Shown: in pieces, positions 1 to 64,000 of the stretch
Position numbering within the stretch: position 1 is the stretch's first letter
How the letters are laid out: every line of letters begins with the position of its first letter
Assembly: GCF_016865255.1 (NCBI RefSeq)
Contig: NZ_CP033381.1
Span: forward strand, 4,960,001 to 5,024,000
Direction: 5' to 3'
Origin: Methylomonas sp. LW13
GTDB taxonomy: Bacteria > Pseudomonadota > Gammaproteobacteria > Methylococcales > Methylomonadaceae
DNA: 64,000 nucleotides
Notes under the pieces: model-generated
What the model was told of the DNA's origin: nothing
Seen by the model: only the letters and a program-made list of their open reading frames with translations
The model's database searches: none
Position numbers and translations under genes: made by a program

Positions 1-6
1 TTTCTG

Positions 7-885
7 ATGCCTGTGGCTTACAAGCTCCATCAAAACCACCTGAAACAACAAGCGCTGGACGCCAAGCTCGCCACCATGACCAAGGCCTTGGATCGCTATC
101 ACGAACTGTGTAAAGGCGCGGGTGAGAAGATTTATCGCACGGTTGACGATGTCGACGGGGTGTTTTTGATGAAGATCGATTTGGATAAATCTTCCGACAT
201 CAGTCAATACAGTAATGCGGCCAAGAGTCCTTATGAAAGTCTCGGCGATTTCGACACGAGCTCAAACGACCATGAGGTCCGTTATATGTGGTTCGATGGC
301 TATATTAAATCGTTTTTGAACGATGGCGGTTTCGGGCTTCAGTGCTGGGTTGGTAATACAAATAGGTGCAAACAACAGCCCGCGTTCAAATACGTCGAGG
401 CGATCGATCCCGGCGACGGTAAACGCTACCGCTATACCGGCAGTTGGCAAAGACACGACAAGGTTACAGGCAAGGAATGGAGCGAACTGCTTCGCAAAGT
501 CGGTTACATCCCCCGCGAATTGCTCGAGCCTACCAAACACGATGACGGCACTTGGTACGATTTAGTGCTGACTCGCGAACCAGCTGGCGATCCGCCGCCG
601 CGCTATGGCGTGACCTACGACGACCTGGAGACCCCGGAAGAGCGGAAGATGTGGATTGCCGGTAGCGCCTTGAAAGTCATCGATTTGCAGACCGGCGAAT
701 TGCTGGGCGAGCGCATCGGTTATTTACATGATCGAGGTGGCGGCAGTGTGGCTGGCGGCCGGCAGCCATGGTCATTTGCTAAAACCGGACTGGGCTGGTC
801 GTGTCCTCCACAGAGAGTGGTAGGCCGTTCCAAGCGTGATTTCATAATGGATGTATTACATACCAATCAAGGAGTTAAACCATGA
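7..885 (+). CDS. Unrecognised protein, possibly 5'-partial
   Basis: I do not recognise this family. The frame is already open at the window edge, so the ATG at 7 is only the first visible start and the gene may begin upstream. The 292 visible residues show no signal peptide, membrane segment or familiar catalytic motif. There is an aromatic/acidic patch (YMWFDGY, residues 93-99) and a Gly-rich stretch near the C-terminus. Its TGA stop overlaps the ATG of a second, truncated gene (ATGA, 882-885) behind a good AAGGAG site, so it was probably the upstream member of a translationally coupled pair. Existence as a coding frame is likely; function is unknown. Confidence 0.6.
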   Translation: MPVAYKLHQNHLKQQALDAKLATMTKALDRYHELCKGAGEKIYRTVDDVDGVFLMKIDLDKSSDISQYSNAAKSPYESLGDFDTSSNDHEVRYMWFDGYIKSFLNDGGFGLQCWVGNTNRCKQQPAFKYVEAIDPGDGKRYRYTGSWQRHDKVTGKEWSELLRKVGYIPRELLEPTKHDDGTWYDLVLTREPAGDPPPRYGVTYDDLETPEERKMWIAGSALKVIDLQTGELLGERIGYLHDRGGGSVAGGRQPWSFAKTGLGWSCPPQRVVGRSKRDFIMDVLHTNQGVKP

Positions 886-983
886 ACGAATCGACGATCT
901 CATCTCATTCCCACGCGCCGCGTGGGAATGCAAACCTGCCGCGCTGCGGTCAGCTAAAACCAATCCCGATAAACCGGCAATAA
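882..983 (+). pseudogene. Decapitated gene: start codon and about 8 codons left, then REP/RAYT sequence
   Basis: AAGGAG at 869-874, seven bases before an ATG that overlaps the preceding stop as ATGA, is a strong translation start. The frame begins MNESTIS, then from about 906 enters a palindrome and the tail of a RAYT transposase copy, ending at TAA 981-983 after 33 codons. The initiation signals are those of a real coupled gene, while the body is repeat DNA. The inference is that an insertion or rearrangement removed the rest of the gene. What the gene encoded cannot be told from eight codons. Confidence 0.5.
906..930. repeat. REP-like palindrome
   Basis: A perfect inverted repeat with 12-base arms (cattcccacgcg / cgcgtgggaatg) around one central base. 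The same core recurs at 1430-1450 and 2070-2094 and, degenerate, near 2893-2912. Each copy sits at an edge of RAYT transposase sequence, which is the usual arrangement of REP elements and their RAYT proteins. Confidence 0.8.
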
Positions 984-1423
984 TCCTTCCTGACCCGCAT
1001 AATTCCGGGCGCTCGAATAGCGCCAATGCTCCGGTAGATCAACATAATCGCGTTTGACCTGATTCAGGTGGATATACTCCAATTTCTGCCTCAAGACGTC
1101 GGGGTTATCGATCATCTGCGGATGACTTCCTTCTTCCCACAACTGATATTCCCTGTCAGTTTTGTGCGCTTCGCGGAACCAGTTCAATTGCTTCAATAAG
1201 CGCTCGGCATTAACGGCTTGCAAATAATCGATCAGCTGGCGCGCGGTGTAAGATTTGAAGTGGGCCAATTGATGGGTTAAATCGTCAGCTTGTACCAGCA
1301 GGTGCAAATGGTTTTCCAGAATGACGTAGCCGTATATTCGCCAATTGTGTTGTTGTTGACGGTAAAGCAAGGCGTCCAGCACGATTTGCACGGTAGCCAG
1401 TCGGGAAAATAATGTATCCAGTT
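954..1423 (-). pseudogene. RAYT (REP-associated tyrosine transposase, IS200-like Y1 family), copy A, 5'-truncated
   Basis: RAYTs are single-copy relatives of IS200/IS605 transposases that act on REP palindromes. This copy keeps most of the domain: the ENHLHLLVQ segment matching the family's His-x-His motif, and the C-terminal part containing YIHLNQVKR and ending YRDWF. Compared with copy B (1477-2013) it lacks the first roughly 22 residues, because similarity stops abruptly at 1423 next to a palindrome. It also carries a one-base deletion at about 1411-1413 that puts the remaining N-terminal codons out of frame. An ATG-initiated 145-residue frame remains open (954-1391), but the protein would lack its first beta strand, so it is most likely inactive. 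Confidence 0.75.
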
Positions 1424-1429
1424 ATCTCG

Positions 1430-1450
1430 TTCCCACGCGCCGCGTGGGAA
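1430..1450. repeat. REP-like palindrome between the two RAYT copies
   Basis: Perfect 10-base arms (ttcccacgcg / cgcgtgggaa) around one base. It lies exactly between the truncated 5' edge of RAYT copy A and the 3' end of copy B. This suggests the junction of the two copies was made at the repeat. Confidence 0.75.
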
Positions 1451-1476
1451 TGCAAACCAGCCGCGCTGCGGGCCAG

Positions 1477-2013
1477 CTAAAACCAATCCCGATAAACCGG
1501 CAACAGCCCTTCCCGCCCTGCATAATTCCGGGCACTCGAATAACGCCAATGCTCCGGGAAATCAACATAACCGCGTTTGACCGGATTCAGGTGGATATAG
1601 TCCGGTTTCTGCCGCAAGACCTCGGGGTTCTCGATCATCTGCGGATGACTTCCTTCTTCCTACAACTGATATTCCCTGTCAGTTTTGTGCGCTTTGCGGA
1701 ACCAGCGTAACTGCTGCAACAAGCGTTCGGCATTGATAGATTCCAGATAATTGATCAACTGACGCGCCGTATATGACTTGAAGTGGGCTAATTGCTCACG
1801 TAAATCGTCAGCTTGTAGTAATAGGTGCAAATGATTTTCCAGAATGACGTAGCCGTATATTAGCCAATTGCGCTGTTGTTGACGGTAAAACAAGGCGTAC
1901 AGAACGATTTGCACGGTAGCCGGTCGGGTAAATAACAGTATCCAGTTCAGTACAGTGCAGGTTAAGAAATACGGCTGTTGGGATTGGAGAATACGGTAAC
2001 GACTGCCGCCCAT
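1477..2013 (-). pseudogene. RAYT transposase, copy B, interrupted by one in-frame amber codon
   Basis: The full-length frame spans 179 codons from ATG at 2013 to TAG at 1477-1479, starting MGGSRYRIL and ending YRDWF, with the His-x-His segment ENHLHLLLQ. It is collinear with copy A. One change breaks it: after REYQL the TGG (Trp) of copy A is TAG at 1660-1662, leaving a 117-residue N-terminal product. The remaining codons downstream of the stop are still in frame and intact, so the lesion looks recent. Upstream lies a palindrome at 2070-2094. A single sequencing error or suppression of the amber codon would restore a full protein. Confidence 0.75.
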
Positions 2014-2043
2014 GAGTTTGACCTCGTTTGCTTGCTTTGTCGC

Positions 2044-2065
2044 ATGTTACCGCTGGCGCGGATAG
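2044..2065. repeat. 22-base exact repeat, first copy (second at 2865-2886)
   Basis: The 22 bases beginning atgttaccgctggcg and ending cggatag are identical at 2044-2065 and 2865-2886. Both copies are followed within about 12 bases by the cccacgc palindrome. The first copy is the upstream flank of RAYT copy B. The second is an orphan edge without a transposase. Confidence 0.75.
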
Positions 2066-2069
2066 ACTG

Positions 2070-2094
2070 CGTTCCCACGCCGCGCGTGGGAACG
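2070..2094. repeat. REP-like palindrome upstream of RAYT copy B
   Basis: Arms of 11 bases (cgttcccacgc / gcgtgggaacg) around three bases. It lies 56 bases 5' of the transposase start on the minus strand, a typical RAYT-flanking position. Confidence 0.75.
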
Positions 2095-2098
2095 AGTG

Positions 2099-2165
2099 AT
2101 CCCTGCCGCACCCCTTCGGGCTAGTCCGCTCAAAAACTCCGGTGCTCGGCGCGGCATACGGGAGA
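2099..2165. repeat. Dispersed repeat, inverted relative to the copy at 2960-3025
   Basis: Read on the minus strand, this segment contains the phrases gtatgccgcgccgagcac and agcccgaaggggtgcggca. Both occur on the plus strand at 2960-3025, with a divergent middle. Two imperfect copies in opposite orientation thus bracket the small membrane protein gene and could form a large inverted structure or a recombination target. Confidence 0.65.
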
Positions 2166-2179
2166 AAAACCATCCTGTG

Positions 2180-2201
2180 TGGTGGGCAATTTTGCCCACC
2201 A
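2180..2201. repeat. Short palindrome of the gtgggcaa...ttgcccac type
   Basis: Arms tggtgggcaa / ttgcccacca around two bases form a perfect 22-base palindrome. Repeats of this wording are common as intergenic scatter in gammaproteobacterial genomes. No gene is associated with it here. Confidence 0.55.
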
Positions 2202-2330
2202 TTGGGCTTTCACCCCGCGTGGGCACTAAATCCCACGCTACTGGGCTACGCCTATTGACGCCCTACATGCACCCTATGCACGTGAAGAAAGCCGGAAAAC
2301 AGTCATTCAGTGCTTGAATCGACGAATTAA

Positions 2331-2726
2331 TTACTTGGTTTTCTTGAAGATGTAGCGAGCAGCGACCAAAACAACAATTACGACTATCGCTAAAGCTAGT
2401 CCAGCAAACAGAAGCGACTTTTGTGGACTGATGTCAAATTCAGAGATAGATAGCACAATAAGAGTCGTTGCCACTCCGAGTGCCATGGTGGACATAGCAA
2501 TGCCAGACCATAATTCATGACGATCCGCACATTGCTCACAATAAATATACCTTCCGCCTCTGTGGTGACAAATGACTCGACATTTCGTCATCGAGACAGG
2601 GGTTCCGCATGAATAACATTCCTGTCGAATATTTCTAGCCTTTCCGCGTAAGTCGCGGAATATATGTATAAGCAATGCCAATATAACTGGCGAGATCAGA
2701 ATGATAAAAAAGATAAAAAATCCCAT
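2331..2726 (-). CDS. Small membrane protein with a cysteine-rich central loop
   Basis: The 131-residue product starts with a hydrophobic segment (residues 2-23) and ends with two more (about 76-95 and 105-125). Between them, residues 37-67 hold paired cysteines (CYSCG, then CRVICHH, then CEQC) that look like a small zinc-binding ribbon. The membrane topology and cysteine spacing are visible; the zinc role is inferred. The gene is AT-richer than the core genes and lies alone inside a block of repeats, which suggests it is accessory. No family name is recognised. Confidence 0.55.
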   Translation of the reverse strand: MGFFIFFIILISPVILALLIHIFRDLRGKARNIRQECYSCGTPVSMTKCRVICHHRGGRYIYCEQCADRHELWSGIAMSTMALGVATTLIVLSISEFDISPQKSLLFAGLALAIVVIVVLVAARYIFKKTK

Positions 2727-2771
2727 AATGCAAGTAGTCTAGGTGAAACGCAAGGCCGTAAGGCGCAATTC

Positions 2772-2857
2772 GTAGGGCGTCAATAGGCTCAGCCATATTG
2801 CGCCGTATATCGGCCTTAAATCATTCGGCGCATTACGCTATCGCTAATGCGCCCTAC
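2772..2857. repeat. Dispersed intergenic repeat ending gcgccctac
   Basis: The segment is bounded by gtagggcg and cgccctac in inverted orientation. It contains an inner hairpin with 9-base arms (ggcgcatta at 2827-2835, taatgcgcc at 2845-2853). It has the look of a non-coding miniature repeat; no open frame of note crosses it. Confidence 0.55.
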
Positions 2858-2864
2858 AAAACTG

Positions 2865-2912
2865 ATGTTACCGCTGGCGCGGATAGTCTGGACTCCCACG
2901 CGGCGCGTGGAA
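2865..2912. repeat. Orphan RAYT-flank repeat with degenerate palindrome
   Basis: 2865-2886 is an exact copy of 2044-2065. It is followed by gactcccacgcggcgcgtgg, a mutated version of the palindrome at 2070-2094. No transposase follows, so this is probably the scar of a lost or never-present RAYT unit. Confidence 0.6.
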
Positions 2913-2959
2913 ACGAGAGAAAACTTCGTAAACAATAAGCTGCGATTTGGGGCGGGGGT

Positions 2960-3025
2960 CTCCCGTATGCCGCGCCGAGCACAGGAGCTTTCGGCGGGAA
3001 TAGCCCGAAGGGGTGCGGCAGGGAT
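2960..3025. repeat. Dispersed repeat, plus-strand copy (inverse of 2099-2165)
   Basis: It shares long exact words with the reverse complement of 2099-2165, including gtatgccgcgccgagcac and agcccgaaggggtgcggca. A GC-rich, non-coding-looking segment (3026-3120) follows and may belong to the same repeat family. Confidence 0.65.
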
Positions 3026-3124
3026 GCCGCACGTTGACTAAGGGGCAGGAAGCCCCTTTCGTCAACCCCCGGCGAAAGCTTCGGCGCGCAGGATCAAAGC
3101 GGCATCCGGGTGGCCTTTTCTTTG

Positions 3125-3158
3125 GATACTTTCTTTTGGCCAAGCAAAAGAAAGTATC
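3125..3158. repeat. Long hairpin, gatactttcttttg repeat
   Basis: Perfect 14-base arms (gatactttcttttg at 3125-3138, caaaagaaagtatc at 3145-3158) with a six-base loop. The T/A-rich arms could let it act as a transcription terminator. It lies 110 bases beyond the stop of ugd, whose transcription comes towards it. Repeats of this wording are frequent in related genomes as I know them; copy number here cannot be checked. Confidence 0.6.
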
Positions 3159-3268
3159 GCGGTCGTCGGTCCGCGAACCGACATTAAATAAACCGTCGCG
3201 CTAGCGACACCTCAACTTCGATACCCCTTAGACAAGCTCAGGGCGAACGGAGTCAAATACCAAACTAA

Positions 3269-4588
3269 TCAACGCCCAATCGCGTAATACTGCAACCCAA
3301 ACTGTTTAACCAACCTCGGCTCATACATATTCCGCCCATCGAATATCACCTTGTCTTTCAACAAGCGACCCAAATCGTCGAAATCCGGGCTGCGGAACTG
3401 TTTCCATTCGGTGACGATGATCAACGCATCCACGTCGCTTAGAGTATCCGCCTGCTTGGCGCAGTACACCAATCCGGCTTTATCGCCGTAAATACGGTGC
3501 GCTTCTTCCATTGCTTCCGGGTCGTAGGCTCGCACTGTGGCACCGGCATCAATCAAGGCTTCCAGCAATACCCGGCTGGGTGCTTCGCGCATGTCGTCGG
3601 TGTTGGGTTTAAACGCCAGGCCCCACAACGCAAAGGTTTTGCCTTTAACTCCGTTCGGATAATGCGTGGAAATTTTCTCGAATAAACGGTGCTTTTGCCG
3701 GTCGTTGACGTTTTCCACCGCGCTGAGCAATTCGGCTTGATAGCCGTAATCGCGGGCGGTGCGTTCCAGCGCTTTCACGTCTTTCGGGAAGCAGGAACCA
3801 CCATAGCCGCAGCCGGGATAAATAAAGCTATAACCGATACGGCTGTCGGAACCAATACCGTGGCGGACATTCTCGATGTCGGCGCCCAGTCTTTCCGCCA
3901 GATTGGCCAATTCGTTCATGAAGCTAATTTTGGTGGCCAGCATCGCGTTAGCGGCATATTTGGTCAATTCGGCGGAACGAATGTCCATGGTGATGACCCG
4001 CTCGCGGCTACGATTGAACGGCGCGTACAGCGCTTTCAACAATTCGGCGGTTCTGGGGTTGTCGGTACCGATGATAATGCGGTCCGGTTTCATGAAATCG
4101 TCCAGTGCCGAGCCTTCTTTCAAAAATTCCGGATTGGAGACGACGTCAAATTCCAATTCCTGGCTGCGCTCGGCCAATACGTCCTTGATGGCCTGTTTAA
4201 CCTTGTCGGCGGTGCCGACCGGTACGGTGGATTTATCGACGACGATTTTATAATCGCTCATGTGTTCGGCGATGCTTTTCGCCACGGCCAACACATATTT
4301 CAAGTCGGCCGAACCATCCTCGTCCGGTGGCGTACCGACGGCGATGAATTGAAACAAGCCAAAATCCACAGCTTCTTTAACATCGGTGGTAAAGCTCAAA
4401 CGTCCTGCGGCAACGTTGTCCTTGACCATCTCGTCCAGACCCGGCTCGTAAATCGGAATGATGCCTTGTTTGAGTTGGTCGATTTTGCGCTGGTCAACAT
4501 CCATGCACAGCACTTGATTACCCACTTCGGCCAGACAGGCGCCCGTCACCAAACCCACATATCCACTACCAAACACCGTAATTTTCAT
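3269..4588 (-). CDS. ugd: UDP-glucose 6-dehydrogenase
   Basis: Oxidises UDP-glucose twice with NAD+ to UDP-glucuronate, a precursor of exopolysaccharide, capsule or LPS sugars, in the cytoplasm. The 439 residues are the usual length. The Rossmann motif GSGYVG is at 7-12, the substrate-site signature [15 protein letters not shown] at 85-99, and the catalytic cysteine in [10 protein letters not shown] is Cys266; Lys210 and the FKPNTDD segment also fit. AAGGTG six bases before ATG supports the start. It is the second gene of a minus-strand pair, 16 bases after the beta-hydroxyacid dehydrogenase stop, so the two are probably cotranscribed. Confidence 0.95.
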
Positions 4589-4604
4589 CGTTACACCTTG
4601 TAAA

Positions 4605-5471
4605 CTAATTGGAAGATCGTTTCTGTTTTAATCGATACAACGCGGAAATATCCTCGTCGCCATAACCCTTGGCCATCAGTTTGGCATAATCCGCCAGCGT
4701 GGCGATGGTTAGCGGACAACCCACGCCGGCATGCTGCGCCATATGCTGGGCTATTTTTAAGTCTTTATGATGAAGCGCCAGTTTAAATCCTGGCGGGAAT
4801 TGGTGTTGCGTCATGGTCTTGCCGCGATGCTGTAAAAACCAGTTACCCGCCGCCCCGCCGCTGACGACCTTGATGACTTTGTCCATCGGCAAACCTTGCG
4901 CTTCCGCAAACGCCAAAGCTTCGGTCACCGCTTGGTTAATCCCCGCACACATAATCTGGTTCACTGCCTTGCAGGCTTGCCCGGCACCGACATCGCCCAG
5001 GTGTTCGATGCGTGCGGTCATGGCCGCCAACACGGGCCGAACCTGCTCCAAGGTTTGCGCGCTGCCGCCGACCATCATGGCCAACGTGCCTTTGTTGGCG
5101 CCTTCCACGCCGCCGGACACTGGCGCATCCAGAAATGCGGCATTCTTCTCCGCAAGTTTTTGCGCCGCGACAATCGCTGTTTCACTGCTGACCGTGGACA
5201 TATCCACCACCACACTACCAGGGCGAACGGTTTTAGCGACTGCATCCACCACCATCAATACGTCTTTATCCGCCGACACACAAATCAACACGACATCGAC
5301 TTGACCGGCCAGTTGTTCGATAGTCTCGCAAGCCTGGATTTGCAATTCCGCCGCCAATGCCTCGGCTTTACTAAAGGTCCGATTGTAAACCGCGGTCAAG
5401 TAGCCGGCCTTGGCAAGATTACGCGCCATGCCCTGGCCCATTGCCCCCAATCCGATCAAGCCTACCCGCAT
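4605..5471 (-). CDS. NAD(P)-dependent beta-hydroxyacid dehydrogenase (HIBADH / tartronate-semialdehyde reductase family)
   Basis: Enzymes of this family reduce or oxidise small beta-hydroxyacids such as 3-hydroxyisobutyrate, tartronate semialdehyde or succinic semialdehyde. The 288-residue protein has the dinucleotide motif GLGAMG at 7-12, the substrate-binding DAPVSGG at 115-121, and the catalytic lysine in [11 protein letters not shown], Lys168. The start is supported by GGGGGA seven bases upstream. It precedes ugd closely on the same strand. Motifs fix the family but not the substrate; a glyoxylate or succinic semialdehyde reductase role is equally possible. Confidence 0.85.
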
Positions 5472-5542
5472 GTTATATCCCCCGTAATATTGTCTGGACC
5501 ATTATAGCGTCTTAGTTGGGTCCTAACAGACCGCGCGGACGA

Positions 5543-6151
5543 TTACAACGCTCCGTGTTTTTGCAATAACGCGACAACATTTTCCGCCAAAAGCCGATAC
5601 CCCCTATCATTAGGATGGACCGTATCCGACTTAAGCTCGTTATTTGCCAGAATCTTAGGCAAACTATCCAGATCGCTCGGCACGCCTTCAGATGCAGCCA
5701 GCTCTTCATAAATTTTCGCGCTATGTAAAAACACGATCCCAAACGCCGGCACACCCAACATTACGACCGGAATATTGCGTTGCCGGGCTTCGGCTATCAT
5801 GGCTTTAAGATTGTCCCGGGTCTGATCGGCGGCGAGTTGTTGCAGAATATCGTTGCCGCCGTGTATCAAAATTAATAGATCGGGCTTGTATTCATCCAGC
5901 AATGCCGGTAAGCGCTGCCGGCCTGCACTGCTGATCTCTCCAGGAACGCCTTCATTAATGACCTCGCGGCCGGTCAGTTGCGTGAGTATGCTGGGGTAAT
6001 CATGCTGGGCCGAAGCACCGGTTCCATAAGTCAAGCTATCGCCAAAGGCCAGAATGACGGCGTTATCCGGCAGCTTGCTTAAGGCTGGCTTTGGTTTATT
6101 ACAAGCCATACCACCGAATAGCAATGCCACAACCATCAGAACTATTTTCAT
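5543..6151 (-). CDS. SGNH-family esterase/lysophospholipase (TesA-like), lipoprotein
   Basis: A GDSL/SGNH hydrolase that cleaves acyl esters or thioesters, in the class of E. coli TesA and arylesterases. Blocks visible in order: GDSLTYG with nucleophile Ser39, the block-II Gly near 71, HGGND with Asn100, and SDTVHPNDRGY with Asp176 and His179. The 202-residue product begins with a lipoprotein signal ending GGMAC (Cys17), so it should be anchored in the periplasm, unlike soluble TesA. GAGGG upstream of the ATG supports the start. It follows speA on the same strand with a 64-base gap and may share its transcript. Confidence 0.85.
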   Translation of the reverse strand: MKIVLMVVALLFGGMACNKPKPALSKLPDNAVILAFGDSLTYGTGASAQHDYPSILTQLTGREVINEGVPGEISSAGRQRLPALLDEYKPDLLILIHGGNDILQQLAADQTRDNLKAMIAEARQRNIPVVMLGVPAFGIVFLHSAKIYEELAASEGVPSDLDSLPKILANNELKSDTVHPNDRGYRLLAENVVALLQKHGAL

Positions 6152-6215
6152 GCTCGCCCTCGATCCTTTAAGCGCCTGGGGCGCAGCACCCTTATCTATC
6201 CTTCTATCGCCTTAG

Positions 6216-8063
6216 CTATTTTTCCAGGTAGGTATAAGCATTCAGTCCGGCCAACAGCTCCTGCTCGAAAGCCTGCTTTTGCGCAGCCGTTAATCCGCTG
6301 ACACCCAACTTTTGCCGGTAGGCGGTTTTTAACGCTTCGGTATTGATATGCACATAATCCAGCAGTTCGCTGACATCCTCGCCTTCCATGAAGTCACCGA
6401 AACGATAGCTGTCTCCCTCCAGTTCGATATTGATCGAATGCGTGTCGCCGAATAGATTGTGCATATCACCCAAAATTTCCTGATACGCGCCGACCATGAA
6501 AAAGCCGATCAGATAGTCCTGATCTTCGGCAATGCTATGCAGCGGCATGGTGTTGGCGATGTTCTGATGATCGACGTATTGATCGATACGGCCATCGGAA
6601 TCGCAGGTTAAGTCTTGCAGGACCGCACGCCGGTTGGGTTGCTGCTGCAGATTATGAATGGGCATAATCGGGAAAATCTGATCGATACCCCAAATGTCCG
6701 GCATCGATTGAAACAAGGAGAAATTGCAGAACACCTTGTCCGCCAGTTTTTCATCCAGCTCCTGCAAAATTTCGCGGTGATGGTGATTATCCAGGTTCAA
6801 CTTGCGCTGAATTTGCTGACACAAACTGACATAGTGCTTTTCGGCTTCGGCCAGTTCGGTCAGCGACAAATCGCCTTGCACGAACTGGGCGCGGGCTTCG
6901 GCCATGTTGAATTGGGCATTGTGATAAGCCTCGGCGATATTTTGCCCGCTGATGGTCACCGCCGTCGCCGCACCTTGCAGGCTTTCAACTTCGGTAACAT
7001 TAGTAATCAACACCGCATGATGCGCGGTGATGGCACGACCGGATTCGGTGATGATATTGGGCTGCGGCAGACCGTGCTGCTGAGCCACGTCCGCAAAGGC
7101 GCGGACGATGTTTTCCGCGTACTCGTTGACGCTGTAGTTGATCGAACATTCCCTCCGCGAACCGCTGCCGTCGTAGTCCACACCCAAACCGCCACCGGCA
7201 TCGACCGTGGTAATGTTGGCACCCAATTGATGCAATTGCAGGTAAAACTGGCCGGCTTCTTTTAAGGCCAGTTTGATGTCGTGGATATTGGCGATTTGCG
7301 AGCCCATATGAAAGTGCATCAGTTGCAAACAATTCAACATATTCAATTGCTGCAAACGGGCAATCAGTTGCAACACTTCACTGGCATGCAAGCCAAACTT
7401 GGATTTCTCGCCGCCGCTGTTCTGCCATTTGCCGGCGCTGATGGTCGATAAACGCACCCGCAAACCGATCAACGGTGTGACTTGTAGCTTAGCGGCTTCT
7501 TCGATGATCATCTCCAGCTCGGAGGGCTTTTCGATGACGATGAATACCGACAAGCCCATTAACTGGCCCATCAAAGCCATGCGGATATAAGCCCGGTCCT
7601 TGTAACCGTTGCAGACGATGGTACCGCCAGGTTTGGCCAGTCCTAAAATCGCCAATAACTCCGGTTTGCTGCCGGCTTCCAGGCCGATATGCTCGGCGGC
7701 AACAATGCTTTCCACCACATTGCCTTGCTGATTAACCTTGATCGGATAGACCGGCGTGTAATGGCCGCTGTAATGGTTCGCGGCTCTGGCTTGGTCGAAG
7801 GCCTGCTGCAGCTGACGGATGCGGTCGCACAAAATATCGGTAAACCGCACCAGCACCGGGAAGTTCAAGCCCTTGCCCCGCAAGGCCTGGGCAATGTCGA
7901 ACAGATCGATTTCGGTCGCGCAATCGGCTTGCGGCTTCACGCAGACATGGCCCTGGTCGTTAATTGAAAAATAACCGTTACCCCATTGCTGGATAGCGTA
8001 AAGCTGCTTGGATTGTTCAATCGACCAGGGTTGTGTCGGCACGCGCGGTATCCTAACTGTCAT
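6216..8063 (-). CDS. speA: Biosynthetic arginine decarboxylase
   Basis: A PLP enzyme converting L-arginine to agmatine, the first step of the agmatine route to putrescine and spermidine. The 615 residues match the fold-III decarboxylase family closely. The PLP lysine is in the YPIKVNQQ segment (Lys109), the glycine-rich phosphate-binding loop is VDAGGGLGVDYDG, and the C-terminal half carries LTCDSDG and the family's QEILGDMHNLFGD stretch. It is slightly shorter than E. coli SpeA at the N-terminus. No clear ribosome site precedes the ATG. It is divergent from speE, which acts later in the same pathway, across about 60 bases. Confidence 0.95.
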   Translation of the reverse strand: MTVRIPRVPTQPWSIEQSKQLYAIQQWGNGYFSINDQGHVCVKPQADCATEIDLFDIAQALRGKGLNFPVLVRFTDILCDRIRQLQQAFDQARAANHYSGHYTPVYPIKVNQQGNVVESIVAAEHIGLEAGSKPELLAILGLAKPGGTIVCNGYKDRAYIRMALMGQLMGLSVFIVIEKPSELEMIIEEAAKLQVTPLIGLRVRLSTISAGKWQNSGGEKSKFGLHASEVLQLIARLQQLNMLNCLQLMHFHMGSQIANIHDIKLALKEAGQFYLQLHQLGANITTVDAGGGLGVDYDGSGSRRECSINYSVNEYAENIVRAFADVAQQHGLPQPNIITESGRAITAHHAVLITNVTEVESLQGAATAVTISGQNIAEAYHNAQFNMAEARAQFVQGDLSLTELAEAEKHYVSLCQQIQRKLNLDNHHHREILQELDEKLADKVFCNFSLFQSMPDIWGIDQIFPIMPIHNLQQQPNRRAVLQDLTCDSDGRIDQYVDHQNIANTMPLHSIAEDQDYLIGFFMVGAYQEILGDMHNLFGDTHSINIELEGDSYRFGDFMEGEDVSELLDYVHINTEALKTAYRQKLGVSGLTAAQKQAFEQELLAGLNAYTYLEK

Positions 8064-8125
8064 AAAGAGGTAGAAATTCTAAAGTATAATGATGAACGTT
8101 ATATGACTTTTTACAGGACTTTCCC

Positions 8126-8971
8126 ATGCTCGACGATCAATGGTTTAGCGAAGCCCAAGAGCCTTCCGGTTCGGCCTTCTCGTTAAAAATCAAACGCAAA
8201 CTGCACGAGGAGCAATCCGAATTTCAGTTTCTGGAAATCTACGAAACCGAACAGTTCGGCAATCTGATGGTAATCGACGGCTGCACCATGGTCTCGACTC
8301 GGGATAATTTCTTTTATCACGAGATGATCAGCCACCCGGTGTTGTTCACCCATCCCAACCCGAAAAATGTGTTGATCATCGGCGGCGGCGACTGCGGTAC
8401 TTTACGGGAAGTGCTGAAGCATCCTGGCGTCGAAAAAGCCGTGCAAATCGACATCGACGAGCGCGTCACCCGCTTGGCGGAAATCTATTTCCCGGAACTG
8501 TGCGAATCCAACAACGATCCGCGCGCCGACCTGAAATTCATCGACGGTATTAAATGGGTGAAAGAGGCCGCGCCGAATAGCGTGGACATCATCATCGTCG
8601 ACAGCACCGATCCGGTCGGCCCGGCCGAGGGCTTGTTCTGCGCTGATTTTTACAAGGATTGCTATAAAGCTTTAAGCGAGAACGGCATCGTGGTGCAACA
8701 AAGCGAATCAGCCCTGCTGCATATGAAAATTCTCAAGGAAATGCGCGAGGAAATGAAAGCGGGGGGATTTGCAAACTTCCAAACGGTCTTCTTCCCGCAA
8801 TGCATTTATCCATCAGGCTGGTGGAGCGCAACGATGGCCAGCAAAACCGATTTGTCGAAGTTCCGCGAGCAGGACGCGGTCAACAAGGGTTTTGAGACTG
8901 TTTATTACAACAGCGACATCCACAAAGCCAGTCTGGCAATGCCGGAGTTTTTCAAAAAAGCCTTCGCTTAA
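8126..8971 (+). CDS. speE: Spermidine synthase (polyamine aminopropyltransferase)
   Basis: Transfers the aminopropyl group of decarboxylated S-adenosylmethionine to putrescine. The 281 residues contain the nucleotide-binding motif as IGGGDCGTLREVLKH (the usual second Gly pair is Cys-Gly here), the acidic IDIDERV segment, and the catalytic IVDSTDPVGPAEGLF stretch. AGGA seven to eight bases upstream supports the ATG. It is divergent from speA, so polyamine genes share a control region of about 60 bases. A strong hairpin at 8981-9005 follows directly. No S-adenosylmethionine decarboxylase gene is in the window. Confidence 0.93.
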   Translation: MLDDQWFSEAQEPSGSAFSLKIKRKLHEEQSEFQFLEIYETEQFGNLMVIDGCTMVSTRDNFFYHEMISHPVLFTHPNPKNVLIIGGGDCGTLREVLKHPGVEKAVQIDIDERVTRLAEIYFPELCESNNDPRADLKFIDGIKWVKEAAPNSVDIIIVDSTDPVGPAEGLFCADFYKDCYKALSENGIVVQQSESALLHMKILKEMREEMKAGGFANFQTVFFPQCIYPSGWWSATMASKTDLSKFREQDAVNKGFETVYYNSDIHKASLAMPEFFKKAFA

Positions 8972-8980
8972 CCATTGCTC

Positions 8981-9005
8981 GAGCCGAAGCCACGCGCTTC
9001 GGCTC
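8981..9005 (+). terminator. Hairpin after speE, probable terminator
   Basis: A ten-base stem (gagccgaagc / gcttcggctc) with a five-base loop starts nine bases after the speE stop. There is no T-run after it, so it may stop transcription weakly or protect the 3' end. Nothing clear was seen in 9006-9200. Confidence 0.6.
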
Positions 9006-9223
9006 TGCTGAGCAGTTCTTAGCGCGCCACGCTGAACATGGCCTCAAATCGTTTGGCCACGTGCTCACATCCCTTGCTAGCTATCCGGCTATCTGCGACA
9101 CTGAGGCCTTGTAGGAGGTTTCTTACAGCGCGCCTGACTGGCAAGATAGTCTCGCAACTGCCCGAGTAACGCCCCAAAAGCATATTTCATTACCTAAGCC
9201 AGGAGATGATTAGGACTCGCCCG

Positions 9224-10138
9224 ATGACCACGCCTCCCGACAAAACTCAGTTAATCTTGTCCAACACCTTGATCGGCAAATTATCCGAAAACAGTCGTGA
9301 CACTTCGGAGCTTGAGCCGTATTTGGTGGTGTTATCCGGTAGCGATCAAGGCAAGCAATACAAATTGCACCATCATCAGCATGTGTTGGGCCGCGAACCG
9401 GCCGTGGATATTCTGATTCCCGATCCTAAGGTCTCCCGGCGCCACGGCCGGCTCTGGGTACAAAACCGGCATATCCTGCTGGAAGACTTAAACTCCACCA
9501 ACGGCACCTACGTCAACGGCAAGCGGGTCGCAAAACATAAACTCGAATTACTCGACAGAATCCTATTGGGCGACACTTACTTAAAAATCGATTACAAACG
9601 CGCCAACGAAGCTAAATCCGAACAGGCGCTATACGCGGCGGCGAATCTGGATGCGATGACCAACATTCTGAACCGCAACGCCTTCATGCTGCGCGCGCAA
9701 CAGGAATTGTCTTTTTGTAAACGCAACGAAACCCGATTAACGGTGATGATGTGCGACGCCGACCATTTCAAGCGCACCAACGACAATTTCGGCCATCTCG
9801 CCGGCGATCAGGTCCTTAAAGAACTGGCGAAAATCCTGAATGCGGAAATGCGCCAGGAGGATTTCCTGGCCCGCTACGGCGGCGAAGAATTCATCATGTT
9901 GTTGCGGGATATTTCCAGCGATGCCGCAACCAATTTGGCGGAGCGCATCAGACTAACAGTGATGCGGCATGCGTTTCAATACCAAAATCAGCCCATACCG
10001 ACCACCCTGTCGATTGGCGTCTGCTCGTGCCGGATAATGGCCGACACCTCCCTGGACGCCATTATTCAAGCAGCCGACGACGCCCTTTACCGCGCCAAGA
10101 AAAACGGCCGAAATCGCGTAGAAATCGACGCCCGATAA
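9224..10138 (+). CDS. FHA-domain diguanylate cyclase
   Basis: Makes cyclic di-GMP from two GTP; the FHA domain would bind phosphothreonine partners. Order: FHA at about residues 30-125 (GREP, then SRRHGRLW, then NSTNGTYVNG), a short linker, then GGDEF at 135-304. The active loop is GGEEF at 219-223, and the RxxD inhibitory site (RQED, 210-213) is at the standard distance, so feedback inhibition by product is expected. I chose the ATG at 9224, which has TTAGGA eight bases upstream. An ATG at 9206 sits directly on another AGGAG with no spacing and would add six residues. No membrane segment is visible, so it is cytoplasmic. Confidence 0.9.
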   Translation: MTTPPDKTQLILSNTLIGKLSENSRDTSELEPYLVVLSGSDQGKQYKLHHHQHVLGREPAVDILIPDPKVSRRHGRLWVQNRHILLEDLNSTNGTYVNGKRVAKHKLELLDRILLGDTYLKIDYKRANEAKSEQALYAAANLDAMTNILNRNAFMLRAQQELSFCKRNETRLTVMMCDADHFKRTNDNFGHLAGDQVLKELAKILNAEMRQEDFLARYGGEEFIMLLRDISSDAATNLAERIRLTVMRHAFQYQNQPIPTTLSIGVCSCRIMADTSLDAIIQAADDALYRAKKNGRNRVEIDAR

Positions 10139-10301
10139 CTTTAGCTTGCCAGCCGGCCAATACAAACACCTGGCTTCATAAGGTATTTGCATTTATCCGC
10201 GCCGTGCGTTACTGTCCAACTTCCAGTGTTTTCGGCGTTCTGCTGCTATGCTTAGGCATGCTACGTAGAATTAAATTTGTAACACCACGGGAGTATCTAA
10301 C

Positions 10302-10739
10302 ATGAATAAAAATAAATTCCTCACCACCTGTTTGCTGTCAGGTGCATTATTGGCCAGCCAAATGGCAAATGCGGACGAAAACCATCCGGGTTATCTGGCA
10401 GGTTTCACTTCCAGAGTTAGCCAAGGCTTTGCTAACACCACCTTCAGTTTTATTGAAATCCCTAAAAACGTGGTCAACATCACTCACGACCAAAACATTC
10501 TGCTGGGTTCAAGTTGGGGTCTGCTGCGTGGCGTAGCTCACACCGTCAGCCGCACTGTAATAGGCGTAGCGGAGCTGATTGCCTCGCCGATTCCCACCGA
10601 TGAATTTATCTCTCCGCCCTACGTCTGGGATCGTTTTAGCGAAGATACCCGTTACTTCGGTCTGCATTACCCCGGCTACTGGACTCATTTCGGCCCGCTG
10701 GATCACGGCTATACCGACACGCTGGATCATGGCAAGTAA
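10302..10739 (+). CDS. Exported protein resembling the exosortase-associated TIGR04073 family
   Basis: 145 residues with a clear signal peptide (hydrophobic core TTCLLSGALLASQ, cleavage near ANA-DE). The mature part repeats short Gly-rich turns (GFANTTFSFIEIPKNV, WGLLRGVAHTVSRTVIGVAEL). This is the pattern I associate with small proteins found in organisms that carry exosortase. The assignment is from memory of the pattern and is moderate. GGGAG eight bases upstream fixes the start. It lies 35 bases before an OmpA-like lipoprotein on the same strand, probably one transcript. A VPLPA-CTERM protein at 39016-39738 fits the idea of an exosortase system elsewhere in the genome. Confidence 0.6.
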   Translation: MNKNKFLTTCLLSGALLASQMANADENHPGYLAGFTSRVSQGFANTTFSFIEIPKNVVNITHDQNILLGSSWGLLRGVAHTVSRTVIGVAELIASPIPTDEFISPPYVWDRFSEDTRYFGLHYPGYWTHFGPLDHGYTDTLDHGK

Positions 10740-10774
10740 CGCGGACGATACCGCTCGATATTGAGGATAAGATC

Positions 10775-11470
10775 ATGACAAAAAAATACGTATACATCCC
10801 GCTTGCCGTTATGGCTTTGTCGCTGGCCGCCTGTTCCACGCCGAAAAAGGATGTGGCCGGGCTCAGCGCTGAGATTGATGCTGCATCCAAAGGTCATTAC
10901 GGCCAAGCTTTGCTCCATGCTTCAGCAGCTGAACAGGACTTGAAAACCGCCAATCATGTGTTGAAACATTGGCAAAACGATTATTACTGGAACATCGACG
11001 AGAGTCTGAAAGCGCAAGAGGCCGCAAAATCAGCTGCGGCACACGTTTTGGCCTCGGAAAAAGAGTATTGCCAATGGCTGACCGAAGCCCATTCGCAAAA
11101 CCACCATCACGTGGAAACCATTCACGAAACCGTGGCCTACTTTAAAACCGGCAGCCATGTGCCGTTTAAAACCAAGGAAGACACCATCAGCCATATCGGT
11201 CACTTTTTACACGACCACCCGGATGCAACAGCGACTGTCACGGCTTCCACCGACACAGTGGGTAAACCTGCGGCTAACCAAGCCTTATCGGAAAGAAGGG
11301 CTAAATCCGTTACCGAACTGCTGATTAAAAACGGTGCCAGAGCTTCGCAACTGGTCTCCAAAGCAATCGGCGAAGCGGGTGGCCCCGATAACACGGCAGA
11401 TCAGAATCACCGGGTTGCCGTGGTTATTTCCGCACATCCCGACTATCTCGACTGCCCTAAATTTAAGTAA
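10775..11470 (+). CDS. OmpA-family lipoprotein
   Basis: The signal ends LSLAAC with lipid-bearing Cys20. A helical middle part (about 30-125) is followed by an OmpA-like C-terminal domain (about 125-225) containing NQALSERRAKSVTELL and QNHRVAVVI, the region that binds peptidoglycan diaminopimelate in this family. The protein would link a membrane to the cell wall. The middle is rich in His and Ala, without a recognised domain. GAGGA seven bases upstream supports the start. It follows the exported protein at 10302 by 35 bases. A long hairpin at 11512-11549 ends the unit. Confidence 0.85.
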   Translation: MTKKYVYIPLAVMALSLAACSTPKKDVAGLSAEIDAASKGHYGQALLHASAAEQDLKTANHVLKHWQNDYYWNIDESLKAQEAAKSAAAHVLASEKEYCQWLTEAHSQNHHHVETIHETVAYFKTGSHVPFKTKEDTISHIGHFLHDHPDATATVTASTDTVGKPAANQALSERRAKSVTELLIKNGARASQLVSKAIGEAGGPDNTADQNHRVAVVISAHPDYLDCPKFK

Positions 11471-11511
11471 GCCCAACCCACCCTGCTCGCACCAGCGGCA
11501 GGGTACTTGGC

Positions 11512-11549
11512 GGCAGAGATTCAATAACATCGGTTATCGAATCTCTGCC
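11512..11549. terminator. Hairpin between convergent lipoprotein genes
   Basis: Eleven-base perfect arms (ggcagagattc / gaatctctgcc), with further pairing in the loop (ataac / ttat). It lies between the OmpA-like lipoprotein and the small lipoprotein, which converge. It is suited to ending transcription from both sides, though it lacks a T-run. Confidence 0.6.
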
Positions 11550-11554
11550 CCACC

Positions 11555-11755
11555 TTACATCTCGTCTGCCTGCTGTTTCTGCCGATCCGCGCTTTCAAAA
11601 ATTTGCTTTTCCGCATCCCTGGCCTGATCCATGGGTTGCTTGATTGCATCCGCCAGCGGCTGCGGCACCACTGGCGGATTCGCCTTGTCTGGCGGCGAAG
11701 AATCGCAAGCCTGCAAACCGCCAGCTATTAGTAAAAAAATCAAAACGTTTTTCAT
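11555..11755 (-). CDS. Small lipoprotein
   Basis: 66 residues. The signal peptide MKNVLIFLLIAGGLQAC has the lipid-bearing Cys17; a Pro-rich linker (about 20-32) is followed by an amphipathic, Gln/Lys-rich helix to the end. This is the layout of small outer-membrane lipoproteins with a charged helix, but no family is recognised. It follows the ComFB-like gene on the same strand with a 42-base gap and may be cotranscribed with it. Confidence 0.6.
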   Translation of the reverse strand: MKNVLIFLLIAGGLQACDSSPPDKANPPVVPQPLADAIKQPMDQARDAEKQIFESADRQKQQADEM

Positions 11756-11797
11756 GGCTTTACCGAATCGGCGACGTCAAAGGTTAATGACAAAAAC

Positions 11798-12073
11798 TCA
11801 ATCATTGCGGTGCTCGCGAGGACGGCGCAAAACCTGCTTTATCGCCTGCTCCACCGCCATATCGACAGCACCGGCCATCTCCTGATATTGCTGCTCGCTG
11901 ACATTAATACCCTTATCGATGGTGTTCCGCACATAACACGGCGGTAATTGGTTCAGCGCCAGACAAGCCACGTCTTCCTGAAACGCTTGACTGAAAGGCT
12001 CGTCAGCCTGCTCAGCAAGCTTCCAAAGCCTGTCTATCACCAATCGCTCGTAATAATTACTAATATTCAGCAT
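11798..12073 (-). CDS. ComFB-like protein
   Basis: 91 residues resembling the late-competence ComFB family, whose members elsewhere include proteins proposed to bind cyclic nucleotides. Typical features are the start INSNYYERLV-like helix, the central LALNQLPPCYV segment (about 45-55) and a helical C-terminus. A longer frame reaches 12145, but AAGAGG five bases before the ATG at 12073 and the family's usual length favour the shorter start. Role here unknown. The nearby cyclic-di-GMP enzymes make a nucleotide link conceivable but unproven. Confidence 0.7.
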   Translation of the reverse strand: MLNISNYYERLVIDRLWKLAEQADEPFSQAFQEDVACLALNQLPPCYVRNTIDKGINVSEQQYQEMAGAVDMAVEQAIKQVLRRPREHRND

Positions 12074-12198
12074 AAAGGCCTCTTGAAAAACATTGGCTGC
12101 AAATGCTAATAAGCATAGCCCAGAATCCAACTTGGCCGAATCCATTCGCCACGCTGACAGAGGCCCTGATTACCCTCATTTTTTACAGCGGGCATAGC

Positions 12199-13398
12199 TC
12201 ATTCCGCCCGCAACGCTTCCAGCGGGTTCAATCTAGCGGCCTTGATGGCCGGCACCACACCGGCCGCAACGCCGATAAACAAGGAAATCGCAAAAGCGGC
12301 AACGATGTAATTCCAGGCCAATTGCACCGGTAATGCCGGCACGAAAGCAGCGGCGAGTTTTACCAGTGCCACGCCCAATAAAACGCCGCCGAAACCGCCG
12401 ACCAGACTCAACAACATCGCTTCGCCGAGAAACAGCTTAAACACCATGCCACGCTCGGCACCAATAGCCCGCAACAAACCAATCTCCGATACCCGTTCCG
12501 ACACGGCGATGGTCATGATGGTGAGAATACCGACCGAGCCCACCAGTAACGAGATACTACCCAGCGCCGCCACCGCCAAGGTCAATACACTCAATACCGA
12601 ATCCATTTTCTCCAGCATCTGGTTTTGGGTAACTATCGTAAAATCCTCGGCACCGTGCCGCGCTATCAAGCGGCGTTTGATGGCTTGCTCCACCGTTTCC
12701 GCGCTGGTCTCACTGCTGTACAGCAAGTCGATTTCCATCAAACTCTGCCGATCAAACATCTCCATGGCCTTGCCGGCGGCAACGAACACCGTATCGTCCA
12801 GGTCAAAACCCAACATCTGGCCTTTAGCCTGCATCACCCCAATCACCCGAAACCGGTCGCTACCGATGCGAATCCGTTGCCCCAGGGGATGGGTATTGCC
12901 GAATAATTCCGTGCGCATCTTACTGCCCAACACCGCGAACGCGCGCGGATTATCCAGACCATCGTCGGGTAAAAAGCGGCCGCTATCGACTTTTAATTGC
13001 CATACTTGCGGCAAGGCGGCGCCGACGCCAAACACATTGGCCCGGCGCTGTTTGTTGCCGGCCTCGATCCGGGCATTGCCCTGTACCATGGGCATGGCGG
13101 CCAACACGTGATCGAGATTTTCCAGACTGGCCGCATCGGCCGTGGACAAAGGCCGCACCGTGCTGATGGTCGCACCGGACATGCCAAACGTGGTGGTTTT
13201 TCCGGGATAAACCGCGATCAGATGCGTGCCGAACTGGGTAAATTCCGCCAACACGAAACTATGAATGCCGCGGCCGATGGAGGTCAAAATCACCACGGCG
13301 GCGATACCGATGATCAGGCCCAGGGCGGTCAACAACGAGCGCTGCCTATGGCTGCTGATGCTGCGTAACGCCAGCTTGGCTAAATCCAGCCAGGTCAT
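12199..13398 (-). CDS. MacB-like ABC transporter permease (second of pair)
   Basis: A FtsX/MacB-type permease of about 399 residues: one N-terminal membrane helix (LTALGLIIGIAAVVILTSIG), a large periplasmic domain (about 45-270), then three C-terminal helices, ending KAARLNPLEALRAE, the family's hallmark tail. The ATG at 13398 begins one base after the TGA of the upstream permease, so translation is coupled; the longer frame to 13464 overlaps that gene and is unlikely. With the permease at 13400 it would form the membrane dimer of a mechanotransmission exporter. The likely ATPase and adaptor are 8 kb away at 21938-23742. Confidence 0.88.
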   Translation of the reverse strand: MTWLDLAKLALRSISSHRQRSLLTALGLIIGIAAVVILTSIGRGIHSFVLAEFTQFGTHLIAVYPGKTTTFGMSGATISTVRPLSTADAASLENLDHVLAAMPMVQGNARIEAGNKQRRANVFGVGAALPQVWQLKVDSGRFLPDDGLDNPRAFAVLGSKMRTELFGNTHPLGQRIRIGSDRFRVIGVMQAKGQMLGFDLDDTVFVAAGKAMEMFDRQSLMEIDLLYSSETSAETVEQAIKRRLIARHGAEDFTIVTQNQMLEKMDSVLSVLTLAVAALGSISLLVGSVGILTIMTIAVSERVSEIGLLRAIGAERGMVFKLFLGEAMLLSLVGGFGGVLLGVALVKLAAAFVPALPVQLAWNYIVAAFAISLFIGVAAGVVPAIKAARLNPLEALRAE

Positions 13399-13399
13399 C

Positions 13400-14605
13400 T
13401 CAGCGCCTCGCCAAAGCCGCGACCGGGTCGAGTCGCGCAGCCTTGCGAGCCGGCAACACCCCAAAAACCAGCCCCGTTACTAAAGCGACGGCCAAGGCCG
13501 ACACTCTGCCCCAAATCGGTAGAGCAACCGGAAAATTCGGATACAACCACTGTAAGATCAAAATACCGAACTGACCGAGTACGCTGCCGACCAGCGCGCC
13601 GGCCAGCGACAACAAGGCCGCTTCGCATAAAAACCAGCGTTGCAGTTGGCTTTGCGTGGCGCCCAAGGCTTTCAGCAAGCCAATTTCGGCAGTGCGTTGA
13701 CTGACGCTGACCAGCATCACATTCATCACCAACACCCCGGCCACCGCCAGACTGACCGCGGCAATACCGGCCACGGTAAAAGTCAACGCGGTGAGGATTT
13801 TATCGAAGGTATTCACCACGCTATCCTGGGTAATCACCGTCACATCGTCCTCGCCTTCGTGGCGCAGCTTGATGATAGTGCGGACCTCGTCGACGGCCTT
13901 ATACATGGCTGCTTCAGAGTAGGCTTCAATTAAAATCCGAAACAATGAATGGCTGTCGAACAAGGCTTGCGCGGAAGCCACCGGTACGATGACTAGTTCA
14001 TCAAAGCCGGTGCCTATCGATTGACCTTCCTTGGCTAACACGCCAATCACTCGAAACCGCCGATCATTGATGCGCAGCCATTGCCCTACCGCTTGTTGAT
14101 GGGCAAACAGTTCCTCGCTGATTTTTTTGCCGATCACGCACACCGAGATTTCCTTATCCGCGTCGGCCTCCGGCAAAAACTGGCCTTGGGCCATGGTGAG
14201 ATGCCGCACGCGCAGCAAGGCATGCGTAGAGCCCATGATATTGGTTTCCCGCTCCAGACCGCCAACCGATACCGGCGCGGAGCCGATACTGACCGGGGCA
14301 ATCGCCGCAACGTGCTTGCTGCGGAATAAGGTAGCGGCATCATCCAAGGTCAAATCTCGAGGGGTTTCGCCGAACAGGGGCGGGTGGCCGCCGGTGGTTT
14401 CGGTGCGGCCGGGCAAGACAATAAGCAGATGGGTGCCCAACGATTCGAATTCGTGGACCACATAATTGCGGGCGCTGTCGCCCAATGCAGTCAACACGTT
14501 CACGGCAGCCACGCCTATGCTCATCGCCAAAATAATCAGTGCGGCGCGCAGGGGTTGAGTCCGGATGGCTTTGCCGGCCTGAAGAAGTAAGTCTTTACTG
14601 AGCAT
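13400..14605 (-). CDS. MacB-like ABC transporter permease (first of pair)
   Basis: 401 residues, paralogous to the following permease: an N-terminal helix (AALIILAMSIGVAAVNVLTAL), a periplasmic domain with the IGKKISEELF segment, three C-terminal helices and a tail ending RKAARLDPVAALARR. There is no ATP-binding domain fused, unlike E. coli MacB, so it depends on a separate ATPase. Its stop is one base from the next permease's ATG. No ATPase or adaptor lies directly upstream; 14606-14755 contains only the intergenic DNA before the amidohydrolase. Substrate unknown. Confidence 0.88.
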   Translation of the reverse strand: MLSKDLLLQAGKAIRTQPLRAALIILAMSIGVAAVNVLTALGDSARNYVVHEFESLGTHLLIVLPGRTETTGGHPPLFGETPRDLTLDDAATLFRSKHVAAIAPVSIGSAPVSVGGLERETNIMGSTHALLRVRHLTMAQGQFLPEADADKEISVCVIGKKISEELFAHQQAVGQWLRINDRRFRVIGVLAKEGQSIGTGFDELVIVPVASAQALFDSHSLFRILIEAYSEAAMYKAVDEVRTIIKLRHEGEDDVTVITQDSVVNTFDKILTALTFTVAGIAAVSLAVAGVLVMNVMLVSVSQRTAEIGLLKALGATQSQLQRWFLCEAALLSLAGALVGSVLGQFGILILQWLYPNFPVALPIWGRVSALAVALVTGLVFGVLPARKAARLDPVAALARR

Positions 14606-14755
14606 GGCGATTGGGTAACAAGCTTAGCCGGCAGTTTAGCCGGAACCGCCAACAAATACCCAGCTAAAACGTGAGCGCTCCATAGACTTCGGAGTTAGAG
14701 CCTTGAGTTTTGGTTTTCCAGAGGCTGAGCAGAGCCCCTATAGAACCGGGACCGA

Positions 14756-15970
14756 TCAATTTTCGAAGTAATTGATTATCAGCTTGCCGCCGGACATCAC
14801 CAAATCAGGGTATTCCAACAACTTAAGCTTTTGCGTCGGATCACCTTTTACCGCGATCAGATCGGCCGGCGCGCCGGGTAATAAGGAGCCAAGCAAGGGC
14901 GTATTCAGGTATTGACCCGCTTTGGAGGTTGCGGTCCGCATCACATCCAACGGCGTCATTCCGGCCAGATGTTGCAGGTACAGCAATTCCTGCCCATCTA
15001 TGCCCCAGGGAATGTCGGGATGAGCGATTTCCGCGCCATATAAAAACTCCGCGCCCAACTCGGCCAAGCGCCTGACATTGCTGCTCACGCCCGGACATTT
15101 CGACAAAGTATCGATGGTGCCGACGATTCTGACCTGTTGCGCCACGGCCCGCTGCAATTGCGCGTCCGGCAAACTGTCGCAGGGCGCGTGGGCCCATTCG
15201 TCGACACCGGCATCCAAGGCCAATTGCGCGCCTTTGGGCTCGGCAAGATGCGCCGCCACCCGGCGGCCGACTAGATGCGCTTCGTCGACAATGGCCGCCA
15301 ACACCGCCGGCGCTAACATCGGCCAGCTATGTGGTTTATCGTGCGCTTTGCTGCGTGGGTCTTGGGAATGAGCGTGCGTGTGTCCGCCAGACCAAGGCGC
15401 GCCCGCTTCGCCGCCGGGCTCCAGCGCCACTTTAATCACTACCGCGCCGCCTGCCACCAGTTTACGCACCGCTTGCCGCGCCTGCTGCTCATCGGCTACC
15501 GGCATGGCAATGTCGGTTTCGCCAAGGTTAGGGATCGGGTAGCCTGCCGGCGCGGTTAGAATCGGCCCGGACGTCATCAGCCTTAAGCTGCCGTCGCCGC
15601 CGTAAGGCTGATGCAGCGGCCCGCCGACATCACGCACCGTGGTGATGCCATGGCGCAGCACGGTATCAGCCGGTACGTGTTGGTAGCTAAGATGCGCGTG
15701 CAATTCAATAAAGCCCGGCAATAAGGTGGCATCGCCTAGCTCAAGCCGAGGCGCATCGCTATCGTTAAACGCTTCCCGGCTGTCTATCCTGGCGACCTTC
15801 CCGTCGCTTATCAGCACCGCAGCATCGCTTCTGAGCGTATAGCCATCGAAAACCCGCGCTGCCGCGATGAGCAGCGGTTGGTCTTGGGCGAAGGCGATGC
15901 TGCCCGGCAAGGTCAGCACCAGCGCGGAAAGCAATTGGAGGCAGCGGTTGAAACTAGATTGAGATTTCAT
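14756..15970 (-). CDS. Exported amidohydrolase-superfamily enzyme with a His-rich insertion
   Basis: 404 residues, with a signal peptide (SALVLTLPGSIAFAQ, cleavage about 29), so probably periplasmic. The TIM-barrel amidohydrolase ligands are visible: HAH at 91-93, candidate carboxy-lysine Lys180, His241 and His261, and the C-terminal GSLLPGAPADLIAV. Where relatives carry the catalytic Asp (GTD), this one reads YGAEIA with Glu314. An insert at about 190-215 has five histidines, including HTHAH. A longer frame to 16069 lacks reason because the signal peptide begins at 15970. It follows the TonB receptor by 65 bases and probably processes the imported compound. Substrate unknown. Confidence 0.82.
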   Translation of the reverse strand: MKSQSSFNRCLQLLSALVLTLPGSIAFAQDQPLLIAAARVFDGYTLRSDAAVLISDGKVARIDSREAFNDSDAPRLELGDATLLPGFIELHAHLSYQHVPADTVLRHGITTVRDVGGPLHQPYGGDGSLRLMTSGPILTAPAGYPIPNLGETDIAMPVADEQQARQAVRKLVAGGAVVIKVALEPGGEAGAPWSGGHTHAHSQDPRSKAHDKPHSWPMLAPAVLAAIVDEAHLVGRRVAAHLAEPKGAQLALDAGVDEWAHAPCDSLPDAQLQRAVAQQVRIVGTIDTLSKCPGVSSNVRRLAELGAEFLYGAEIAHPDIPWGIDGQELLYLQHLAGMTPLDVMRTATSKAGQYLNTPLLGSLLPGAPADLIAVKGDPTQKLKLLEYPDLVMSGGKLIINYFEN

Positions 15971-16035
15971 GGCTATTTCGCAAAAAGCAGTGCCGGCGAA
16001 AGCCGGCGCTGTCGAGTTGATGGGGATTAAATCGC

Positions 16036-18027
16036 CTAGAAGCTGGCGGCAATACCGATTTGCCCCCAAATACCCGGCATTTGATAACCAGGGCGATAGA
16101 CATAGCGTTTATCAAACAAGTTTTCCACGCTGACAAACACTTCGCCTTTTTTGCCTAACTCGGCAATAGGATAGGCCAGCCGGGTATTCGCCACAGTAAA
16201 GGCTTCGACACGTTGGTTATTCACCTCGGCGACATTCCGGGCGCGATTCAACGCCCAAGTTCTTGATTGGTATTGCAGATCGAAAGAAAAGCGCAGCGGA
16301 CCGATGGGGCCGTTGATGCCGGCGGTCACCGCTTGTTCCGGGGTGTAGGGCAAATTCGGGATGCTGGGGTTGAGTAGCGTCAATCCGGCAAATAGACTCC
16401 AGTCGGCGATCAAGTCTTGTTTTACCGACGCTTCCAAGCCACGCATCCAGTACGAGCCGTAATTGATATAAGCACCCTGGGTTAAGTCGAACACGTAGCG
16501 ATTCTTGACGTTATCGATGAAAAAGCTCAGGTCGATTTGCGTACTTTTAAAGGGCGAAGCTTTCAAACCCACTTCAGCATGATCGACGTTTTCCGGCGAC
16601 AAGTTTTGCCAGCCGTCGGCTGAAAAATTCGGCAAAAAGCCGCCGGAAAATAGATTTAACGGCACGTTCGACAAGGCGCCTGAGTTAGCCGCCGCGTCAA
16701 TGCCGGGATAGTTGACGCCGTTTGAGACGTTGCCGAACACGGTTAAATCTTCGGAGACAAATGACAAACCGGCATGCGGGGAGGCTTTGGACTGGTAGTG
16801 GCTATGGTCGTAAAAACGCACTCCGACAGACGGGACCATCACCCACTCTTTGCTCAGCACCAGGTCGTGACTCAAGGCCAGGTAAGGACTGGTGAGTCTA
16901 AAAGTGGGGGTAGCGAATTGATAGACTTGGTTGCCGGTCTGGCTGCCCAGGTTAGTCACTTTACCGTTCAGCCACTCGTTATCTATCCCAGCCGTTAAGG
17001 TGCCGCCCTGCCAGGGCGAAAGCTGTTCCTTCCAGCGAAAACCGTCCATGCTGTATTGGCTGAGCAGATTCGAACGGTTGTCGGCAAAACCGGTGAAGTA
17101 AGTATTTTGACTCAACCAATTACCGTCGCCGCCGTTATGGTAGAGAGTAAATTTGCCCTGCCAATCGCCGTGCGCGTGGCTGAGGCTGGCGGCGACCATG
17201 CCGGCAACCGTATCGTACTCGCCGATAGGCAGTGTTACTCCGTATTGTCCGGGGTCGCCGGCCCTATTATCCGCGTACAGAAAAGTCACATCCGAGCGCC
17301 ATTGCGGATTTAGCTGGTAGCCAGCCTTGCCCATCACGTTGCGTAATTCGCCGTAGCCGTTTTGGCGGTGGCCGTCTGATTTGGCGTAGCCTTGCGCCAG
17401 TGAGAAATCGAAATCGCCGTACTTGCCTTGCACATCCGCTTGTTCGGTAATCGTGCCGAAAAAGCCGCCGGACAATCGGCCGCTGCCGTGCAAACCGTCC
17501 TCCGCCGCAGCCTTGGTTTGCAGATTGATAGAACCGAAATTGTTGCCGTTGATAGCCGGCTGCGGGCCCTTGTAAACCGTAATCGATTGCATGCCGTTGA
17601 CGGGCAACAAATCCAGCAAAGGATGGTTCCAGGTAGCCATATACAAAGGAATATCGTCGATATAGGTCTTGATCTCGCTACCCGGACGGCCAGAGCCCTG
17701 ACCGCGAATCGAAACCGCGCCGCCCTGGTCGCCGCCGAAGGCGCCGACGGGGTTATAGCGGGAAATTTGTACGCCGGGTGTTCTTTTCAGGACGGACGCC
17801 AAGTCCAAGGCATTTTGGTCGCGGATTTGTTCTTCAGTGACGACCGCAGATACGCCGGAGAACTCGTCCACATGATTTTCTTCGATAACAGGGTTGGCGA
17901 CTACCTCGGTGGAATCGAGCTGGTCAGTCTTTTCCTCTGCCAGGACGGCGGTACCGGCTTGCAGTAGCGCAAAAAAAACCAGCAAGGATTTGGGTAAATT
18001 CAGTAAGGGCAGCACGGCGTATTTCAT
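16036..18027 (-). CDS. TonB-dependent outer-membrane receptor
   Basis: About 663 residues: a signal peptide to about VLA-EE, a TonB-box-like stretch (DSTEVVANP), a plug domain with ALDLASVLKRTPGVQI and VSIRGQGSGRPGSEIKTYID, then a beta-barrel ending IWGQIGIAASF with the terminal Phe. It imports a chelate or other large solute using TonB energy. The sequence is closest in feel to siderophore and metallophore receptors, but the ligand is not readable. I chose the ATG at 18027; an earlier ATG at 18045 adds six residues and has no better ribosome site. The AraC gene is divergent, and the amidohydrolase follows on the same strand. Confidence 0.9.
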   Translation of the reverse strand: MKYAVLPLLNLPKSLLVFFALLQAGTAVLAEEKTDQLDSTEVVANPVIEENHVDEFSGVSAVVTEEQIRDQNALDLASVLKRTPGVQISRYNPVGAFGGDQGGAVSIRGQGSGRPGSEIKTYIDDIPLYMATWNHPLLDLLPVNGMQSITVYKGPQPAINGNNFGSINLQTKAAAEDGLHGSGRLSGGFFGTITEQADVQGKYGDFDFSLAQGYAKSDGHRQNGYGELRNVMGKAGYQLNPQWRSDVTFLYADNRAGDPGQYGVTLPIGEYDTVAGMVAASLSHAHGDWQGKFTLYHNGGDGNWLSQNTYFTGFADNRSNLLSQYSMDGFRWKEQLSPWQGGTLTAGIDNEWLNGKVTNLGSQTGNQVYQFATPTFRLTSPYLALSHDLVLSKEWVMVPSVGVRFYDHSHYQSKASPHAGLSFVSEDLTVFGNVSNGVNYPGIDAAANSGALSNVPLNLFSGGFLPNFSADGWQNLSPENVDHAEVGLKASPFKSTQIDLSFFIDNVKNRYVFDLTQGAYINYGSYWMRGLEASVKQDLIADWSLFAGLTLLNPSIPNLPYTPEQAVTAGINGPIGPLRFSFDLQYQSRTWALNRARNVAEVNNQRVEAFTVANTRLAYPIAELGKKGEVFVSVENLFDKRYVYRPGYQMPGIWGQIGIAASF

Positions 18028-18161
18028 GATCATTCCAGTCAACATTCGGCAAAAATAAAACCCTATCCACCGAACATTTATCGCTGAATGTTCGAATATG
18101 GAAAGCGTTTATCACAATGCTGATTTTAACGAATCACTCGCAACCGCCTGAGTTACTTTCA

Positions 18162-18195
18162 TATGCTAAAAGTAATATTTTTTATGCTATAAGTA
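18162..18195. promoter_or_regulatory. Two direct repeats 21 bases apart, candidate AraC-type operator
   Basis: tatgctaaaagta (18162-18174) and tatgctataagta (18183-18195) differ at one position and are exactly 21 bases apart, two turns of DNA. They lie in the 298-base space between the divergent TonB receptor and AraC genes. AraC-type proteins commonly bind such paired direct half-sites. Assignment to the neighbouring regulator is inference. Confidence 0.65.
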
Positions 18196-18325
18196 GCAGC
18201 CGGTAATATCCGAATTTTCGACTACCTCATCCAAAAAAACTCAGCGGCCTATTTAGCAACTATTAATTAAGCCAAATAACATAGTTTAAATAAAATTGCT
18301 TATTAGCACCAACACAGGGATTGCC

Positions 18326-19291
18326 ATGACGAAGAAAACGGCGGGACGCTGGCGCATCAAAAACGACGAATTGCAATCCCGCCAGCAAGGCAACTGCCTG
18401 ACTGAGTATCTGCCGGATGACATAGGCAAAGGCTACTCGACATTATTTCCGCTCGACCCAGACTTGAACTATATCGAAACCCATTATCAGCCCAGTCAGG
18501 ATCTAGCTATTCTGACCCGAATGGATCAGCACAACCCTCGCCTGGTGGTGACTTTGGGCATGCAAGGGCAATCGAGATTCGTTGATGCGCAGGGCCAGGA
18601 AATTACTTTTAATGAAGGCTATACGTCGATAACCGCATTCAGCTCCAGTATTGGCGAACGCCAATATCAAGCCAATAATCCAATGGCCCAAGTGCGGTTT
18701 TCGATGAGTAAATCTTGGTTGAGTCGATACTTCGGCGAAAATACCGCAACGCGATTTTTTAATAAGAACGGCATTAGTTTAATAAGTTATAAACCCATTT
18801 CAAATAGGGCATTAATAGCCACGCGACAGCTATTAAATTGCGATCCGAATAATCCGGCAAGACATGTATTTATGCACGGCCAAGCCCTGTCGATATTAGC
18901 CGCGGAAATGACTCATCTATGGCAAGATAATCGGAAGACATCGCCGGTATTTTCAAAAAAAGACCAAGTCATTGCCCAAGCCGCGCATAACATTCTGTTA
19001 AATGAATATAAAAACCCGCCATCGGTTGCCGAATTATCCAGACGCGCCGGCACCAATCAATTTAAATTAAAACAATTGTTTCATCACTTTTTTAATACGA
19101 CGCCGTATGGCTTATTATTAGAGATTCGCATGAAAACCGCCTATCAGTTATTAGAATCCAGCCGCTGTCAAATCGATATTGCCGCCGCCTATGTCGGCTA
19201 CAATCACGCCAGCAATTTCAGCACTGCTTTTAGCAAATATTTCGGCATATCCCCCCGCAGTATCGCCAAAAACCACACATCCAAACCTTAA
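18326..19291 (+). CDS. AraC-family transcriptional regulator
   Basis: 321 residues. The C-terminal 100 carry the double helix-turn-helix: PSVAELSRRAGTNQFKLKQLF and the closing AYVGYNHASNFSTAFSKYFGISPRSI. The N-terminal part has no recognised ligand domain but resembles the PchR-type regulators that sense siderophores and switch on their receptor genes. The ATG at 18326 has AGGG six bases upstream; the frame could start at 18296 but without a site. The gene is visibly AT-richer than its neighbours, especially 18700-19100, which hints at acquisition. It probably controls the divergent TonB receptor and amidohydrolase. Confidence 0.9.
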   Translation: MTKKTAGRWRIKNDELQSRQQGNCLTEYLPDDIGKGYSTLFPLDPDLNYIETHYQPSQDLAILTRMDQHNPRLVVTLGMQGQSRFVDAQGQEITFNEGYTSITAFSSSIGERQYQANNPMAQVRFSMSKSWLSRYFGENTATRFFNKNGISLISYKPISNRALIATRQLLNCDPNNPARHVFMHGQALSILAAEMTHLWQDNRKTSPVFSKKDQVIAQAAHNILLNEYKNPPSVAELSRRAGTNQFKLKQLFHHFFNTTPYGLLLEIRMKTAYQLLESSRCQIDIAAAYVGYNHASNFSTAFSKYFGISPRSIAKNHTSKP

Positions 19292-19442
19292 GAGGTTAAT
19301 ATACCTGCGACGCTGACCAAATCCGTGCGTCGGTAGCCGGCGCAATGATGTGCATTTTGGACTCGCAAGCCGTCAGGCCGAACCGATACGGCCCTATCCT
19401 CAACCTATTCGCCCTTACCGACGCTCTTAAGCCAAGCCACCA

Positions 19443-20357
19443 GTGCCCGCCGACACTAATCAGCCGCAAACCATCCAAACTCCCACGCCTATCTTGCCGC
19501 TGCCTAACAGCCGCCTCGGTCTGAGTTATATGCTGGTCGCTTGTGTCTTGTTTTCGGTGATGAACGCCGGCGCATACGCCATCGGCCTATTCGATACCGG
19601 CTTGCCGCCCAGCATGATCAGCTTTATCCGCATCCTGGCCAATTTCTTGATCCTGACAATTCCGGCGCTGATCGGCGGCCGACTGCTCGGCCTGTTCGGC
19701 GACGCCCGCCCCTCGCTGTGGTTGCGCGGCTTGTTCGGCAGCACGGCCTTGATGCTGTCGTTTGCGGCCATCGTCCGCATCGGCCCCGGCGAGAGCGCAT
19801 TTTTGACCGCCAGCAGCGGTGTGTTCGTCATGTTGTTAGGGCCACTGGTTTTGGGCCAAAAAAACTCGCTATTGGTTTGGCTGGCCATTATCGGCTCGTT
19901 CAGTGGGGTATCGCTGCTATTTGATTTCGAAAATAGCCACAACTTATTCGGACAAGCCATGGCCTTGCTGGCCGGCCTGTTGTCGGCGCTGGCCTATTTG
20001 ATGGTGGCGCGTGCCGGGCGCAGCAATACCCCGCAAACGGTAATTTTCTATTTTTGCCTGGTGGGCTTGGCGTTACACGGCATTTATTTTGCGCGGTTTG
20101 GCTATCGCCTGCCGGGCTCGGCGGAAAGCTGGGGCTTATTGCTCCTGGTAGGCGTGTCGGGCAGCGGCGCGCAACATTATATGACTCGGGCTTATCAAGC
20201 CGCGCCAGCAGCCTTGGTGAGCTCCATAGGGTATTTGGCCCCGGTATTAAGCTTAGCCTGGAGCGTCTTGCTATTCGAACAAATTCCCGGCCAAACGGCC
20301 CTGATCGGCACTACGCTGATTTTGGTGTTTGGGGTGATGTTGCCGTTTCTGCGTTAA
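19443..20357 (+). CDS. EamA/DMT-family transporter
   Basis: 304 residues starting at GTG, with about ten hydrophobic segments in two five-helix halves, as in drug/metabolite transporters of the EamA type. The first helix includes LSYMLVACVLFSVMNAGAYA; the second half has YLMVARAG and SSIGYLAPVLSLAWSVLLF. These proteins export or import small metabolites. The substrate cannot be predicted. It follows the AraC gene on the same strand with a 151-base gap holding no evident feature, and may belong to the same inserted block. The start codon is uncertain; the ribosome site is weak. Confidence 0.82.
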   Translation: MPADTNQPQTIQTPTPILPLPNSRLGLSYMLVACVLFSVMNAGAYAIGLFDTGLPPSMISFIRILANFLILTIPALIGGRLLGLFGDARPSLWLRGLFGSTALMLSFAAIVRIGPGESAFLTASSGVFVMLLGPLVLGQKNSLLVWLAIIGSFSGVSLLFDFENSHNLFGQAMALLAGLLSALAYLMVARAGRSNTPQTVIFYFCLVGLALHGIYFARFGYRLPGSAESWGLLLLVGVSGSGAQHYMTRAYQAAPAALVSSIGYLAPVLSLAWSVLLFEQIPGQTALIGTTLILVFGVMLPFLR

Positions 20358-20459
20358 GCCAAACTGGCTAAACGCCTGTTCTTCAGATACCGGGTTGCTT
20401 GCAACGCCTGACCATCGGCATGTCATTGCTGAATTGGCAGTCGCTTTCGAGACCAGATT

Positions 20460-21359
20460 TTAAGCGGCAACCTTGCAATAAGAAGGAACCCAACTGCGGG
20501 CGACCATGTAGTCCGGCAATTGATTAAAATCAAACGCTTCGCCGTGAGCGATCATTTGCTTGACATCGAATAATTCGCCCACTTCCGGAATGTCCTGATA
20601 AAACAGTATGTAAAACGGCTTAACCAGATAGCGGGCAATCTTAATGCCCACCGACCCGATGAAATTACGGCGTTGTCCGACGTGCGCGACTTCGTCGATG
20701 GTGATTTCGTCCAGCAAGGCTTTCAGACGATCTCTAACTTCCGGCTCGTCGGCCAATAACTCGTCGAATAAGGGATACAAATGGCAATAGAAGCTGACAC
20801 CCATTAACTCGGTGACGAAGGCCGGCGTATCCATCAATACCCCCGGCAACTTCGGAAATTGTTCGTAGATCATTTCCTTAAACGGGGTCAACGGTTCCCA
20901 TACCACCCGCTCTAATCCGCAGGTTTTCAGCATTTCATCAAACAAACGCCAATGGCAAAACTCTTCGGCCAGATGCACTCGGGAAATTTTGTCTTCCACG
21001 CTATGCGAATTAGCCATATCCGGCACCACATCCCAGGCGCCTTTGATACCTACCCACTCGTGGCGCGCGAATTTATAAATACCGCAGAGTAATAAGGTCA
21101 GCCTGTCCAAGGATTTTGGATCGTCCACCATCTTCACATAATTACGATAAAATGCTTCCGGGTCCGCTAAGGGCTTGTGCAAGCGCACCGGATTATTTTG
21201 AAAATAAGCCAATCGCTCGCGCTTTTTAGCCAAATCCCGGTCCGCTTCCAATAACTCACCGCCATGTTGTTGGGTAAACAGCCAATAATCAGCAAAATTT
21301 TCTTGCCGTTGCACGTCGCTGGCTGGCGTAAAAATAGAACGATATTTGAGCTGAGTCAC
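20460..21359 (-). CDS. Ferritin-like diiron protein of unknown function
   Basis: 299 residues, mostly helical, without signal or membrane segments. Two ExxH motifs are visible: EEFCHWRLFDEM (about 131-142) and DEITIDEVAHVGQRR (about 217-231). They are spaced as in ferritin-like four-helix bundles that bind two irons, with further Glu residues upstream as possible partners. Such proteins are oxygenases, oxidases or desaturase-like enzymes. The motifs are seen; the diiron site and any oxygen chemistry are inferred. The neighbours (EamA transporter, STAS-like protein) do not reveal a pathway. Confidence 0.65.
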   Translation of the reverse strand: MTQLKYRSIFTPASDVQRQENFADYWLFTQQHGGELLEADRDLAKKRERLAYFQNNPVRLHKPLADPEAFYRNYVKMVDDPKSLDRLTLLLCGIYKFARHEWVGIKGAWDVVPDMANSHSVEDKISRVHLAEEFCHWRLFDEMLKTCGLERVVWEPLTPFKEMIYEQFPKLPGVLMDTPAFVTELMGVSFYCHLYPLFDELLADEPEVRDRLKALLDEITIDEVAHVGQRRNFIGSVGIKIARYLVKPFYILFYQDIPEVGELFDVKQMIAHGEAFDFNQLPDYMVARSWVPSYCKVAA

Positions 21360-21395
21360 AAAAAACTTCCCAATCTGTGGCTGAAAACACAGATT

Positions 21396-21821
21396 CTAAC
21401 GAATTAATGACTTAGAGGTGGATTTTAAAGTTTTTCCGTCGTGATCGTTCGATTCCCGCTGCATTCCCAACCACATCAACGCATCGTCACGATTATTAAA
21501 AATCCGATAAACCCAATCGGCATCCCGCGGCATTGACAACATAACTTGGGTGGTTAGCTGACTAATATGGGTATACACCACAAATGCCGCCGCTTTAATA
21601 CCAAGCAAAGTACCCATAGCAGTTTGCGAGGCAAAGTCATAGTGATAGGCGTTTACTTTGTGCACCAGCAGCAGATAGGGCCTCTGCAAATGCGCCACGA
21701 TCCAAGCATGATATTCGTCGACAAGCGCCAAGTTGAGTTCCACTCCCTCATCGACAATAAACTCCGCCAAGTCCTCATCCAGCTTGATGGCATTACAAAA
21801 ACTTAATCTATATCGCTCCAT
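21396..21821 (-). CDS. Small SpoIIAA/STAS-like protein
   Basis: About 141 residues. The pattern of short beta strands and helices (LLLVHKVNAYHYDF, then AAFVVYTHISQLTTQ, then ADWVYRIFNNRDDALMWL) resembles SpoIIAA-like STAS folds. Those are usually cytoplasmic binding or scaffold modules. AGGAGG lies just before two adjacent ATGs; the second, at 21821, has the better spacing. The gene lies between the diiron protein and the ABC ATPase on the same strand. Family assignment is tentative and the function unknown. Confidence 0.5.
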   Translation of the reverse strand: MERYRLSFCNAIKLDEDLAEFIVDEGVELNLALVDEYHAWIVAHLQRPYLLLVHKVNAYHYDFASQTAMGTLLGIKAAAFVVYTHISQLTTQVMLSMPRDADWVYRIFNNRDDALMWLGMQRESNDHDGKTLKSTSKSLIR

Positions 21822-21937
21822 CATCCCTCCTCAGCCTACTGGCGTGTCAACTCTGTTGACAGTATCGCACAACCAGGAAAACTCTAACGACAAAGTTATC
21901 GCCGCCAAGCTTTTTTAGCACCGTTCTAAATGAAAAA

Positions 21938-22609
21938 CTAAACCGCGCCGTCCGCCAAACGGCCGTCCACAATGCGCAACTGCCGCTTGGCTCTGCCGCC
22001 GATATTTTGATCGTGAGTGATGATGATTAAAGTCACGCCTTGCTGATTTAAATTCTCCAACAACTCGATGATGTCCTGTCCAGACTTGCTGTCCAGATTG
22101 CCGGTCGGCTCGTCGGCCAGCAAAATACCGGGTTGCATGATCATCGCCCTGGCAATGGCAATGCGCTGCAACTGGCCGCCGGACAATTGATTGGGCTTAT
22201 GCTCGGCACGATCCAGTAAACTCACGGACGCTAGCGCCTGTAACACCCGCTGCTTGCGCTGCTTACTATCAACCCCGGCCAGAATCATCGGCATTTCGAT
22301 GTTTTCCGCTGCGGTGAGCCTGGGGATCAAATGAAAAAATTGAAACACAAAGCCGATATTGTCGCGTCGAATCCGCGCCAGCTCGTCATCGCTTTGCCGG
22401 GTGACATCGGTGCCGTTTAATAAGTATTGGCCGGCCGAGGGCTGATCAAGCAGCGCGACAATGTTTAACAGCGTCGATTTGCCCGATCCTGACGGCCCCA
22501 TCACCGACACATATTCGCCGGGCCCGATAGACAGGTCTATCCCGTTCAAAGCCTGTACGGTCTGCTCGCCGACCTGAAATACCCGGCGAATGCCACTGAG
22601 CTGAATCAT
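21938..22609 (-). CDS. ABC transporter ATP-binding protein, MacB/LolD type
   Basis: 223 residues with Walker A GPSGSGKST (38-46), the signature LSGGQLQRIAIARA, Walker B ILLADEPTGNLDS and the switch His in IIITHD. The length and LADEPTGNLD wording are those of LolD/MacB/FtsE-type ATPases that power FtsX-like permeases. Its ATG overlaps the TGA of the upstream adaptor gene (ATGA, 22606-22609). No permease is adjacent. The only such permeases in the window are at 12199-14605 on the same strand, so they are its likely partners. Confidence 0.93.
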   Translation of the reverse strand: MIQLSGIRRVFQVGEQTVQALNGIDLSIGPGEYVSVMGPSGSGKSTLLNIVALLDQPSAGQYLLNGTDVTRQSDDELARIRRDNIGFVFQFFHLIPRLTAAENIEMPMILAGVDSKQRKQRVLQALASVSLLDRAEHKPNQLSGGQLQRIAIARAMIMQPGILLADEPTGNLDSKSGQDIIELLENLNQQGVTLIIITHDQNIGGRAKRQLRIVDGRLADGAV

Positions 22610-23742
22610 GGCTTGACACTGACCGTTACGCCGGCCGCCACGCCTTCCTTGCCAACCGACGTCACTACTTGATCGCCCGCTTTCAGCCCGGACAGTACTT
22701 CCGTAAAACTCCAGTTGGATAAACCGGGCTGGAAGCTCTGTTCATGCAACACATGGTCTGCGTCTATCAACAATACGCGATGATTCTCCAGAATCGCCTC
22801 GGCCGGCAAACGCAGCGTGCGCTCTTTTTGACTGAGCAACACTTCAATGTCGGCGCTGTAACCCGGCAACAGCTCCGCCAGATCTTTGGGATCGCGCAAG
22901 GTCACTTCCACTTCCACCGTGCGCGCCTGTTTTTCCTTTTCCAACACGTAGGGCGCGACGCGGGTGACAATGCCGGAACAACGCTTATCCGGAAACGCAT
23001 CCAGCGACACACAAGCACTCATGCCGGTCTTGATGCTGGCTGCGTCCACTTCATCGATAGGCGCGGAAACGGTCAAACAGCTGACATCCAGCAAGTCAAT
23101 GGGCGGCAAGGTTGGAATCCCCGGCGGCGACGGTGTAACAAATTCGCCCAACTCGGCATTCACTTCCGCCACCGTGCCGTCAAACGGCGCTTTCACCAAG
23201 GTACGCAGCACCGCCGCTTCCGCCACGCCCAATTGCGCCTCTGCCACCTCAATGGCTTGCAGCGCGGCCCGGCATGCCGCGCGCTGCGACTTGCCGCCCG
23301 TCACTGATTTATCGACTTGCTCCACAGACACCACGTTTTTGTGTTTTTGCAATTGCGTCATCCTGGCCGCTTCCCGCTCCGCGCCACCGGCCAATTGGCA
23401 AGCTTGTTCTGCGCTGGCTCGGCTGGCATTGATCTGGGCTTTTTGCAGTTCAACCTGAGCTTTTAAGTCCTGGTTCCAAACCTCCAATAACACCTGACCC
23501 TGCTTGACTTTGTCGCCCTCCTTAACCCGCAGCTGCGCCACTTGCCCGCCGGTTGCCGGCGCCAGATAGGCCCGCCGACACGCTTTGACCGTACCCACCC
23601 GGGTATTCGCTACCGTCGCCCGCACCTCGCCTTCCACCACAGTGTAAGCCTCCACTGCCACCGGCTGCGGGCGGCGGCTATAGAGAAATAGTGCGGTGAC
23701 AGCTATAAGCAAGGCGGCAACAATCAGCGTTTTACTTTTCAT
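22606..23742 (-). CDS. MacA-like periplasmic adaptor (HlyD/RND membrane-fusion family)
   Basis: 378 residues. An N-terminal signal-anchor (LIVAALLIAVTALFLYS) is followed by a lipoyl half (TGGQVAQLRVKEGDKVKQGQVL), a coiled-coil hairpin rich in Gln/Ala (about 95-175), the second lipoyl half (VKAPFDGTVAEV) and beta-barrel and membrane-proximal domains. It would bridge the inner-membrane exporter to an outer-membrane channel. A longer frame to 24054 runs antisense-free into holC and lacks any domain, so the ATG at 23742 is right. The coupled ATPase follows. No TolC-like gene is present. Confidence 0.9.
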   Translation of the reverse strand: MKSKTLIVAALLIAVTALFLYSRRPQPVAVEAYTVVEGEVRATVANTRVGTVKACRRAYLAPATGGQVAQLRVKEGDKVKQGQVLLEVWNQDLKAQVELQKAQINASRASAEQACQLAGGAEREAARMTQLQKHKNVVSVEQVDKSVTGGKSQRAACRAALQAIEVAEAQLGVAEAAVLRTLVKAPFDGTVAEVNAELGEFVTPSPPGIPTLPPIDLLDVSCLTVSAPIDEVDAASIKTGMSACVSLDAFPDKRCSGIVTRVAPYVLEKEKQARTVEVEVTLRDPKDLAELLPGYSADIEVLLSQKERTLRLPAEAILENHRVLLIDADHVLHEQSFQPGLSNWSFTEVLSGLKAGDQVVTSVGKEGVAAGVTVSVKP

Positions 23743-23860
23743 GGCGCGAGAGGGCGGATGCGTTGTACAAATTGGGATTCCACTTTTCTGAGCTTTGCTT
23801 TGGTTGGCGATAACCGGGGCGAAGTCCTCGTTGCATTTTCTAGTTCGCCACGTGACCACC

Positions 23861-24316
23861 CTACATTTTGTGGGTAGTAATCGCCAGTAGGGCTTGCTGG
23901 TAATGCCGGTAACGCTGGCGGCCGGCCTGTTTGCACGCTTCGCTGTTGTCCAATATTTCCAGGATACGCTCGGTCGGGGCGGTGGTCGGCGGGTACAAAC
24001 TGGATAGGTTGACGACAATTTTCTGCCAGCCCTCAGGAATGTTTTCGCCACCAATTAGGATGGTGCCGGTAAATGCCGGGATTTCTCCGCGATAGGTTTG
24101 GTGCGGAATAAAACTGCCGGCCCGGAAGGTCCACAAGGCTTTATCGATTTGCTCGGCTTGCTCCGCCGAGTCGGTCAGCACATAGGGAAAATGGCCGCTA
24201 CGGTAGATTTTCTCGATCAGCTTGCAGGCGAAATCCTGGCGTTGTTGCTGGTCATGGGTCGCCAGCACGTAGAAGCTGACTTCGGGGAGGGATGGCGAAT
24301 GACTGGGGTCGGTCAT
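23861..24316 (-). CDS. holC: DNA polymerase III chi subunit
   Basis: Chi joins the clamp-loader (through psi) to single-strand binding protein at the replication fork. The 151-residue sequence opens with VSFYVLATHDQQQRQDFACKLIEKIY, the recognisable chi start, and includes the conserved ALWTF segment and the PEGWQKIVVNLS stretch. It is downstream of pepA on the same strand, the standard gammaproteobacterial order. A GC-rich hairpin in the 76-base gap (24344-24375) may modulate read-through. Confidence 0.88.
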   Translation of the reverse strand: MTDPSHSPSLPEVSFYVLATHDQQQRQDFACKLIEKIYRSGHFPYVLTDSAEQAEQIDKALWTFRAGSFIPHQTYRGEIPAFTGTILIGGENIPEGWQKIVVNLSSLYPPTTAPTERILEILDNSEACKQAGRQRYRHYQQALLAITTHKM

Positions 24317-24343
24317 GTCGTTTTAAGCCTGCGGAAAGTGCAG

Positions 24344-24375
24344 GGGCTTTCGCGACACCGGATCACCGCGAAAGC
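24344..24375. other. Hairpin between pepA and holC
   Basis: Ten-base perfect arms (ggctttcgcg / cgcgaaagcc) with a 12-base loop in the short gap between two co-directional genes. No T-run follows on the minus strand. It could be an RNA-processing or attenuation structure; no function is demonstrated. Confidence 0.45.
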
Positions 24376-24392
24376 CTCTGTTACGCTCGGCC

Positions 24393-25877
24393 TTAAGCCG
24401 AGGCGCGGTTTAGCAAATACTGGCTTACCAGCGGGACCGGCCGGCCGGTTGCGCCTTTGTTGGCGCCGGTGCGCCAAGCGGTGCCGGCGATGTCGATATG
24501 CGCCCAGCGGTATTCTTCGGCAAATTTGGATAAAAATACCGCTGCCGTGATGCTGCCGCCGTCCGGGCCGCCGATGTTGGCCAGATCGGCGAAGTTGGAT
24601 TTTAGTTGCTCCTGATATTCTTCCCAGATCGGCATGCGCCACACCAAGTCGCAGGCGGCATCGCCGGCGCTCAGCAAATCGTTGCAGAGTTTGTCGTCGT
24701 TGCCGAACAAGCCGCTCGGTACCCGGCCCAAGGCGACGATACAGGCGCCGGTCAAGGTCGCCATATCAATGACCACATCCGGGTTATATTTCTTTGCGTA
24801 GGTGAGCGTGTCGCACAAAATCAAGCGGCCTTCAGCGTCGGTGTTCAGGATTTCGATGGTTTTGCCGGACATGCTGGTCCAGATGTCGCCGGGTTTGTTG
24901 GCCGCGCCATCCGGCAGATTTTCCGAGGCCGGAATCAAGCCGACGATGTTCAGTTTCAGATTCAACAATGTCGCCATGCGCACCAGACCTAACACGCTGG
25001 CGCCACCGCACATGTCGTATTTCATTTCGTCCATGCCCAGGCCGGGTTTCAAGGAAATGCCGCCGGCATCGAAAGTTAGACCCTTACCGATCAAGACAAT
25101 GGGTTTGGCGTTGCTGTCGCCGCCTTGGTAATCCAGACAAATCAATTTAGCAGGCTGACGGCTGCCGCGCGATACCGACAGAAAGGAGCCCATGCCCAGG
25201 GCTTCCATGTCGCTTTCTTCCAAAATCTCGCAGGTGAGTTTGTCGTGCTCGCCGGCCAGAGCCAGGGCTTGCTCGGCCAGATGCGTGGGCGTGCAGATAT
25301 TGCCGGGCAGGTCGGCCAAGTGTTTGGCCAATTCCATGCCTCTGGCGATGGCGATGCCTTGTTGCAGGCCCGATTCGGCCAAAGCTTGTTGACTATCGTC
25401 GGCCACTACAGCCAGCTTTTGCAGCGGATTTTTGTCGTCGACTTTTTTGGTGGCGCTGTATTGGTACAGACCATCGTTGAATACTTCTACAACTTGGCGG
25501 GCTTTCCATTGGCTGTCCGCACCGTTGACGTCTATATCTAGCAGTGCGCAGCTGGCGGCGCTGACTTTACTGTCCTTGATGATTTTGATCGCAGCCGCCA
25601 AGGCTTTACGGTATTGCTTGCGCGTGACCTTGCCGCGCTCGCCAAACCCGAGCAATACGATGCGAGCGATATTGCCGTCGGGCAGGTTATTGATCAATAA
25701 GGTTTCGGCGTTTTTGCCCCTGATGTCGCCGCGGCCGATTAATTTGCTCAACAAACCGCCGAATTGGCTGTCCAGTTGGGTTGCCGCCGGGCTGAGTTGT
25801 TGATTTTCGTAGATTCCGACCAGCAGACAGTCGCTTTGCAGTTTGTCTAAGGGTGAGCTTTCTATAGAATAGTCCAT
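24393..25877 (-). CDS. pepA: Leucyl aminopeptidase (cytosol aminopeptidase)
   Basis: A hexameric M17 metalloprotease removing N-terminal residues from peptides; in E. coli it also acts as an architectural DNA-binding protein. The 494 residues have the two-metal site [15 protein letters not shown] and the M17 signature [14 protein letters not shown], with the catalytic Lys and Arg in place. It is divergent from lptF: its ATG at 25875-25877 lies on the opposite strand about 90 bases from lptF's probable start. holC follows on the same strand. Confidence 0.95.
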
Positions 25878-25968
25878 GAGAGTAGTCTGTAAGTATCTGG
25901 GATTGAGGGGTTGCGCCGGATGCAGCGGTCTGTGGTTCGATTATACCTTAGAAATTAGGAGTGAGTTG

Positions 25969-27102
25969 TTGAGCATTGAGCGAGGATTACCCAGCGCGGG
26001 CCGGCCTTTCCGGCTGTTGACGGTGCTGGATAAAATGATAATCAAGGAGCTGTTTCACACCGTCACCGCCGTGTTGGTCGTGTTGGTGGTGATCATCGTC
26101 AGCCGCAAATTTATCAAGGTATTGGCGCAGGCCATCGAAGGCAATATCGCCAACGATACGGTGATGACCTTACTGGGTTTGAAAATCGTCGTCGCCACGA
26201 CCACCTTCCTGCCCGCCGCGCTGTTCATGGCGGTATTGATGGTATTGGGCCGCATGTACCGCGAGCAGGAGATGGCGGCAATTTCCTCGGCCGGCGGCAG
26301 CGTGTTTACCATTTATCGGGCGATATTCATGCTGGTCATACCGTTAAGTCTGGCGGGTATGGCGCTATCGATGCTGGCTTCGCCGTGGGCGGAGGCCAAA
26401 ACCGAGCAGTTGATGCATCAGGATAAACAAAATGCCGATATTCGCGGCATCGCTGCCGGCCGCTTCAGCGAGTACAGCGACGGCGAGTTGATTTTTTACA
26501 CCGAAAACGTCGATGACGAAGGCCGCATGCACAAGGTGTTCGTGCAAAACAAACAAGGCGACAAAGCCGGCGTGGTAAACGCCGAATACGGTTGGTTGAA
26601 AAATTTGCCCGGCGGCTTGTATCTGGTGTTGGAAAATGGCGAACGGATTCAAGGCGTACCGGGTAACAAGAACTTCACCATTGAGACATTTAAAGAATAT
26701 GCCGTGCTGATCGAAAAAAAGGTCACCATTTTGAATTTGGGCCGCGAGGCTACTACTACCGAGAATTTATGGCTGTCTCCGGAACTGCGCGATGTCGCCG
26801 AGTTACAGGATCGTTTCAGCACGCCGTTAGGGGTTATTTTATTGGCTTTTCTGGCAGTGCCCTTAGCTAAGCTGTCGCCGCGCGGCGGCATATACGGCAG
26901 TATGCTGGTGGCTTTTGGGATTTATTTCGTTTACGGCAATTTGCAGAGGGTCAATCACAGTTGGGTAATCAGCGGGGCGCTGCCCTCCTGGCTGGGCTAT
27001 TTCTGGGTGGACGCCTTGTTACTGGTCTTGGGTTTGTTAATGTTGATGCGTTTGTACGGCTGGCAATGGTTGTCGCAAAGTCTTAAGGAGAAGCTGTCAT
27101 GA
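25969..27102 (+). CDS. lptF: LPS export ABC permease LptF
   Basis: One of the two inner-membrane permeases of the LptB2FG complex, which extracts lipopolysaccharide for transport to the outer membrane. Six membrane helices flank a periplasmic beta-jellyroll domain; recognisable stretches are VLVVIIVSRKFIKVLAQAIEGN and RMYREQEMAAISSAGGS. The frame is open from 25876, but family length and start favour a later codon. TTG at 25969 has AGGAG seven bases upstream (377 residues), and ATG at 26035 gives 355 residues with a weaker GGA. I chose TTG on the ribosome site. Its stop overlaps lptG. Confidence 0.92.
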   Translation: MSIERGLPSAGRPFRLLTVLDKMIIKELFHTVTAVLVVLVVIIVSRKFIKVLAQAIEGNIANDTVMTLLGLKIVVATTTFLPAALFMAVLMVLGRMYREQEMAAISSAGGSVFTIYRAIFMLVIPLSLAGMALSMLASPWAEAKTEQLMHQDKQNADIRGIAAGRFSEYSDGELIFYTENVDDEGRMHKVFVQNKQGDKAGVVNAEYGWLKNLPGGLYLVLENGERIQGVPGNKNFTIETFKEYAVLIEKKVTILNLGREATTTENLWLSPELRDVAELQDRFSTPLGVILLAFLAVPLAKLSPRGGIYGSMLVAFGIYFVYGNLQRVNHSWVISGALPSWLGYFWVDALLLVLGLLMLMRLYGWQWLSQSLKEKLS

Positions 27103-28169
27103 TCAACGTATTGACCATTTACATCGTCAAAGAAGTCGTCAAGGGCTCCTTAATTGCGGTGATATTGTTATTGACGCTGTTCAATCTGTTCAGCTTCAGC
27201 GACGAGTTAAAAGATTTGGGGCAAGGCGGTTACGGCTTGAAACAGATTTTATGGTTTTTGACCTTAACCTCACCACGGGTATTTTACGAATTGGTACCGT
27301 CGGCGGCGTTGCTGGGTAGCTTGTTCGTCGTGGGCTCGATGGCGAATAACCGCGAGATTGTAGCGATGCGCGGCGCCGGTTTATCCATCGCCTGGATTAT
27401 CAGAACCATTATGCTGGCAGGCTTGCTGTTGGTAAGCGTTGCCGTACTGGTGGGCGAGTTCGTCGCGCCGTCTTGCGAACGCGCCGCGCAAGTGCTGAAA
27501 ACCACGGCGCTGCACGACGGCGTGGTGATGCGCTCGCAATACGGGATGTGGCTGAGAGAAGGCAATAGCTTTATCAACGTCCGCAAAATTCTCGACGATG
27601 GCTCGCTGGCCGATGTACGCATTTACGATGTCGACGATGCACATAAACTCGCCCGCATCACTCAGGCCGAACATGCGCAGTTTTTAGGCGACAAACAATG
27701 GCGCTTGGAAAGCGTCAAACAATCCGAAATCAATCGGCAGCAAATTTATGCCGGCACTCAAGCAGAACAAAGCTGGAAATCCAGCATCGACTCGGATTTG
27801 TTGAAAGTGGCCGTCGTTAAATCCGACAACCTGTCGCTTTACGATTTGTTCATGTACATCGACTTCCTGAAGCAGAACAATCAAAAGTCGCAAAGTTACG
27901 AGTTGGCATTCTGGAGCCGTTTAATCAACCCGTTTGTAACCTTTGTGATGTTGATGGTGTCGGCGCCATTTGTGATTGGTATCGGTCGCGGCACCAGCAC
28001 CGGCGCGCGGATTATGATGGGTATCGTGATCGGGATGACGTTTAACATTTTCGACAAGATTGCCGGCCATGTCGGTTTGGTTTACGACATGAATCCGATG
28101 TTGATGGCGATGTTGCCGAGTGCTTTGGTGTTTTTAGGCGCGCTGATCGCGGTTAAGCGGGTCAGCTAG
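27099..28169 (+). CDS. lptG: LPS export ABC permease LptG
   Basis: Partner of LptF. 356 residues with six membrane helices around a periplasmic jellyroll. The start overlaps lptF (ATGA), and typical segments are FSFSDELKDLGQGGYGLKQIL, then SPRVFYELVPSAALLG, and the C-terminal PFVIGIGRGTSTGARIMMGI. The LptB ATPase, LptC and LptA are not in the window, as usual for this locus. A strong hairpin at 28185-28223 follows and probably ends the unit. Confidence 0.95.
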   Translation: MINVLTIYIVKEVVKGSLIAVILLLTLFNLFSFSDELKDLGQGGYGLKQILWFLTLTSPRVFYELVPSAALLGSLFVVGSMANNREIVAMRGAGLSIAWIIRTIMLAGLLLVSVAVLVGEFVAPSCERAAQVLKTTALHDGVVMRSQYGMWLREGNSFINVRKILDDGSLADVRIYDVDDAHKLARITQAEHAQFLGDKQWRLESVKQSEINRQQIYAGTQAEQSWKSSIDSDLLKVAVVKSDNLSLYDLFMYIDFLKQNNQKSQSYELAFWSRLINPFVTFVMLMVSAPFVIGIGRGTSTGARIMMGIVIGMTFNIFDKIAGHVGLVYDMNPMLMAMLPSALVFLGALIAVKRVS

Positions 28170-28184
28170 GCGGCATAGTTGTCT

Positions 28185-28223
28185 CTCCACGGACCGGAAA
28201 CCCCTTGCTTCCGTTCCGTGGAG
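28185..28223. terminator. Hairpin after lptG, likely bidirectional terminator
   Basis: Arms ctccacgga (28185-28193) and tccgtggag (28215-28223) with inner pairing cggaa / ttccg. It lies between lptG and the convergent secreted-protein gene at 28238. Confidence 0.6.
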
Positions 28224-28237
28224 CGTTATCACGGCAG

Positions 28238-28624
28238 TTATTTGCGCGTCATGAACAAATAAAGAAACTTACATTTCAAAATCGCATCTTTTTCGTCCAT
28301 TTCCACCACCGCGCAATCTTCGTATTTTTCCCGGCCAGGTGTGACTTGCTTTTTTATCACGCCGTCGGCCACGCTATATTTGATTGGGATGGTCATTTCC
28401 CCGATGCCGCTACGCGCATCTTCACCGGTGGTTATCAAGGTGCCGTCTTTTTGAAATTCCCAAGTGACGTGCAAGGGCTTCTTTTCGCGGTCGAGAGCCA
28501 GGGCTTCGTGAGTGACCTGCCATTTACCCAGTAATTTGGAGTTATCCGCCAGTTTGACTTCGGCATTGGCGGTGCCGGCGGCAACGGCGGCAAACAGGGA
28601 GAAAAGTATTGTTATTGTTTTCAT
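28238..28624 (-). CDS. Small exported protein, unknown function
   Basis: 128 residues starting MKTITILFSLFAAVAAG with cleavage near ANA-EV. The mature part alternates short beta strands (LLGKWQVTHEAL, then VTWEFQKDGTLITT, then DAILKCKFLYLF), giving a small beta-barrel or lipocalin-like impression. A longer frame to 28741 overlaps the RDD gene and has no signal at its start, so the ATG at 28624 was chosen. It may be cotranscribed with the RDD protein. No family recognised. Confidence 0.6.
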   Translation of the reverse strand: MKTITILFSLFAAVAAGTANAEVKLADNSKLLGKWQVTHEALALDREKKPLHVTWEFQKDGTLITTGEDARSGIGEMTIPIKYSVADGVIKKQVTPGREKYEDCAVVEMDEKDAILKCKFLYLFMTRK

Positions 28625-28683
28625 CGTATATTCCCGGCTGGTAGGTTGATCGAGCCTGGAATATAGCATATCCGCTTTTGCCG

Positions 28684-29148
28684 TCAGCGCTTTTCTTCCT
28701 GAAAAACCAGCCGGGTTTTTGACAGGTAATCGTGCCAGCATTGGCCGTTTTTATCGAATAGGCACCAGAAAAACCCTAGCCCCAAGCAAGCCCAGGATAA
28801 TAAACCGCCAACGAAGCGGACGCTGGCTTGCTGCCAATTGGGAGAGCGACCATCCAAGGCGCTGACTTTAACTTTCCAGGCGCGCAAACCCAGGGTCTGG
28901 CCGCCGTGGGTCCAAAACCAGCCATAGAAAACAAAGCTGATGCCGAGCAGATAAAGTGGATAAAAAAACTGATCGCTGGCAAATGCTTGGCCGGCGTTAA
29001 AAGGCAGAGCGATGGCCGTGGCGAAAAACCATATCGCCAGCAGTAAGAAAGCATCGTAACCAGCAGCCGCCAGCCGACGCAAAAAACCCGGAGGGGACGG
29101 TAAATCCACGCCGGGTTTTGGGGTGCTTGCTTTAGCGGATTGTCGCAA
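28684..29148 (-). CDS. RDD-family membrane protein
   Basis: 154 residues with four hydrophobic segments and the family's landmarks: LAAAGYDAFLLL near the first helix (the Arg-Asp-Asp motif is degenerate), GQTLGLRAWKVKV in the middle loop and DKNGQCWHDYLSKT at the end. RDD proteins are small inner-membrane proteins, some proposed to be transporters. The frame starts at TTG directly after the preceding gene's stop, with no clear ribosome site; a start inside the frame is possible. Confidence 0.75.
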   Translation of the reverse strand: MRQSAKASTPKPGVDLPSPPGFLRRLAAAGYDAFLLLAIWFFATAIALPFNAGQAFASDQFFYPLYLLGISFVFYGWFWTHGGQTLGLRAWKVKVSALDGRSPNWQQASVRFVGGLLSWACLGLGFFWCLFDKNGQCWHDYLSKTRLVFQEEKR

Positions 29149-29328
29149 TTATTTGTCGAAAATCGCTAGTTTTTGCCCCATGTACATGCTCATGCCCACC
29201 AGCGCGCCGATCATGACAATTGAAAATAAAAAGGGCGGTCTATGGAAAACCAATAATGCGAAATCGGCGACGAATAGACTAGTAAATACAGGCTGGTCTA
29301 CAAAACCCAGTAAAATTTTTTTAAACAT
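29149..29328 (-). CDS. Very small membrane protein
   Basis: 59 residues from ATG at 29328, which has GGAG five bases upstream; the frame is open to 29388 but without a site there. The product has two hydrophobic stretches (PVFTSLFVADFALLVF and FLFSIVMIGALVGMSMYMG), so it is probably a two-helix inner-membrane protein. Its stop abuts the RDD gene, suggesting an operon of small membrane proteins. Function unknown. Confidence 0.55.
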   Translation of the reverse strand: MFKKILLGFVDQPVFTSLFVADFALLVFHRPPFLFSIVMIGALVGMSMYMGQKLAIFDK

Positions 29329-29470
29329 ACGCTCCACTCTCCGATATAAATTCCCCGTCACCGGCCTAAGGGCGACAAGTACAGCCAATTTTTATGTTAT
29401 TACACCAAAATATTCGGCGAATGGCGAAATTCTACATTTAACCCAAGGGAATGTAAAAGAATGTGCTGGA

Positions 29471-29500
29471 TTGAGCTTAAATCTGGCGAGGTGTTATGAT
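29471..29500 (+). promoter_or_regulatory. Candidate sigma-70 promoter for pcnB
   Basis: TTGAGC (29471-29476) and TATGAT (29495-29500) with an 18-base spacer lie 75 bases before the AUU start and after the divergent small membrane gene. It is a good match to consensus. Confidence 0.5.
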
Positions 29501-29574
29501 AAGACCGCTAGGACGTTCGCGCCCGAAGCCTCGAAAAAGCTGGCACACGTCATTCTAAATTAAGGGATAAAGTC

Positions 29575-30966
29575 ATTTTTAGTTTCTTCAAAAAAATCTT
29601 TTCACCGGATGAGCAAATTGCCGAACCGGTTAATGAATCGGCGGGGTCGAGTGCCGTGAAGATTTATCCGCGTTCAGAGCATTGCATTTCTCGTGCACAA
29701 ATCAGCGAAAACGCCCTGAAAGTGCTGCAACGCTTGAAAAAGGCCGATTACGAGGCCTATTTGGTGGGCGGCTGCGTCAGGGATTTGCTGCTGGGGCGGG
29801 AGCCTAAGGATTTCGACGTGGCCACTAACGCCAGCCCGGAGCAAATCAAGCAAGTATTTCGTAATTGCCGAATTATTGGCCGGCGCTTTCGACTGGCGCA
29901 TGTGTTTTTCGGCCGCGAAATTATCGAGGTGGCGACGTTTCGCGGTTCCGAATCCGAAGAATCTGACCAGCAAGTCGTTCATGAAGACGGCCGGTTATTG
30001 CGCGACAACGTGTTCGGCACGCTGGAACAGGATGTCTGGCGCCGAGATTTCACCGTCAACGCACTGTATTACAATATCCGCGATTTTTCCGTGGTGGATT
30101 ATACCGGCGGCATGCAGGATCACGCAGCGGCTGTCATGCGTCTCATCGGCGACCCGGAAGTACGCTATAGAGAAGACCCGGTGCGGATGCTGCGCGCCAT
30201 CCGTTTTGCCGTAAAGCTGGGTTTTACGTTGCATCCGGATACCGAAAAGCCGATTTACGCCCAAGCCGATTTATTGAAGAGCATCCCCTCGGCGCGTCTT
30301 TACGATGAAGTCATTAAATTGTTTTTGTCCGGTTACGGTCTGCAATCCTTCGAGATGCTCAGGCATTACGGTTTGTTTGCGATTTTGTTTCCGGAAACCG
30401 ACCGCTGCCTCGCCAGCGAAGATCACGATTTTCCGCGCTTGTTCTTGATCCGAGCCTTGGAAAACTCCGACACCCGCTTCAACGACGGCAAAACACTGAC
30501 GCCTTATTTTTTATTAGCTGCCTTGTTGTGGGAGCCGCTGCAATTGGCCGCGCAAAGACGCATCGCCCACGGCGAAAACGAAACGCTAGCCTATCAGAAC
30601 GCCGCCAACGAAGTGCTGACCAGACAAATCAAGGTCACTGCGCTACCGCGCCACATCACCCAATCGATGCGCGAAGTTTGGTTCTTGCAAAACAAATTCT
30701 CCAGAACGGTTGGGCCAAGGCCTTATCGTTTGCTGGAGCAGCCTAAATTCAGAGCAGCGTACGACTTTTTGCGGCTACGCGCGGAAACCGGCGGCGCCGA
30801 TCCGGAACTGGTCGAATGGTGGACACGTTTTCAGGAAGCCGACGATGCGGAGCGGGAAAGAATGACCGCGCCGCCAAAATCCGGCGGCGGTAAACCCCGT
30901 AACCGGAAAACCGGTCGTTACCGTTCTCGAGGCAAACCCGCCCCCGTCGGCAATGACGCTAGCTAA
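29575..30966 (+). CDS. pcnB: Poly(A) polymerase I, with apparent AUU start codon
   Basis: Adds poly(A) tails to RNA 3' ends, marking them for decay. From ATT at 29575 it is 463 residues: VGGCVRDLLLG then KDFDV with metal-binding Asp79 and Asp81, RRFRLAHV, the EDPVRMLRAIRFA segment, and a basic C-terminal tail. The first ordinary start, GTG at 29656, has no clear ribosome site. Upstream the same frame is open back to a TAG at 29509 with no ATG, GTG or TTG. AAGGG lies eight bases before ATT. The added residues (FSFFKKIFSPDEQ) resemble the start of E. coli PcnB, which is known to begin at AUU. folK overlaps the end by 14 bases. Confidence 0.93.
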   Translation: MFSFFKKIFSPDEQIAEPVNESAGSSAVKIYPRSEHCISRAQISENALKVLQRLKKADYEAYLVGGCVRDLLLGREPKDFDVATNASPEQIKQVFRNCRIIGRRFRLAHVFFGREIIEVATFRGSESEESDQQVVHEDGRLLRDNVFGTLEQDVWRRDFTVNALYYNIRDFSVVDYTGGMQDHAAAVMRLIGDPEVRYREDPVRMLRAIRFAVKLGFTLHPDTEKPIYAQADLLKSIPSARLYDEVIKLFLSGYGLQSFEMLRHYGLFAILFPETDRCLASEDHDFPRLFLIRALENSDTRFNDGKTLTPYFLLAALLWEPLQLAAQRRIAHGENETLAYQNAANEVLTRQIKVTALPRHITQSMREVWFLQNKFSRTVGPRPYRLLEQPKFRAAYDFLRLRAETGGADPELVEWWTRFQEADDAERERMTAPPKSGGGKPRNRKTGRYRSRGKPAPVGNDAS

Positions 30967-31456
30967 GTCAGCTGTCGAGGCCTATATAGGCTTGGGCAGC
31001 AATCTCGAAGACTCTGTCGATCATGTCAATCGGGCCAGACAGGAAATCGCGGCCTTGCCAGGTGTGGTCGAAATTGCCTTCTCGCCCTTGTACCGCAGCT
31101 TGCCGGTTGGGCCGCAAGATCAGCCCGATTACGTGAATGCGGTGCTGCGAATTTCGACCGAGCTGGGACCTTTGGTTTTGCTCAGACAATTACAGCAAAT
31201 CGAAAACCAGCATGGCCGGCTGCGCAACGTGCGTTGGGGAGCCAGAACCCTGGATTTGGATGTATTGCTTTACGCACAACAGCGCATTAACGAACCGGAC
31301 CTGATTGTGCCGCATCCGGAGCTGTCGAAGCGCGCCTTTGTGTTGTACCCCTTGGCCGATGTAGCAAGCAGCGATTTGACCATTCCGGGCTTGGATTCGT
31401 TGCCACAACTCTTGGCGGCTTGTCCTCCCGGCGGTTTGCGGAAAATAGCAGTATGA
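30953..31456 (+). CDS. folK: HPPK, folate pathway pyrophosphokinase
   Basis: Transfers pyrophosphate from ATP to 6-hydroxymethyl-7,8-dihydropterin, before dihydropteroate synthase in folate synthesis. The 167 residues show AYIGLGSNLEDS at the start, the substrate-binding SPLYRSLPVGPQDQPDYVNAV, and the metal site in WGARTLDLDVLLY, followed by VPHPELSKRAFVLYPL. The start lies inside the end of pcnB (overlap 14 bases), and the stop overlaps panB's ATG, so translation is chained through the operon. Confidence 0.93.
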   Translation: MTLAKSAVEAYIGLGSNLEDSVDHVNRARQEIAALPGVVEIAFSPLYRSLPVGPQDQPDYVNAVLRISTELGPLVLLRQLQQIENQHGRLRNVRWGARTLDLDVLLYAQQRINEPDLIVPHPELSKRAFVLYPLADVASSDLTIPGLDSLPQLLAACPPGGLRKIAV

Positions 31457-32262
31457 ACTTATATGCCGATGCCTTAAAGGCGCTGACGATCAGCGATCTG
31501 GCGGCAATGAAACGAGCCGGCGAGAAAATCAGTTGTCTGACTGCTTACGATGCCAGCTTCGGCGCGCTGTTGGACAGAGCGGGTATCGACGTACTGCTGA
31601 TCGGCGATTCGTTGGGCATGGTGATACAAGGACACGGCAGCACCTTGCCGGTCACACTGAGCGATATGGTGTATCACAGCCGTAGCGTGGCAATGGCCAG
31701 GAAGCGAGCTTTTGTGGTTACCGACTTGCCGTTTGCCAGTTACGCTACACCGGAGCAGGCATTGCTGAATGCGGCAAGCTTGATGCAGTTGGGTGGCGCG
31801 CAAATGGTCAAGCTGGAAGGCGCCAAGCTCGACGTCATTCGCTTTCTGGTGGATCAAGGCATTCCGGTCTGCGGCCATCTAGGTCTGTTACCGCAATCCG
31901 TAAATCGCTTAGGCGGTTATAAAGTGCAGGGTCGTGAAGAACAGCAAGCCAAACAAATTTTGGCGGATGCGGAAAAAATCGAACAAGCCGGCGCAAGCCT
32001 TTTAGTGCTGGAATGCGTGCCGGCGCGACTGGCCGCCGAAATAAGTCAGCGCCTAAGTATTCCGACCATAGGCATCGGCGCTGGTGTTGATTGCGATGGC
32101 CAGGTGTTGGTGCTGTACGACATGTTGAATATCAGCACCGGCAAGCGGCCGCGCTTTTCTAAAGACTTTATGGCCGACGCCTCCAGCATAGAAGAGGCGG
32201 TGCGCCACTATCATCAAGCGGTTAAATCCGCGCAATTTCCAGCGTCCGAACACAGTTATTAA
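31453..32262 (+). CDS. panB: Ketopantoate hydroxymethyltransferase
   Basis: Moves a hydroxymethyl group from methylene-tetrahydrofolate to 2-oxoisovalerate, the first committed step to pantothenate and CoA. The 269 residues show SCLTAYDASFGALLDRAG, LLIGDSLGMVIQGH, AQMVKLEGAKLD and the catalytic Glu region LLVLECVPARLA. The ATG at 31453 overlaps the folK stop; an earlier codon at 31420 lies inside folK and adds a non-conserved extension. panC follows four bases after the stop. Its use of a folate cofactor makes the folK neighbour sensible. Confidence 0.94.
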   Translation: MNLYADALKALTISDLAAMKRAGEKISCLTAYDASFGALLDRAGIDVLLIGDSLGMVIQGHGSTLPVTLSDMVYHSRSVAMARKRAFVVTDLPFASYATPEQALLNAASLMQLGGAQMVKLEGAKLDVIRFLVDQGIPVCGHLGLLPQSVNRLGGYKVQGREEQQAKQILADAEKIEQAGASLLVLECVPARLAAEISQRLSIPTIGIGAGVDCDGQVLVLYDMLNISTGKRPRFSKDFMADASSIEEAVRHYHQAVKSAQFPASEHSY

Positions 32263-32266
32263 GCGT

Positions 32267-33118
32267 ATGCAGATAGTCACCAGCGTCGCCGCCTTGAGAG
32301 AAGTCATCCGCCAATGGCGGCAAGCCGGCCATAGCGTCGGTTTCGTGCCGACCATGGGCAATCTGCATGCCGGGCATATCAAACTGGTTAGCACGGCCAA
32401 GCAACAGACCGATAAAGTGGTGGTCAGTATTTTTGTCAATCCCACGCAGTTTGGGCCGAACGAAGATTTTGCCAGTTACCCGCGCACCGAGCAGCAGGAT
32501 CAGGAAAAGCTGATAGCCAGCGACGCCGATTTACTGTTCTTGCCGGCGGTGACGGAAATGTATCCGCAAGCCACGCAAACCGGCATTTCAGTCAGCGGCT
32601 TGTCGGCCCTGCATTGCGGTTCCAGCCGGCCCGGACATTTTGACGGCGTAGCCTTGGTTGTTTGCAAGCTGTTGAACATGGTCCAGCCCGACCTGTTGTT
32701 GTTGGGCGAGAAGGATTTTCAACAACTGACGCTGATTCGGCAAATGGTCGCCGATTTGAATATACCCGTTGCAGTCCAGGGCGTGGCAACGGTTAGGGAG
32801 GACGATGGCTTGGCGATGAGTTCCCGCAACGGCTATCTGACCGACCAACAAAGACAGCACGCGCCCAAGCTCTATCAAGCCTTGATCGCTGCACGCGACG
32901 AGATTTTAGCAGGGCATGTCGATTATCCAGCTGTGGCGGAACGGCAGCGCCAAAATCTGCAGCAAGCCGGTTTTGCCGTCGACTATTTCAGCATTTGCCG
33001 TAGCAAGGATTTATTGCCCGCCAGCACCTGCGACGCTAATCTGCTGATTTTGGCTGCTGCCAAGCTGGGCACTACTCGCCTGATCGATAACTTGTATTTT
33101 TCTAAAATAAACAACTGA
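32267..33118 (+). CDS. panC: Pantothenate synthetase
   Basis: Joins pantoate and beta-alanine using ATP. The 283 residues contain the HIGH-like PTMGNLHAGH, VSIFVNPTQFGPNEDF, the pantoate/ATP-binding LLLGEKDFQQLTLIRQMV and the KMSKS-like AMSSRNGYL. It is third in the pcnB-folK-panB-panC run. panD follows after a 97-base gap, long enough for its own start signals. Confidence 0.95.
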   Translation: MQIVTSVAALREVIRQWRQAGHSVGFVPTMGNLHAGHIKLVSTAKQQTDKVVVSIFVNPTQFGPNEDFASYPRTEQQDQEKLIASDADLLFLPAVTEMYPQATQTGISVSGLSALHCGSSRPGHFDGVALVVCKLLNMVQPDLLLLGEKDFQQLTLIRQMVADLNIPVAVQGVATVREDDGLAMSSRNGYLTDQQRQHAPKLYQALIAARDEILAGHVDYPAVAERQRQNLQQAGFAVDYFSICRSKDLLPASTCDANLLILAAAKLGTTRLIDNLYFSKINN

Positions 33119-33215
33119 CTGCGTTGGTTTTTACCTTTGAAAGCTAATGCTTAAATTTGATAGCAGAGTCAATTTCAGGCATAATCGCCGGCCCTAGTAT
33201 TCGACCTTGTTTACC

Positions 33216-33596
33216 ATGAACATAAACATGCTTAAAGCTAAGTTACACCGTGCGCGGGTAACGCATTCCGAGCTGGATTACGAAGGATCGTGTGCTATAG
33301 ACGGTAAAATTTTGGATTTTTCCGGCATCAGGGAGTACGAGCAAATCCATATTTACAATATTAACAATGGTCAACGCTTTACCACCTATGCGATTCGCGC
33401 CGAAGAAGATTCCGGCGTATTTTCGATTAACGGTGCAGCTGCAAGGTTGGCGTGCCCTGGCGATTTGATTATCGTTTGTGCGTTCGCCAGCTTAGACGAG
33501 AAGGAACTGACGAACTACAAGCCGACTTTGGTGTATTTCGACGGCAACAATCGTATTAGCCATTCCAGTCATTCCATTCCTGTTCAGGCCGCCTGA
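33216..33596 (+). CDS. panD: Aspartate 1-decarboxylase proenzyme
   Basis: Makes beta-alanine from aspartate for PanC. The 126-residue proenzyme cleaves itself between Gly24 and Ser25 (YEGSCAID), producing the pyruvoyl group; Lys9, Tyr58-region and the INGAAARLA stretch fit. The frame is open from TTG 33207, but the ATG at 33216 places the cleavage serine at the canonical position 25. A terminator hairpin follows at once. Confidence 0.95.
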
Positions 33597-33599
33597 TTT

Positions 33600-33646
33600 A
33601 AACATCCGCCGGCAAACGCAATCGCCGGTGGATGTTTGCATTTTTT
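33600..33646. terminator. Bidirectional terminator between panD and fliW
   Basis: A 14-base stem with one wobble (aaacatccgccggc / gccggtggatgttt) followed by tgcatttttt on the plus strand. It sits in the 48 bases between two convergent genes, a textbook intrinsic terminator for the pan operon. Confidence 0.85.
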
Positions 33647-34103
33647 AAGCTTCAGATACATCTATCTCACTGACCTTCTCGGTCAGGGTGATGCTTTGTT
33701 CGATTGCCACCAATACTTTTTGCATGCCGATGCGTTTGTTGGCGTTGATTAAGATTGGCGATTTGATCGAGCCTTTAATGGTCGGCTTACCATTATCCTG
33801 CTCGTTGTCTTTGTGTAGCAGAATTAATATCACCAGTTCGTCGCCCGGCTCTAGTTGCAGCAGCGCTTCTTCGGGGTCGGTTACCGTAAAGTTATAATTG
33901 ATGTTGAAGTGCGACGGATGAGCCGCGGAAAAAGTCAGCTCCGCGTTATCGACCGATTGCAGCCAATAGACAATCTCGCTGCCTTCCTGATGAAATAATT
34001 TAAAGCGGGTCTGATCTTCAAAACCGGGTAGGCCGCGCGGAAAATTGATGATAGTGTCCGGATTGATGTCTTGGTTGCCTAACAATTTCGATTGAATTTC
34101 CAT
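33645..34103 (-). CDS. fliW: Flagellar assembly factor FliW
   Basis: FliW binds flagellin and, in many bacteria, CsrA, tying flagellin level to its translation. The 152 residues show IINFPRGLPGFEDQTRFKLF at 19-38, the family's most conserved stretch, with SPILINANKRIGMQKVL near the end. No csrA or fli gene is adjacent, so it stands outside a flagellar cluster. A sigma-70-like promoter (34158-34185) lies upstream on the minus strand, back to back with the btuB leader. Together with the YjfB-like gene at 59959 it suggests a motile organism. Confidence 0.9.
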   Translation of the reverse strand: MEIQSKLLGNQDINPDTIINFPRGLPGFEDQTRFKLFHQEGSEIVYWLQSVDNAELTFSAAHPSHFNINYNFTVTDPEEALLQLEPGDELVILILLHKDNEQDNGKPTIKGSIKSPILINANKRIGMQKVLVAIEQSITLTEKVSEIDVSEA

Positions 34104-34157
34104 GATCCCGCCCGTATTCGTTGAAGTCTAAGTTAACAGCATTAATCAATGCACCAA

Positions 34158-34185
34158 TGTATAGCACGGAAAGGGGTATTTGCAA
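34158..34185 (-). promoter_or_regulatory. Candidate promoter for fliW
   Basis: On the minus strand, TTGCAA (34185-34180) and TATACA (34163-34158) are separated by 16 bases and lie 55 bases before the fliW ATG. Confidence 0.45.
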
Positions 34186-34216
34186 TGCCGATTGTGGGCG
34201 ACCCGCTCGGACACTC

Positions 34217-34245
34217 TTGCTTTATCATGCCCGACTCCCTAAAAT
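34217..34245 (+). promoter_or_regulatory. Candidate promoter of the cobalamin operon
   Basis: TTGCTT (34217-34222) and TAAAAT (34240-34245) with a 17-base spacer. Transcription would begin about 34252, just before the riboswitch. Confidence 0.6.
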
Positions 34246-34257
34246 TGCGCGTTTCTT

Positions 34258-34452
34258 TCAGGTGTTTGCGCCGCTTTCTCGGCCAAGCTTAAACAGGAAG
34301 TCGGTGCGGCGGTTTTAACCGCCCATGCCGGCGCTGCCCCCGCAACGGTAGATAAGTAAAGAGCTGCGTTTTTGCCACTGTGCGCTTTGCATGGGAAGGT
34401 CGCAGATCAGGCCTCAAGCCACTTATAAGCCCGGAGACTGGCCCGGAAGATC
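34258..34452 (+). promoter_or_regulatory. Cobalamin (B12) riboswitch
   Basis: This leader contains the class's landmarks in order: the 5' aggtgtttgc region, ggaagtcggtgcggcgg, the core gctgcccccgcaacggta (34333-34350), and the B12 box aagcccggagactggcc (34427-34443). It binds adenosylcobalamin or a relative and represses expression of the downstream B12 genes. A terminator-like hairpin (34464-34519) between it and btuB suggests control by premature termination. Boundaries are approximate. Confidence 0.93.
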
Positions 34453-34463
34453 ATTCGAGACAG

Positions 34464-34519
34464 CGGAGGGCTGTTGACGGAATGGTCTGAGTCCATGCCT
34501 AGCCTGCCTCCGTCTTTTT
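34464..34519 (+). terminator. Candidate riboswitch expression-platform terminator
   Basis: cggagg-gct (34464 on) pairs with agc-ctg-cctccg (ending 34512), with atgg/ccat pairing in the loop, and is followed by tcttttt (34513-34519). Position after the B12 box and the T-run fit an intrinsic terminator formed when B12 is bound. The stem has a three-base bulge, so this is a model, not a certainty. Confidence 0.6.
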
Positions 34520-34579
34520 CGTTTTCCGTTTTTCCTCTGTCCTTTTTCACCCGGATGCGCGGCGGGCGCAGAGGATAAT

Positions 34580-36403
34580 ATGCAAACAATTCTATACAGA
34601 TCTTTATTGCTGGCGAGTACGCCTTTTACAGTGTGGGCGGCGACTAGCGATGAGGCTATCAACCTTGCTGAAACAGTCGTGACGGCTACCCGAACCGAGA
34701 CTCGGCAGAACGAATTAGCCACGGCGATGACGGTTTATAATCGTCAGGACATCGAGAAACTTCAGGTCAGAACCCTACCCGAATTACTAAAAGGCACGCC
34801 GGGTGTGGACATGGTGCAAAGCGGTGGTTACGGCAAGGACACCAATCTCTATCTGCGCGGCACTAACTCCGATCATGTACTAGTTTTAATCGACGGCATC
34901 AAGGCCGGCTCGGTGACCACCGGCACCAGCGCATTTCAGTTTATTCCTATAGATCAAATCGAACGTGTGGAAATCACTCGAGGCCCGCAGTCCAGCCTCT
35001 ATGGCTCGGAAGCGATCGGCGGGGTGATTCAGATATTTACTCGCAAGGGCGGCACCAGTGAACGGCCGAACATTGCGCTGGAAGCCGGCGGCGGCTCATA
35101 CGACACCTATAACGGCTCGGCGGCCGTCAACGGTAAATGGGGCAAGGCTTGGTATAGCTTGAGCGCCGCTCAACTCGGTAGCCAGGGCATCAATGCGCTG
35201 AGCGGTGTCAGCGTCGCGAGCGGCTATAATCCGGACCGCGACGGCTATAACAACACCAGTCTGAATGCCAAAGCCGGTTACCGCTTCGACAACGGCGCGG
35301 AACTGGAAGCATTTTTCCTGCGAGCCGAAGGCGAAACCGAGATCGACAACTCCATCAGTAGCACCACTGAGTTTGTCAATCAGACACTAGGAGCCACAGC
35401 CAGCGCAAATTTCAGCGATAGATGGAAATCCACTTTGCGGGTGGGACAAAGCATGGACGATGCCGATCAGTTTCGGCATAACGGTCGGTTTACCAGCCGT
35501 TTCAACACCACGCGCTGGAACGCCAGTTGGCTGAACGAACTGGCCTTGCATAAGGATCACCAATTGACAGTGGGCGCCGATTACCGCTTCGACGAAGTCG
35601 ACAGCACCACACGCTATGTCGAAACCTCGCGTTACGATGTCGGAGTGTTCGCTGATTTGCACAGCCGGATTTTCGACAAGCATTTTTTGAACGCTTCCTT
35701 GCGGTGGGACGAAAACCAGGCTTTCGGCGATAGTGTCACCGGCAATTTCGGCTGGCGGTTTAATTGGGATTACGGTCTCAGCGCTTTTGCCAGTTTCGGC
35801 AATGCGTTTAAGGCGCCGACCTTTAACCAGTTATACTTCCCAGGCTTCGGCAACCCCGGCTTGCGTCCGGAAAAGTCCACCAGCTTCGAAGCCGGTTTTG
35901 CCGGCCATCACGATTGGGCCAACTGGGAACTGCGCGCTTATCACACCAATATCGAGGATTTGATTGTATTTAGCGGCACGCCGTCCACCGCCAGAAATAT
36001 CGGCAAGGCGCAGATAGACGGCATAGAAGCCGAAGTGTCCGCGCCAATTTTCGGCTGGAACAACAAACTAAGCATGAACCTGATGACACCGAAGGACAGG
36101 CAGACTAATTTGCGCCTGCCGCGTCGAGTGACGGAAAGCTTGTCCTATGATGTCTCGCGCTCGTTCGGTGACATTGATATTGGTGCCTCCGTGCTGGCTC
36201 AGAGCGAACGATTCGACGACGCCGCGAACCGGGTCCGTCTGGGCAGCTTTATGACCGCCGATCTGCGTACCGCTTATCGCATCGACAAAAATTGGATGTT
36301 AAGCGCCAAACTGAATAATATGTTCGACAAACGCTATCAAACGGTTAACACCTATAACAGCTTCGGCAGAAATTTCTATTTTTCGATCCATTACAATTAT
36401 TAA
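34580..36403 (+). CDS. btuB: TonB-dependent vitamin B12 receptor
   Basis: Outer-membrane receptor taking up cobalamins with TonB energy. 607 residues: a signal peptide cleaved near VWA-AT, TonB-box AETVVTATR, plug segments LPELLKGTPGVDMV and VEITRGPQSSLYGSEAIGG, and a 22-strand barrel ending with aromatic Tyr (YFSIHYNY). The B12 riboswitch upstream fixes the substrate. AGAGGA four bases before ATG supports the start. btuM and cobalamin-assembly genes follow on the same strand. A periplasmic binding protein (BtuF) and BtuCD are absent here, consistent with a different inner-membrane route. Confidence 0.95.
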   Translation: MQTILYRSLLLASTPFTVWAATSDEAINLAETVVTATRTETRQNELATAMTVYNRQDIEKLQVRTLPELLKGTPGVDMVQSGGYGKDTNLYLRGTNSDHVLVLIDGIKAGSVTTGTSAFQFIPIDQIERVEITRGPQSSLYGSEAIGGVIQIFTRKGGTSERPNIALEAGGGSYDTYNGSAAVNGKWGKAWYSLSAAQLGSQGINALSGVSVASGYNPDRDGYNNTSLNAKAGYRFDNGAELEAFFLRAEGETEIDNSISSTTEFVNQTLGATASANFSDRWKSTLRVGQSMDDADQFRHNGRFTSRFNTTRWNASWLNELALHKDHQLTVGADYRFDEVDSTTRYVETSRYDVGVFADLHSRIFDKHFLNASLRWDENQAFGDSVTGNFGWRFNWDYGLSAFASFGNAFKAPTFNQLYFPGFGNPGLRPEKSTSFEAGFAGHHDWANWELRAYHTNIEDLIVFSGTPSTARNIGKAQIDGIEAEVSAPIFGWNNKLSMNLMTPKDRQTNLRLPRRVTESLSYDVSRSFGDIDIGASVLAQSERFDDAANRVRLGSFMTADLRTAYRIDKNWMLSAKLNNMFDKRYQTVNTYNSFGRNFYFSIHYNY

Positions 36404-36422
36404 ACCTTTTTTGGAGAACCCT

Positions 36423-36998
36423 ATGAGTTTGAATCAAACCTTGGCTGTTAAACCCAGCGCGGTCGCGTTGATGGCCCTGATGGCCGCCACCCGCTTTCAC
36501 CATTTCGGCACCCCATTCGCATTGCCGGACGCTTCATTGGCGGTGTTTTTTTTCGCCGGCTTATGGCTGGGCGGACGCTATTTGTTCGCCTTACTGCTGG
36601 CGGAAGCGGTGCTGATTGATTACTTGGCGATCACTAAACTCGGTGTCAGCGATTTTTGCGTGTCAAAAGCTTACGGGTTTCTGGTGTTTTCTTATGGCGC
36701 AATGTGGCTGGGTGGCAAATGGTGCCGACAATTCACTGGGTTGTCGATAGCCACCTCCGCGCAACGCCTGATGGCTCTAGTAGCGGCTACATCCATCGCG
36801 TTTCTGTTTTCCAACGGCAGTTTTTACTGGCTATCCGGACGCTATCCCAACGGCTCATTCGCGCAATATATTGAGCGCGTTGCGATGTATTATCCGCCTT
36901 ATCTGACGTCCACCTTGATCTATGGTGTGGTCATTTTTGGCTTGGTAACTGTCGTAAAATCCTTACTGGCTGCCAAAGCCACTCGCGAAGCCCTCTAA
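36423..36998 (+). CDS. btuM: BtuM-like B12 inner-membrane transporter
   Basis: 191 residues with about six membrane helices and no signal peptide, the size of ECF-type S components. The family I assign, BtuM, was described in Thiobacillus as a solitary B12 transporter whose membrane cysteine ligates cobalt and strips cyanide. Here a lone cysteine, Cys79 in VSDFCVSKAYGF, falls at nearly the reported position, and RFHHFGTPFALPDASLAVFF (24-43) is a conserved-looking N-terminal stretch. GGAG seven bases upstream fixes the ATG at 36423. It directly follows btuB under the riboswitch and would complete B12 entry without BtuCDF. Family call is from memory plus context. Confidence 0.75.
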   Translation: MSLNQTLAVKPSAVALMALMAATRFHHFGTPFALPDASLAVFFFAGLWLGGRYLFALLLAEAVLIDYLAITKLGVSDFCVSKAYGFLVFSYGAMWLGGKWCRQFTGLSIATSAQRLMALVAATSIAFLFSNGSFYWLSGRYPNGSFAQYIERVAMYYPPYLTSTLIYGVVIFGLVTVVKSLLAAKATREAL

Positions 36999-37012
36999 CA
37001 GCATTCCAGAAT

Positions 37013-37042
37013 CCAGCGCGGCGATTTTCATCGCCGCGCTGG
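37013..37042 (+). other. Perfect 13-base-pair hairpin inside the cobalamin operon
   Basis: ccagcgcggcgat, loop tttc, atcgccgcgctgg. It lies in the 117-base gap between btuM and cbiB. There is no T-run, so it is more likely an RNA-stability or processing element separating transport from biosynthesis than a full terminator. Confidence 0.6.
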
Positions 37043-37115
37043 TCATGAATATGTCGGCCAATATGCCCCTTTCCGCTCTCCCAGATTTGCAATACCTGTT
37101 TATCCAACGTAAATC

Positions 37116-38033
37116 ATGATTCTCACCCTCAGCATTTTGTTGGCTGTAGCCATCGATTTTTGGCTGGGCGAGCCGCGCAATACTTATCACCCGCTAGTGA
37201 TGTTCGGCAAATGGGCTAGCGCTGTAGAAATGCGGCTGTTAAACAACGAGCAATCGGCTTTTCGTCAACGAGTCAGCGGCTTTTTGGCGGTGGCGATAGT
37301 CTTAATTCCCTGCCTGCTCTGGTTGCGGCTTGTACCGAGTTGGCCACCGCTGCAAACTACAATCGATGTACTGGTTTTGTATTTTTGTATCGCGGCCCGC
37401 AGTTTGCAGCAACATGCGCTGGCCGTTCATTCCGCCTTATCGGATAGCGATTTACCGTTAGCGCGGCAAAAGGTGGGTAAAATCGTCAGCCGTCAGACCG
37501 AAGCGATGACCGAGGCCGACGTGCGCCGTGCGACTATCGAATCGGTGCTGGAAAACGGTGCCGACGCGGTGTTTGCGCCCTTGTTCTGGTTCGTCGTATT
37601 GGGGCCGTTCGGCGCCTTGCTCTACCGCTTCAGCAATACCCTGGATGCCATGTGGGGCTATAAAAGTCAACGCTATTTGTACTTCGGCTGGGCGGCTGCC
37701 CGCTTCGACGATTTGTTGAATTGGCTGCCGGCACGCTTGACGGCCTTGAGCTATGCCCTGCTCGGCAACACTGCACAGGCTATCAAGTCCTGGCGGACGC
37801 AAGCCCATCTACTGGACAGCCCTAACGCCGGACCGGTGATGACAGCTGGCGGCGGCGCACTGCAGTTGCAGCTGGGCGGGCCGGCTTGTTATCACGGACA
37901 ACTGAAACAAAAACCCTGGTTCGGCGGCCCACAACTACCGGAAAACGGCGATATTACGCGCGCCTGCAACCTGATGTACCGGACTCTACTGTTGTGGTTG
38001 ATCGTGATCGCTGCGGGAGATGCCCTTGCTTGA
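37116..38033 (+). CDS. cbiB: Adenosylcobinamide-phosphate synthase
   Basis: An integral membrane enzyme that attaches aminopropanol phosphate to adenosylcobyric acid in the late cobalamin pathway. The 305 residues show DFWLGEPRNTYHPLVMFG at the start, the KIVSRQT stretch, ATIESVLENGADAVFAPLFW and the SNTLDAMWGYK segment, with several membrane helices. cobD overlaps its end by 14 bases, and the two products act on one step: CobD supplies the aminopropanol phosphate. The rest of the corrin pathway is not in the window, so salvage and de novo synthesis both remain possible. Confidence 0.93.
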   Translation: MILTLSILLAVAIDFWLGEPRNTYHPLVMFGKWASAVEMRLLNNEQSAFRQRVSGFLAVAIVLIPCLLWLRLVPSWPPLQTTIDVLVLYFCIAARSLQQHALAVHSALSDSDLPLARQKVGKIVSRQTEAMTEADVRRATIESVLENGADAVFAPLFWFVVLGPFGALLYRFSNTLDAMWGYKSQRYLYFGWAAARFDDLLNWLPARLTALSYALLGNTAQAIKSWRTQAHLLDSPNAGPVMTAGGGALQLQLGGPACYHGQLKQKPWFGGPQLPENGDITRACNLMYRTLLLWLIVIAAGDALA

Positions 38034-39045
38034 ACATGGCGGCCGCTTGCGACAAGCCGCGAGCCAATATGCCATTCCTTTGGCCGACTGGCTGGATTTG
38101 TCCACCGGCATCAATCCCAACGGCTGGCCGGTGCCTGCGATTCCAGCCGCATGCTGGCAACGCTTGCCGGAAGACGATGACGAGTTATTAGTGGTGGCAC
38201 GCGCTTACTATCAGAACGACTCCTTGCTGGCGGTAGCCGGCTCGCAAGCGGCGATTCAAGCGTTACCTTTGTTACGGCCGAAATCACGAGTGGGCTTGCT
38301 GCACCCTGCCTATGCCGAGCATGCCGGCAGTTGGCAAAAAGCGGAGCATCAAGTTGTCAGAGTCGAAGCGGAGGCAATAGACGACCGGCTGGACGAGTTG
38401 GATGTGCTGATTCTGGTCAATCCCAATAATCCCACTGGCCGGCTATGGAACCGGCAACAGCTATTGAATTGGCATGAAAGTCTTAGCCGGCGTGGCGGCT
38501 GGCTACTAGTCGACGAAGCGTTTATCGATAGTTTGCCCGCCGAATACAGTCTGGCACCACTACCTGTGCGGCCGGGTTTGATAATATTACGGTCTGTCGG
38601 TAAGTTTTTTGGTTTGGCCGGCATCCGTTGCGGCTTCGTGATTACCCAGTCGGACTTATTAGCGAAACTTGCTGAGCGGCTTGGGCCCTGGGCTATCAGC
38701 CATCCAGGCCGTTATGTCGCTGCACTGGCCTTGGCTGATCGAAGCTGGCAATCCGCCGCTGCTGCATCGTTAGCGAAGCAGGGGCAACGACTACAGCAGC
38801 TATTGACCGACAGCGGTTGGCCACCCAGCGGTGGATGCGATTTATTTCAATGGGTGAAGTGCGAGCAGGCAGCTAAGCTGCACGATTTATTGGCTGGGCA
38901 GGGTATTCTGACCCGCTTGTTTCAGGAGCCGGCCAGTGTGCGTTTCGGCTTACCGAAGGACGAGTCAGCCTGGCAACGCTTGACCCAGGCAATGACTCAT
39001 CCTGATATCAGGCAATTAAGCGTGTTTGCGCATCCGCAAACCTAA
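38020..39045 (+). CDS. cobD: L-threonine-O-3-phosphate decarboxylase
   Basis: A PLP enzyme of the aminotransferase fold that makes (R)-1-amino-2-propanol phosphate for CbiB. The 341 residues start HGGRLRQAASQYAIP and DLSTGINPNGWP, both typical, with NPNNPTGRLWN, LVDEAFIDS and the PLP lysine in RSVGKFFGLAGIRCGF. GGGAG precedes the ATG, which overlaps cbiB. The last 30 bases overlap the convergent VPLPA-CTERM gene tail to tail. Some databases call this gene cobC. Confidence 0.92.
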   Translation: MPLLEHGGRLRQAASQYAIPLADWLDLSTGINPNGWPVPAIPAACWQRLPEDDDELLVVARAYYQNDSLLAVAGSQAAIQALPLLRPKSRVGLLHPAYAEHAGSWQKAEHQVVRVEAEAIDDRLDELDVLILVNPNNPTGRLWNRQQLLNWHESLSRRGGWLLVDEAFIDSLPAEYSLAPLPVRPGLIILRSVGKFFGLAGIRCGFVITQSDLLAKLAERLGPWAISHPGRYVAALALADRSWQSAAAASLAKQGQRLQQLLTDSGWPPSGGCDLFQWVKCEQAAKLHDLLAGQGILTRLFQEPASVRFGLPKDESAWQRLTQAMTHPDIRQLSVFAHPQT

Positions 39046-39738
39046 TCCGGCGATAACGCTTGCAAATAACCACGCCGCGCCGGGTAGCGGCACAGGGGTA
39101 AACACGTGAGTGTCGACAATGTCACTGGCGGTAATGACACCAGCGCCACGAAAATCTTCGCTGTCACCTAATTTTCGGTTAACTTCAAAAACCAAAAACT
39201 TCAAATTATCGGCAAATGCTAAGCCAAACAGGCTGGGCAGTTTAGTCGGATCAAGGTCTACCCCGCCCAGTAATAGCTGATCAAAAAAACCTGTCACCGA
39301 AAATTCCGCACCGGATACCAAAAGACCACTGTCATCGTATTGGTTGCTAGCCGATTCCATATGAAGGGTCAGGATGTCATAAGTGCCCGGCATTACTTGA
39401 GTACTGGTAAACCCCTGACTGTTTATCTGAGCTTCGCTGACGGTGGCGTTGTCGACGATATTTAGCACAGCGTGGTCGTTATCGATCGCCAACGCTTGTC
39501 CATTAGCTAATATGGAAAGCGGAGCACTTAGCGAATAGCCCAAACGTAAACTGGCGGATTCGCTGCCTGACGCCGGAAAAACGTCGCTGGAGCTCGGTGA
39601 CAAAGCATCGACCGTTACTTGTCCTGAAAAATTGCCGGTGCTGAAATTGACGAAATCGCCTGAAAAAGTAAATTCAAGAGCCGCAGTCGCGTTAGCCGAA
39701 TACAAAAACGTCGCTAATAGGGCAGATAGTATTTTCAT
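39016..39738 (-). CDS. Exported protein with VPLPA-CTERM sorting signal
   Basis: 240 residues: a signal peptide (LSALLATFLYSANATA), a beta-rich body, and the tail VPLPGAAWLFASVIAGLGLRMRK, which is a VPLPA-type PEP-CTERM signal: the short motif, a hydrophobic helix, then basic residues. Such tails are recognised by exosortase in exopolysaccharide-producing Gram-negatives. AAGGAC upstream supports the start. It overlaps cobD by 30 bases end to end. Function of the body unknown. No exosortase gene lies in the window. A 216-base gap upstream (39739-39954) shows no gene. Confidence 0.85.
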   Translation of the reverse strand: MKILSALLATFLYSANATAALEFTFSGDFVNFSTGNFSGQVTVDALSPSSSDVFPASGSESASLRLGYSLSAPLSILANGQALAIDNDHAVLNIVDNATVSEAQINSQGFTSTQVMPGTYDILTLHMESASNQYDDSGLLVSGAEFSVTGFFDQLLLGGVDLDPTKLPSLFGLAFADNLKFLVFEVNRKLGDSEDFRGAGVITASDIVDTHVFTPVPLPGAAWLFASVIAGLGLRMRKHA

Positions 39739-39954
39739 GGTTTGTCCTTAAAGTAAATTTAGTGATGCGACTTCTTAGACTTAGCAGCAAAACTAAGCGG
39801 AGACGCAGGGGATACCAATATTTTTGTGAGCGAGTTCAATCTCTGGACCGATTATCGCGGCAGCCGGTCGATACCGTCAACCCTTGATTTTCCTGGGCAA
39901 ACGTTAGCTTGCTGCAAACCCGGTGCCGAAATGGGCCGCTGAGAGTTGGGCTAA

Positions 39955-40749
39955 CTAAAAAAGCTTGTCCAAAATCGACATCACGATTTCCACGGCAATC
40001 AGCCAGATAATGATCCACTCCAAGGCTGAGGAATGCTGGTGTTTTTGTTCATCTGCCAGCATTTCCAGCAGCTCGTGTATCGTCTCAAGCTTTTTTGACA
40101 ATACGTCGGTGCGTTGCTGAATTTCCAGATAATTGGCCGCCATTGAATAAATATGCTGGTATTCGGGATGTTCCCAAAAAAATTCCGGGGTATCCAGCAG
40201 ATCATAATTGAGGATGATGTCGCTCTTGGTCAGAAACAGCTGGCCGCGGATCATCGCCATGGTTTTGCGATTCAGCTTGATTTTGCCTTCCCGCGCCAGC
40301 GATTGCGGTAAATGGCTGGTGGCGCGAATGGTGTCGATGGCGTGGCCTTCGAACGCCGCTAATTTGATCGATTGCGCCATCGCGTGCGAAAGCGCCAACA
40401 GCACTTTGAAGTCGGCAGATTGCAATTCGATATGATCGTGCTGAATCCGGTCCTGCTCGCAACCTATTTCATAGCTGAAATTGTCTTCCTGCGGTTCGGC
40501 GTCGGGTTTAATCGCGTAATCCAGCAATAAATCCTGCAAGGCGCGGCGGTCGTCGAGATTCAGGTTCCAGCACACCATCACGCCATAGGCAAACACAATC
40601 GCGCAGCCGGTTTTGTAATCGACCACCAAAGCGTTTCTAAATAGTTGCGCGCGGGTGGTATCCAGCAGTTTTTCCCGCAATTGCGCGAATTCGAACGATT
40701 GCGCCAGGCACACCGTCAAGCAGCGTTTAATGGGTCTGTCGTCTGTCAT
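39955..40749 (-). CDS. RMD1/YagE-family (DUF155) protein
   Basis: 264 residues. The N-terminal two thirds contain the family pattern GCAIVFAYGVMVCWNL, then HAMAQSIKLAAFEGHAI and the LARWGKI-like LAREGKIKLNRKTMAMIRGQLF. A coiled region (about 205-235) and one C-terminal membrane helix (LEWIIIWLIAVEIVMSIL) follow. Relatives include yeast Rmd1 and mitochondrial RMND1; their bacterial role is unclear. It stands alone, divergent from aroG. Confidence 0.85.
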   Translation of the reverse strand: MTDDRPIKRCLTVCLAQSFEFAQLREKLLDTTRAQLFRNALVVDYKTGCAIVFAYGVMVCWNLNLDDRRALQDLLLDYAIKPDAEPQEDNFSYEIGCEQDRIQHDHIELQSADFKVLLALSHAMAQSIKLAAFEGHAIDTIRATSHLPQSLAREGKIKLNRKTMAMIRGQLFLTKSDIILNYDLLDTPEFFWEHPEYQHIYSMAANYLEIQQRTDVLSKKLETIHELLEMLADEQKHQHSSALEWIIIWLIAVEIVMSILDKLF

Positions 40750-40855
40750 GTCCGTATTTTCTCAAGTCGGTTTCGGCATTAGTTTGTAACACCGACAGGC
40801 AAAACGGTTAAAATAGCCAATTAATTCCTCTACTGAAAGCGTATTGCTGAGTGTC

Positions 40856-41935
40856 ATGCCAACTAACTATAACACCGATGATTTAAGAATTTGTGAAACC
40901 AAGGACGTGGTGGCGCCGATTCAGGTTCATGAAGAAATCCCGATGACCGAGCAAGCCGCAGCCACCATTCTGCATGCCAGGGAAGCGATTCACAACATTC
41001 TGACCGGTGCCGACGACAGATTGCTGGTGATTATCGGTCCTTGCTCCATCCACGATCCGGCAGCGGCAGTGGAATATGCAGGGCGCTTGAAACTGATCAT
41101 GGACGAGTTGAAAGACGACCTGGTGATCGTGATGCGGGTTTACTTCGAAAAGCCGCGGACCACGGTAGGTTGGAAAGGCTTGATCAACGACCCGGATTTA
41201 AACTCCAGCTTCAACATCAACAAAGGCTTACGGATGGCCCGTCAAGTATTGTTGGATGTGAATAATCTCGGCGTGCCGGCCGCCACCGAGTATCTGGACT
41301 TGATCACGCCGCAATACGTCTCCGACTTGATTTCCTGGGGCGCCATCGGTGCCAGAACCACCGAAAGCCAGGTGCATCGCGAGTTGGCATCCGGCTTGTC
41401 TTGTCCGGTCGGCTTCAAAAACGCCACTGATGGCGGGATACAAATTGCGATTGACGCGATCAATGCGGCAATGAGTCCGCATCATTTCTTGTCGCTCACC
41501 AAAGAAGGTCGCTCGGCGATTTTCTCGACGCGCGGCAACGAAGATGCCCACATCATTCTGCGCGGCGGCAACAGCCGGCCGAACTATGACGAAGTCAGCG
41601 TCGATCAAGTCGCCGAAGGTCTGGAGAAAGCCGGGTTACGCCCAAACATCATGATTGATTTCAGTCACGCCAACAGCCTGAAAAAATACCAGCGGCAAAT
41701 GTTGGTGTCCGAGGATGTGGCCAGCCAAATTCGCGGCGGCGACAACCGCATCATCGGCGCGATGGTGGAGAGCCACTTGGTGGGCGGCCGTCAGGATGTC
41801 GAAGAAGGTAAACCGCTGACTTACGGCCAAAGCATCACCGACGCCTGCCTGGGTTGGGACGATAGCGCCGAATTGTTACATCATCTGGCCGGCGCCGTGG
41901 AACGCCGCCGTGCCGCCAATACACACAAGGTTTAA
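40856..41935 (+). CDS. aroG: DAHP synthase (class I), aromatic amino-acid pathway
   Basis: Condenses phosphoenolpyruvate and erythrose 4-phosphate, the entry to the shikimate pathway. 359 residues very like E. coli AroG: LLVIIGPCSIHDP, VMRVYFEKPRTTVGWKGLINDP, the long SWGAIGARTTESQVHRELA block, HIILRGGN and IMIDFSHANSLKKY. The ATG at 40856 matches the family start; the frame opens at TTG 40844. Feedback type (Phe, Tyr or Trp) cannot be read safely. thiSG begins three bases after its stop, so the two are cotranscribed. Confidence 0.95.
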   Translation: MPTNYNTDDLRICETKDVVAPIQVHEEIPMTEQAAATILHAREAIHNILTGADDRLLVIIGPCSIHDPAAAVEYAGRLKLIMDELKDDLVIVMRVYFEKPRTTVGWKGLINDPDLNSSFNINKGLRMARQVLLDVNNLGVPAATEYLDLITPQYVSDLISWGAIGARTTESQVHRELASGLSCPVGFKNATDGGIQIAIDAINAAMSPHHFLSLTKEGRSAIFSTRGNEDAHIILRGGNSRPNYDEVSVDQVAEGLEKAGLRPNIMIDFSHANSLKKYQRQMLVSEDVASQIRGGDNRIIGAMVESHLVGGRQDVEEGKPLTYGQSITDACLGWDDSAELLHHLAGAVERRRAANTHKV

Positions 41936-41938
41936 CGT

Positions 41939-42916
41939 ATGAAAATACAGGTCAATGGCGATCATCGCGAGTATGGCGAAAACGCCACCGTTGCCGACGT
42001 AATTGCCGATTTGGGCTTGACCGGCAAACGCATCGCCGTGGAATTGAACAAGGAAATTTTGCCTTTTACCCAGCACGCCAGCCAACGCTTGCAAGCTGAC
42101 GATAGATTGGAAATCGTACAGGCTATCGGCGGCGGCGAAGACGATTATTTCACGCTGGCCGGCAAACAATACCGCTCGCGTTTGTTGGTCGGTAGCGGCA
42201 AGTACAAGGATCTGGAAGAAACCCGCCTGGCCACCGAAGCCAGCGGCGCCGAGATTATCACTGTCGCGATTCGCCGCACCAATATCGGCCAGAATCCCGG
42301 TGAACCGAGCTTGCTGGACGTAATTTCGCCTGATAAATATACGATTCTACCCAACACCGCCGGCTGCTACACTGCCGAAGATGCTGTGCGGACTTGCCGG
42401 CTGGCCCGGGAGTTATTGGGTGGCCACAAACTGGTCAAATTGGAAGTATTGGCCGACCAACTGACCTTGTTTCCGGATGTAGCCGAAACCTATGTCGCCG
42501 CCGAATTGCTGGTCAAGGAAGGCTTCGACGTGATGGTCTACACCAATGACGACCCGATTGCCGCCAAGCGCCTGGAAGAAATCGGCTGCGTGGCGGTGAT
42601 GCCGCTGGCCGCGCCGATTGGCTCCGGTCTTGGCATCCGTAACCCGTATAACATTCTGACCATCGTCGAAAACGCCAAGGTACCTATCTTGGTCGATGCC
42701 GGCGTCGGCACCGCCTCCGATGCAGCCATCGCCATGGAACTAGGCTGCGACGGTGTGTTGATGAACACCGCGATAGCCGCTGCGAAAAATCCTGTATTGA
42801 TGGCTTCGGCGATGAAAAAAGGCATCGAAGCCGGCCGCGAAGCCTTCCTGGCTGGACGGATGCCGCGTAAACGTTTTGCTTCGGCCTCTTCGCCGATTGA
42901 TGGGTTGTTTTTGTAA
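41939..42916 (+). CDS. thiSG: Fused sulfur carrier ThiS and thiazole synthase ThiG
   Basis: ThiG builds the thiamin thiazole from deoxyxylulose phosphate, dehydroglycine and sulfur carried by ThiS. Here one 325-residue chain has ThiS at 1-66, ending QAIGGG, directly followed by ThiG at about 69-325, with [13 protein letters not shown], the Schiff-base lysine in KLVKLEVL (Lys167), [15 protein letters not shown] and [17 protein letters not shown]. There is no stop or frameshift at the join. ThiS normally needs a free C-terminal Gly-Gly, so either the chain is cleaved or another carrier serves. Such fusions exist in databases. It is coupled to aroG. Confidence 0.93.
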
Positions 42917-42926
42917 TGGGGACTCT

Positions 42927-43112
42927 GTGGAACTATCAGAGCGGTTGGTAATAAAACTTCTGATTTTAGCGATTACTCTTGGGGTCTATTTTTTATTAAA
43001 AACTATAATCCCCAATTTGGAATTCGAGAGTTTGCACAAGAAAGTAATACTGATAGTTGCAGTAACTTCAATTGGATTTTTTATCTTTGTAACTTTTAAA
43101 TACGGAATGTAG
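42927..43112 (+). CDS. Small two-helix membrane protein
   Basis: 61 residues from GTG at 42927, with TGGGGA four bases upstream. The frame runs back into thiSG, but its upstream part is that gene's shadow. Two hydrophobic segments (LVIKLLILAITLGVYFLL and KVILIVAVTSIGFFIFVTF) are visible. AT-rich relative to thiSG. It has the look of an orphan small membrane protein; function unknown. Confidence 0.45.
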   Translation: MELSERLVIKLLILAITLGVYFLLKTIIPNLEFESLHKKVILIVAVTSIGFFIFVTFKYGM

Positions 43113-43143
43113 GTTGGGTTAGCCCAATAGGGCGTAACCCAAC
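43113..43143. repeat. Hairpin repeat of the gttgggtta...taacccaac type
   Basis: Nine-base arms gttgggtta (43113-43121) and taacccaac (43135-43143) with inner gccc/gggc pairing give an almost unbroken stem. Sequences of this wording are scattered between genes in many gammaproteobacteria. It could also terminate the preceding gene. Confidence 0.6.
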
Positions 43144-43209
43144 AAACCGAAGCCACTGCCTAAAGACATACTCTGTAGAATTTGAGTTGATACGCTTAAA
43201 ATCCTTATC

Positions 43210-43410
43210 ATGACCGCCACCAAACCCAATACTGAAAACGACGTGCTTTGCTATTGCAGCGGCACCACCGAGCAGCAAATCAAAACCCTGCTAGCCGAGG
43301 GTATCGTAGATCCCGAAAGAATCTCCCGCATCACCGGCGCGGCATCCGGCTGCGGTGGCTGCGAATTCGAATTTCAGCACCTCATATCCGAGTACGGTCA
43401 AAAAACGTAA
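43210..43410 (+). CDS. Bfd-like [2Fe-2S]-binding protein
   Basis: 66 residues with four cysteines in the Bfd arrangement: CYC near residue 14-16 and CGGC at 48-51 within GAASGCGGCE, separated by a helix (TTEQQIKTLL). Proteins of this fold bind a 2Fe-2S cluster; E. coli Bfd reduces bacterioferritin to release iron. Whether this one serves iron release or another electron-transfer role is unclear; no bfr gene is adjacent. The next gene starts four bases after its stop, so the two are cotranscribed. Confidence 0.8.
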   Translation: MTATKPNTENDVLCYCSGTTEQQIKTLLAEGIVDPERISRITGAASGCGGCEFEFQHLISEYGQKT

Positions 43411-43414
43411 GACA

Positions 43415-43732
43415 ATGGCCTGCTGTGACGATCCTACCGAACCCAAAAAACTCGACCGCCGGGAGTTGATCCGACTCCAAGAGCAATATGGAGAATTGGT
43501 GAGGGATTTGTTTACCGAAGATCCGGAAAAGGTCGTTTTGAAGCTGTTAAACGACGCCAATGCTTATTTGACAGAGTTGGCGGCCTTGCATGCCCATCAT
43601 CCTTCTGTGCGCTTAAAAGCTATTGAGTTGTTGGCAAAACCTAGCATTCCTGTGTTGCAACAAATTTTAGAAAAAGAGCCGTATTCCCCGTTCGGCATGG
43701 CTGCGCAAACCCGGTTGGCACAATTACGATAG
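43415..43732 (+). CDS. Unrecognised small helical protein beside the Bfd-like gene
   Basis: 105 residues from ATG at 43415, four bases after the Bfd-like stop. The start MACCDDPTEP has two adjacent cysteines. The remainder is predicted helical (LNDANAYLTELAALHAHH, then LKAIELLAKPSIPVLQQIL), with a HEAT-repeat feel. The tight spacing suggests a functional link to the Fe-S protein. No family recognised. The following 185 bases (43733-43917) show no feature. Confidence 0.6.
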   Translation: MACCDDPTEPKKLDRRELIRLQEQYGELVRDLFTEDPEKVVLKLLNDANAYLTELAALHAHHPSVRLKAIELLAKPSIPVLQQILEKEPYSPFGMAAQTRLAQLR

Positions 43733-43917
43733 ATCATTCGCTTACAAGTGCGTTGAATAGCTTGATACTTGTATTATCTCAACTACATTAGTGAAGCACT
43801 CAACTTAGACTGGTCAAAATCTTGGTAGCATTCTATCAAGCAGTTCGCGCACGGCTTGTGGTGATACCGGCAAAAGATCAGTCGCTTCTCCCATCTTAAA
43901 GTCTTAAGGATTTCATC

Positions 43918-44439
43918 ATGAAATTGTCGACAGTTACAATTGCGGTACTAGCGTCTCTAGTATCTGGAAATTTATATGCAGACCAATATATATGCAAAAA
44001 TATCAGCGGAACAATACAGCCGTCCACCGCTGACCCGGATTGCAATATTCTAAAATTCAAGGATCGCCAGTTTCCCGATTTAACTTTTTTGGGACCACTA
44101 CCGCCCGGCGCACCACCGGTGTGTTTTATCGGCACCTTAACCGCCACATTTGGTAAAAACCTGAAGCTGACCGGAACGGCGTTCTCCGGGCTGTTTGCAA
44201 ATGGGCTTGGTCAATTAACCGGGGCGTCGGCAATTAAGCTGAGTGCCGGGGCAGTTGATCTGGGGCGGGTTTTTACTAAGGATCTGATTTTTAACCCTGA
44301 AGGTGCGACGACAGAATTATTAACGGTAGTTGGTGGCAGCAAAACTTTTAAAGACGGTAGGGGACAATTTGAAATTACCGGCAACATTCTTTACGAGAGC
44401 GCACCATTTACCGGCCAGTTGTGTATAGAGGACGACTGA
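43918..44439 (+). CDS. Exported protein of unknown function
   Basis: 173 residues starting MKLSTVTIAVLASLVSGN, with cleavage near LYA-DQ. The mature part is rich in Gly, Thr and short beta strands, with four cysteines (one near QYICKN, one near DPDCNIL, PPVCFIG and QLCIED) likely forming disulfides. TAAGGA lies upstream of the ATG. It appears monocistronic, with a terminator at 44478. No recognised family; a secreted or outer-surface beta-sandwich is a fair guess. Confidence 0.6.
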   Translation: MKLSTVTIAVLASLVSGNLYADQYICKNISGTIQPSTADPDCNILKFKDRQFPDLTFLGPLPPGAPPVCFIGTLTATFGKNLKLTGTAFSGLFANGLGQLTGASAIKLSAGAVDLGRVFTKDLIFNPEGATTELLTVVGGSKTFKDGRGQFEITGNILYESAPFTGQLCIEDD

Positions 44440-44477
44440 TTCGGTTTGTACAATTTAGATAAATGCGTTTTTAATCT

Positions 44478-44520
44478 GTGTTTTTCGGCGACTTATCGTT
44501 GACGAAAAACACTCTCTTTT
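44478..44520 (+). terminator. Intrinsic terminator after the exported protein
   Basis: Ten-base perfect arms (gtgtttttcg / cgaaaaacac) followed by tctctttt, 38 bases after the stop codon at 44439. Confidence 0.75.
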
Positions 44521-44669
44521 GCTATCGGAATACCGCACTAATTTGATGGTCAAATTGAAATAGTTACAGGAAACCCTTCTCGCTTACATGGGCAGACTGA
44601 TGTTTAAACTTCAGCTGATATACTCCGCTACCAATATTTAGCTTCACCTGATTAATCTTCGCTATTCCA

Positions 44670-45359
44670 ATGATTGAACCCCAAAAAATCGACCCCGCCC
44701 GCATCAAAAGCTTCATCCGTCGCCAAGGCCGCGCGACTGCCGGCCAAAAGCAAGCACTGGAAAGCCATTGGGATAAATATTGCCTGTCGCCGCAAGCCAA
44801 CTTCGATGCCGAGCAAGCCTTCGGCCGGCAAGCGCCGTTGATTGTCGAGATCGGTTTCGGCAACGGTGACAGCCTGGCGGCGATGGCTGAGGCCAATCCG
44901 GATTTGAATTATCTGGGGATTGAAGTGCACCGCCCCGGCGTCGGCCATTTGATGATGTTGCTGGAGCAGCGCGGGATTAACAACGTGCGGATTTACCACC
45001 ACGATGCCATCGAGATTCTGGAGCAAAAAATTGCCGACCATAGCCTGGCCGGCGTGCATCTGTTTTTCCCCGACCCTTGGCAAAAGCGCCGCCATCACAA
45101 GCGTCGCATTGTCCGTCCTAGCTTCGTGGACTTGCTGAACAAGAAATTACTGGCCGGCGGCTATTTTCACGCCGCCACCGATTGGGAGCATTACGCCAAG
45201 GACATGCTGGGGATTTTGTCTGCCGGCACCGGCTTGAAAAACAGCAGCCCGAGCAACGATTTCTGCGAGCGGCCGATTTATCGGCCCTTAACCAAGTTCG
45301 AAAACCGTGGCCTGGGTTTAGGTCACGGGGTTTGGGATTTGATTTTTCGGAAGATTTGA
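44670..45359 (+). CDS. trmB: tRNA (guanine-46-N7)-methyltransferase
   Basis: Methylates G46 in the variable loop of tRNAs using S-adenosylmethionine. The 229 residues have the SAM-binding PLIVEIGFGNGDSLAAMA, YLGIEVHRPGVG, and the catalytic/tRNA-binding VHLFFPDPWQKRRHHKRRIV. Both neighbours are unrelated. A long hairpin follows between it and the convergent DUF2058 gene. Confidence 0.95.
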   Translation: MIEPQKIDPARIKSFIRRQGRATAGQKQALESHWDKYCLSPQANFDAEQAFGRQAPLIVEIGFGNGDSLAAMAEANPDLNYLGIEVHRPGVGHLMMLLEQRGINNVRIYHHDAIEILEQKIADHSLAGVHLFFPDPWQKRRHHKRRIVRPSFVDLLNKKLLAGGYFHAATDWEHYAKDMLGILSAGTGLKNSSPSNDFCERPIYRPLTKFENRGLGLGHGVWDLIFRKI

Positions 45360-45388
45360 GCGAATCGAGAGACTACGACACGTTCGCC

Positions 45389-45420
45389 GAGCGGAGCCGA
45401 AACAATTGCCGGCTCCGCTC
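45389..45420. terminator. Hairpin between trmB and the DUF2058 gene
   Basis: Eleven-base perfect arms (gagcggagccg / cggctccgctc), ten-base loop, in the short space between convergent genes. No T-run; probably a bidirectional stop. Confidence 0.55.
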
Positions 45421-45432
45421 AACTGGCTGTTT

Positions 45433-45987
45433 TCACCACATCAAATCGTCCGGAATCTGAAACTCGATATACGGGTCGTCGGCGGCAGAGACATCTTGCG
45501 TCGCTTCGTTCAACACCACAATACTACCCGCATCCCGAGCCTGCACTTTGCGGGCGACCTCCGCCGGCACGATCTCATAATGACTGTCTATTTTGGCGAT
45601 GCCGGCCCGGCCGTTGATCAAGGCCTCCCGCACTTTTTCAGCCACGTATAGGGTTTTGACTTTGTTGTCGTCGGTGAAGTTGTAAGCCAAGCCGTTCGGA
45701 TCCAGCGCGATACGGTTCATTTCGACGATTTGCTTGATTTGCGCCCCCAGGGCCTTTTGTTCATCGGCCAGCTTGCGCTGCCGATTCAGTTCTCGGTCGC
45801 GCTCCACCTGTTGCTGGCGCAATTGCTCCGCACTCAGCTTAACCTCATCGATGGTCTCGACGCCATTATTGCGTTCCAATTTGGTTTGTTTACGCTTCTC
45901 GGCTTTGACTTGTTTGAGCTTAGCGTCGTTGCTGAGGCCGGATTTAAGCAGTTGTTCTTGCAGGGATAGGTTTTGCGGTTTTTTCAT
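45433..45987 (-). CDS. DUF2058 family nucleoid/polynucleotide-associated protein
   Basis: 184 residues. The N-terminal part is a highly charged coiled coil (about 1-95: LQEQLLKSGLSNDAKLKQ, then many Lys/Arg/Gln/Glu). The C-terminal part has FTDDNKVKTLYV and YEIVPAEVARKVQARD, which are family landmarks of E. coli YaiL-like proteins. The function is uncertain; association with nucleic acid is suggested by charge and by family notes. It follows the HExxH gene on the same strand with a 54-base gap. Confidence 0.85.
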   Translation of the reverse strand: MKKPQNLSLQEQLLKSGLSNDAKLKQVKAEKRKQTKLERNNGVETIDEVKLSAEQLRQQQVERDRELNRQRKLADEQKALGAQIKQIVEMNRIALDPNGLAYNFTDDNKVKTLYVAEKVREALINGRAGIAKIDSHYEIVPAEVARKVQARDAGSIVVLNEATQDVSAADDPYIEFQIPDDLMW

Positions 45988-46041
45988 GGCTAGACAACGG
46001 TTTAGCGAGATTAAAATTCAAGGTCAGCATAGTATAAAGCG

Positions 46042-47262
46042 TTACTGGCCCAGCATCTTGCCGGTAGCGTATTGCCACCAGCTTAGCGGCTTGGTCAGCG
46101 GCACCTCGCAGCGGTCGTAACCTTGGTATTCGATGCCGCGGAAGATGTCCTCACGTAGCCATTGATAAGCGGCCGGCGCGCTTTGTTGCAAGCGTTCCGG
46201 AATTAAAATGTATTGCGCCACCAACTCGGCCAACTTTTCCTGGGTGGTGCCATCGTAACGGCCTTCGTTGACTTCGCCCAAATACTCGAACGCCTCGAAC
46301 CATTTCGAAGGCCACAATGCCAGCTTAGCCTCGGCGATGATTTTCATGATGTCTTCGTCGTTGGAAATCTTGTGGTACTTGTAGAAAAAATACAGATCGT
46401 CCTGGCCGTTCCAAAAATGAAAGTTGTCGATGGTGTGGGCGATTTCATGCACGACGATAGGCAGCCTAAAATCCACCAGATATTGCACGCCGATGTCGCG
46501 ATAGGTGCCGCCTTCCTTGCCCTTGTCGAAGGCCTTGACGGTAAACACGATCAGGTTTTGACCGCTGAATACCTGAGCCACGGTCTGCGAGCGAAAGCCT
46601 ATGCCCGGCACCAGCGTCAACGGATGAGTATGATCCTGCCAGATGCTGTTTTTGTAGTCTTCTTGAAACGCATCGCGAATCAGTTCCTGCATCACCGTGG
46701 GTTTATCGGCGATTTCCTGTTCCAAATTATCTACCGGCTTGGCTTTGCTGATGCTTTGTCTTAAAAAGGCCGGGATCTTACGAATCGCTTTTTCGAACAA
46801 ACGCAGATGATCTAAGTTGAAGCGTCGCACTTCGTAGCGATAGTCGTCGCTGTGTTTGACCACGGTTTTGGTGTCGTAGAACAAGGCCAAGGCCCGCCAG
46901 GCGGCTTCGCGGTCGTCCCAATATTTTTCCAGTACGCAGAGTTCGCCGGCGATATTGTTGGCGCAGTCTTCGCGGTAATCGGCCAAGTCGTCGAGATGAT
47001 CCTGGTTTTTATGATCGGTCAGCACCGCCACCGCTTGTTTGCGCAAACCGGGATGGTTTGTTTCGTAAAAACGGATGATGTCAGCTAGGGCCGCAGTAGG
47101 GGTAAAGTGTTGCTGGCTGGTAGCGCAGACCAGTTCAGTGTTCTGCGACAACGTGAAAAAGCGGTTTTGAAACAGCGGTACCGGCTCGGCTGCGTATCCA
47201 AAGCCGGCATTTAACAGCAGCCAGCCTAAGCAAGCAGGCCGCAACAAGGTCAAACGGCGCAA
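46042..47262 (-). CDS. Exported HExxH protein, putative zinc peptidase
   Basis: 406 residues with a signal peptide (about 1-25, cleavage near YAA-EP). At 272-276 is HEIAH followed by TIDNFHFW, the zincin zinc-binding motif HExxH with its catalytic Glu. Downstream acidic residues could supply the third ligand (WFEAFEYLGEVNEG). The rest is helical and unfamiliar. The motif is seen; protease activity is inferred. It lies just three bases after bamD's stop on the same strand, so it may be made with the outer-membrane assembly lipoprotein. Confidence 0.65.
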   Translation of the reverse strand: MRRLTLLRPACLGWLLLNAGFGYAAEPVPLFQNRFFTLSQNTELVCATSQQHFTPTAALADIIRFYETNHPGLRKQAVAVLTDHKNQDHLDDLADYREDCANNIAGELCVLEKYWDDREAAWRALALFYDTKTVVKHSDDYRYEVRRFNLDHLRLFEKAIRKIPAFLRQSISKAKPVDNLEQEIADKPTVMQELIRDAFQEDYKNSIWQDHTHPLTLVPGIGFRSQTVAQVFSGQNLIVFTVKAFDKGKEGGTYRDIGVQYLVDFRLPIVVHEIAHTIDNFHFWNGQDDLYFFYKYHKISNDEDIMKIIAEAKLALWPSKWFEAFEYLGEVNEGRYDGTTQEKLAELVAQYILIPERLQQSAPAAYQWLREDIFRGIEYQGYDRCEVPLTKPLSWWQYATGKMLGQ

Positions 47263-47265
47263 GTT

Positions 47266-48111
47266 TTATTTATCCAGGCCCATGGCGTCCCACACTTTTT
47301 GAATGGCGCCTTCATCCTTGTAATTGGCTTGCGGTGCGCCGGCGGGGTAATTCAAGGTATAGATTCGTTCGGCGTCGGCGGCCAACTCGTCCATGCCCAA
47401 CTGCCGATAACCGTCCTGCATGATTTGCAAGGCAAACGGCACCGCCGGGGTGCGTTGATATTCCTTGATGATGTAATTAGCCCGGTTAACAGCGGCGACA
47501 TAGGCTTTACGGCGCATGTAAAAGTCGGCGACATGGACTTCGTACATTGCCATATTGTTACGGAGTGCGATCATCCGCAGTTTGGCATCGGCAACATATT
47601 GGCTATTGGGATAGCGGCGGATCAATTCCTGGAAATTATCATAAGAATCTTTGGCCGGACCGGGATCGCGTTGCGAAGAGTCCGTGGGCAGAAAGCGGTC
47701 TATAAAGCCGATACCGCGGTTGTAATTGATCAGGCCTTTTAGATAATAGGCATAATCGACATTGGGGTTGCGTGGATGGATTTTAATGAAGCGGTCGGCG
47801 GCGGCTAAGCCCGCTTCCGGATCGTCGTTTTTATAGTAAGCGTAAGCAACATTTAATTGCGCCTGAGCCGCATAGTCGCCGAACGGATAACGCGATTCCA
47901 GCGCTTCGTAAAGAGTCACCGCTTTTTGATAGTTTTTATTGTCCAGCGCTTCCTTGGCTTTTTCATGAAACATCTTGTCGTCCCAGCCGGCGTATTCTTC
48001 GTCTTTGCTAGCGGAAGAATCCTTGCTCATAAAGGCATCCAGGGTCTCGCAGCCTTGCAGCGTCCAAGCCAGACAGGCGATAAAAACGGTTTTTACTAAA
48101 ACTAATCGCAT
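47266..48111 (-). CDS. bamD: Outer-membrane assembly lipoprotein BamD
   Basis: An essential lipoprotein of the BAM complex that inserts beta-barrels into the outer membrane. 281 residues with the lipid cysteine Cys21 (TLQGC), then TPR repeats: AKEALDNKNYQKAVTLYEAL, ESRYPFGDYAAQAQLNVAYAY and the family stretch SQYVADAKLRMIALRNNMA. It is divergent from rluD, the classic gammaproteobacterial arrangement. The HExxH gene follows closely downstream. Confidence 0.95.
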   Translation of the reverse strand: MRLVLVKTVFIACLAWTLQGCETLDAFMSKDSSASKDEEYAGWDDKMFHEKAKEALDNKNYQKAVTLYEALESRYPFGDYAAQAQLNVAYAYYKNDDPEAGLAAADRFIKIHPRNPNVDYAYYLKGLINYNRGIGFIDRFLPTDSSQRDPGPAKDSYDNFQELIRRYPNSQYVADAKLRMIALRNNMAMYEVHVADFYMRRKAYVAAVNRANYIIKEYQRTPAVPFALQIMQDGYRQLGMDELAADAERIYTLNYPAGAPQANYKDEGAIQKVWDAMGLDK

Positions 48112-48194
48112 ACGTTTATCAACACGTTGTAATATTGCGGGTTTTTTGCAGCTTTTGGCGGCATTCTGGCCGCGAGTATAACTTAAAAACGACT

Positions 48195-49148
48195 ATGACG
48201 ATATTGACGGCAAGGGTTCCCGAGGAACTGGCGGGTATGCGACTGGACCAGTGTCTGGCCGAAGTGTTTCCGGATTATTCGCGCAGCAAACTGCAAACCT
48301 GGATCAAAGCCGGCCGGGTATTGGTGGATGGTGAGGTTATGAAAGGCCGCGAGAAATTGGACGGCGGTGAGGAAATCGAGCTGGATGCCGAAGCTGAGCG
48401 CGTGATCGAATATGCGCCTCAGGAAATCCCGCTAGACATTGTTTATGAAGACCGCTCTTTACTCATCGTCAACAAACCGGCCGGTTTGGTCGTGCATCCG
48501 GCGGTCGGCAACTGGGACGGCACTTTAGTTAATGCCTTGCTCAATCACGCCCCCAATCTGGATACCCTGCCGCGTGCCGGCATCGTGCATCGCATCGACA
48601 AAGACACCAGCGGCTTGCTGATGATCGCCAAAACCTTGCAGGCTCATAACAGTCTGGTCGAGCAGCTACAGGCACGCAGCATCCATCGTGAATATCTGGC
48701 GCTGGTAAAGGGCTGGATGACCGCCGGCGGCACGGTCGACGAACCTATCGGCCGCCATCCTGTGGACCGTAAACGTAATGCCGTAGTAAAGCGCGGCGGT
48801 AAAGAAGCGATTACCCACTACCGGCTGGAACAACGCTTTAAGCGCCATACGCTGATTCGCGTCAAGCTGGAAACCGGCCGGACGCATCAAATTAGAGTAC
48901 ATATGTCGCATATCAATTATCCGCTGGTCGGCGATCAAGTCTACGGCGGCCGCTTCCAAATGCCGGCTGACTGTAATCCCGCGTTGGCAGAGGCCTTGCG
49001 CAATTTTAAGCGCCAAGCCTTGCATGCCGCGAAATTGGGTTTGGAGCATCCTGAGACCGGCGAGTATTGCGAATGGGAACAACCCATCCCCGAAGACATG
49101 CAAAATCTGTTGAAATTATTGGCCGAAAATGAATTGGATCAAGCCTGA
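48195..49148 (+). CDS. rluD: 23S rRNA pseudouridine synthase
   Basis: Makes pseudouridines at 1911, 1915 and 1917 in helix 69 of 23S rRNA. 317 residues: an S4 RNA-binding domain (about 12-70, GMRLDQCLAEVFPDYSRSKLQ), then the RluA-type catalytic domain with the active Asp in AGIVHRIDKDTSGLLMIAKT, followed by GRHPVDRKRNAV and ETGRTHQIRVHM. The frame opens at 48135, but the ATG at 48195 fits the family start. It is divergent from bamD and overlaps pgeF by 20 bases. Confidence 0.95.
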   Translation: MTILTARVPEELAGMRLDQCLAEVFPDYSRSKLQTWIKAGRVLVDGEVMKGREKLDGGEEIELDAEAERVIEYAPQEIPLDIVYEDRSLLIVNKPAGLVVHPAVGNWDGTLVNALLNHAPNLDTLPRAGIVHRIDKDTSGLLMIAKTLQAHNSLVEQLQARSIHREYLALVKGWMTAGGTVDEPIGRHPVDRKRNAVVKRGGKEAITHYRLEQRFKRHTLIRVKLETGRTHQIRVHMSHINYPLVGDQVYGGRFQMPADCNPALAEALRNFKRQALHAAKLGLEHPETGEYCEWEQPIPEDMQNLLKLLAENELDQA

Positions 49149-49854
49149 TTGGCCGCTGCCGGCGCATGTGCATGCCGCCGTCACCTTGCGCACCGGCGGT
49201 GTCAGTACCGGCCCTTACGCCAGTTTGAATCCGGCCAGCCACGTCAACGACGACCCGCAGCACGTCAAAACCAACCGCTACATCATCAAGGACATGCTGC
49301 AACTACCAACGGAGCCGGTCTGGCTGCAACAGGTACATGGAGTGCGGGTAGTGAATGCCGATGAAACCGACAGTTTGGCAGAAGCCGACGCCAGTTTCGC
49401 CGATCAGCCCGGCACGGTATGCGCGGTACTGACCGCCGATTGTCTGCCGGTATTGTTCTGTGGAGACGATGGCGAAGTGGTCGCCGCCGCCCACGCCGGC
49501 TGGCGCGGTTTGCAGGCCGGTATCATCGCCGAAACCCTGTATGCGATGAGTTGTCAGGATGTGCATGTTTGGCTGGGGCCGGCGATAGGCCCGGATAATT
49601 TCGAAGTGGGTGACGAGGTGCGGGACGCTTTTATTCAAGACAACCCGATTACCGCCGTCGCATTTCGCGCGCGACAGCCTGGCAAGTGGCTGGCGGATAT
49701 TTACCGGCTGGCACGTATTAAACTGGCGGAACTGGGTGTGGAACACGTTTATGGCGGTGACCTATGCACCGTCGCCGATCCTCAACGTTTTTACTCGTAT
49801 CGCCGTGACGGCGCGAATACTGGCCGCATGGCCAGTTTGATCTGGAGAGACTAA
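49129..49854 (+). CDS. pgeF: PgeF/YfiH family purine nucleoside phosphorylase / peptidoglycan editing factor
   Basis: A laccase-like-fold zinc protein. Relatives are reported as purine nucleoside phosphorylases and as factors removing wrong amino acids from peptidoglycan precursors. The 241 residues have the metal ligands in QQVHG (His), LTADCLPVLF (Cys) and AAAHAGWRGLQAG (His), and SYRRDGANTGRMASLIW at the end. It overlaps rluD and is followed one base later by the ZIP gene, so three genes are coupled. Confidence 0.93.
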   Translation: MNWIKPDWPLPAHVHAAVTLRTGGVSTGPYASLNPASHVNDDPQHVKTNRYIIKDMLQLPTEPVWLQQVHGVRVVNADETDSLAEADASFADQPGTVCAVLTADCLPVLFCGDDGEVVAAAHAGWRGLQAGIIAETLYAMSCQDVHVWLGPAIGPDNFEVGDEVRDAFIQDNPITAVAFRARQPGKWLADIYRLARIKLAELGVEHVYGGDLCTVADPQRFYSYRRDGANTGRMASLIWRD

Positions 49855-49855
49855 T

Positions 49856-50731
49856 TTGACTGTATTGTTGTCGATTATCTTGTTTACCGCGCTGGGTGGA
49901 GTGCTTAGTGTTCTGGCTGCTGCGGTGTTTTTATTACTGCCAGAACACAAACAAAAGCATGTACTGCCGCACGGCATCAGTTTTGCAATTGGCGCGTTGT
50001 TGACCGGCGCGTTTTGCGGATTGATCCCGCATGCTTTCGAGGAAGTGCCGGTCGAGGATATGTCCACACTCTCGGCTACGATTTTAGCAGGCATCCTATT
50101 GTTTTTTGTATTGGAAAAACTCCTGGTCTGGCGCCATTGCCATTCTCACGCTTGCGAAGCCCACGGCGAAGAATCGCACGATGATCATCACCACGAACAC
50201 GGCCATACGCATTCAATCCAAGCGGCCGGCCACCGCCCCGCCGGGATGTTTATCATTCTCGGCGACAGCATCCATAATTTTGTCGATGGCGTGTTGATCG
50301 GCGCGGCATTTTTAACCGATGTGCAACTGGGTATCGTCACCAGCTTGGCGGTGGCCGCGCATGAAATTCCGCAAGAAGTCGGCGACTTCGCGATATTGCT
50401 GCACAGTGGCTACAAGCGCGGTGAGGCCTTGTTTTACAATGTTCTTGCCAGCTTGAGCACGGTGGTTGGCGGCGTATTGGCGTATTTCAGTCTTGGCGAC
50501 CTACATCACATCTTGCCCTACTTTTTAACCCTGGCGGCTTCCAGTTTTATTTATATCGCGGTTGCCGATTTAATCCCGTCTTTGCATCAGAAGACCGACA
50601 TCAAAACCTCATTACAACAGATTGGTTTTATTTTGGCTGGGGTGGTGTTGATTTTGGTGATGCAAGGCATAGCGCATCGATTTGAAGGGAAAATTGACGG
50701 GGATAGAGTCGAGCAAACTGGTATCGTTTAA
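49856..50731 (+). CDS. ZIP-family metal transporter
   Basis: 291 residues, eight predicted membrane helices. A histidine-rich cytoplasmic loop lies at about 95-122 (RHCHSHACEAHGEE and DDHHHEHGHTH), and the family metal sites HNFVDGVLIGAA in helix 4 and HEIPQEVGDFAILL in helix 5 are present. It should carry zinc or another divalent metal into the cytoplasm. The start is TTG one base after pgeF's stop, so it is translationally coupled. An internal start cannot be excluded. Confidence 0.9.
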   Translation: MTVLLSIILFTALGGVLSVLAAAVFLLLPEHKQKHVLPHGISFAIGALLTGAFCGLIPHAFEEVPVEDMSTLSATILAGILLFFVLEKLLVWRHCHSHACEAHGEESHDDHHHEHGHTHSIQAAGHRPAGMFIILGDSIHNFVDGVLIGAAFLTDVQLGIVTSLAVAAHEIPQEVGDFAILLHSGYKRGEALFYNVLASLSTVVGGVLAYFSLGDLHHILPYFLTLAASSFIYIAVADLIPSLHQKTDIKTSLQQIGFILAGVVLILVMQGIAHRFEGKIDGDRVEQTGIV

Positions 50732-50805
50732 TTCAGACTTTATAGGGTCACGATTCTGCTATCTCTTCGGCATACGGGCGAAACTTAGGTTGCCAGCACC
50801 GTGGC

Positions 50806-51270
50806 TTAGTAATCGTAAGCGTCGTCTCGTAATCGGCGGCTAATTTGATAGATGTTTTCGGTATCGAATACATTCGTGTAAGCGGCGGCTTGCCCTTCAT
50901 GCTTGATATTGCAACGCCGTTCGCCTTTACGCTTTTCCAGTATGTCTGTCGATACCGGCTGCTGCGTTAAGCGTCTGTCGTTTTTGTGCGAACGTATAAA
51001 ATATTCTCTGACTTCGACGACTTTATTTTTGAAACGCTTGCCATGCAGTTTTTTGATGGCAAGCTTACCGGCTTTGTCATCGTCAATAAAAATACGGCCA
51101 TGAAACGACAGTACATTGGTCTTGATATTTTTAAGACAAAAGATGTCGGTTTTTAGAATATTGCCAAGCTTGAAGGGAAGTAACAGGCAAAACCTGAGAG
51201 CGGGGGCGACAAAGTCTCCCAACTCGCTTTCTTGCGTAATCGACGGGATATTTTTAATAATCAATATCAT
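50806..51270 (-). CDS. RRM-type RNA-binding protein with basic C-terminal tail
   Basis: 154 residues from ATG at 51270 (frame open to 51366). The first ninety form an RNA-recognition motif: RNP2 as LIIKNI (3-8), a long loop, RNP1 as SFHGRIFID (55-63), and KAIKKLHGK-like AIKKLHGKRFKNKVVEV before the last strand. A charged tail (about 91-154) follows, rich in Arg/Lys, with a YTNVFDTENIYQISRRL end. Small RRM proteins occur in cyanobacteria and some proteobacteria and bind RNA. The gene is AT-rich. Ribosome site is weak. Converges with the ZIP gene. Confidence 0.75.
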   Translation of the reverse strand: MILIIKNIPSITQESELGDFVAPALRFCLLLPFKLGNILKTDIFCLKNIKTNVLSFHGRIFIDDDKAGKLAIKKLHGKRFKNKVVEVREYFIRSHKNDRRLTQQPVSTDILEKRKGERRCNIKHEGQAAAYTNVFDTENIYQISRRLRDDAYDY

Positions 51271-52199
51271 AAAGACACTCTGGTAGTACTTAGCTGTATC
51301 CCAAGGCTGGTTAATACGGTTTGGGCCAACGCTCACTACCCTCGATACGTAAACCATGAAAATCAAGCTACCGGACTGCCGGTAAGCTGATAGGCTTGGA
51401 TTCTCTTGCTTACCCTATGTAGCGTCAACCAGTTGCTTTACTTTAGGTGTTGGAAACATAGTCCACGTTGCGGATAAATACAACTAACGCGACTTTTCCC
51501 TTTGGAAAGACCACTTACACCGTTTTGCGATGTCTTGCCGACTCTCCCCCCAGGCTGTTTGAAACGCGATGGTTTTGGTCACCGCACCGGAAAGCTTGAC
51601 TAATCGGCCTCCCTTCTCCTCCGCCGAAGCCATCCTTTATCCCTTTGTTTAGAGCAAGAACGAAACTAATGGTTCCAAGCCCGCGTTCCGATCCCTCCGG
51701 CGAAATGTTTGAGATATTTCCGCTGGCGATTTGGGATTGTGTAGGCGAGGCGTGTTTCGGCAACACACTACCATTCAATCAATTCGTCCCGCAAAGCTGC
51801 ACTGCCGCGAAAAATAAAATAAATTTTTTTGCTGCTTATAATCCTCGATAGTAGAAGCGACTTGAATAACTAATTGATTTTCCATAGAACGTATTCTGTT
51901 ATTTGTCTCAGGGCTATACAGGCTTTCCGTTTCAAGTTATATACAAATTAGTAGGTATTTAATAAGTCTTGCAAAGCCCATTTTAATGGGTGTAAGGTTC
52001 GATACGACGGCATGAAAAAACAAATTTAAGACTACAAAATTGCAACGGCTTGTGTAAAAAAGCAGCGGTATTGTAGTTAATTAGCAACGAATATTTGCCG
52101 GGGCTAAATATTATCTTTGTTCTATGTCGCGTTTAAAAATGACAGCGTAACAACTAGCTGCGCGTCTATAAAAATAATGTCCTCACCATGAGATTAGTT
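51271..52199. other. Long gene-poor interval before transketolase
   Basis: 929 bases hold no convincing gene apart from the candidate small ORF at 51484-51633. The half nearest transketolase (51800-52190) is AT-rich, with a small palindrome (cccattttaatggg, 51977-51990 region) and no clear riboswitch, tRNA or known small RNA. It may be a long 5' leader or carry an unrecognised RNA. No confident promoter was found. Confidence 0.4.
51484..51633 (-). CDS. Possible 49-residue small protein
   Basis: ATG at 51633 has AAAGGG with seven-base spacing, and the frame runs 50 codons to TAG at 51484-51486. The product begins MASAEEKGG and contains basic and Trp residues (FQTAWGESRQ, CKWSFQREK). No signal or membrane segment. 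It does not resemble a family I know and lies in an otherwise gene-free 0.9 kb. Support is only the ribosome site and a clean frame; a longer frame in another register (51515-51778) covers the same DNA without any site and is probably chance. Confidence 0.25.
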   Translation of the reverse strand: MASAEEKGGRLVKLSGAVTKTIAFQTAWGESRQDIAKRCKWSFQREKSR

Positions 52200-54092
52200 A
52201 TGTCCAAATTTCCAATCGATCTTGGCGCTTATCAGCGCATCAACTTAGATCCAAAAAACCCAACTTTAACCGATGCACAACGTGCCAGCCTGAAAGTCAA
52301 CATTCAGTTGTGCCGTGATGCTATTGTCTATTTCACAGCCAACGGCGCAGCCCGTGGCGTGGGTGGTCATACCGGCGGTCCATACGATACCGTGCCGGAA
52401 GTCATGATCATGGATGCGCTGTTCCACAGCTCCAATGATTTTGTACCCATCTTTTTTGACGAAGCCGGCCACCGCGTCGCCACCCAGTATTTGATGTCCA
52501 CCCTGAACGGCGATTTGCCGGCCGAACGCTTGATCGAATACCGCGCCGCGCATTCGCATTTGCCAGGCCATCCTGAATTGGATTTCACCCCCGGCGTGAA
52601 ATTCAGCTCCGGCCGCTTGGGCCACATGTGGCCGTATGTCAACGGCGTAGCCATTGCCAACCCGGCCAAAACTGTGTTCTGCCTGGGCTCGGACGGCTCG
52701 CAGCAGGAAGGTAACGATGCCGAAGCGGCCCGTCTGGCTGTGGCGCAAGGCCTGAACGTTAAACTGATCATCGACGACAACAACGTCACCATCGCCGGCC
52801 ACCCATCCGAGTACTTAAAAGGCTGCAGCACTGCCAAAACCTTGGCCGGTCAAGGCGTCACCGTATTGGAAGGCGACGGCGAAGATCTGGACGATTTGTA
52901 CAAACGCATCATCACCGCCATTAACACCCCTGGCCCGGTTGCGGTTATCAACCACAGACCAATGTGTCCAGGCATTGTCGGTCTGGAAGGCTCGACCCAC
53001 GGTCACGACGTTGTGTCGGTGAAAGTGGCGTTGGAATACTTGGAATCACATGGTCAACAAGCCGCTGCCGATGCACTGCGCGAAGTCAAAGCACCGAAGA
53101 ACGACGCGGTATTTTTGGGTTCCAGCGACAAATGGGACGCCAACCGCAACGTCTTCGGCGATGCTTGCGTGGAAGTCTTGGGCCGTTTGAGCGAAGCGGA
53201 ACGGGTTGCCAAAGTACGGGTTGTGGATAGTGACTTGGAAGGCTCTTGCGGTCTGTTCAAAATCCATAAAGCTTTCCCGGAAGTGTTTATCTCCTCCGGC
53301 ATCATGGAACGTGGTAACTTCTCCGCGGCAGCCGGTTTTGGTATGGAAGCGGGCAAACAAGGTATTTTCGGCACCTTCAGCGCGTTCTTAGAAATGCTGA
53401 TGTCCGAAATCACCATGGCCCGCTTGAACAAATCCAACGTGCTCAGCCACTTCTCGCATTCCGGTATCGACGACATGGCCGACAACACCTGCCATTTCGG
53501 TTTGAACAATATGTTCGCCGACAACGGTTTGAGCGACGGCTATGAGACCAAGCTGTATTTCCCGGCAGATCCTTTGCAAATGAAAGCGTGCGTGGAAAAA
53601 GTCTTCTTCGATCCGGGCTTGCGTTTCATCTTCTCCACTCGTTCCAAAGTGCCAACCATTCTGGACAGCAACGGCAACGAGTTTTTCGGTGGCGACTATA
53701 AATTCGTGCCCGGCAAAGACGAAGTCATTCGCGAAGGCACGGCCGGTTATATCGTCAGCTTCGGTGAAGCCTTGTACAGGGCGCTGGATGCAGTCGAGCG
53801 CCTGAAACAACAAGGCGTGGATGTAGGCTTGATCAACAAACCGACCTTGAACGTCATCGATGAAGACATGCTGGCCAAAATCGGTAAGTCACCGAAAGTG
53901 CTGGTGGTTGAGTCCTTCAACCGTAAAACCGGTTTGGGTAGCCGCATGGGCACATGGTTGTTGGAACGCGGTTACACACCAAAATACAACTATATTGCCA
54001 CGCATAAAGAAGGTTGCGGCGGCCTGTGGGAGCAATTCCCGCATCAAGGTATTGACCCGGCTGGCATCATGGCCAGCTTTTTAAAGGGTTAA
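52200..54092 (+). CDS. Transketolase-family enzyme, divergent
   Basis: A thiamin-diphosphate enzyme moving two-carbon ketol units between sugar phosphates, central to pentose-phosphate or ribulose-monophosphate carbon flow. 630 residues. ThDP-binding is SDGSQQEGN...IDDNNVTIAG at about 161-199; the second domain has the activating Glu in GIMERGNFSAAAGFGM. It differs from TktA: GHTGGPYDTVPE replaces the usual N-terminal wording, and HFSHSGIDDMADNTCHFG occupies the HDSIGLGEDGPTHQP position. The ATG at 52200 was preferred to 52188. A terminator follows at 54109. Substrate preference is uncertain. Confidence 0.85.
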   Translation: MSKFPIDLGAYQRINLDPKNPTLTDAQRASLKVNIQLCRDAIVYFTANGAARGVGGHTGGPYDTVPEVMIMDALFHSSNDFVPIFFDEAGHRVATQYLMSTLNGDLPAERLIEYRAAHSHLPGHPELDFTPGVKFSSGRLGHMWPYVNGVAIANPAKTVFCLGSDGSQQEGNDAEAARLAVAQGLNVKLIIDDNNVTIAGHPSEYLKGCSTAKTLAGQGVTVLEGDGEDLDDLYKRIITAINTPGPVAVINHRPMCPGIVGLEGSTHGHDVVSVKVALEYLESHGQQAAADALREVKAPKNDAVFLGSSDKWDANRNVFGDACVEVLGRLSEAERVAKVRVVDSDLEGSCGLFKIHKAFPEVFISSGIMERGNFSAAAGFGMEAGKQGIFGTFSAFLEMLMSEITMARLNKSNVLSHFSHSGIDDMADNTCHFGLNNMFADNGLSDGYETKLYFPADPLQMKACVEKVFFDPGLRFIFSTRSKVPTILDSNGNEFFGGDYKFVPGKDEVIREGTAGYIVSFGEALYRALDAVERLKQQGVDVGLINKPTLNVIDEDMLAKIGKSPKVLVVESFNRKTGLGSRMGTWLLERGYTPKYNYIATHKEGCGGLWEQFPHQGIDPAGIMASFLKG

Positions 54093-54108
54093 GCCTCCCT
54101 CTCGACCT

Positions 54109-54136
54109 GGGGCGCAGGGAAGCGCCCATATTTTTC
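54109..54136 (+). terminator. Intrinsic terminator after transketolase
   Basis: gggcgc / gcgccc arms (54110-54115, 54122-54127) followed by atattttt. The rest of the gap to 54386 shows nothing clear. Confidence 0.7.
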
Positions 54137-54386
54137 GGCTGGGGTTTGGGAGCAACAGCCATTTGTAATCAGCAATTGCCATCAGGCAATTTCGCAGTAA
54201 AACACTCAGCTCTCACCGGGACCGAGCCATGCCTACATTCCTTGTTTCCAAACAGCCGGACGCTAGGCATGCGGTGCCTGCCTATCCAATTACGGAGCAA
54301 TCGCACTCAAGTTAATCAATCCCGACAAACTAAAACCGGATTCAAACCATTTCGACCAATTAATACAGTCCTACGCCAGGTAAACC

Positions 54387-54860
54387 ATGCAAAAACGAAT
54401 TATCGGTGACAGTCGGCCCAACAAAGCCAGCTCAATGACAGAGCCGTTAAATCTGGAAGCGCTTGCTGACGTTGAAGTGTCATCCGAGGCTAAGGAGCAC
54501 ACTATCGAAGCCGCGCTACTGCCTGGCTTTAGCGGCGGGTGGCGAGCGGGCATGCCCGGCCCGCAAGTTATCCGCTTACTTTTTAAGCAGGCCCAGCCTG
54601 TGCAATCTATTCAACTGGATTTTTTGGAATCGGCTATAGCCAGAACACAAGAATACGTCCTTCGTATTTCTGCGGATAACGGACAGCCGTTTCGCGAAAT
54701 CGTCCGCCAACAATGGCATTTTAATCCGCAAGGGTGCACAGCGGAGTCGGAACAACACGTCCTCGACTTGCCCGCGGTAAGTATTATCGAACTACATATC
54801 ACTCCGGATATTAGCAACTCAAGTGCGTTTGCTTCGCTTGAAACAATGCGTGTATTTTGA
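54387..54860 (+). CDS. Discoidin-like (F5/8 type C-like) protein, unknown role
   Basis: 157 residues without a signal peptide. From about residue 50 the pattern resembles a carbohydrate-binding discoidin fold: FSGGWRAGMPGPQVIRLLF, VQSIQLDFLESAIARTQEY, REIVRQQWHFNPQG and the closing SSAFASLETMRVF, where discoidin domains end with a SL-x-x-L-R-V-like strand. Lacking a secretion signal, it may bind a sugar or glycan-like polymer in the cytoplasm. It lies between transketolase and glgC on the same strand, which hints at carbohydrate storage. Fold assignment is tentative. Confidence 0.6.
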   Translation: MQKRIIGDSRPNKASSMTEPLNLEALADVEVSSEAKEHTIEAALLPGFSGGWRAGMPGPQVIRLLFKQAQPVQSIQLDFLESAIARTQEYVLRISADNGQPFREIVRQQWHFNPQGCTAESEQHVLDLPAVSIIELHITPDISNSSAFASLETMRVF

Positions 54861-54961
54861 GTTTTCGCCGTTAATTTTTAGGTTTGAAAAAGCCTTGGGA
54901 AAACTTGATATGCCCTATAAAACCTATTCGGCCAACAGTTTATTTTTCTAAAGATTTAACC

Positions 54962-56227
54962 ATGTCAGCGCCCACACACAATATCCATCAATTAACCAAA
55001 AATACTATTGCTTTAATTCTTGCCGGCGGACGCGGTTCGCGCTTAATGAATATGACGGATTGGCGCGCCAAGCCCGCCGTGCCTTTTGGCGGCAAGTTTC
55101 GGATTATCGATTTTCCGTTATCCAATTGCGTGAATTCCGGTATCCGTAAAATCGGCGTGATGACGCAATACAAAGCCGATTCGTTGATCCGGCATATTCA
55201 GAAAGGCTGGGGATTCATGCGCGGCGAATTTGGCGAATACGTCGACATCATGCCGGCACAACAACGGATAGACGAGACTTCCTGGTACAAAGGTACCGCC
55301 GACGCCGTCTTGCAAAATATCGATATTCTGCGGGCTCGTAAACCGGATCATATTTTAATCCTGGCCGGCGACCATATTTATAAAATGGATTACGCGGCCA
55401 TGTTAATCGACCACGTAGAAAAAAACGCCGACCTAACCATAGGTTGTTTGGAAGTATCCTTAAAAGACGCCTCCGCTTTTGGCGTAATGGACGTGGATAG
55501 CAATCGCCGCGTTCGGGCGTTTGTCGAAAAACCGGCCAACCCACCCGTGATGCCGGGTAGAACCAACACCGCGTTGGCCTCAATGGGTATTTATATCTTT
55601 AACGCCGATTTTTTATGGGAGCAATTAATTAAAGATTCTCTCACTGAAAATTCCACTAACGACTTTGGCAAAGATATTATTCCCGCCGTCATTGACGATC
55701 ATATTGTTAATGCATATCCGTTTTTGGATTTACAAAGCGGCCAGCAAAGTTATTGGCGCGATGTCGGGACCATAGACGCCTATTGGGCTTCCAATTTGGA
55801 GTTAATCGGCGTCAAGCCGGATTTGAATTTATACGATGCGTCCTGGCCGATATGGACCTATCAGGAACAAACACCGCCGGCCAAATTTGTGTTCGACGAC
55901 AACGGCCGGCGTGGTCTGGCCGTGGATTCGATGATTGCGGGCGGTTCCATTATTTCCGGCGCAACCATTCAACATTCCATGGTGTTTTCCAATGTCACCG
56001 TAAACGAATCAGCGCTTATCAAAGACAGCATTCTGTTGCCGCAAGTCTGCATAGGCCAAAATTGCCGAATTACCAAAGCCATCGTTGAAAAAGGTTGCGA
56101 GGTGCCGGCAGGCACGGTGATTGGCGAGAATCTTGACGACGACAAAAACAGGTTTTATGTCAGCGAGGGCGGGGTAGTGCTGGTAACTGCCGAAATGTTG
56201 GGGCAAAAACTACATTACGTCAGGTAA
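54962..56227 (+). CDS. glgC: Glucose-1-phosphate adenylyltransferase
   Basis: Makes ADP-glucose, the first step of glycogen synthesis, usually controlled allosterically. 421 residues: nucleotidyl motif [57 protein letters not shown], the [11 protein letters not shown] site and [13 protein letters not shown], with a left-handed beta-helix C-terminal domain ([12 protein letters not shown] and following). The frame opens at 54884, but the ATG at 54962 begins at the family start. No other glg gene is adjacent. A hairpin (56241-56272) separates it from diaA, which converges. Confidence 0.95.
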
Positions 56228-56240
56228 TCAAGTATGCAAA

Positions 56241-56272
56241 CGCCCGTTTATCCGATTGAGTGATAACGGGCG
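56241..56272. terminator. Hairpin between glgC and diaA
   Basis: cgcccgtttatc pairs with gataacgggcg (one bulged T) around a nine-base loop, between two convergent genes. No T-run, so probably a weak bidirectional terminator. Confidence 0.55.
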
Positions 56273-56280
56273 CCTGGGCC

Positions 56281-57242
<962 letters not shown>

Positions 57243-57243
57243 A

Positions 57244-59064
57244 CTATTCGATAAAGCCGGAGGCGACCGGCACGCCTCCCTTAAACTGGGCGCAAACCAG
57301 TTTGCGGGTAATGCGGTTTTCACCGTTCACGGACAAGCGGCCGGTAGCGCCGGCGTAAGACGCCCCGGTCAGCTGCGGTAATTGGCCGATGATGTTGTAA
57401 GCATCTATGCCCAACGCGACCAGTTTAACCTGGCTGTCACTCAGGCCTTGCCAGGTATTCTGCACGGCTTGCTGGCTGAGTGCGCCGGTGTAGGCATCGC
57501 CGAACACCCAGGGCAGATCGCAGAAATTAATCTTGCCCAACTCGCTATCCCGCACCGGATTTTGCCGGCCGCTGTAGATATTCGGCATCGCATAAATCGA
57601 CAACTCGCTGCTTTGCGAGTACTTGAGTTGCGGCGCCAACTCTCTGGCCAATTCCGGGCTGGCGCTAACGAATAAGGCCAAGGGTTGCTTCTGGCCATTC
57701 GAGCTGACGCTGGTGCTGAGCAAGGTTTTTACAATAGCTGCGAAATCGTGTTGTTTCGGGTCGTAGCTTTCCACACCCACCACGGCGCCGCCGACCGCTT
57801 GCCAAGCCGACATTAGATAATGGCGCACCCGCTCACCTTGCGTGGTATTCGGCGTCAGCAATACGGCATTCTGTTGGCCATCGCGCTTGGCTTTTTGTAC
57901 CAATTGTTCCGCGTCGTCTATCGGGCTGAGGCCGAATTGATAGAGATTGGTTTTGCTGAGATTTTCCACATGATTCAGCGCCAACACCGGCACGCTTAAT
58001 TCGGTGGATTGCGCCAAACTTTGGATTTGTTCTTTCACCAAGGGGCCTATCACCTGTTTGGCGCCGTCGCTGACGGCTTGCCGATAGACATTGGCTATAT
58101 CGTCTTTTTCGCTGTCGTAATACTTTAGCGGCATTTGCGGCGCGGCGCTGGCGGCCAGACGATGGGCTACCGTCAGCCCTTCCCTGATGGCTTTAGCCGC
58201 GCTGGCGTAAGAGCCCGAGCCAGGCAGCAACACGGCAATGGTTGCACCCGGAGCAGGCGGTTGCGCCGCTTGTTCCGGTTCTTGGACTGCCGGCTGACTG
58301 ACAGGCGGCGGATTCAAATAGGCTTGCAGATAATCGGCGTTGGCCGGATGACCGGGATAAATTTGCCGCCATTGCAGGATTTGACCGGCTGTGTCGAAAC
58401 CCGCCACGTTACGTTGCTTCAGAATTTTAGCCAAGGCCATCCAACCGCTCAGTTCGTCAACGATGGGAGACGGACCGCTAAGGGTTTCCAACGGCAGCAC
58501 GCTAAGCGCATCCAGAATGGCGATAATGTTTTGCTTTTGCTGCTCGGGTTTTTGCAACAGTCGGCCCAGTTTCAGGCGAGCCCTGACGCTGGGTACAACA
58601 TCGCCCAACAAAGCATGCACAAAAGCCACGGATTGGTAATAAGCAATTTGATCGGCGTCGGTCAGTATGGCGGGCCGCACGCCCTCCAGCTTTTTCAAGG
58701 CTTGTTCGGCATCACCCATGCTCAACGCTACTTGAGCTTGAAGCAATTTGTATTTGCTGAACAATTCCGGCGGCAACTGTTCGGCGTTGATTTTATCCAG
58801 GGCTTTTTGCGCGGCCTGACTATCGCCGGCTTGCAGGCGGGTGTCGGCATCCAGCAGATGCAGGCTGTTTTGATTGTCGGCCATCCGGTAACTGCGCGGT
58901 GGCTCGGCCGGCTTGGCTTTGCGGGCACTGGTTTGCGGGCGCACTTCCAGCTGGGTCTTGTTTTTGACCGGTTGCTCACTGCACGCAGCCAGTAGCAACA
59001 GGCCGAAAAACCAGCGGTTTAAAACACGACGCGGCATAATGGCAGCAAATTTGCGATCAGACAT
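57244..59064 (-). CDS. lpoA: Lipoprotein LpoA, activator of penicillin-binding protein 1A
   Basis: In E. coli LpoA spans the periplasm from the outer membrane and activates PBP1A during cell-wall growth. 606 residues: a lipoprotein signal ending LLLLAAC (Cys28), an N-terminal TPR-like helical part (about 50-230) and a Pro/Gln linker near 245-262. A periplasmic-binding-protein-like C-terminal domain (ATIAVLLPGSGSYASAAKAI to the end) follows. A start at codon 10 (59037) would give a shorter signal; neither has a strong site. It is divergent from rsmI, as expected. Confidence 0.93.
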   Translation of the reverse strand: MSDRKFAAIMPRRVLNRWFFGLLLLAACSEQPVKNKTQLEVRPQTSARKAKPAEPPRSYRMADNQNSLHLLDADTRLQAGDSQAAQKALDKINAEQLPPELFSKYKLLQAQVALSMGDAEQALKKLEGVRPAILTDADQIAYYQSVAFVHALLGDVVPSVRARLKLGRLLQKPEQQKQNIIAILDALSVLPLETLSGPSPIVDELSGWMALAKILKQRNVAGFDTAGQILQWRQIYPGHPANADYLQAYLNPPPVSQPAVQEPEQAAQPPAPGATIAVLLPGSGSYASAAKAIREGLTVAHRLAASAAPQMPLKYYDSEKDDIANVYRQAVSDGAKQVIGPLVKEQIQSLAQSTELSVPVLALNHVENLSKTNLYQFGLSPIDDAEQLVQKAKRDGQQNAVLLTPNTTQGERVRHYLMSAWQAVGGAVVGVESYDPKQHDFAAIVKTLLSTSVSSNGQKQPLALFVSASPELARELAPQLKYSQSSELSIYAMPNIYSGRQNPVRDSELGKINFCDLPWVFGDAYTGALSQQAVQNTWQGLSDSQVKLVALGIDAYNIIGQLPQLTGASYAGATGRLSVNGENRITRKLVCAQFKGGVPVASGFIE

Positions 59065-59085
59065 AGCACGGGGACCGAAGAATAA

Positions 59086-59937
59086 ATGTACGGAAAATTA
59101 TACGTGGTTGCCACGCCAATCGGTAATCTGGCCGATTTCAGCTTTCGGGCGGTGGACATATTGAAGCAAGTGGACTTGATCGCCGCCGAAGATACCCGCC
59201 ACGTCAAGATGTTGCTGCAACATTACGGCATCAATAAGCCGCTGCAATCGCTGCATCAACATAACGAAGAACATGCTTCGCAAGGCCTAGTCGATAAAAT
59301 CCGCGAAGGATTATCGGTGGCACTGGTATCCGATGCCGGCACGCCGATGATCAGCGATCCCGGCTTTCCTCTGGTCAAATTGGCCAGACAGCAAGGCGTG
59401 GATGTGTGTCCGATACCTGGTGCCTGCGCGCTGATCGCCGCCTTGTCGGTGGCGGGTTTACCGACCAGCCGTTTCAGTTTCGAAGGCTTTTTGCCACGCA
59501 CCGGCTCGGCGCGGCGCAGCTTCTTCGAACACAAGTTAGCTGACTGCTCGACTTGGGCCTTTTACGAATCCAGCCATCGCATCCAGGCCGCTTTGGAAGA
59601 TATGCTGACGGCATTTCCGGCTGATCATCAAATCGTCGTCGCCCGCGAGATCACGAAATTGCATGAAACGATTGTCGGCGACGAACTGGCCAAGGTGTTG
59701 GAGAAAGTGCAGACCGACGAAAACATGCGCAAGGGCGAATTCGTGGTGTTGGTAGCTGGCCGCGAAGCTGGTGAGCAAGACGATGAATTAACCGACGAGC
59801 AGCGGCGGATTTTGGGCATCTTACTAACAGAATGCTCCACCAAGACCGCTGCAGCAATGGCTGCGGAAATTACCGGCCAGCGTAAAAAGACCTTGTATCA
59901 GGCGGCGCTGGCGATGCAGGACAAGCAAGGCCGCTAA
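59086..59937 (+). CDS. rsmI: 16S rRNA (cytidine-1402-2'-O)-methyltransferase
   Basis: Adds the 2'-O-methyl to C1402 in the decoding centre of 16S rRNA. 283 residues: LYVVATPIGNLADFSFRAVD at the start, AEDTRHVKMLLQHYGI, ALVSDAGTPMISDPGFPLV, FEGFLPRTGSARRSFFE and the AREITKLHE segment, all diagnostic. It is divergent from lpoA across a 21-base gap and converges with the YjfB-like gene. Confidence 0.95.
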   Translation: MYGKLYVVATPIGNLADFSFRAVDILKQVDLIAAEDTRHVKMLLQHYGINKPLQSLHQHNEEHASQGLVDKIREGLSVALVSDAGTPMISDPGFPLVKLARQQGVDVCPIPGACALIAALSVAGLPTSRFSFEGFLPRTGSARRSFFEHKLADCSTWAFYESSHRIQAALEDMLTAFPADHQIVVAREITKLHETIVGDELAKVLEKVQTDENMRKGEFVVLVAGREAGEQDDELTDEQRRILGILLTECSTKTAAAMAAEITGQRKKTLYQAALAMQDKQGR

Positions 59938-59958
59938 GTTCCAGCAATCTTCCGCCGC

Positions 59959-60144
59959 TCAAACCCGGACATCGATACCGTTTGCCGATACGCTGGCCGA
60001 CTCCAATAACTTTAAGGCGTTTTGGCCTTGTTGTTCCTGCATCTCCTTGGCTTTTACCAGCATCGCAACTTCGACTTGTTGCGCGGTTTTTTGGGTGGAC
60101 ATTTGTGTCGCCAGCGCGGCGACGGAAGAGACGGAATCAAGCAT
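59959..60144 (-). CDS. YjfB-like putative motility protein
   Basis: 61 residues, helical: MLDSVSSVAALATQM, then STQKTAQQVEVAMLVKAKEMQEQQGQNA and a short tail. This matches small YjfB-family motility-associated proteins. The frame continues to 60213, but the ATG at 60144 (GAGG about nine bases upstream) gives the family length. Upstream is a good match to a sigma-28 flagellar promoter (60200-60226), supporting a late flagellar role. The exact function of the family is not known to me. Confidence 0.75.
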   Translation of the reverse strand: MLDSVSSVAALATQMSTQKTAQQVEVAMLVKAKEMQEQQGQNALKLLESASVSANGIDVRV

Positions 60145-60199
60145 GGCGTGGCCTCGTCGGGTTGGTTTTGGAAAGCGGTTGCCGTAACGGCTAAAAAGG

Positions 60200-60226
60200 T
60201 TATCGAACCGCAAGCCGATAACTTTA
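60200..60226 (-). promoter_or_regulatory. Candidate sigma-28 (FliA) promoter for the YjfB-like gene
   Basis: On the minus strand TAAAGTTA (60226-60219) and TTCGATAA (60207-60200) are separated by exactly 11 bases. The consensus is TAAAGTTT-N11-GCCGATAA, so the match is 7 of 8 and 6 of 8 with correct spacing. It lies 55 bases before the ATG at 60144. Confidence 0.7.
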
Positions 60227-60476
60227 GGCTATCGATAAAAATAACTGCTTACCTGCGTTCTGCCTACGCCTTGGGGCATACACTATAATGACCTACGGCA
60301 TCAGCTATGCGGCCCCCTTCAAAATCGAACGGTGTCCGAATGGTTTCTAACGACCTAGCGCTCCGGCGCATCGCGACCGATATGAGCCAGCCCCGGAAAA
60401 CCTTGGCATATTTTGCTGAAAACTGCGTTTGGCAGGGTATCCTGGCAGCATTCAGGCAAACCGATTAAAGAGTTTT

Positions 60477-61502
60477 ATGACATATAAAGGCAACATTCTC
60501 GCCGTTGACGACACCCCTGCCTCCTTAAAGTTGTTAACGGATATTCTGAAGGACGAAGGCTACGAAGTCCGTTCTGCTATTAGCGGCGAATTAGCCTTAA
60601 ATTCCGCTTTCAATCACCCACCGGAATTGGTGCTGTTGGATATTCGCATGCCGGAGATGGATGGCTTCGAAGTTTGCCGGCAACTCAAAGCTAACCCGAA
60701 TACATGCGATGTGCCGGTGATATTCGTTAGCGCGATCATGGATACCGACGAAAAAGTGCGCGGCTTTGACTTGGGTGCAGTGGATTTCGTCACCAAGCCC
60801 TATCAGCGCGATGAATTGCTGGTTAGGGTGCGTACTCATTTGGAGTTTGACCGCCTGCGCAACCATCTGGAAGAACAGGTGGAAGAACGGACCCGTAAAC
60901 TGATGGAAAGCGAGAGAAATTTGCGCGCCGGCATGCTGGATTTCGTGACTGCGATTGCGGCCACTATCGAAGCGCGCGATCCCTACACCGCCGGCCATCA
61001 ACGCCGCGTCGCCCACCTCGCCACGGCTATCGCCCGCGGCTTGCAATTGCCGGAAGAGCGGATAGAGGGGCTGACGTTGGCGAGCGTGGTACACGATATA
61101 GGCAAAATTCGAATCCCCGCCGAAATACTGTGCAAGCCCGGTCGGCTGGACGATTTGGAGTTCAGCCTGATCAAGCGGCACGCCGAAACCGGCTACGACA
61201 TCCTCAAATCCATCAACTTCCCTTGGCCTATCGCGCAAATCGTCTTGCAACATCACGAACGCCCCAACGGCAGTGGCTACCCGTGCGGCCTAAAGAAGGG
61301 TGAGATATTGCTGGAAGCGGAGATTCTGGCGGTTGCCGATGTGGTGGAAGCGATGAAGTCTCATCGTCCTTACCGCGCCGGTTTAGGGCTGGATGCAGCA
61401 CTGCAGGAGATTTCCGACAATCGTGGTGTGCTGTATAACGCCGAAGTAGTCGAGATTTGTTTAAAGCTTTTTCGGGAACGGGATTATTGCTTGCCCGCTT
61501 GA
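60477..61502 (+). CDS. Response regulator with HD-GYP cyclic-di-GMP phosphodiesterase domain
   Basis: 341 residues. A receiver domain at 5-125 has acidic pair Asp11-Asp12, phospho-acceptor Asp55 in LVLLDIRMPEMDG and the Lys in FVTKPYQ. A coiled linker (about 125-155, NHLEEQVEERTRK) follows, then an HD-GYP domain with AGHQRRVAHL, VVHDIGKI and HHERPNGSGYPCGLKKGE. The key HD and GYP residues are all present, so it should degrade cyclic di-GMP in response to phosphorylation. The frame opens at 60429, but the ATG at 60477 starts the receiver. No kinase is adjacent unless the sensor at 61819 serves. Confidence 0.93.
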   Translation: MTYKGNILAVDDTPASLKLLTDILKDEGYEVRSAISGELALNSAFNHPPELVLLDIRMPEMDGFEVCRQLKANPNTCDVPVIFVSAIMDTDEKVRGFDLGAVDFVTKPYQRDELLVRVRTHLEFDRLRNHLEEQVEERTRKLMESERNLRAGMLDFVTAIAATIEARDPYTAGHQRRVAHLATAIARGLQLPEERIEGLTLASVVHDIGKIRIPAEILCKPGRLDDLEFSLIKRHAETGYDILKSINFPWPIAQIVLQHHERPNGSGYPCGLKKGEILLEAEILAVADVVEAMKSHRPYRAGLGLDAALQEISDNRGVLYNAEVVEICLKLFRERDYCLPA

Positions 61503-61818
61503 GCGGCTCCTTAGAATTCCGCTAAAAATAACCTCCCGAAATGACTTTTCCCGGCAAAGCGTTCGTGCTCGACTGGCCTGGATGCCTGAGCAATTGCCGA
61601 GAGCGCAGTCGAAGCATGAACGGTTAAGGGCTATGAAGGCCCGGATTTCCCCTGCGATCCTTCGACAAGCACGGGAAAGTTCCACTAATCCGCGCTAGAA
61701 AAGTTACTTAACCCTATCCTTAGGTGTTTTGCAGCGCGTTTAAGGAATACGATGGGACCGTTTGCCCGCGCACACTTACGGGCCGCCAATACACCACAAC
61801 AGTCTTGTGAGTTCAGCT
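61503..61818. other. Gap between HD-GYP regulator and sensor, with repeat fragments
   Basis: 316 bases without a gene. Pieces such as gagagcgcagtcgaagc (61599 region) and ccttcgacaagc (61662 region) resemble parts of the dispersed intergenic repeats also seen at 3200-3250 (aagctcagggcgaacgg). No promoter or RNA gene could be recognised. Confidence 0.4.
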
Positions 61819-64000
61819 ATGCCAGGTCAGCTTGATTTTCCAAACAATGTCTCGAGGCGGCTGATTGCCGGGGCGGCAATCCTTAACCTGTTGGTTATCG
61901 CCACCGTGGGGTTTGCGCTGTATCGCAGCTTCGACAAATATCAACAGCGTGCCGAAATCACGACGCAGAACCTGACCAAGGTTATCGCGCAAAACTTAGA
62001 TAGCCTTATCGAAAAGGTCGACTTAGGCGTGTTGGTGGCCGTGGAGGAAATCCAGCGGCAACAGGCTTTGGGGAGCGTTGACGCCGAGGCGCTGTCGGTT
62101 TTTATGCAGCGCTTACAAGCGCGTTTGCCATGGGTTATCGGACTTAGAGCTACCGACGCGCAAGGTTGGCTAGCCTATGGCGTGGATGTACCAAAAGATA
62201 AGCCGCTCAGCATGGCGGATCGGCTCTATTTTTCTAGTTTGCGGGATAATCCGGCGCTTGGGCTATTTATCAACAAACCGGTGATGTCTCATATCAATAA
62301 GGTTTGGGTGCTAAATTTTGCACGCCGCCTTAACCGCGCCGACGGCAGTTTTGCCGGCGTGGTTTTTGCCAATGTTTCACTGGATAATTTGAGTAAAGCG
62401 ATTTCCAACGTTGATATTGGCAGTCGCGGGGCGATTAACCTGAGAGATGCCGACATGGGCTTGATCGTTCGCTATCCCGCCCATGCCGAGCCCGGCAACA
62501 TGATTGGCGATAAAACCATTTCGCCGGAATTTCGCCGGATGCTCGCATCCGGACACACCTCGGGTGTGTTCCACACGCCTCTCAGCTTCGACAATACCGC
62601 CAGGGTGGTATCTTTTCGCAAACTGGACGCCTACCCGCTATGGGTGAGCGTCGGTCTGGCTAGGGACGATTTTCTGGCGGAGTGGTGGAATGAAGTCCTG
62701 GAAATGGCCGGACTGGTTCTTCTGTTTGCCTTGATTTCGGTTAGTAGCGCCCGGTTCATCGTCGGTGCGTGGCGAAAGCAATTGCAGGTTGCCACCAAGT
62801 TGGCGGCCGAAGAGGAAAAGTTCCATACCGTCGCGGACTACACCTACGACTGGGAATATTGGGAAGGCGACGATCAGCAGATTTTGTATATGACGCCTTC
62901 CAGCTTGCGGGTTACCGGCTATGCGGCCGAGGAGTTTATGGCCGATGCCGGGTTATTGCCGAGCATCATACATCCCGACGACCGGCACTTAATGACCGAT
63001 CATCGCCACGATGTCGAGCATTTACGCCTCGCTGAAGTAGACTTTCGCATTGTCCGCCGCGACGGCGAAATTCGCTGGATCTCGCATTGTTGCCAGGCCG
63101 TGTTCGGGGCGGACAATAACTACCGAGGCCGGCGCATCACTAACCGCGACATTACAGAACGCCACCTATTCGCCACCGAAATCAATCGGCTGGCGCAAGC
63201 GGCGGATCAGAATCCGACCGGCATCCAGATTACCGACCTGCAGGGCGTATTGACCTATACCAACCACGCTTATACGCGGATTACCGGGTATACGTTCGGC
63301 GAGGCTTACAAAATGACGCCTCGCGCATTATTGTCCAGTGAAATAACTGCCGATACCTACCAAGCCTGCCAGGCACAATTGGCAGCAGGCAAACTATGGA
63401 AATCCTCGCTGACCAATCGCCACAAAAACGGCGAGTTGCGCTGGGAACAGATCACCGCCTCACCGATTTACGACGAAGCTTATCAGGTTTGCAATTATCT
63501 ATATTTACGCACGGACATCACCGAAGCCAAGCAAACGGAAGCGGCCTTATATAAGCTCAATCGCGAATTGCGCGCGATCAGCAATTGCAATCAGGCCTTG
63601 CTGCGACATGACAACGAACCAAGCCTGCTTAAAGAAATTTGCCGTATCGTCTGCGATGAAGCCGAATATCGCATGGCTTGGGTCGGCTACTTGGAAAACG
63701 GCCCTCCCAAAACAATACGCCCGGTGGCCTGGGCCGGTTTTGAAGACGGCTATCTGGCCGTCACCGATCACAGTGGCGGGGATGCGGCGGGCGCGCAAAG
63801 TCCCGCTGCCGCCGCCATTTGCAGCGGCGAAAAAGTCTATGTTCAGGATGTCTGCACAGATGCGCTGATGGCTTTGGCACGAGACGCAGCGTTAGCGCGC
63901 GGCTATCGCTCGGTTATTGCCTTGCCTTTGGCCGATCAGAACGCGGATATTTTCGGTGCGCTGACGATTTATTCCGCAGAACCCAATGCGATCACGGCAG
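61819..64000 (+). CDS. Membrane sensor: Cache, PAS, PAS, GAF (3'-partial at window edge)
   Basis: The frame is open from ATG at 61819 to the last base, 727 residues so far. A membrane helix (about 15-35) is followed by a periplasmic Cache/PDC domain (about 40-285, with MADRLYFSSLRDNPALGLF and GVVFANVSLDNLSKAI) and a second membrane helix (about 293-315). A PAS domain (about 335-450, with YMTPSSLRVTGYAAEEFM and DITERHL), a second PAS (about 455-570) and a GAF domain (from about 580) follow. The output domain lies beyond the window: a GGDEF/EAL or histidine kinase end is expected. The upstream HD-GYP regulator on the same strand suggests cyclic-di-GMP signalling. Confidence 0.88.
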   Translation, partial: MPGQLDFPNNVSRRLIAGAAILNLLVIATVGFALYRSFDKYQQRAEITTQNLTKVIAQNLDSLIEKVDLGVLVAVEEIQRQQALGSVDAEALSVFMQRLQARLPWVIGLRATDAQGWLAYGVDVPKDKPLSMADRLYFSSLRDNPALGLFINKPVMSHINKVWVLNFARRLNRADGSFAGVVFANVSLDNLSKAISNVDIGSRGAINLRDADMGLIVRYPAHAEPGNMIGDKTISPEFRRMLASGHTSGVFHTPLSFDNTARVVSFRKLDAYPLWVSVGLARDDFLAEWWNEVLEMAGLVLLFALISVSSARFIVGAWRKQLQVATKLAAEEEKFHTVADYTYDWEYWEGDDQQILYMTPSSLRVTGYAAEEFMADAGLLPSIIHPDDRHLMTDHRHDVEHLRLAEVDFRIVRRDGEIRWISHCCQAVFGADNNYRGRRITNRDITERHLFATEINRLAQAADQNPTGIQITDLQGVLTYTNHAYTRITGYTFGEAYKMTPRALLSSEITADTYQACQAQLAAGKLWKSSLTNRHKNGELRWEQITASPIYDEAYQVCNYLYLRTDITEAKQTEAALYKLNRELRAISNCNQALLRHDNEPSLLKEICRIVCDEAEYRMAWVGYLENGPPKTIRPVAWAGFEDGYLAVTDHSGGDAAGAQSPAAAAICSGEKVYVQDVCTDALMALARDAALARGYRSVIALPLADQNADIFGALTIYSAEPNAITA

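Follow-up and report, generated by a model that had tools for sequence, protein, structure and literature searches.

The question raised by pcnB of Methylomonas sp. LW13 is where its translation begins. In the window (the whole stretch of 64,000 nucleotides that was analysed), the open frame of the gene spans 29512–30966 on the forward strand. It follows an in-frame TAG (29509–29511) and contains no ATG, GTG or TTG before a GTG at 29656–29658. An ATT (29575–29577) stands 27 codons 5′ of this GTG, with a Shine-Dalgarno (SD) match, AAGGG (29562–29566; duplex −5.2 kcal/mol), 8 bases upstream of it. The ATT was proposed as the start in the initial annotation, whose coordinates for all of these elements held. 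We put at about 0.88 the probability of the following reading: pcnB would be started at the AUU at 29575 behind AAGGG, as judged from sequence comparison, this codon is kept by selection, and IF3 would, by analogy, make the product, poly(A) polymerase I (PAP I), scarce.

The gene, taken from 29575 to 30966, encodes 463 amino acids. The product passed TIGR01942 (510.4 bits, cut-off 305.65) and contained the three PolyA_pol Pfam domains PF01743, PF12627 and PF12626 (head, RNA-binding and arginine-rich C-terminal), in agreement with the gene name first given. The narrower E. coli-type equivalog NF008634 was missed (489.5 bits, cut-off 702); judged by these models, the Methylomonas protein is a PcnB outside the narrower one. 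An Asp pair (D79 and D81) was invariant in 31 PcnB sequences, and we read it as corresponding to the catalytic Asp80/Asp82 of E. coli PAP I, residues named in an excerpt of PMC12140428. The nearest named relatives were Methylomonas fluvii (99%) and M. methanica (98%). The frames 3′ of pcnB, named from their translations only, we take to be folK, panB and panC; the folK frame opens at 30953, before the pcnB frame closes at 30966. Second pcnB-like copies were seen in two genomes, G010 (L194 and C62:5018-6265) and G066 (L215 and C1:4626645-4627933), the second copy in G066 being divided between two adjoining matches.

The next long open reading frame 5′ of pcnB (28684–29148) is on the opposite strand. 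Between the two lies a forward-strand promoter-like site (29471–29500; 9 of 12 matches) made up of TTGAGC (29471–29476), an 18-base spacer and TATGAT (29495–29500) with an extended −10 TG, from which transcription would start near 29507. Pairs of TTGAGC and a −10 element were found by eye at a similar place in several relatives from family f4. A structured 5′ leader or RNA switch was considered and rejected: the 114-nt leader with the start folded no better than shuffled sequences (z 1.02). A repeated TG-N-TATTATAC element was observed 5′ of pcnB in six other gammaproteobacteria (L044, L045, L047, L048, L113 and L262); it probably represents an extended −10 promoter resembling the TG-T-TATGAT of Methylomonas.

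The proposed start column in the Methylomonas family

Conservation was surveyed in 85 loci from 27 genera of the Methylomonas family (f1). The set is a selection from the f1 genomes, consisting of the located g1 loci and G162 together with hand-picked loci for g2–g27. Five loci (L153, L161, L170, L176 and L179) were placed by hand as their motif needed another pattern, and weakly matching genomes (e.g. G127, G146, G185, G207 and G245) were left out. The column of the ATT at 29575 read ATT in 82 loci, ATC in two and GTT in one, so that the alignment check suggested at the outset came out in favour of the AUU; ATT was the exclusive codon in 25 of the 27 genera. ATG, GTG or TTG occurred at this column in none of the 85 loci. 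The start column was 97.6% ATT, compared with 23–64% at eight other Ile columns (Ile in 80% or more of 84 sequences); ATT made up 49% of the Ile codons after the first twelve codons of the f1 genes (832/1699). The column does not behave like an ordinary internal Ile, because the other Ile columns are only 23–64% ATT, nor like an ordinary start codon, because AUG is one mutation away, yet was not seen. The near-invariance of the AUU suggests that a weak start deliberately keeps the enzyme scarce.

Anti-SD duplex energies were calculated before the column and before internal ATT codons. The median was −5.1 kcal/mol at the 85 start columns and −1.7 kcal/mol at 832 internal ATT codons; energies of −4 kcal/mol or better were found at 69% of start columns (the other 31% being weaker) versus 11% of internal ATT. 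The difference gave p = 3e-32 (Mann-Whitney) with relatedness uncorrected, the per-genus count being the safer figure. The AUU was found to be kept across relatives with an SD match at similar spacing, the spacing having been judged by eye. One exception to ATT, L169, has ATC at the column, still preceded by AAGGA, and may use AUC as its start. The four loci of genus g5 (L148, L150, L153 and L161) all have an ATG 14–15 codons 5′ of the column, and in two of them the column reads ATC or GTT instead of ATT. On these four loci the start in g5 may have moved to the upstream ATG; a shift of this kind would agree with the rule, the column being less constrained once an alternative start exists.

The point at which coding begins was located from codon variation in one sequence per f1 genus (n = 27). 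Mismatch at the three codon positions of codons +1 to +7 was 0.16/0.12/0.44, 42% of the codon differences were synonymous, and the residues F, K, K and I were conserved across genera. The corresponding values for codons −10 to −1 were 0.57/0.50/0.63 and 9%, and in-frame stops were present there in several genera. A stop was found no more than 14 codons 5′ of the column in 46 of the 85 loci; in L160 it precedes the ATT by two codons and in L141 by three. The extension motif lay in the open frame of the core at all 85 loci; the stop or frameshift that the initial annotation named as grounds against an AUU start was not found between the two.

The N-terminal extension of 27 codons (29575–29655, IFSFFKKIFSPDEQ...) carries a segment conserved among relatives as I/M-L/F-x-F-F-K-K-I. 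Its similarity to the E. coli N-terminus, noted at first by inspection, was recovered by BLASTP, which aligned residue 1 of the Methylomonas protein to residue 5 of E. coli PcnB (50% identity over 446 columns). AlphaFold modelled the extension as a helix at residues 2–9, at low confidence, followed by a disordered linker, with a mean pLDDT of 51 for the first ten residues. Shuffling the first 11 residues gave a helical moment at least as high in 3% of cases. With these two figures, membrane anchoring by a predicted N-terminal helix was left as an idea.

Canonical codons elsewhere in the frame were counted at each f1 locus. At least one was present 5′ of the column in 34 of the 85 loci (none in 51), and one was present between the column and the core in 40 (absent in 45), so the ATT is not the sole possible start in every genome taken singly. 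In 27 of the 85 the whole stretch between the upstream stop and the core lacked any canonical codon. For the Methylomonas gene, coding conservation was found from the AUU onward and no usable canonical start was found, with the reservation that the GTG at 29656 may be a lesser start.

Rival starts in the pcnB frame

The GTG at 29656–29658 is the first canonical in-frame codon of pcnB and a possible secondary start. It had been described as being without a clear ribosome site, a description that did not survive: GGGGT lies 8 bases 5′ of it, and the duplex of −6.3 kcal/mol is slightly better than that at the ATT. The SD match of this GTG equals or exceeds that of the ATT, and this Methylomonas could also make a shorter second product. 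Two products might then be made here and in a few related species, a scarce long form from the AUU at 29575 and a shorter form from the GTG. The SD matches at both codons would suit such an arrangement, as would the occurrence of GTG at this column in 11 of 31 members of the genus; its absence from 72 of the 85 family members counts against it, and we regard the arrangement as unlikely.

Translation from the GTG alone, with the 27 upstream codons as leader, is far less probable. It would use the first canonical codon and the same GGGGT, but this codon is kept in just 13 of the 85 relatives and is replaced elsewhere by GTT, GTC, GCA, CCT and others, and the codons just after the ATT show conservation at the protein level and aligned with the E. 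coli N-terminus. A start upstream, canonical or near-cognate, with the ATT column as an internal Ile, is the least probable reading and, for the family, already largely refuted on sequence grounds: the canonical codons upstream in 34 loci and the possibly genuine ATG of g5 speak for it, and against it stand the 51 loci with no such codon, the 46 with a stop within 14 codons, the lack of a coding signal 5′ of the column, the ATC and ATA that an internal Ile would show (as other Ile columns do), and the Methylomonas frame itself, in which no canonical codon occurs between the TAG at 29509 and the ATT at 29575.

Candidate starts of pcnB in the order and the class

The column is often other than ATT in other families of the order. 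Among 21 loci of family f4 (the count leaves out L222, which is cut by a contig end) it read ATC in 14, ATA in three, ATT in three and CTC in one, mostly without an SD match. In 18 of these 21 loci (L108, L183, L184, L198, L199, L201–L208, L210, L212, L213, L215 and L217) a CTG preceded the Ile column by two codons, as it did in the single f5 locus (L200); all four f6 loci (L214 and L219–L221) had TTG at that position. SD scores at the f4 CTG were also weak (best −3.0). The simplest reading of these alignments is that pcnB may start two codons upstream in f4–f6, at CUG or UUG, and the pattern suggests that CTG could have taken over as the start in f4, the sister family. The extension was absent from all four f7 loci, where TTG or GTG was found nearby. 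In f2, f3 and f8 (six loci) the column was ATT in five and ATC in one, and the start call was not clear.

The survey was extended to another 147 loci from the Gammaproteobacteria, with most families represented by one; 145 of these loci were used (L312 and L346 were dropped, the motif not being found). At the position 38 codons before the LVGG motif (n = 145), ATT was present in 18, ATC in five, ATA in one, ATG in two, GTG in three, TTG in one and CTG in three. At offsets 36, 37, 39 and 40 ATT was present 2 to 7 times each, and the letter-permuted control codons TAT and TTA were counted 0 and 2 times at offset 38. An SD of −3 or better preceded 15 of the 18 ATT codons of the −38 column; their context was often I-S/N-x-P-x-I-I-P-R, and a stop lay three codons upstream in L121 and L270. 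Second genomes of the same families kept the −38 ATT in five of seven cases, L385 having ATC and L381 neither codon. No canonical codon was present from stop to core in 19 of the 145 loci. That count, together with 18 ATT codons at one other column, makes AUU starts in pcnB look recurrent. At least one canonical codon was present in the other 126 loci, which leaves most of the class with a possible canonical start.

A tree of 191 PcnB rows was built with FastTree, and starts were called heuristically (95 canonical, 52 AUU, 31 ambiguous, 9 other near-cognate and 4 unknown). The Methylomonas family formed a well-supported clade. For the AUU label, carried by 52 rows, 22 changes were required, compared with a shuffled mean of 45.5, and the starred branches forced at least 7; the label is clustered but patchy. 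A single origin of AUU was rejected as a candidate, given the patchy label, 82 weak inner branches of 188 and 31 ambiguous rows. Because of these weak branches and ambiguous rows, we claim neither ancestry shared with E. coli nor convergence. A tentative wider reading, to which we would give somewhat less than even odds, is that pcnB may be a class-wide near-cognate-start gene, in which AUU, AUC, AUA or CUG would have been repeatedly kept or regained at varied N-terminal positions and coupling to IF3 or initiator fidelity would be selected.

Known near-cognate starts and the possible meaning for PAP I

The AUU start of E. coli pcnB was reportedly described by Binns and Masters in 2002. In RefSeq, pcnB of E. 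coli K-12 is annotated from ATT, as it is in three further E. coli genomes (4/4 opened), so truncation by annotation is not general. The E. coli pcnB region was present at at least 95% identity in 5374 of 5426 E. coli genomes. The E. coli and Methylomonas cases share the gene, an AUU followed by UUU, an SD upstream and an alignable N-terminal segment. They differ in that the E. coli protein has four more residues at the N-terminal end of the alignment, and in gene order: E. coli pcnB follows gluQ in the same orientation, whereas in Methylomonas the upstream frame is on the opposite strand and the promoter-like site lies between. An excerpt of PMC9764084 describes E. coli PAP I as kept low by the AUU together with a poor ribosome site, and an excerpt of PMC9410913 gives infC and pcnB as the only two AUU-start genes of E. 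coli and states that IF3 acts against the AUU of its own gene, infC.

infC was used as a control in 30 genomes of the order, of which 27 were read (one gave no match, and two, L372 and L375, went unparsed). The start column was AUC in 26 of the 27 and AUU in one, with a GGAGG-type site before it in most genomes and usually two codons after a stop. Methylomonas infC (L357, G000:C1:3083685-3084191) has an ATC start behind GGAGG, two codons after a TAG. In this control the approach recovered a known near-cognate start, and the codon differs by gene, AUC for infC and AUU for pcnB. Both genes would have a near-cognate start with an SD, expected by analogy to be IF3-sensitive. infC differs in its AUC and its strong GGAGG-type SD in most genomes, against AUU and a weaker SD in pcnB, and feedback of IF3 on its own synthesis is a feature of infC only. 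A further parallel is Streptomyces sigR, whose GTC start is reported from experiments to be repressed by IF3 (PMC5472188). There a non-canonical start is reported to act as a translational brake, through IF3 according to the title of that paper; the gene, codon and phylum are different, and the brake proposed for pcnB is read from sequence.

For Methylomonas, the putative promoter at 29471–29500 would give a leader of about 68 bases, and the 30S subunit would bind at AAGGG. If IF3 behaves as in E. coli, it would disfavour the pairing of AUU with the initiator, little PAP I would be made, and output would rise when IF3 is scarce. AUG would be avoided at this start either for the harm done by excess PAP I or for the benefit of coupling to IF3.

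Literature searches were limited to open-licence papers. They returned no report of AUU in pcnB outside E. coli, nor of the codon being conserved in methanotrophs, of the AUU column found in other families or of the CTG column of f4. The AUU start of pcnB in E. coli is already known; these searches gave no account of its breadth across families. The AUU start put forward in the initial annotation was confirmed as an observation, and the pattern is wider than was thought there. The AUU call supplies N-termini that gene finders limited to ATG, GTG and TTG would shorten or misplace, and the broader pattern of pcnB starts merits a proper survey. AUU is kept by the species sampled from 27 genera, and another AUU column recurs in other families; with this, a curiosity becomes a testable rule concerning the control of PAP I dosage and its link to IF3. 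If the tentative class-wide reading is true, RNA polyadenylation would, in many bacteria beyond E. coli, be coupled to the condition of the translation-initiation apparatus.
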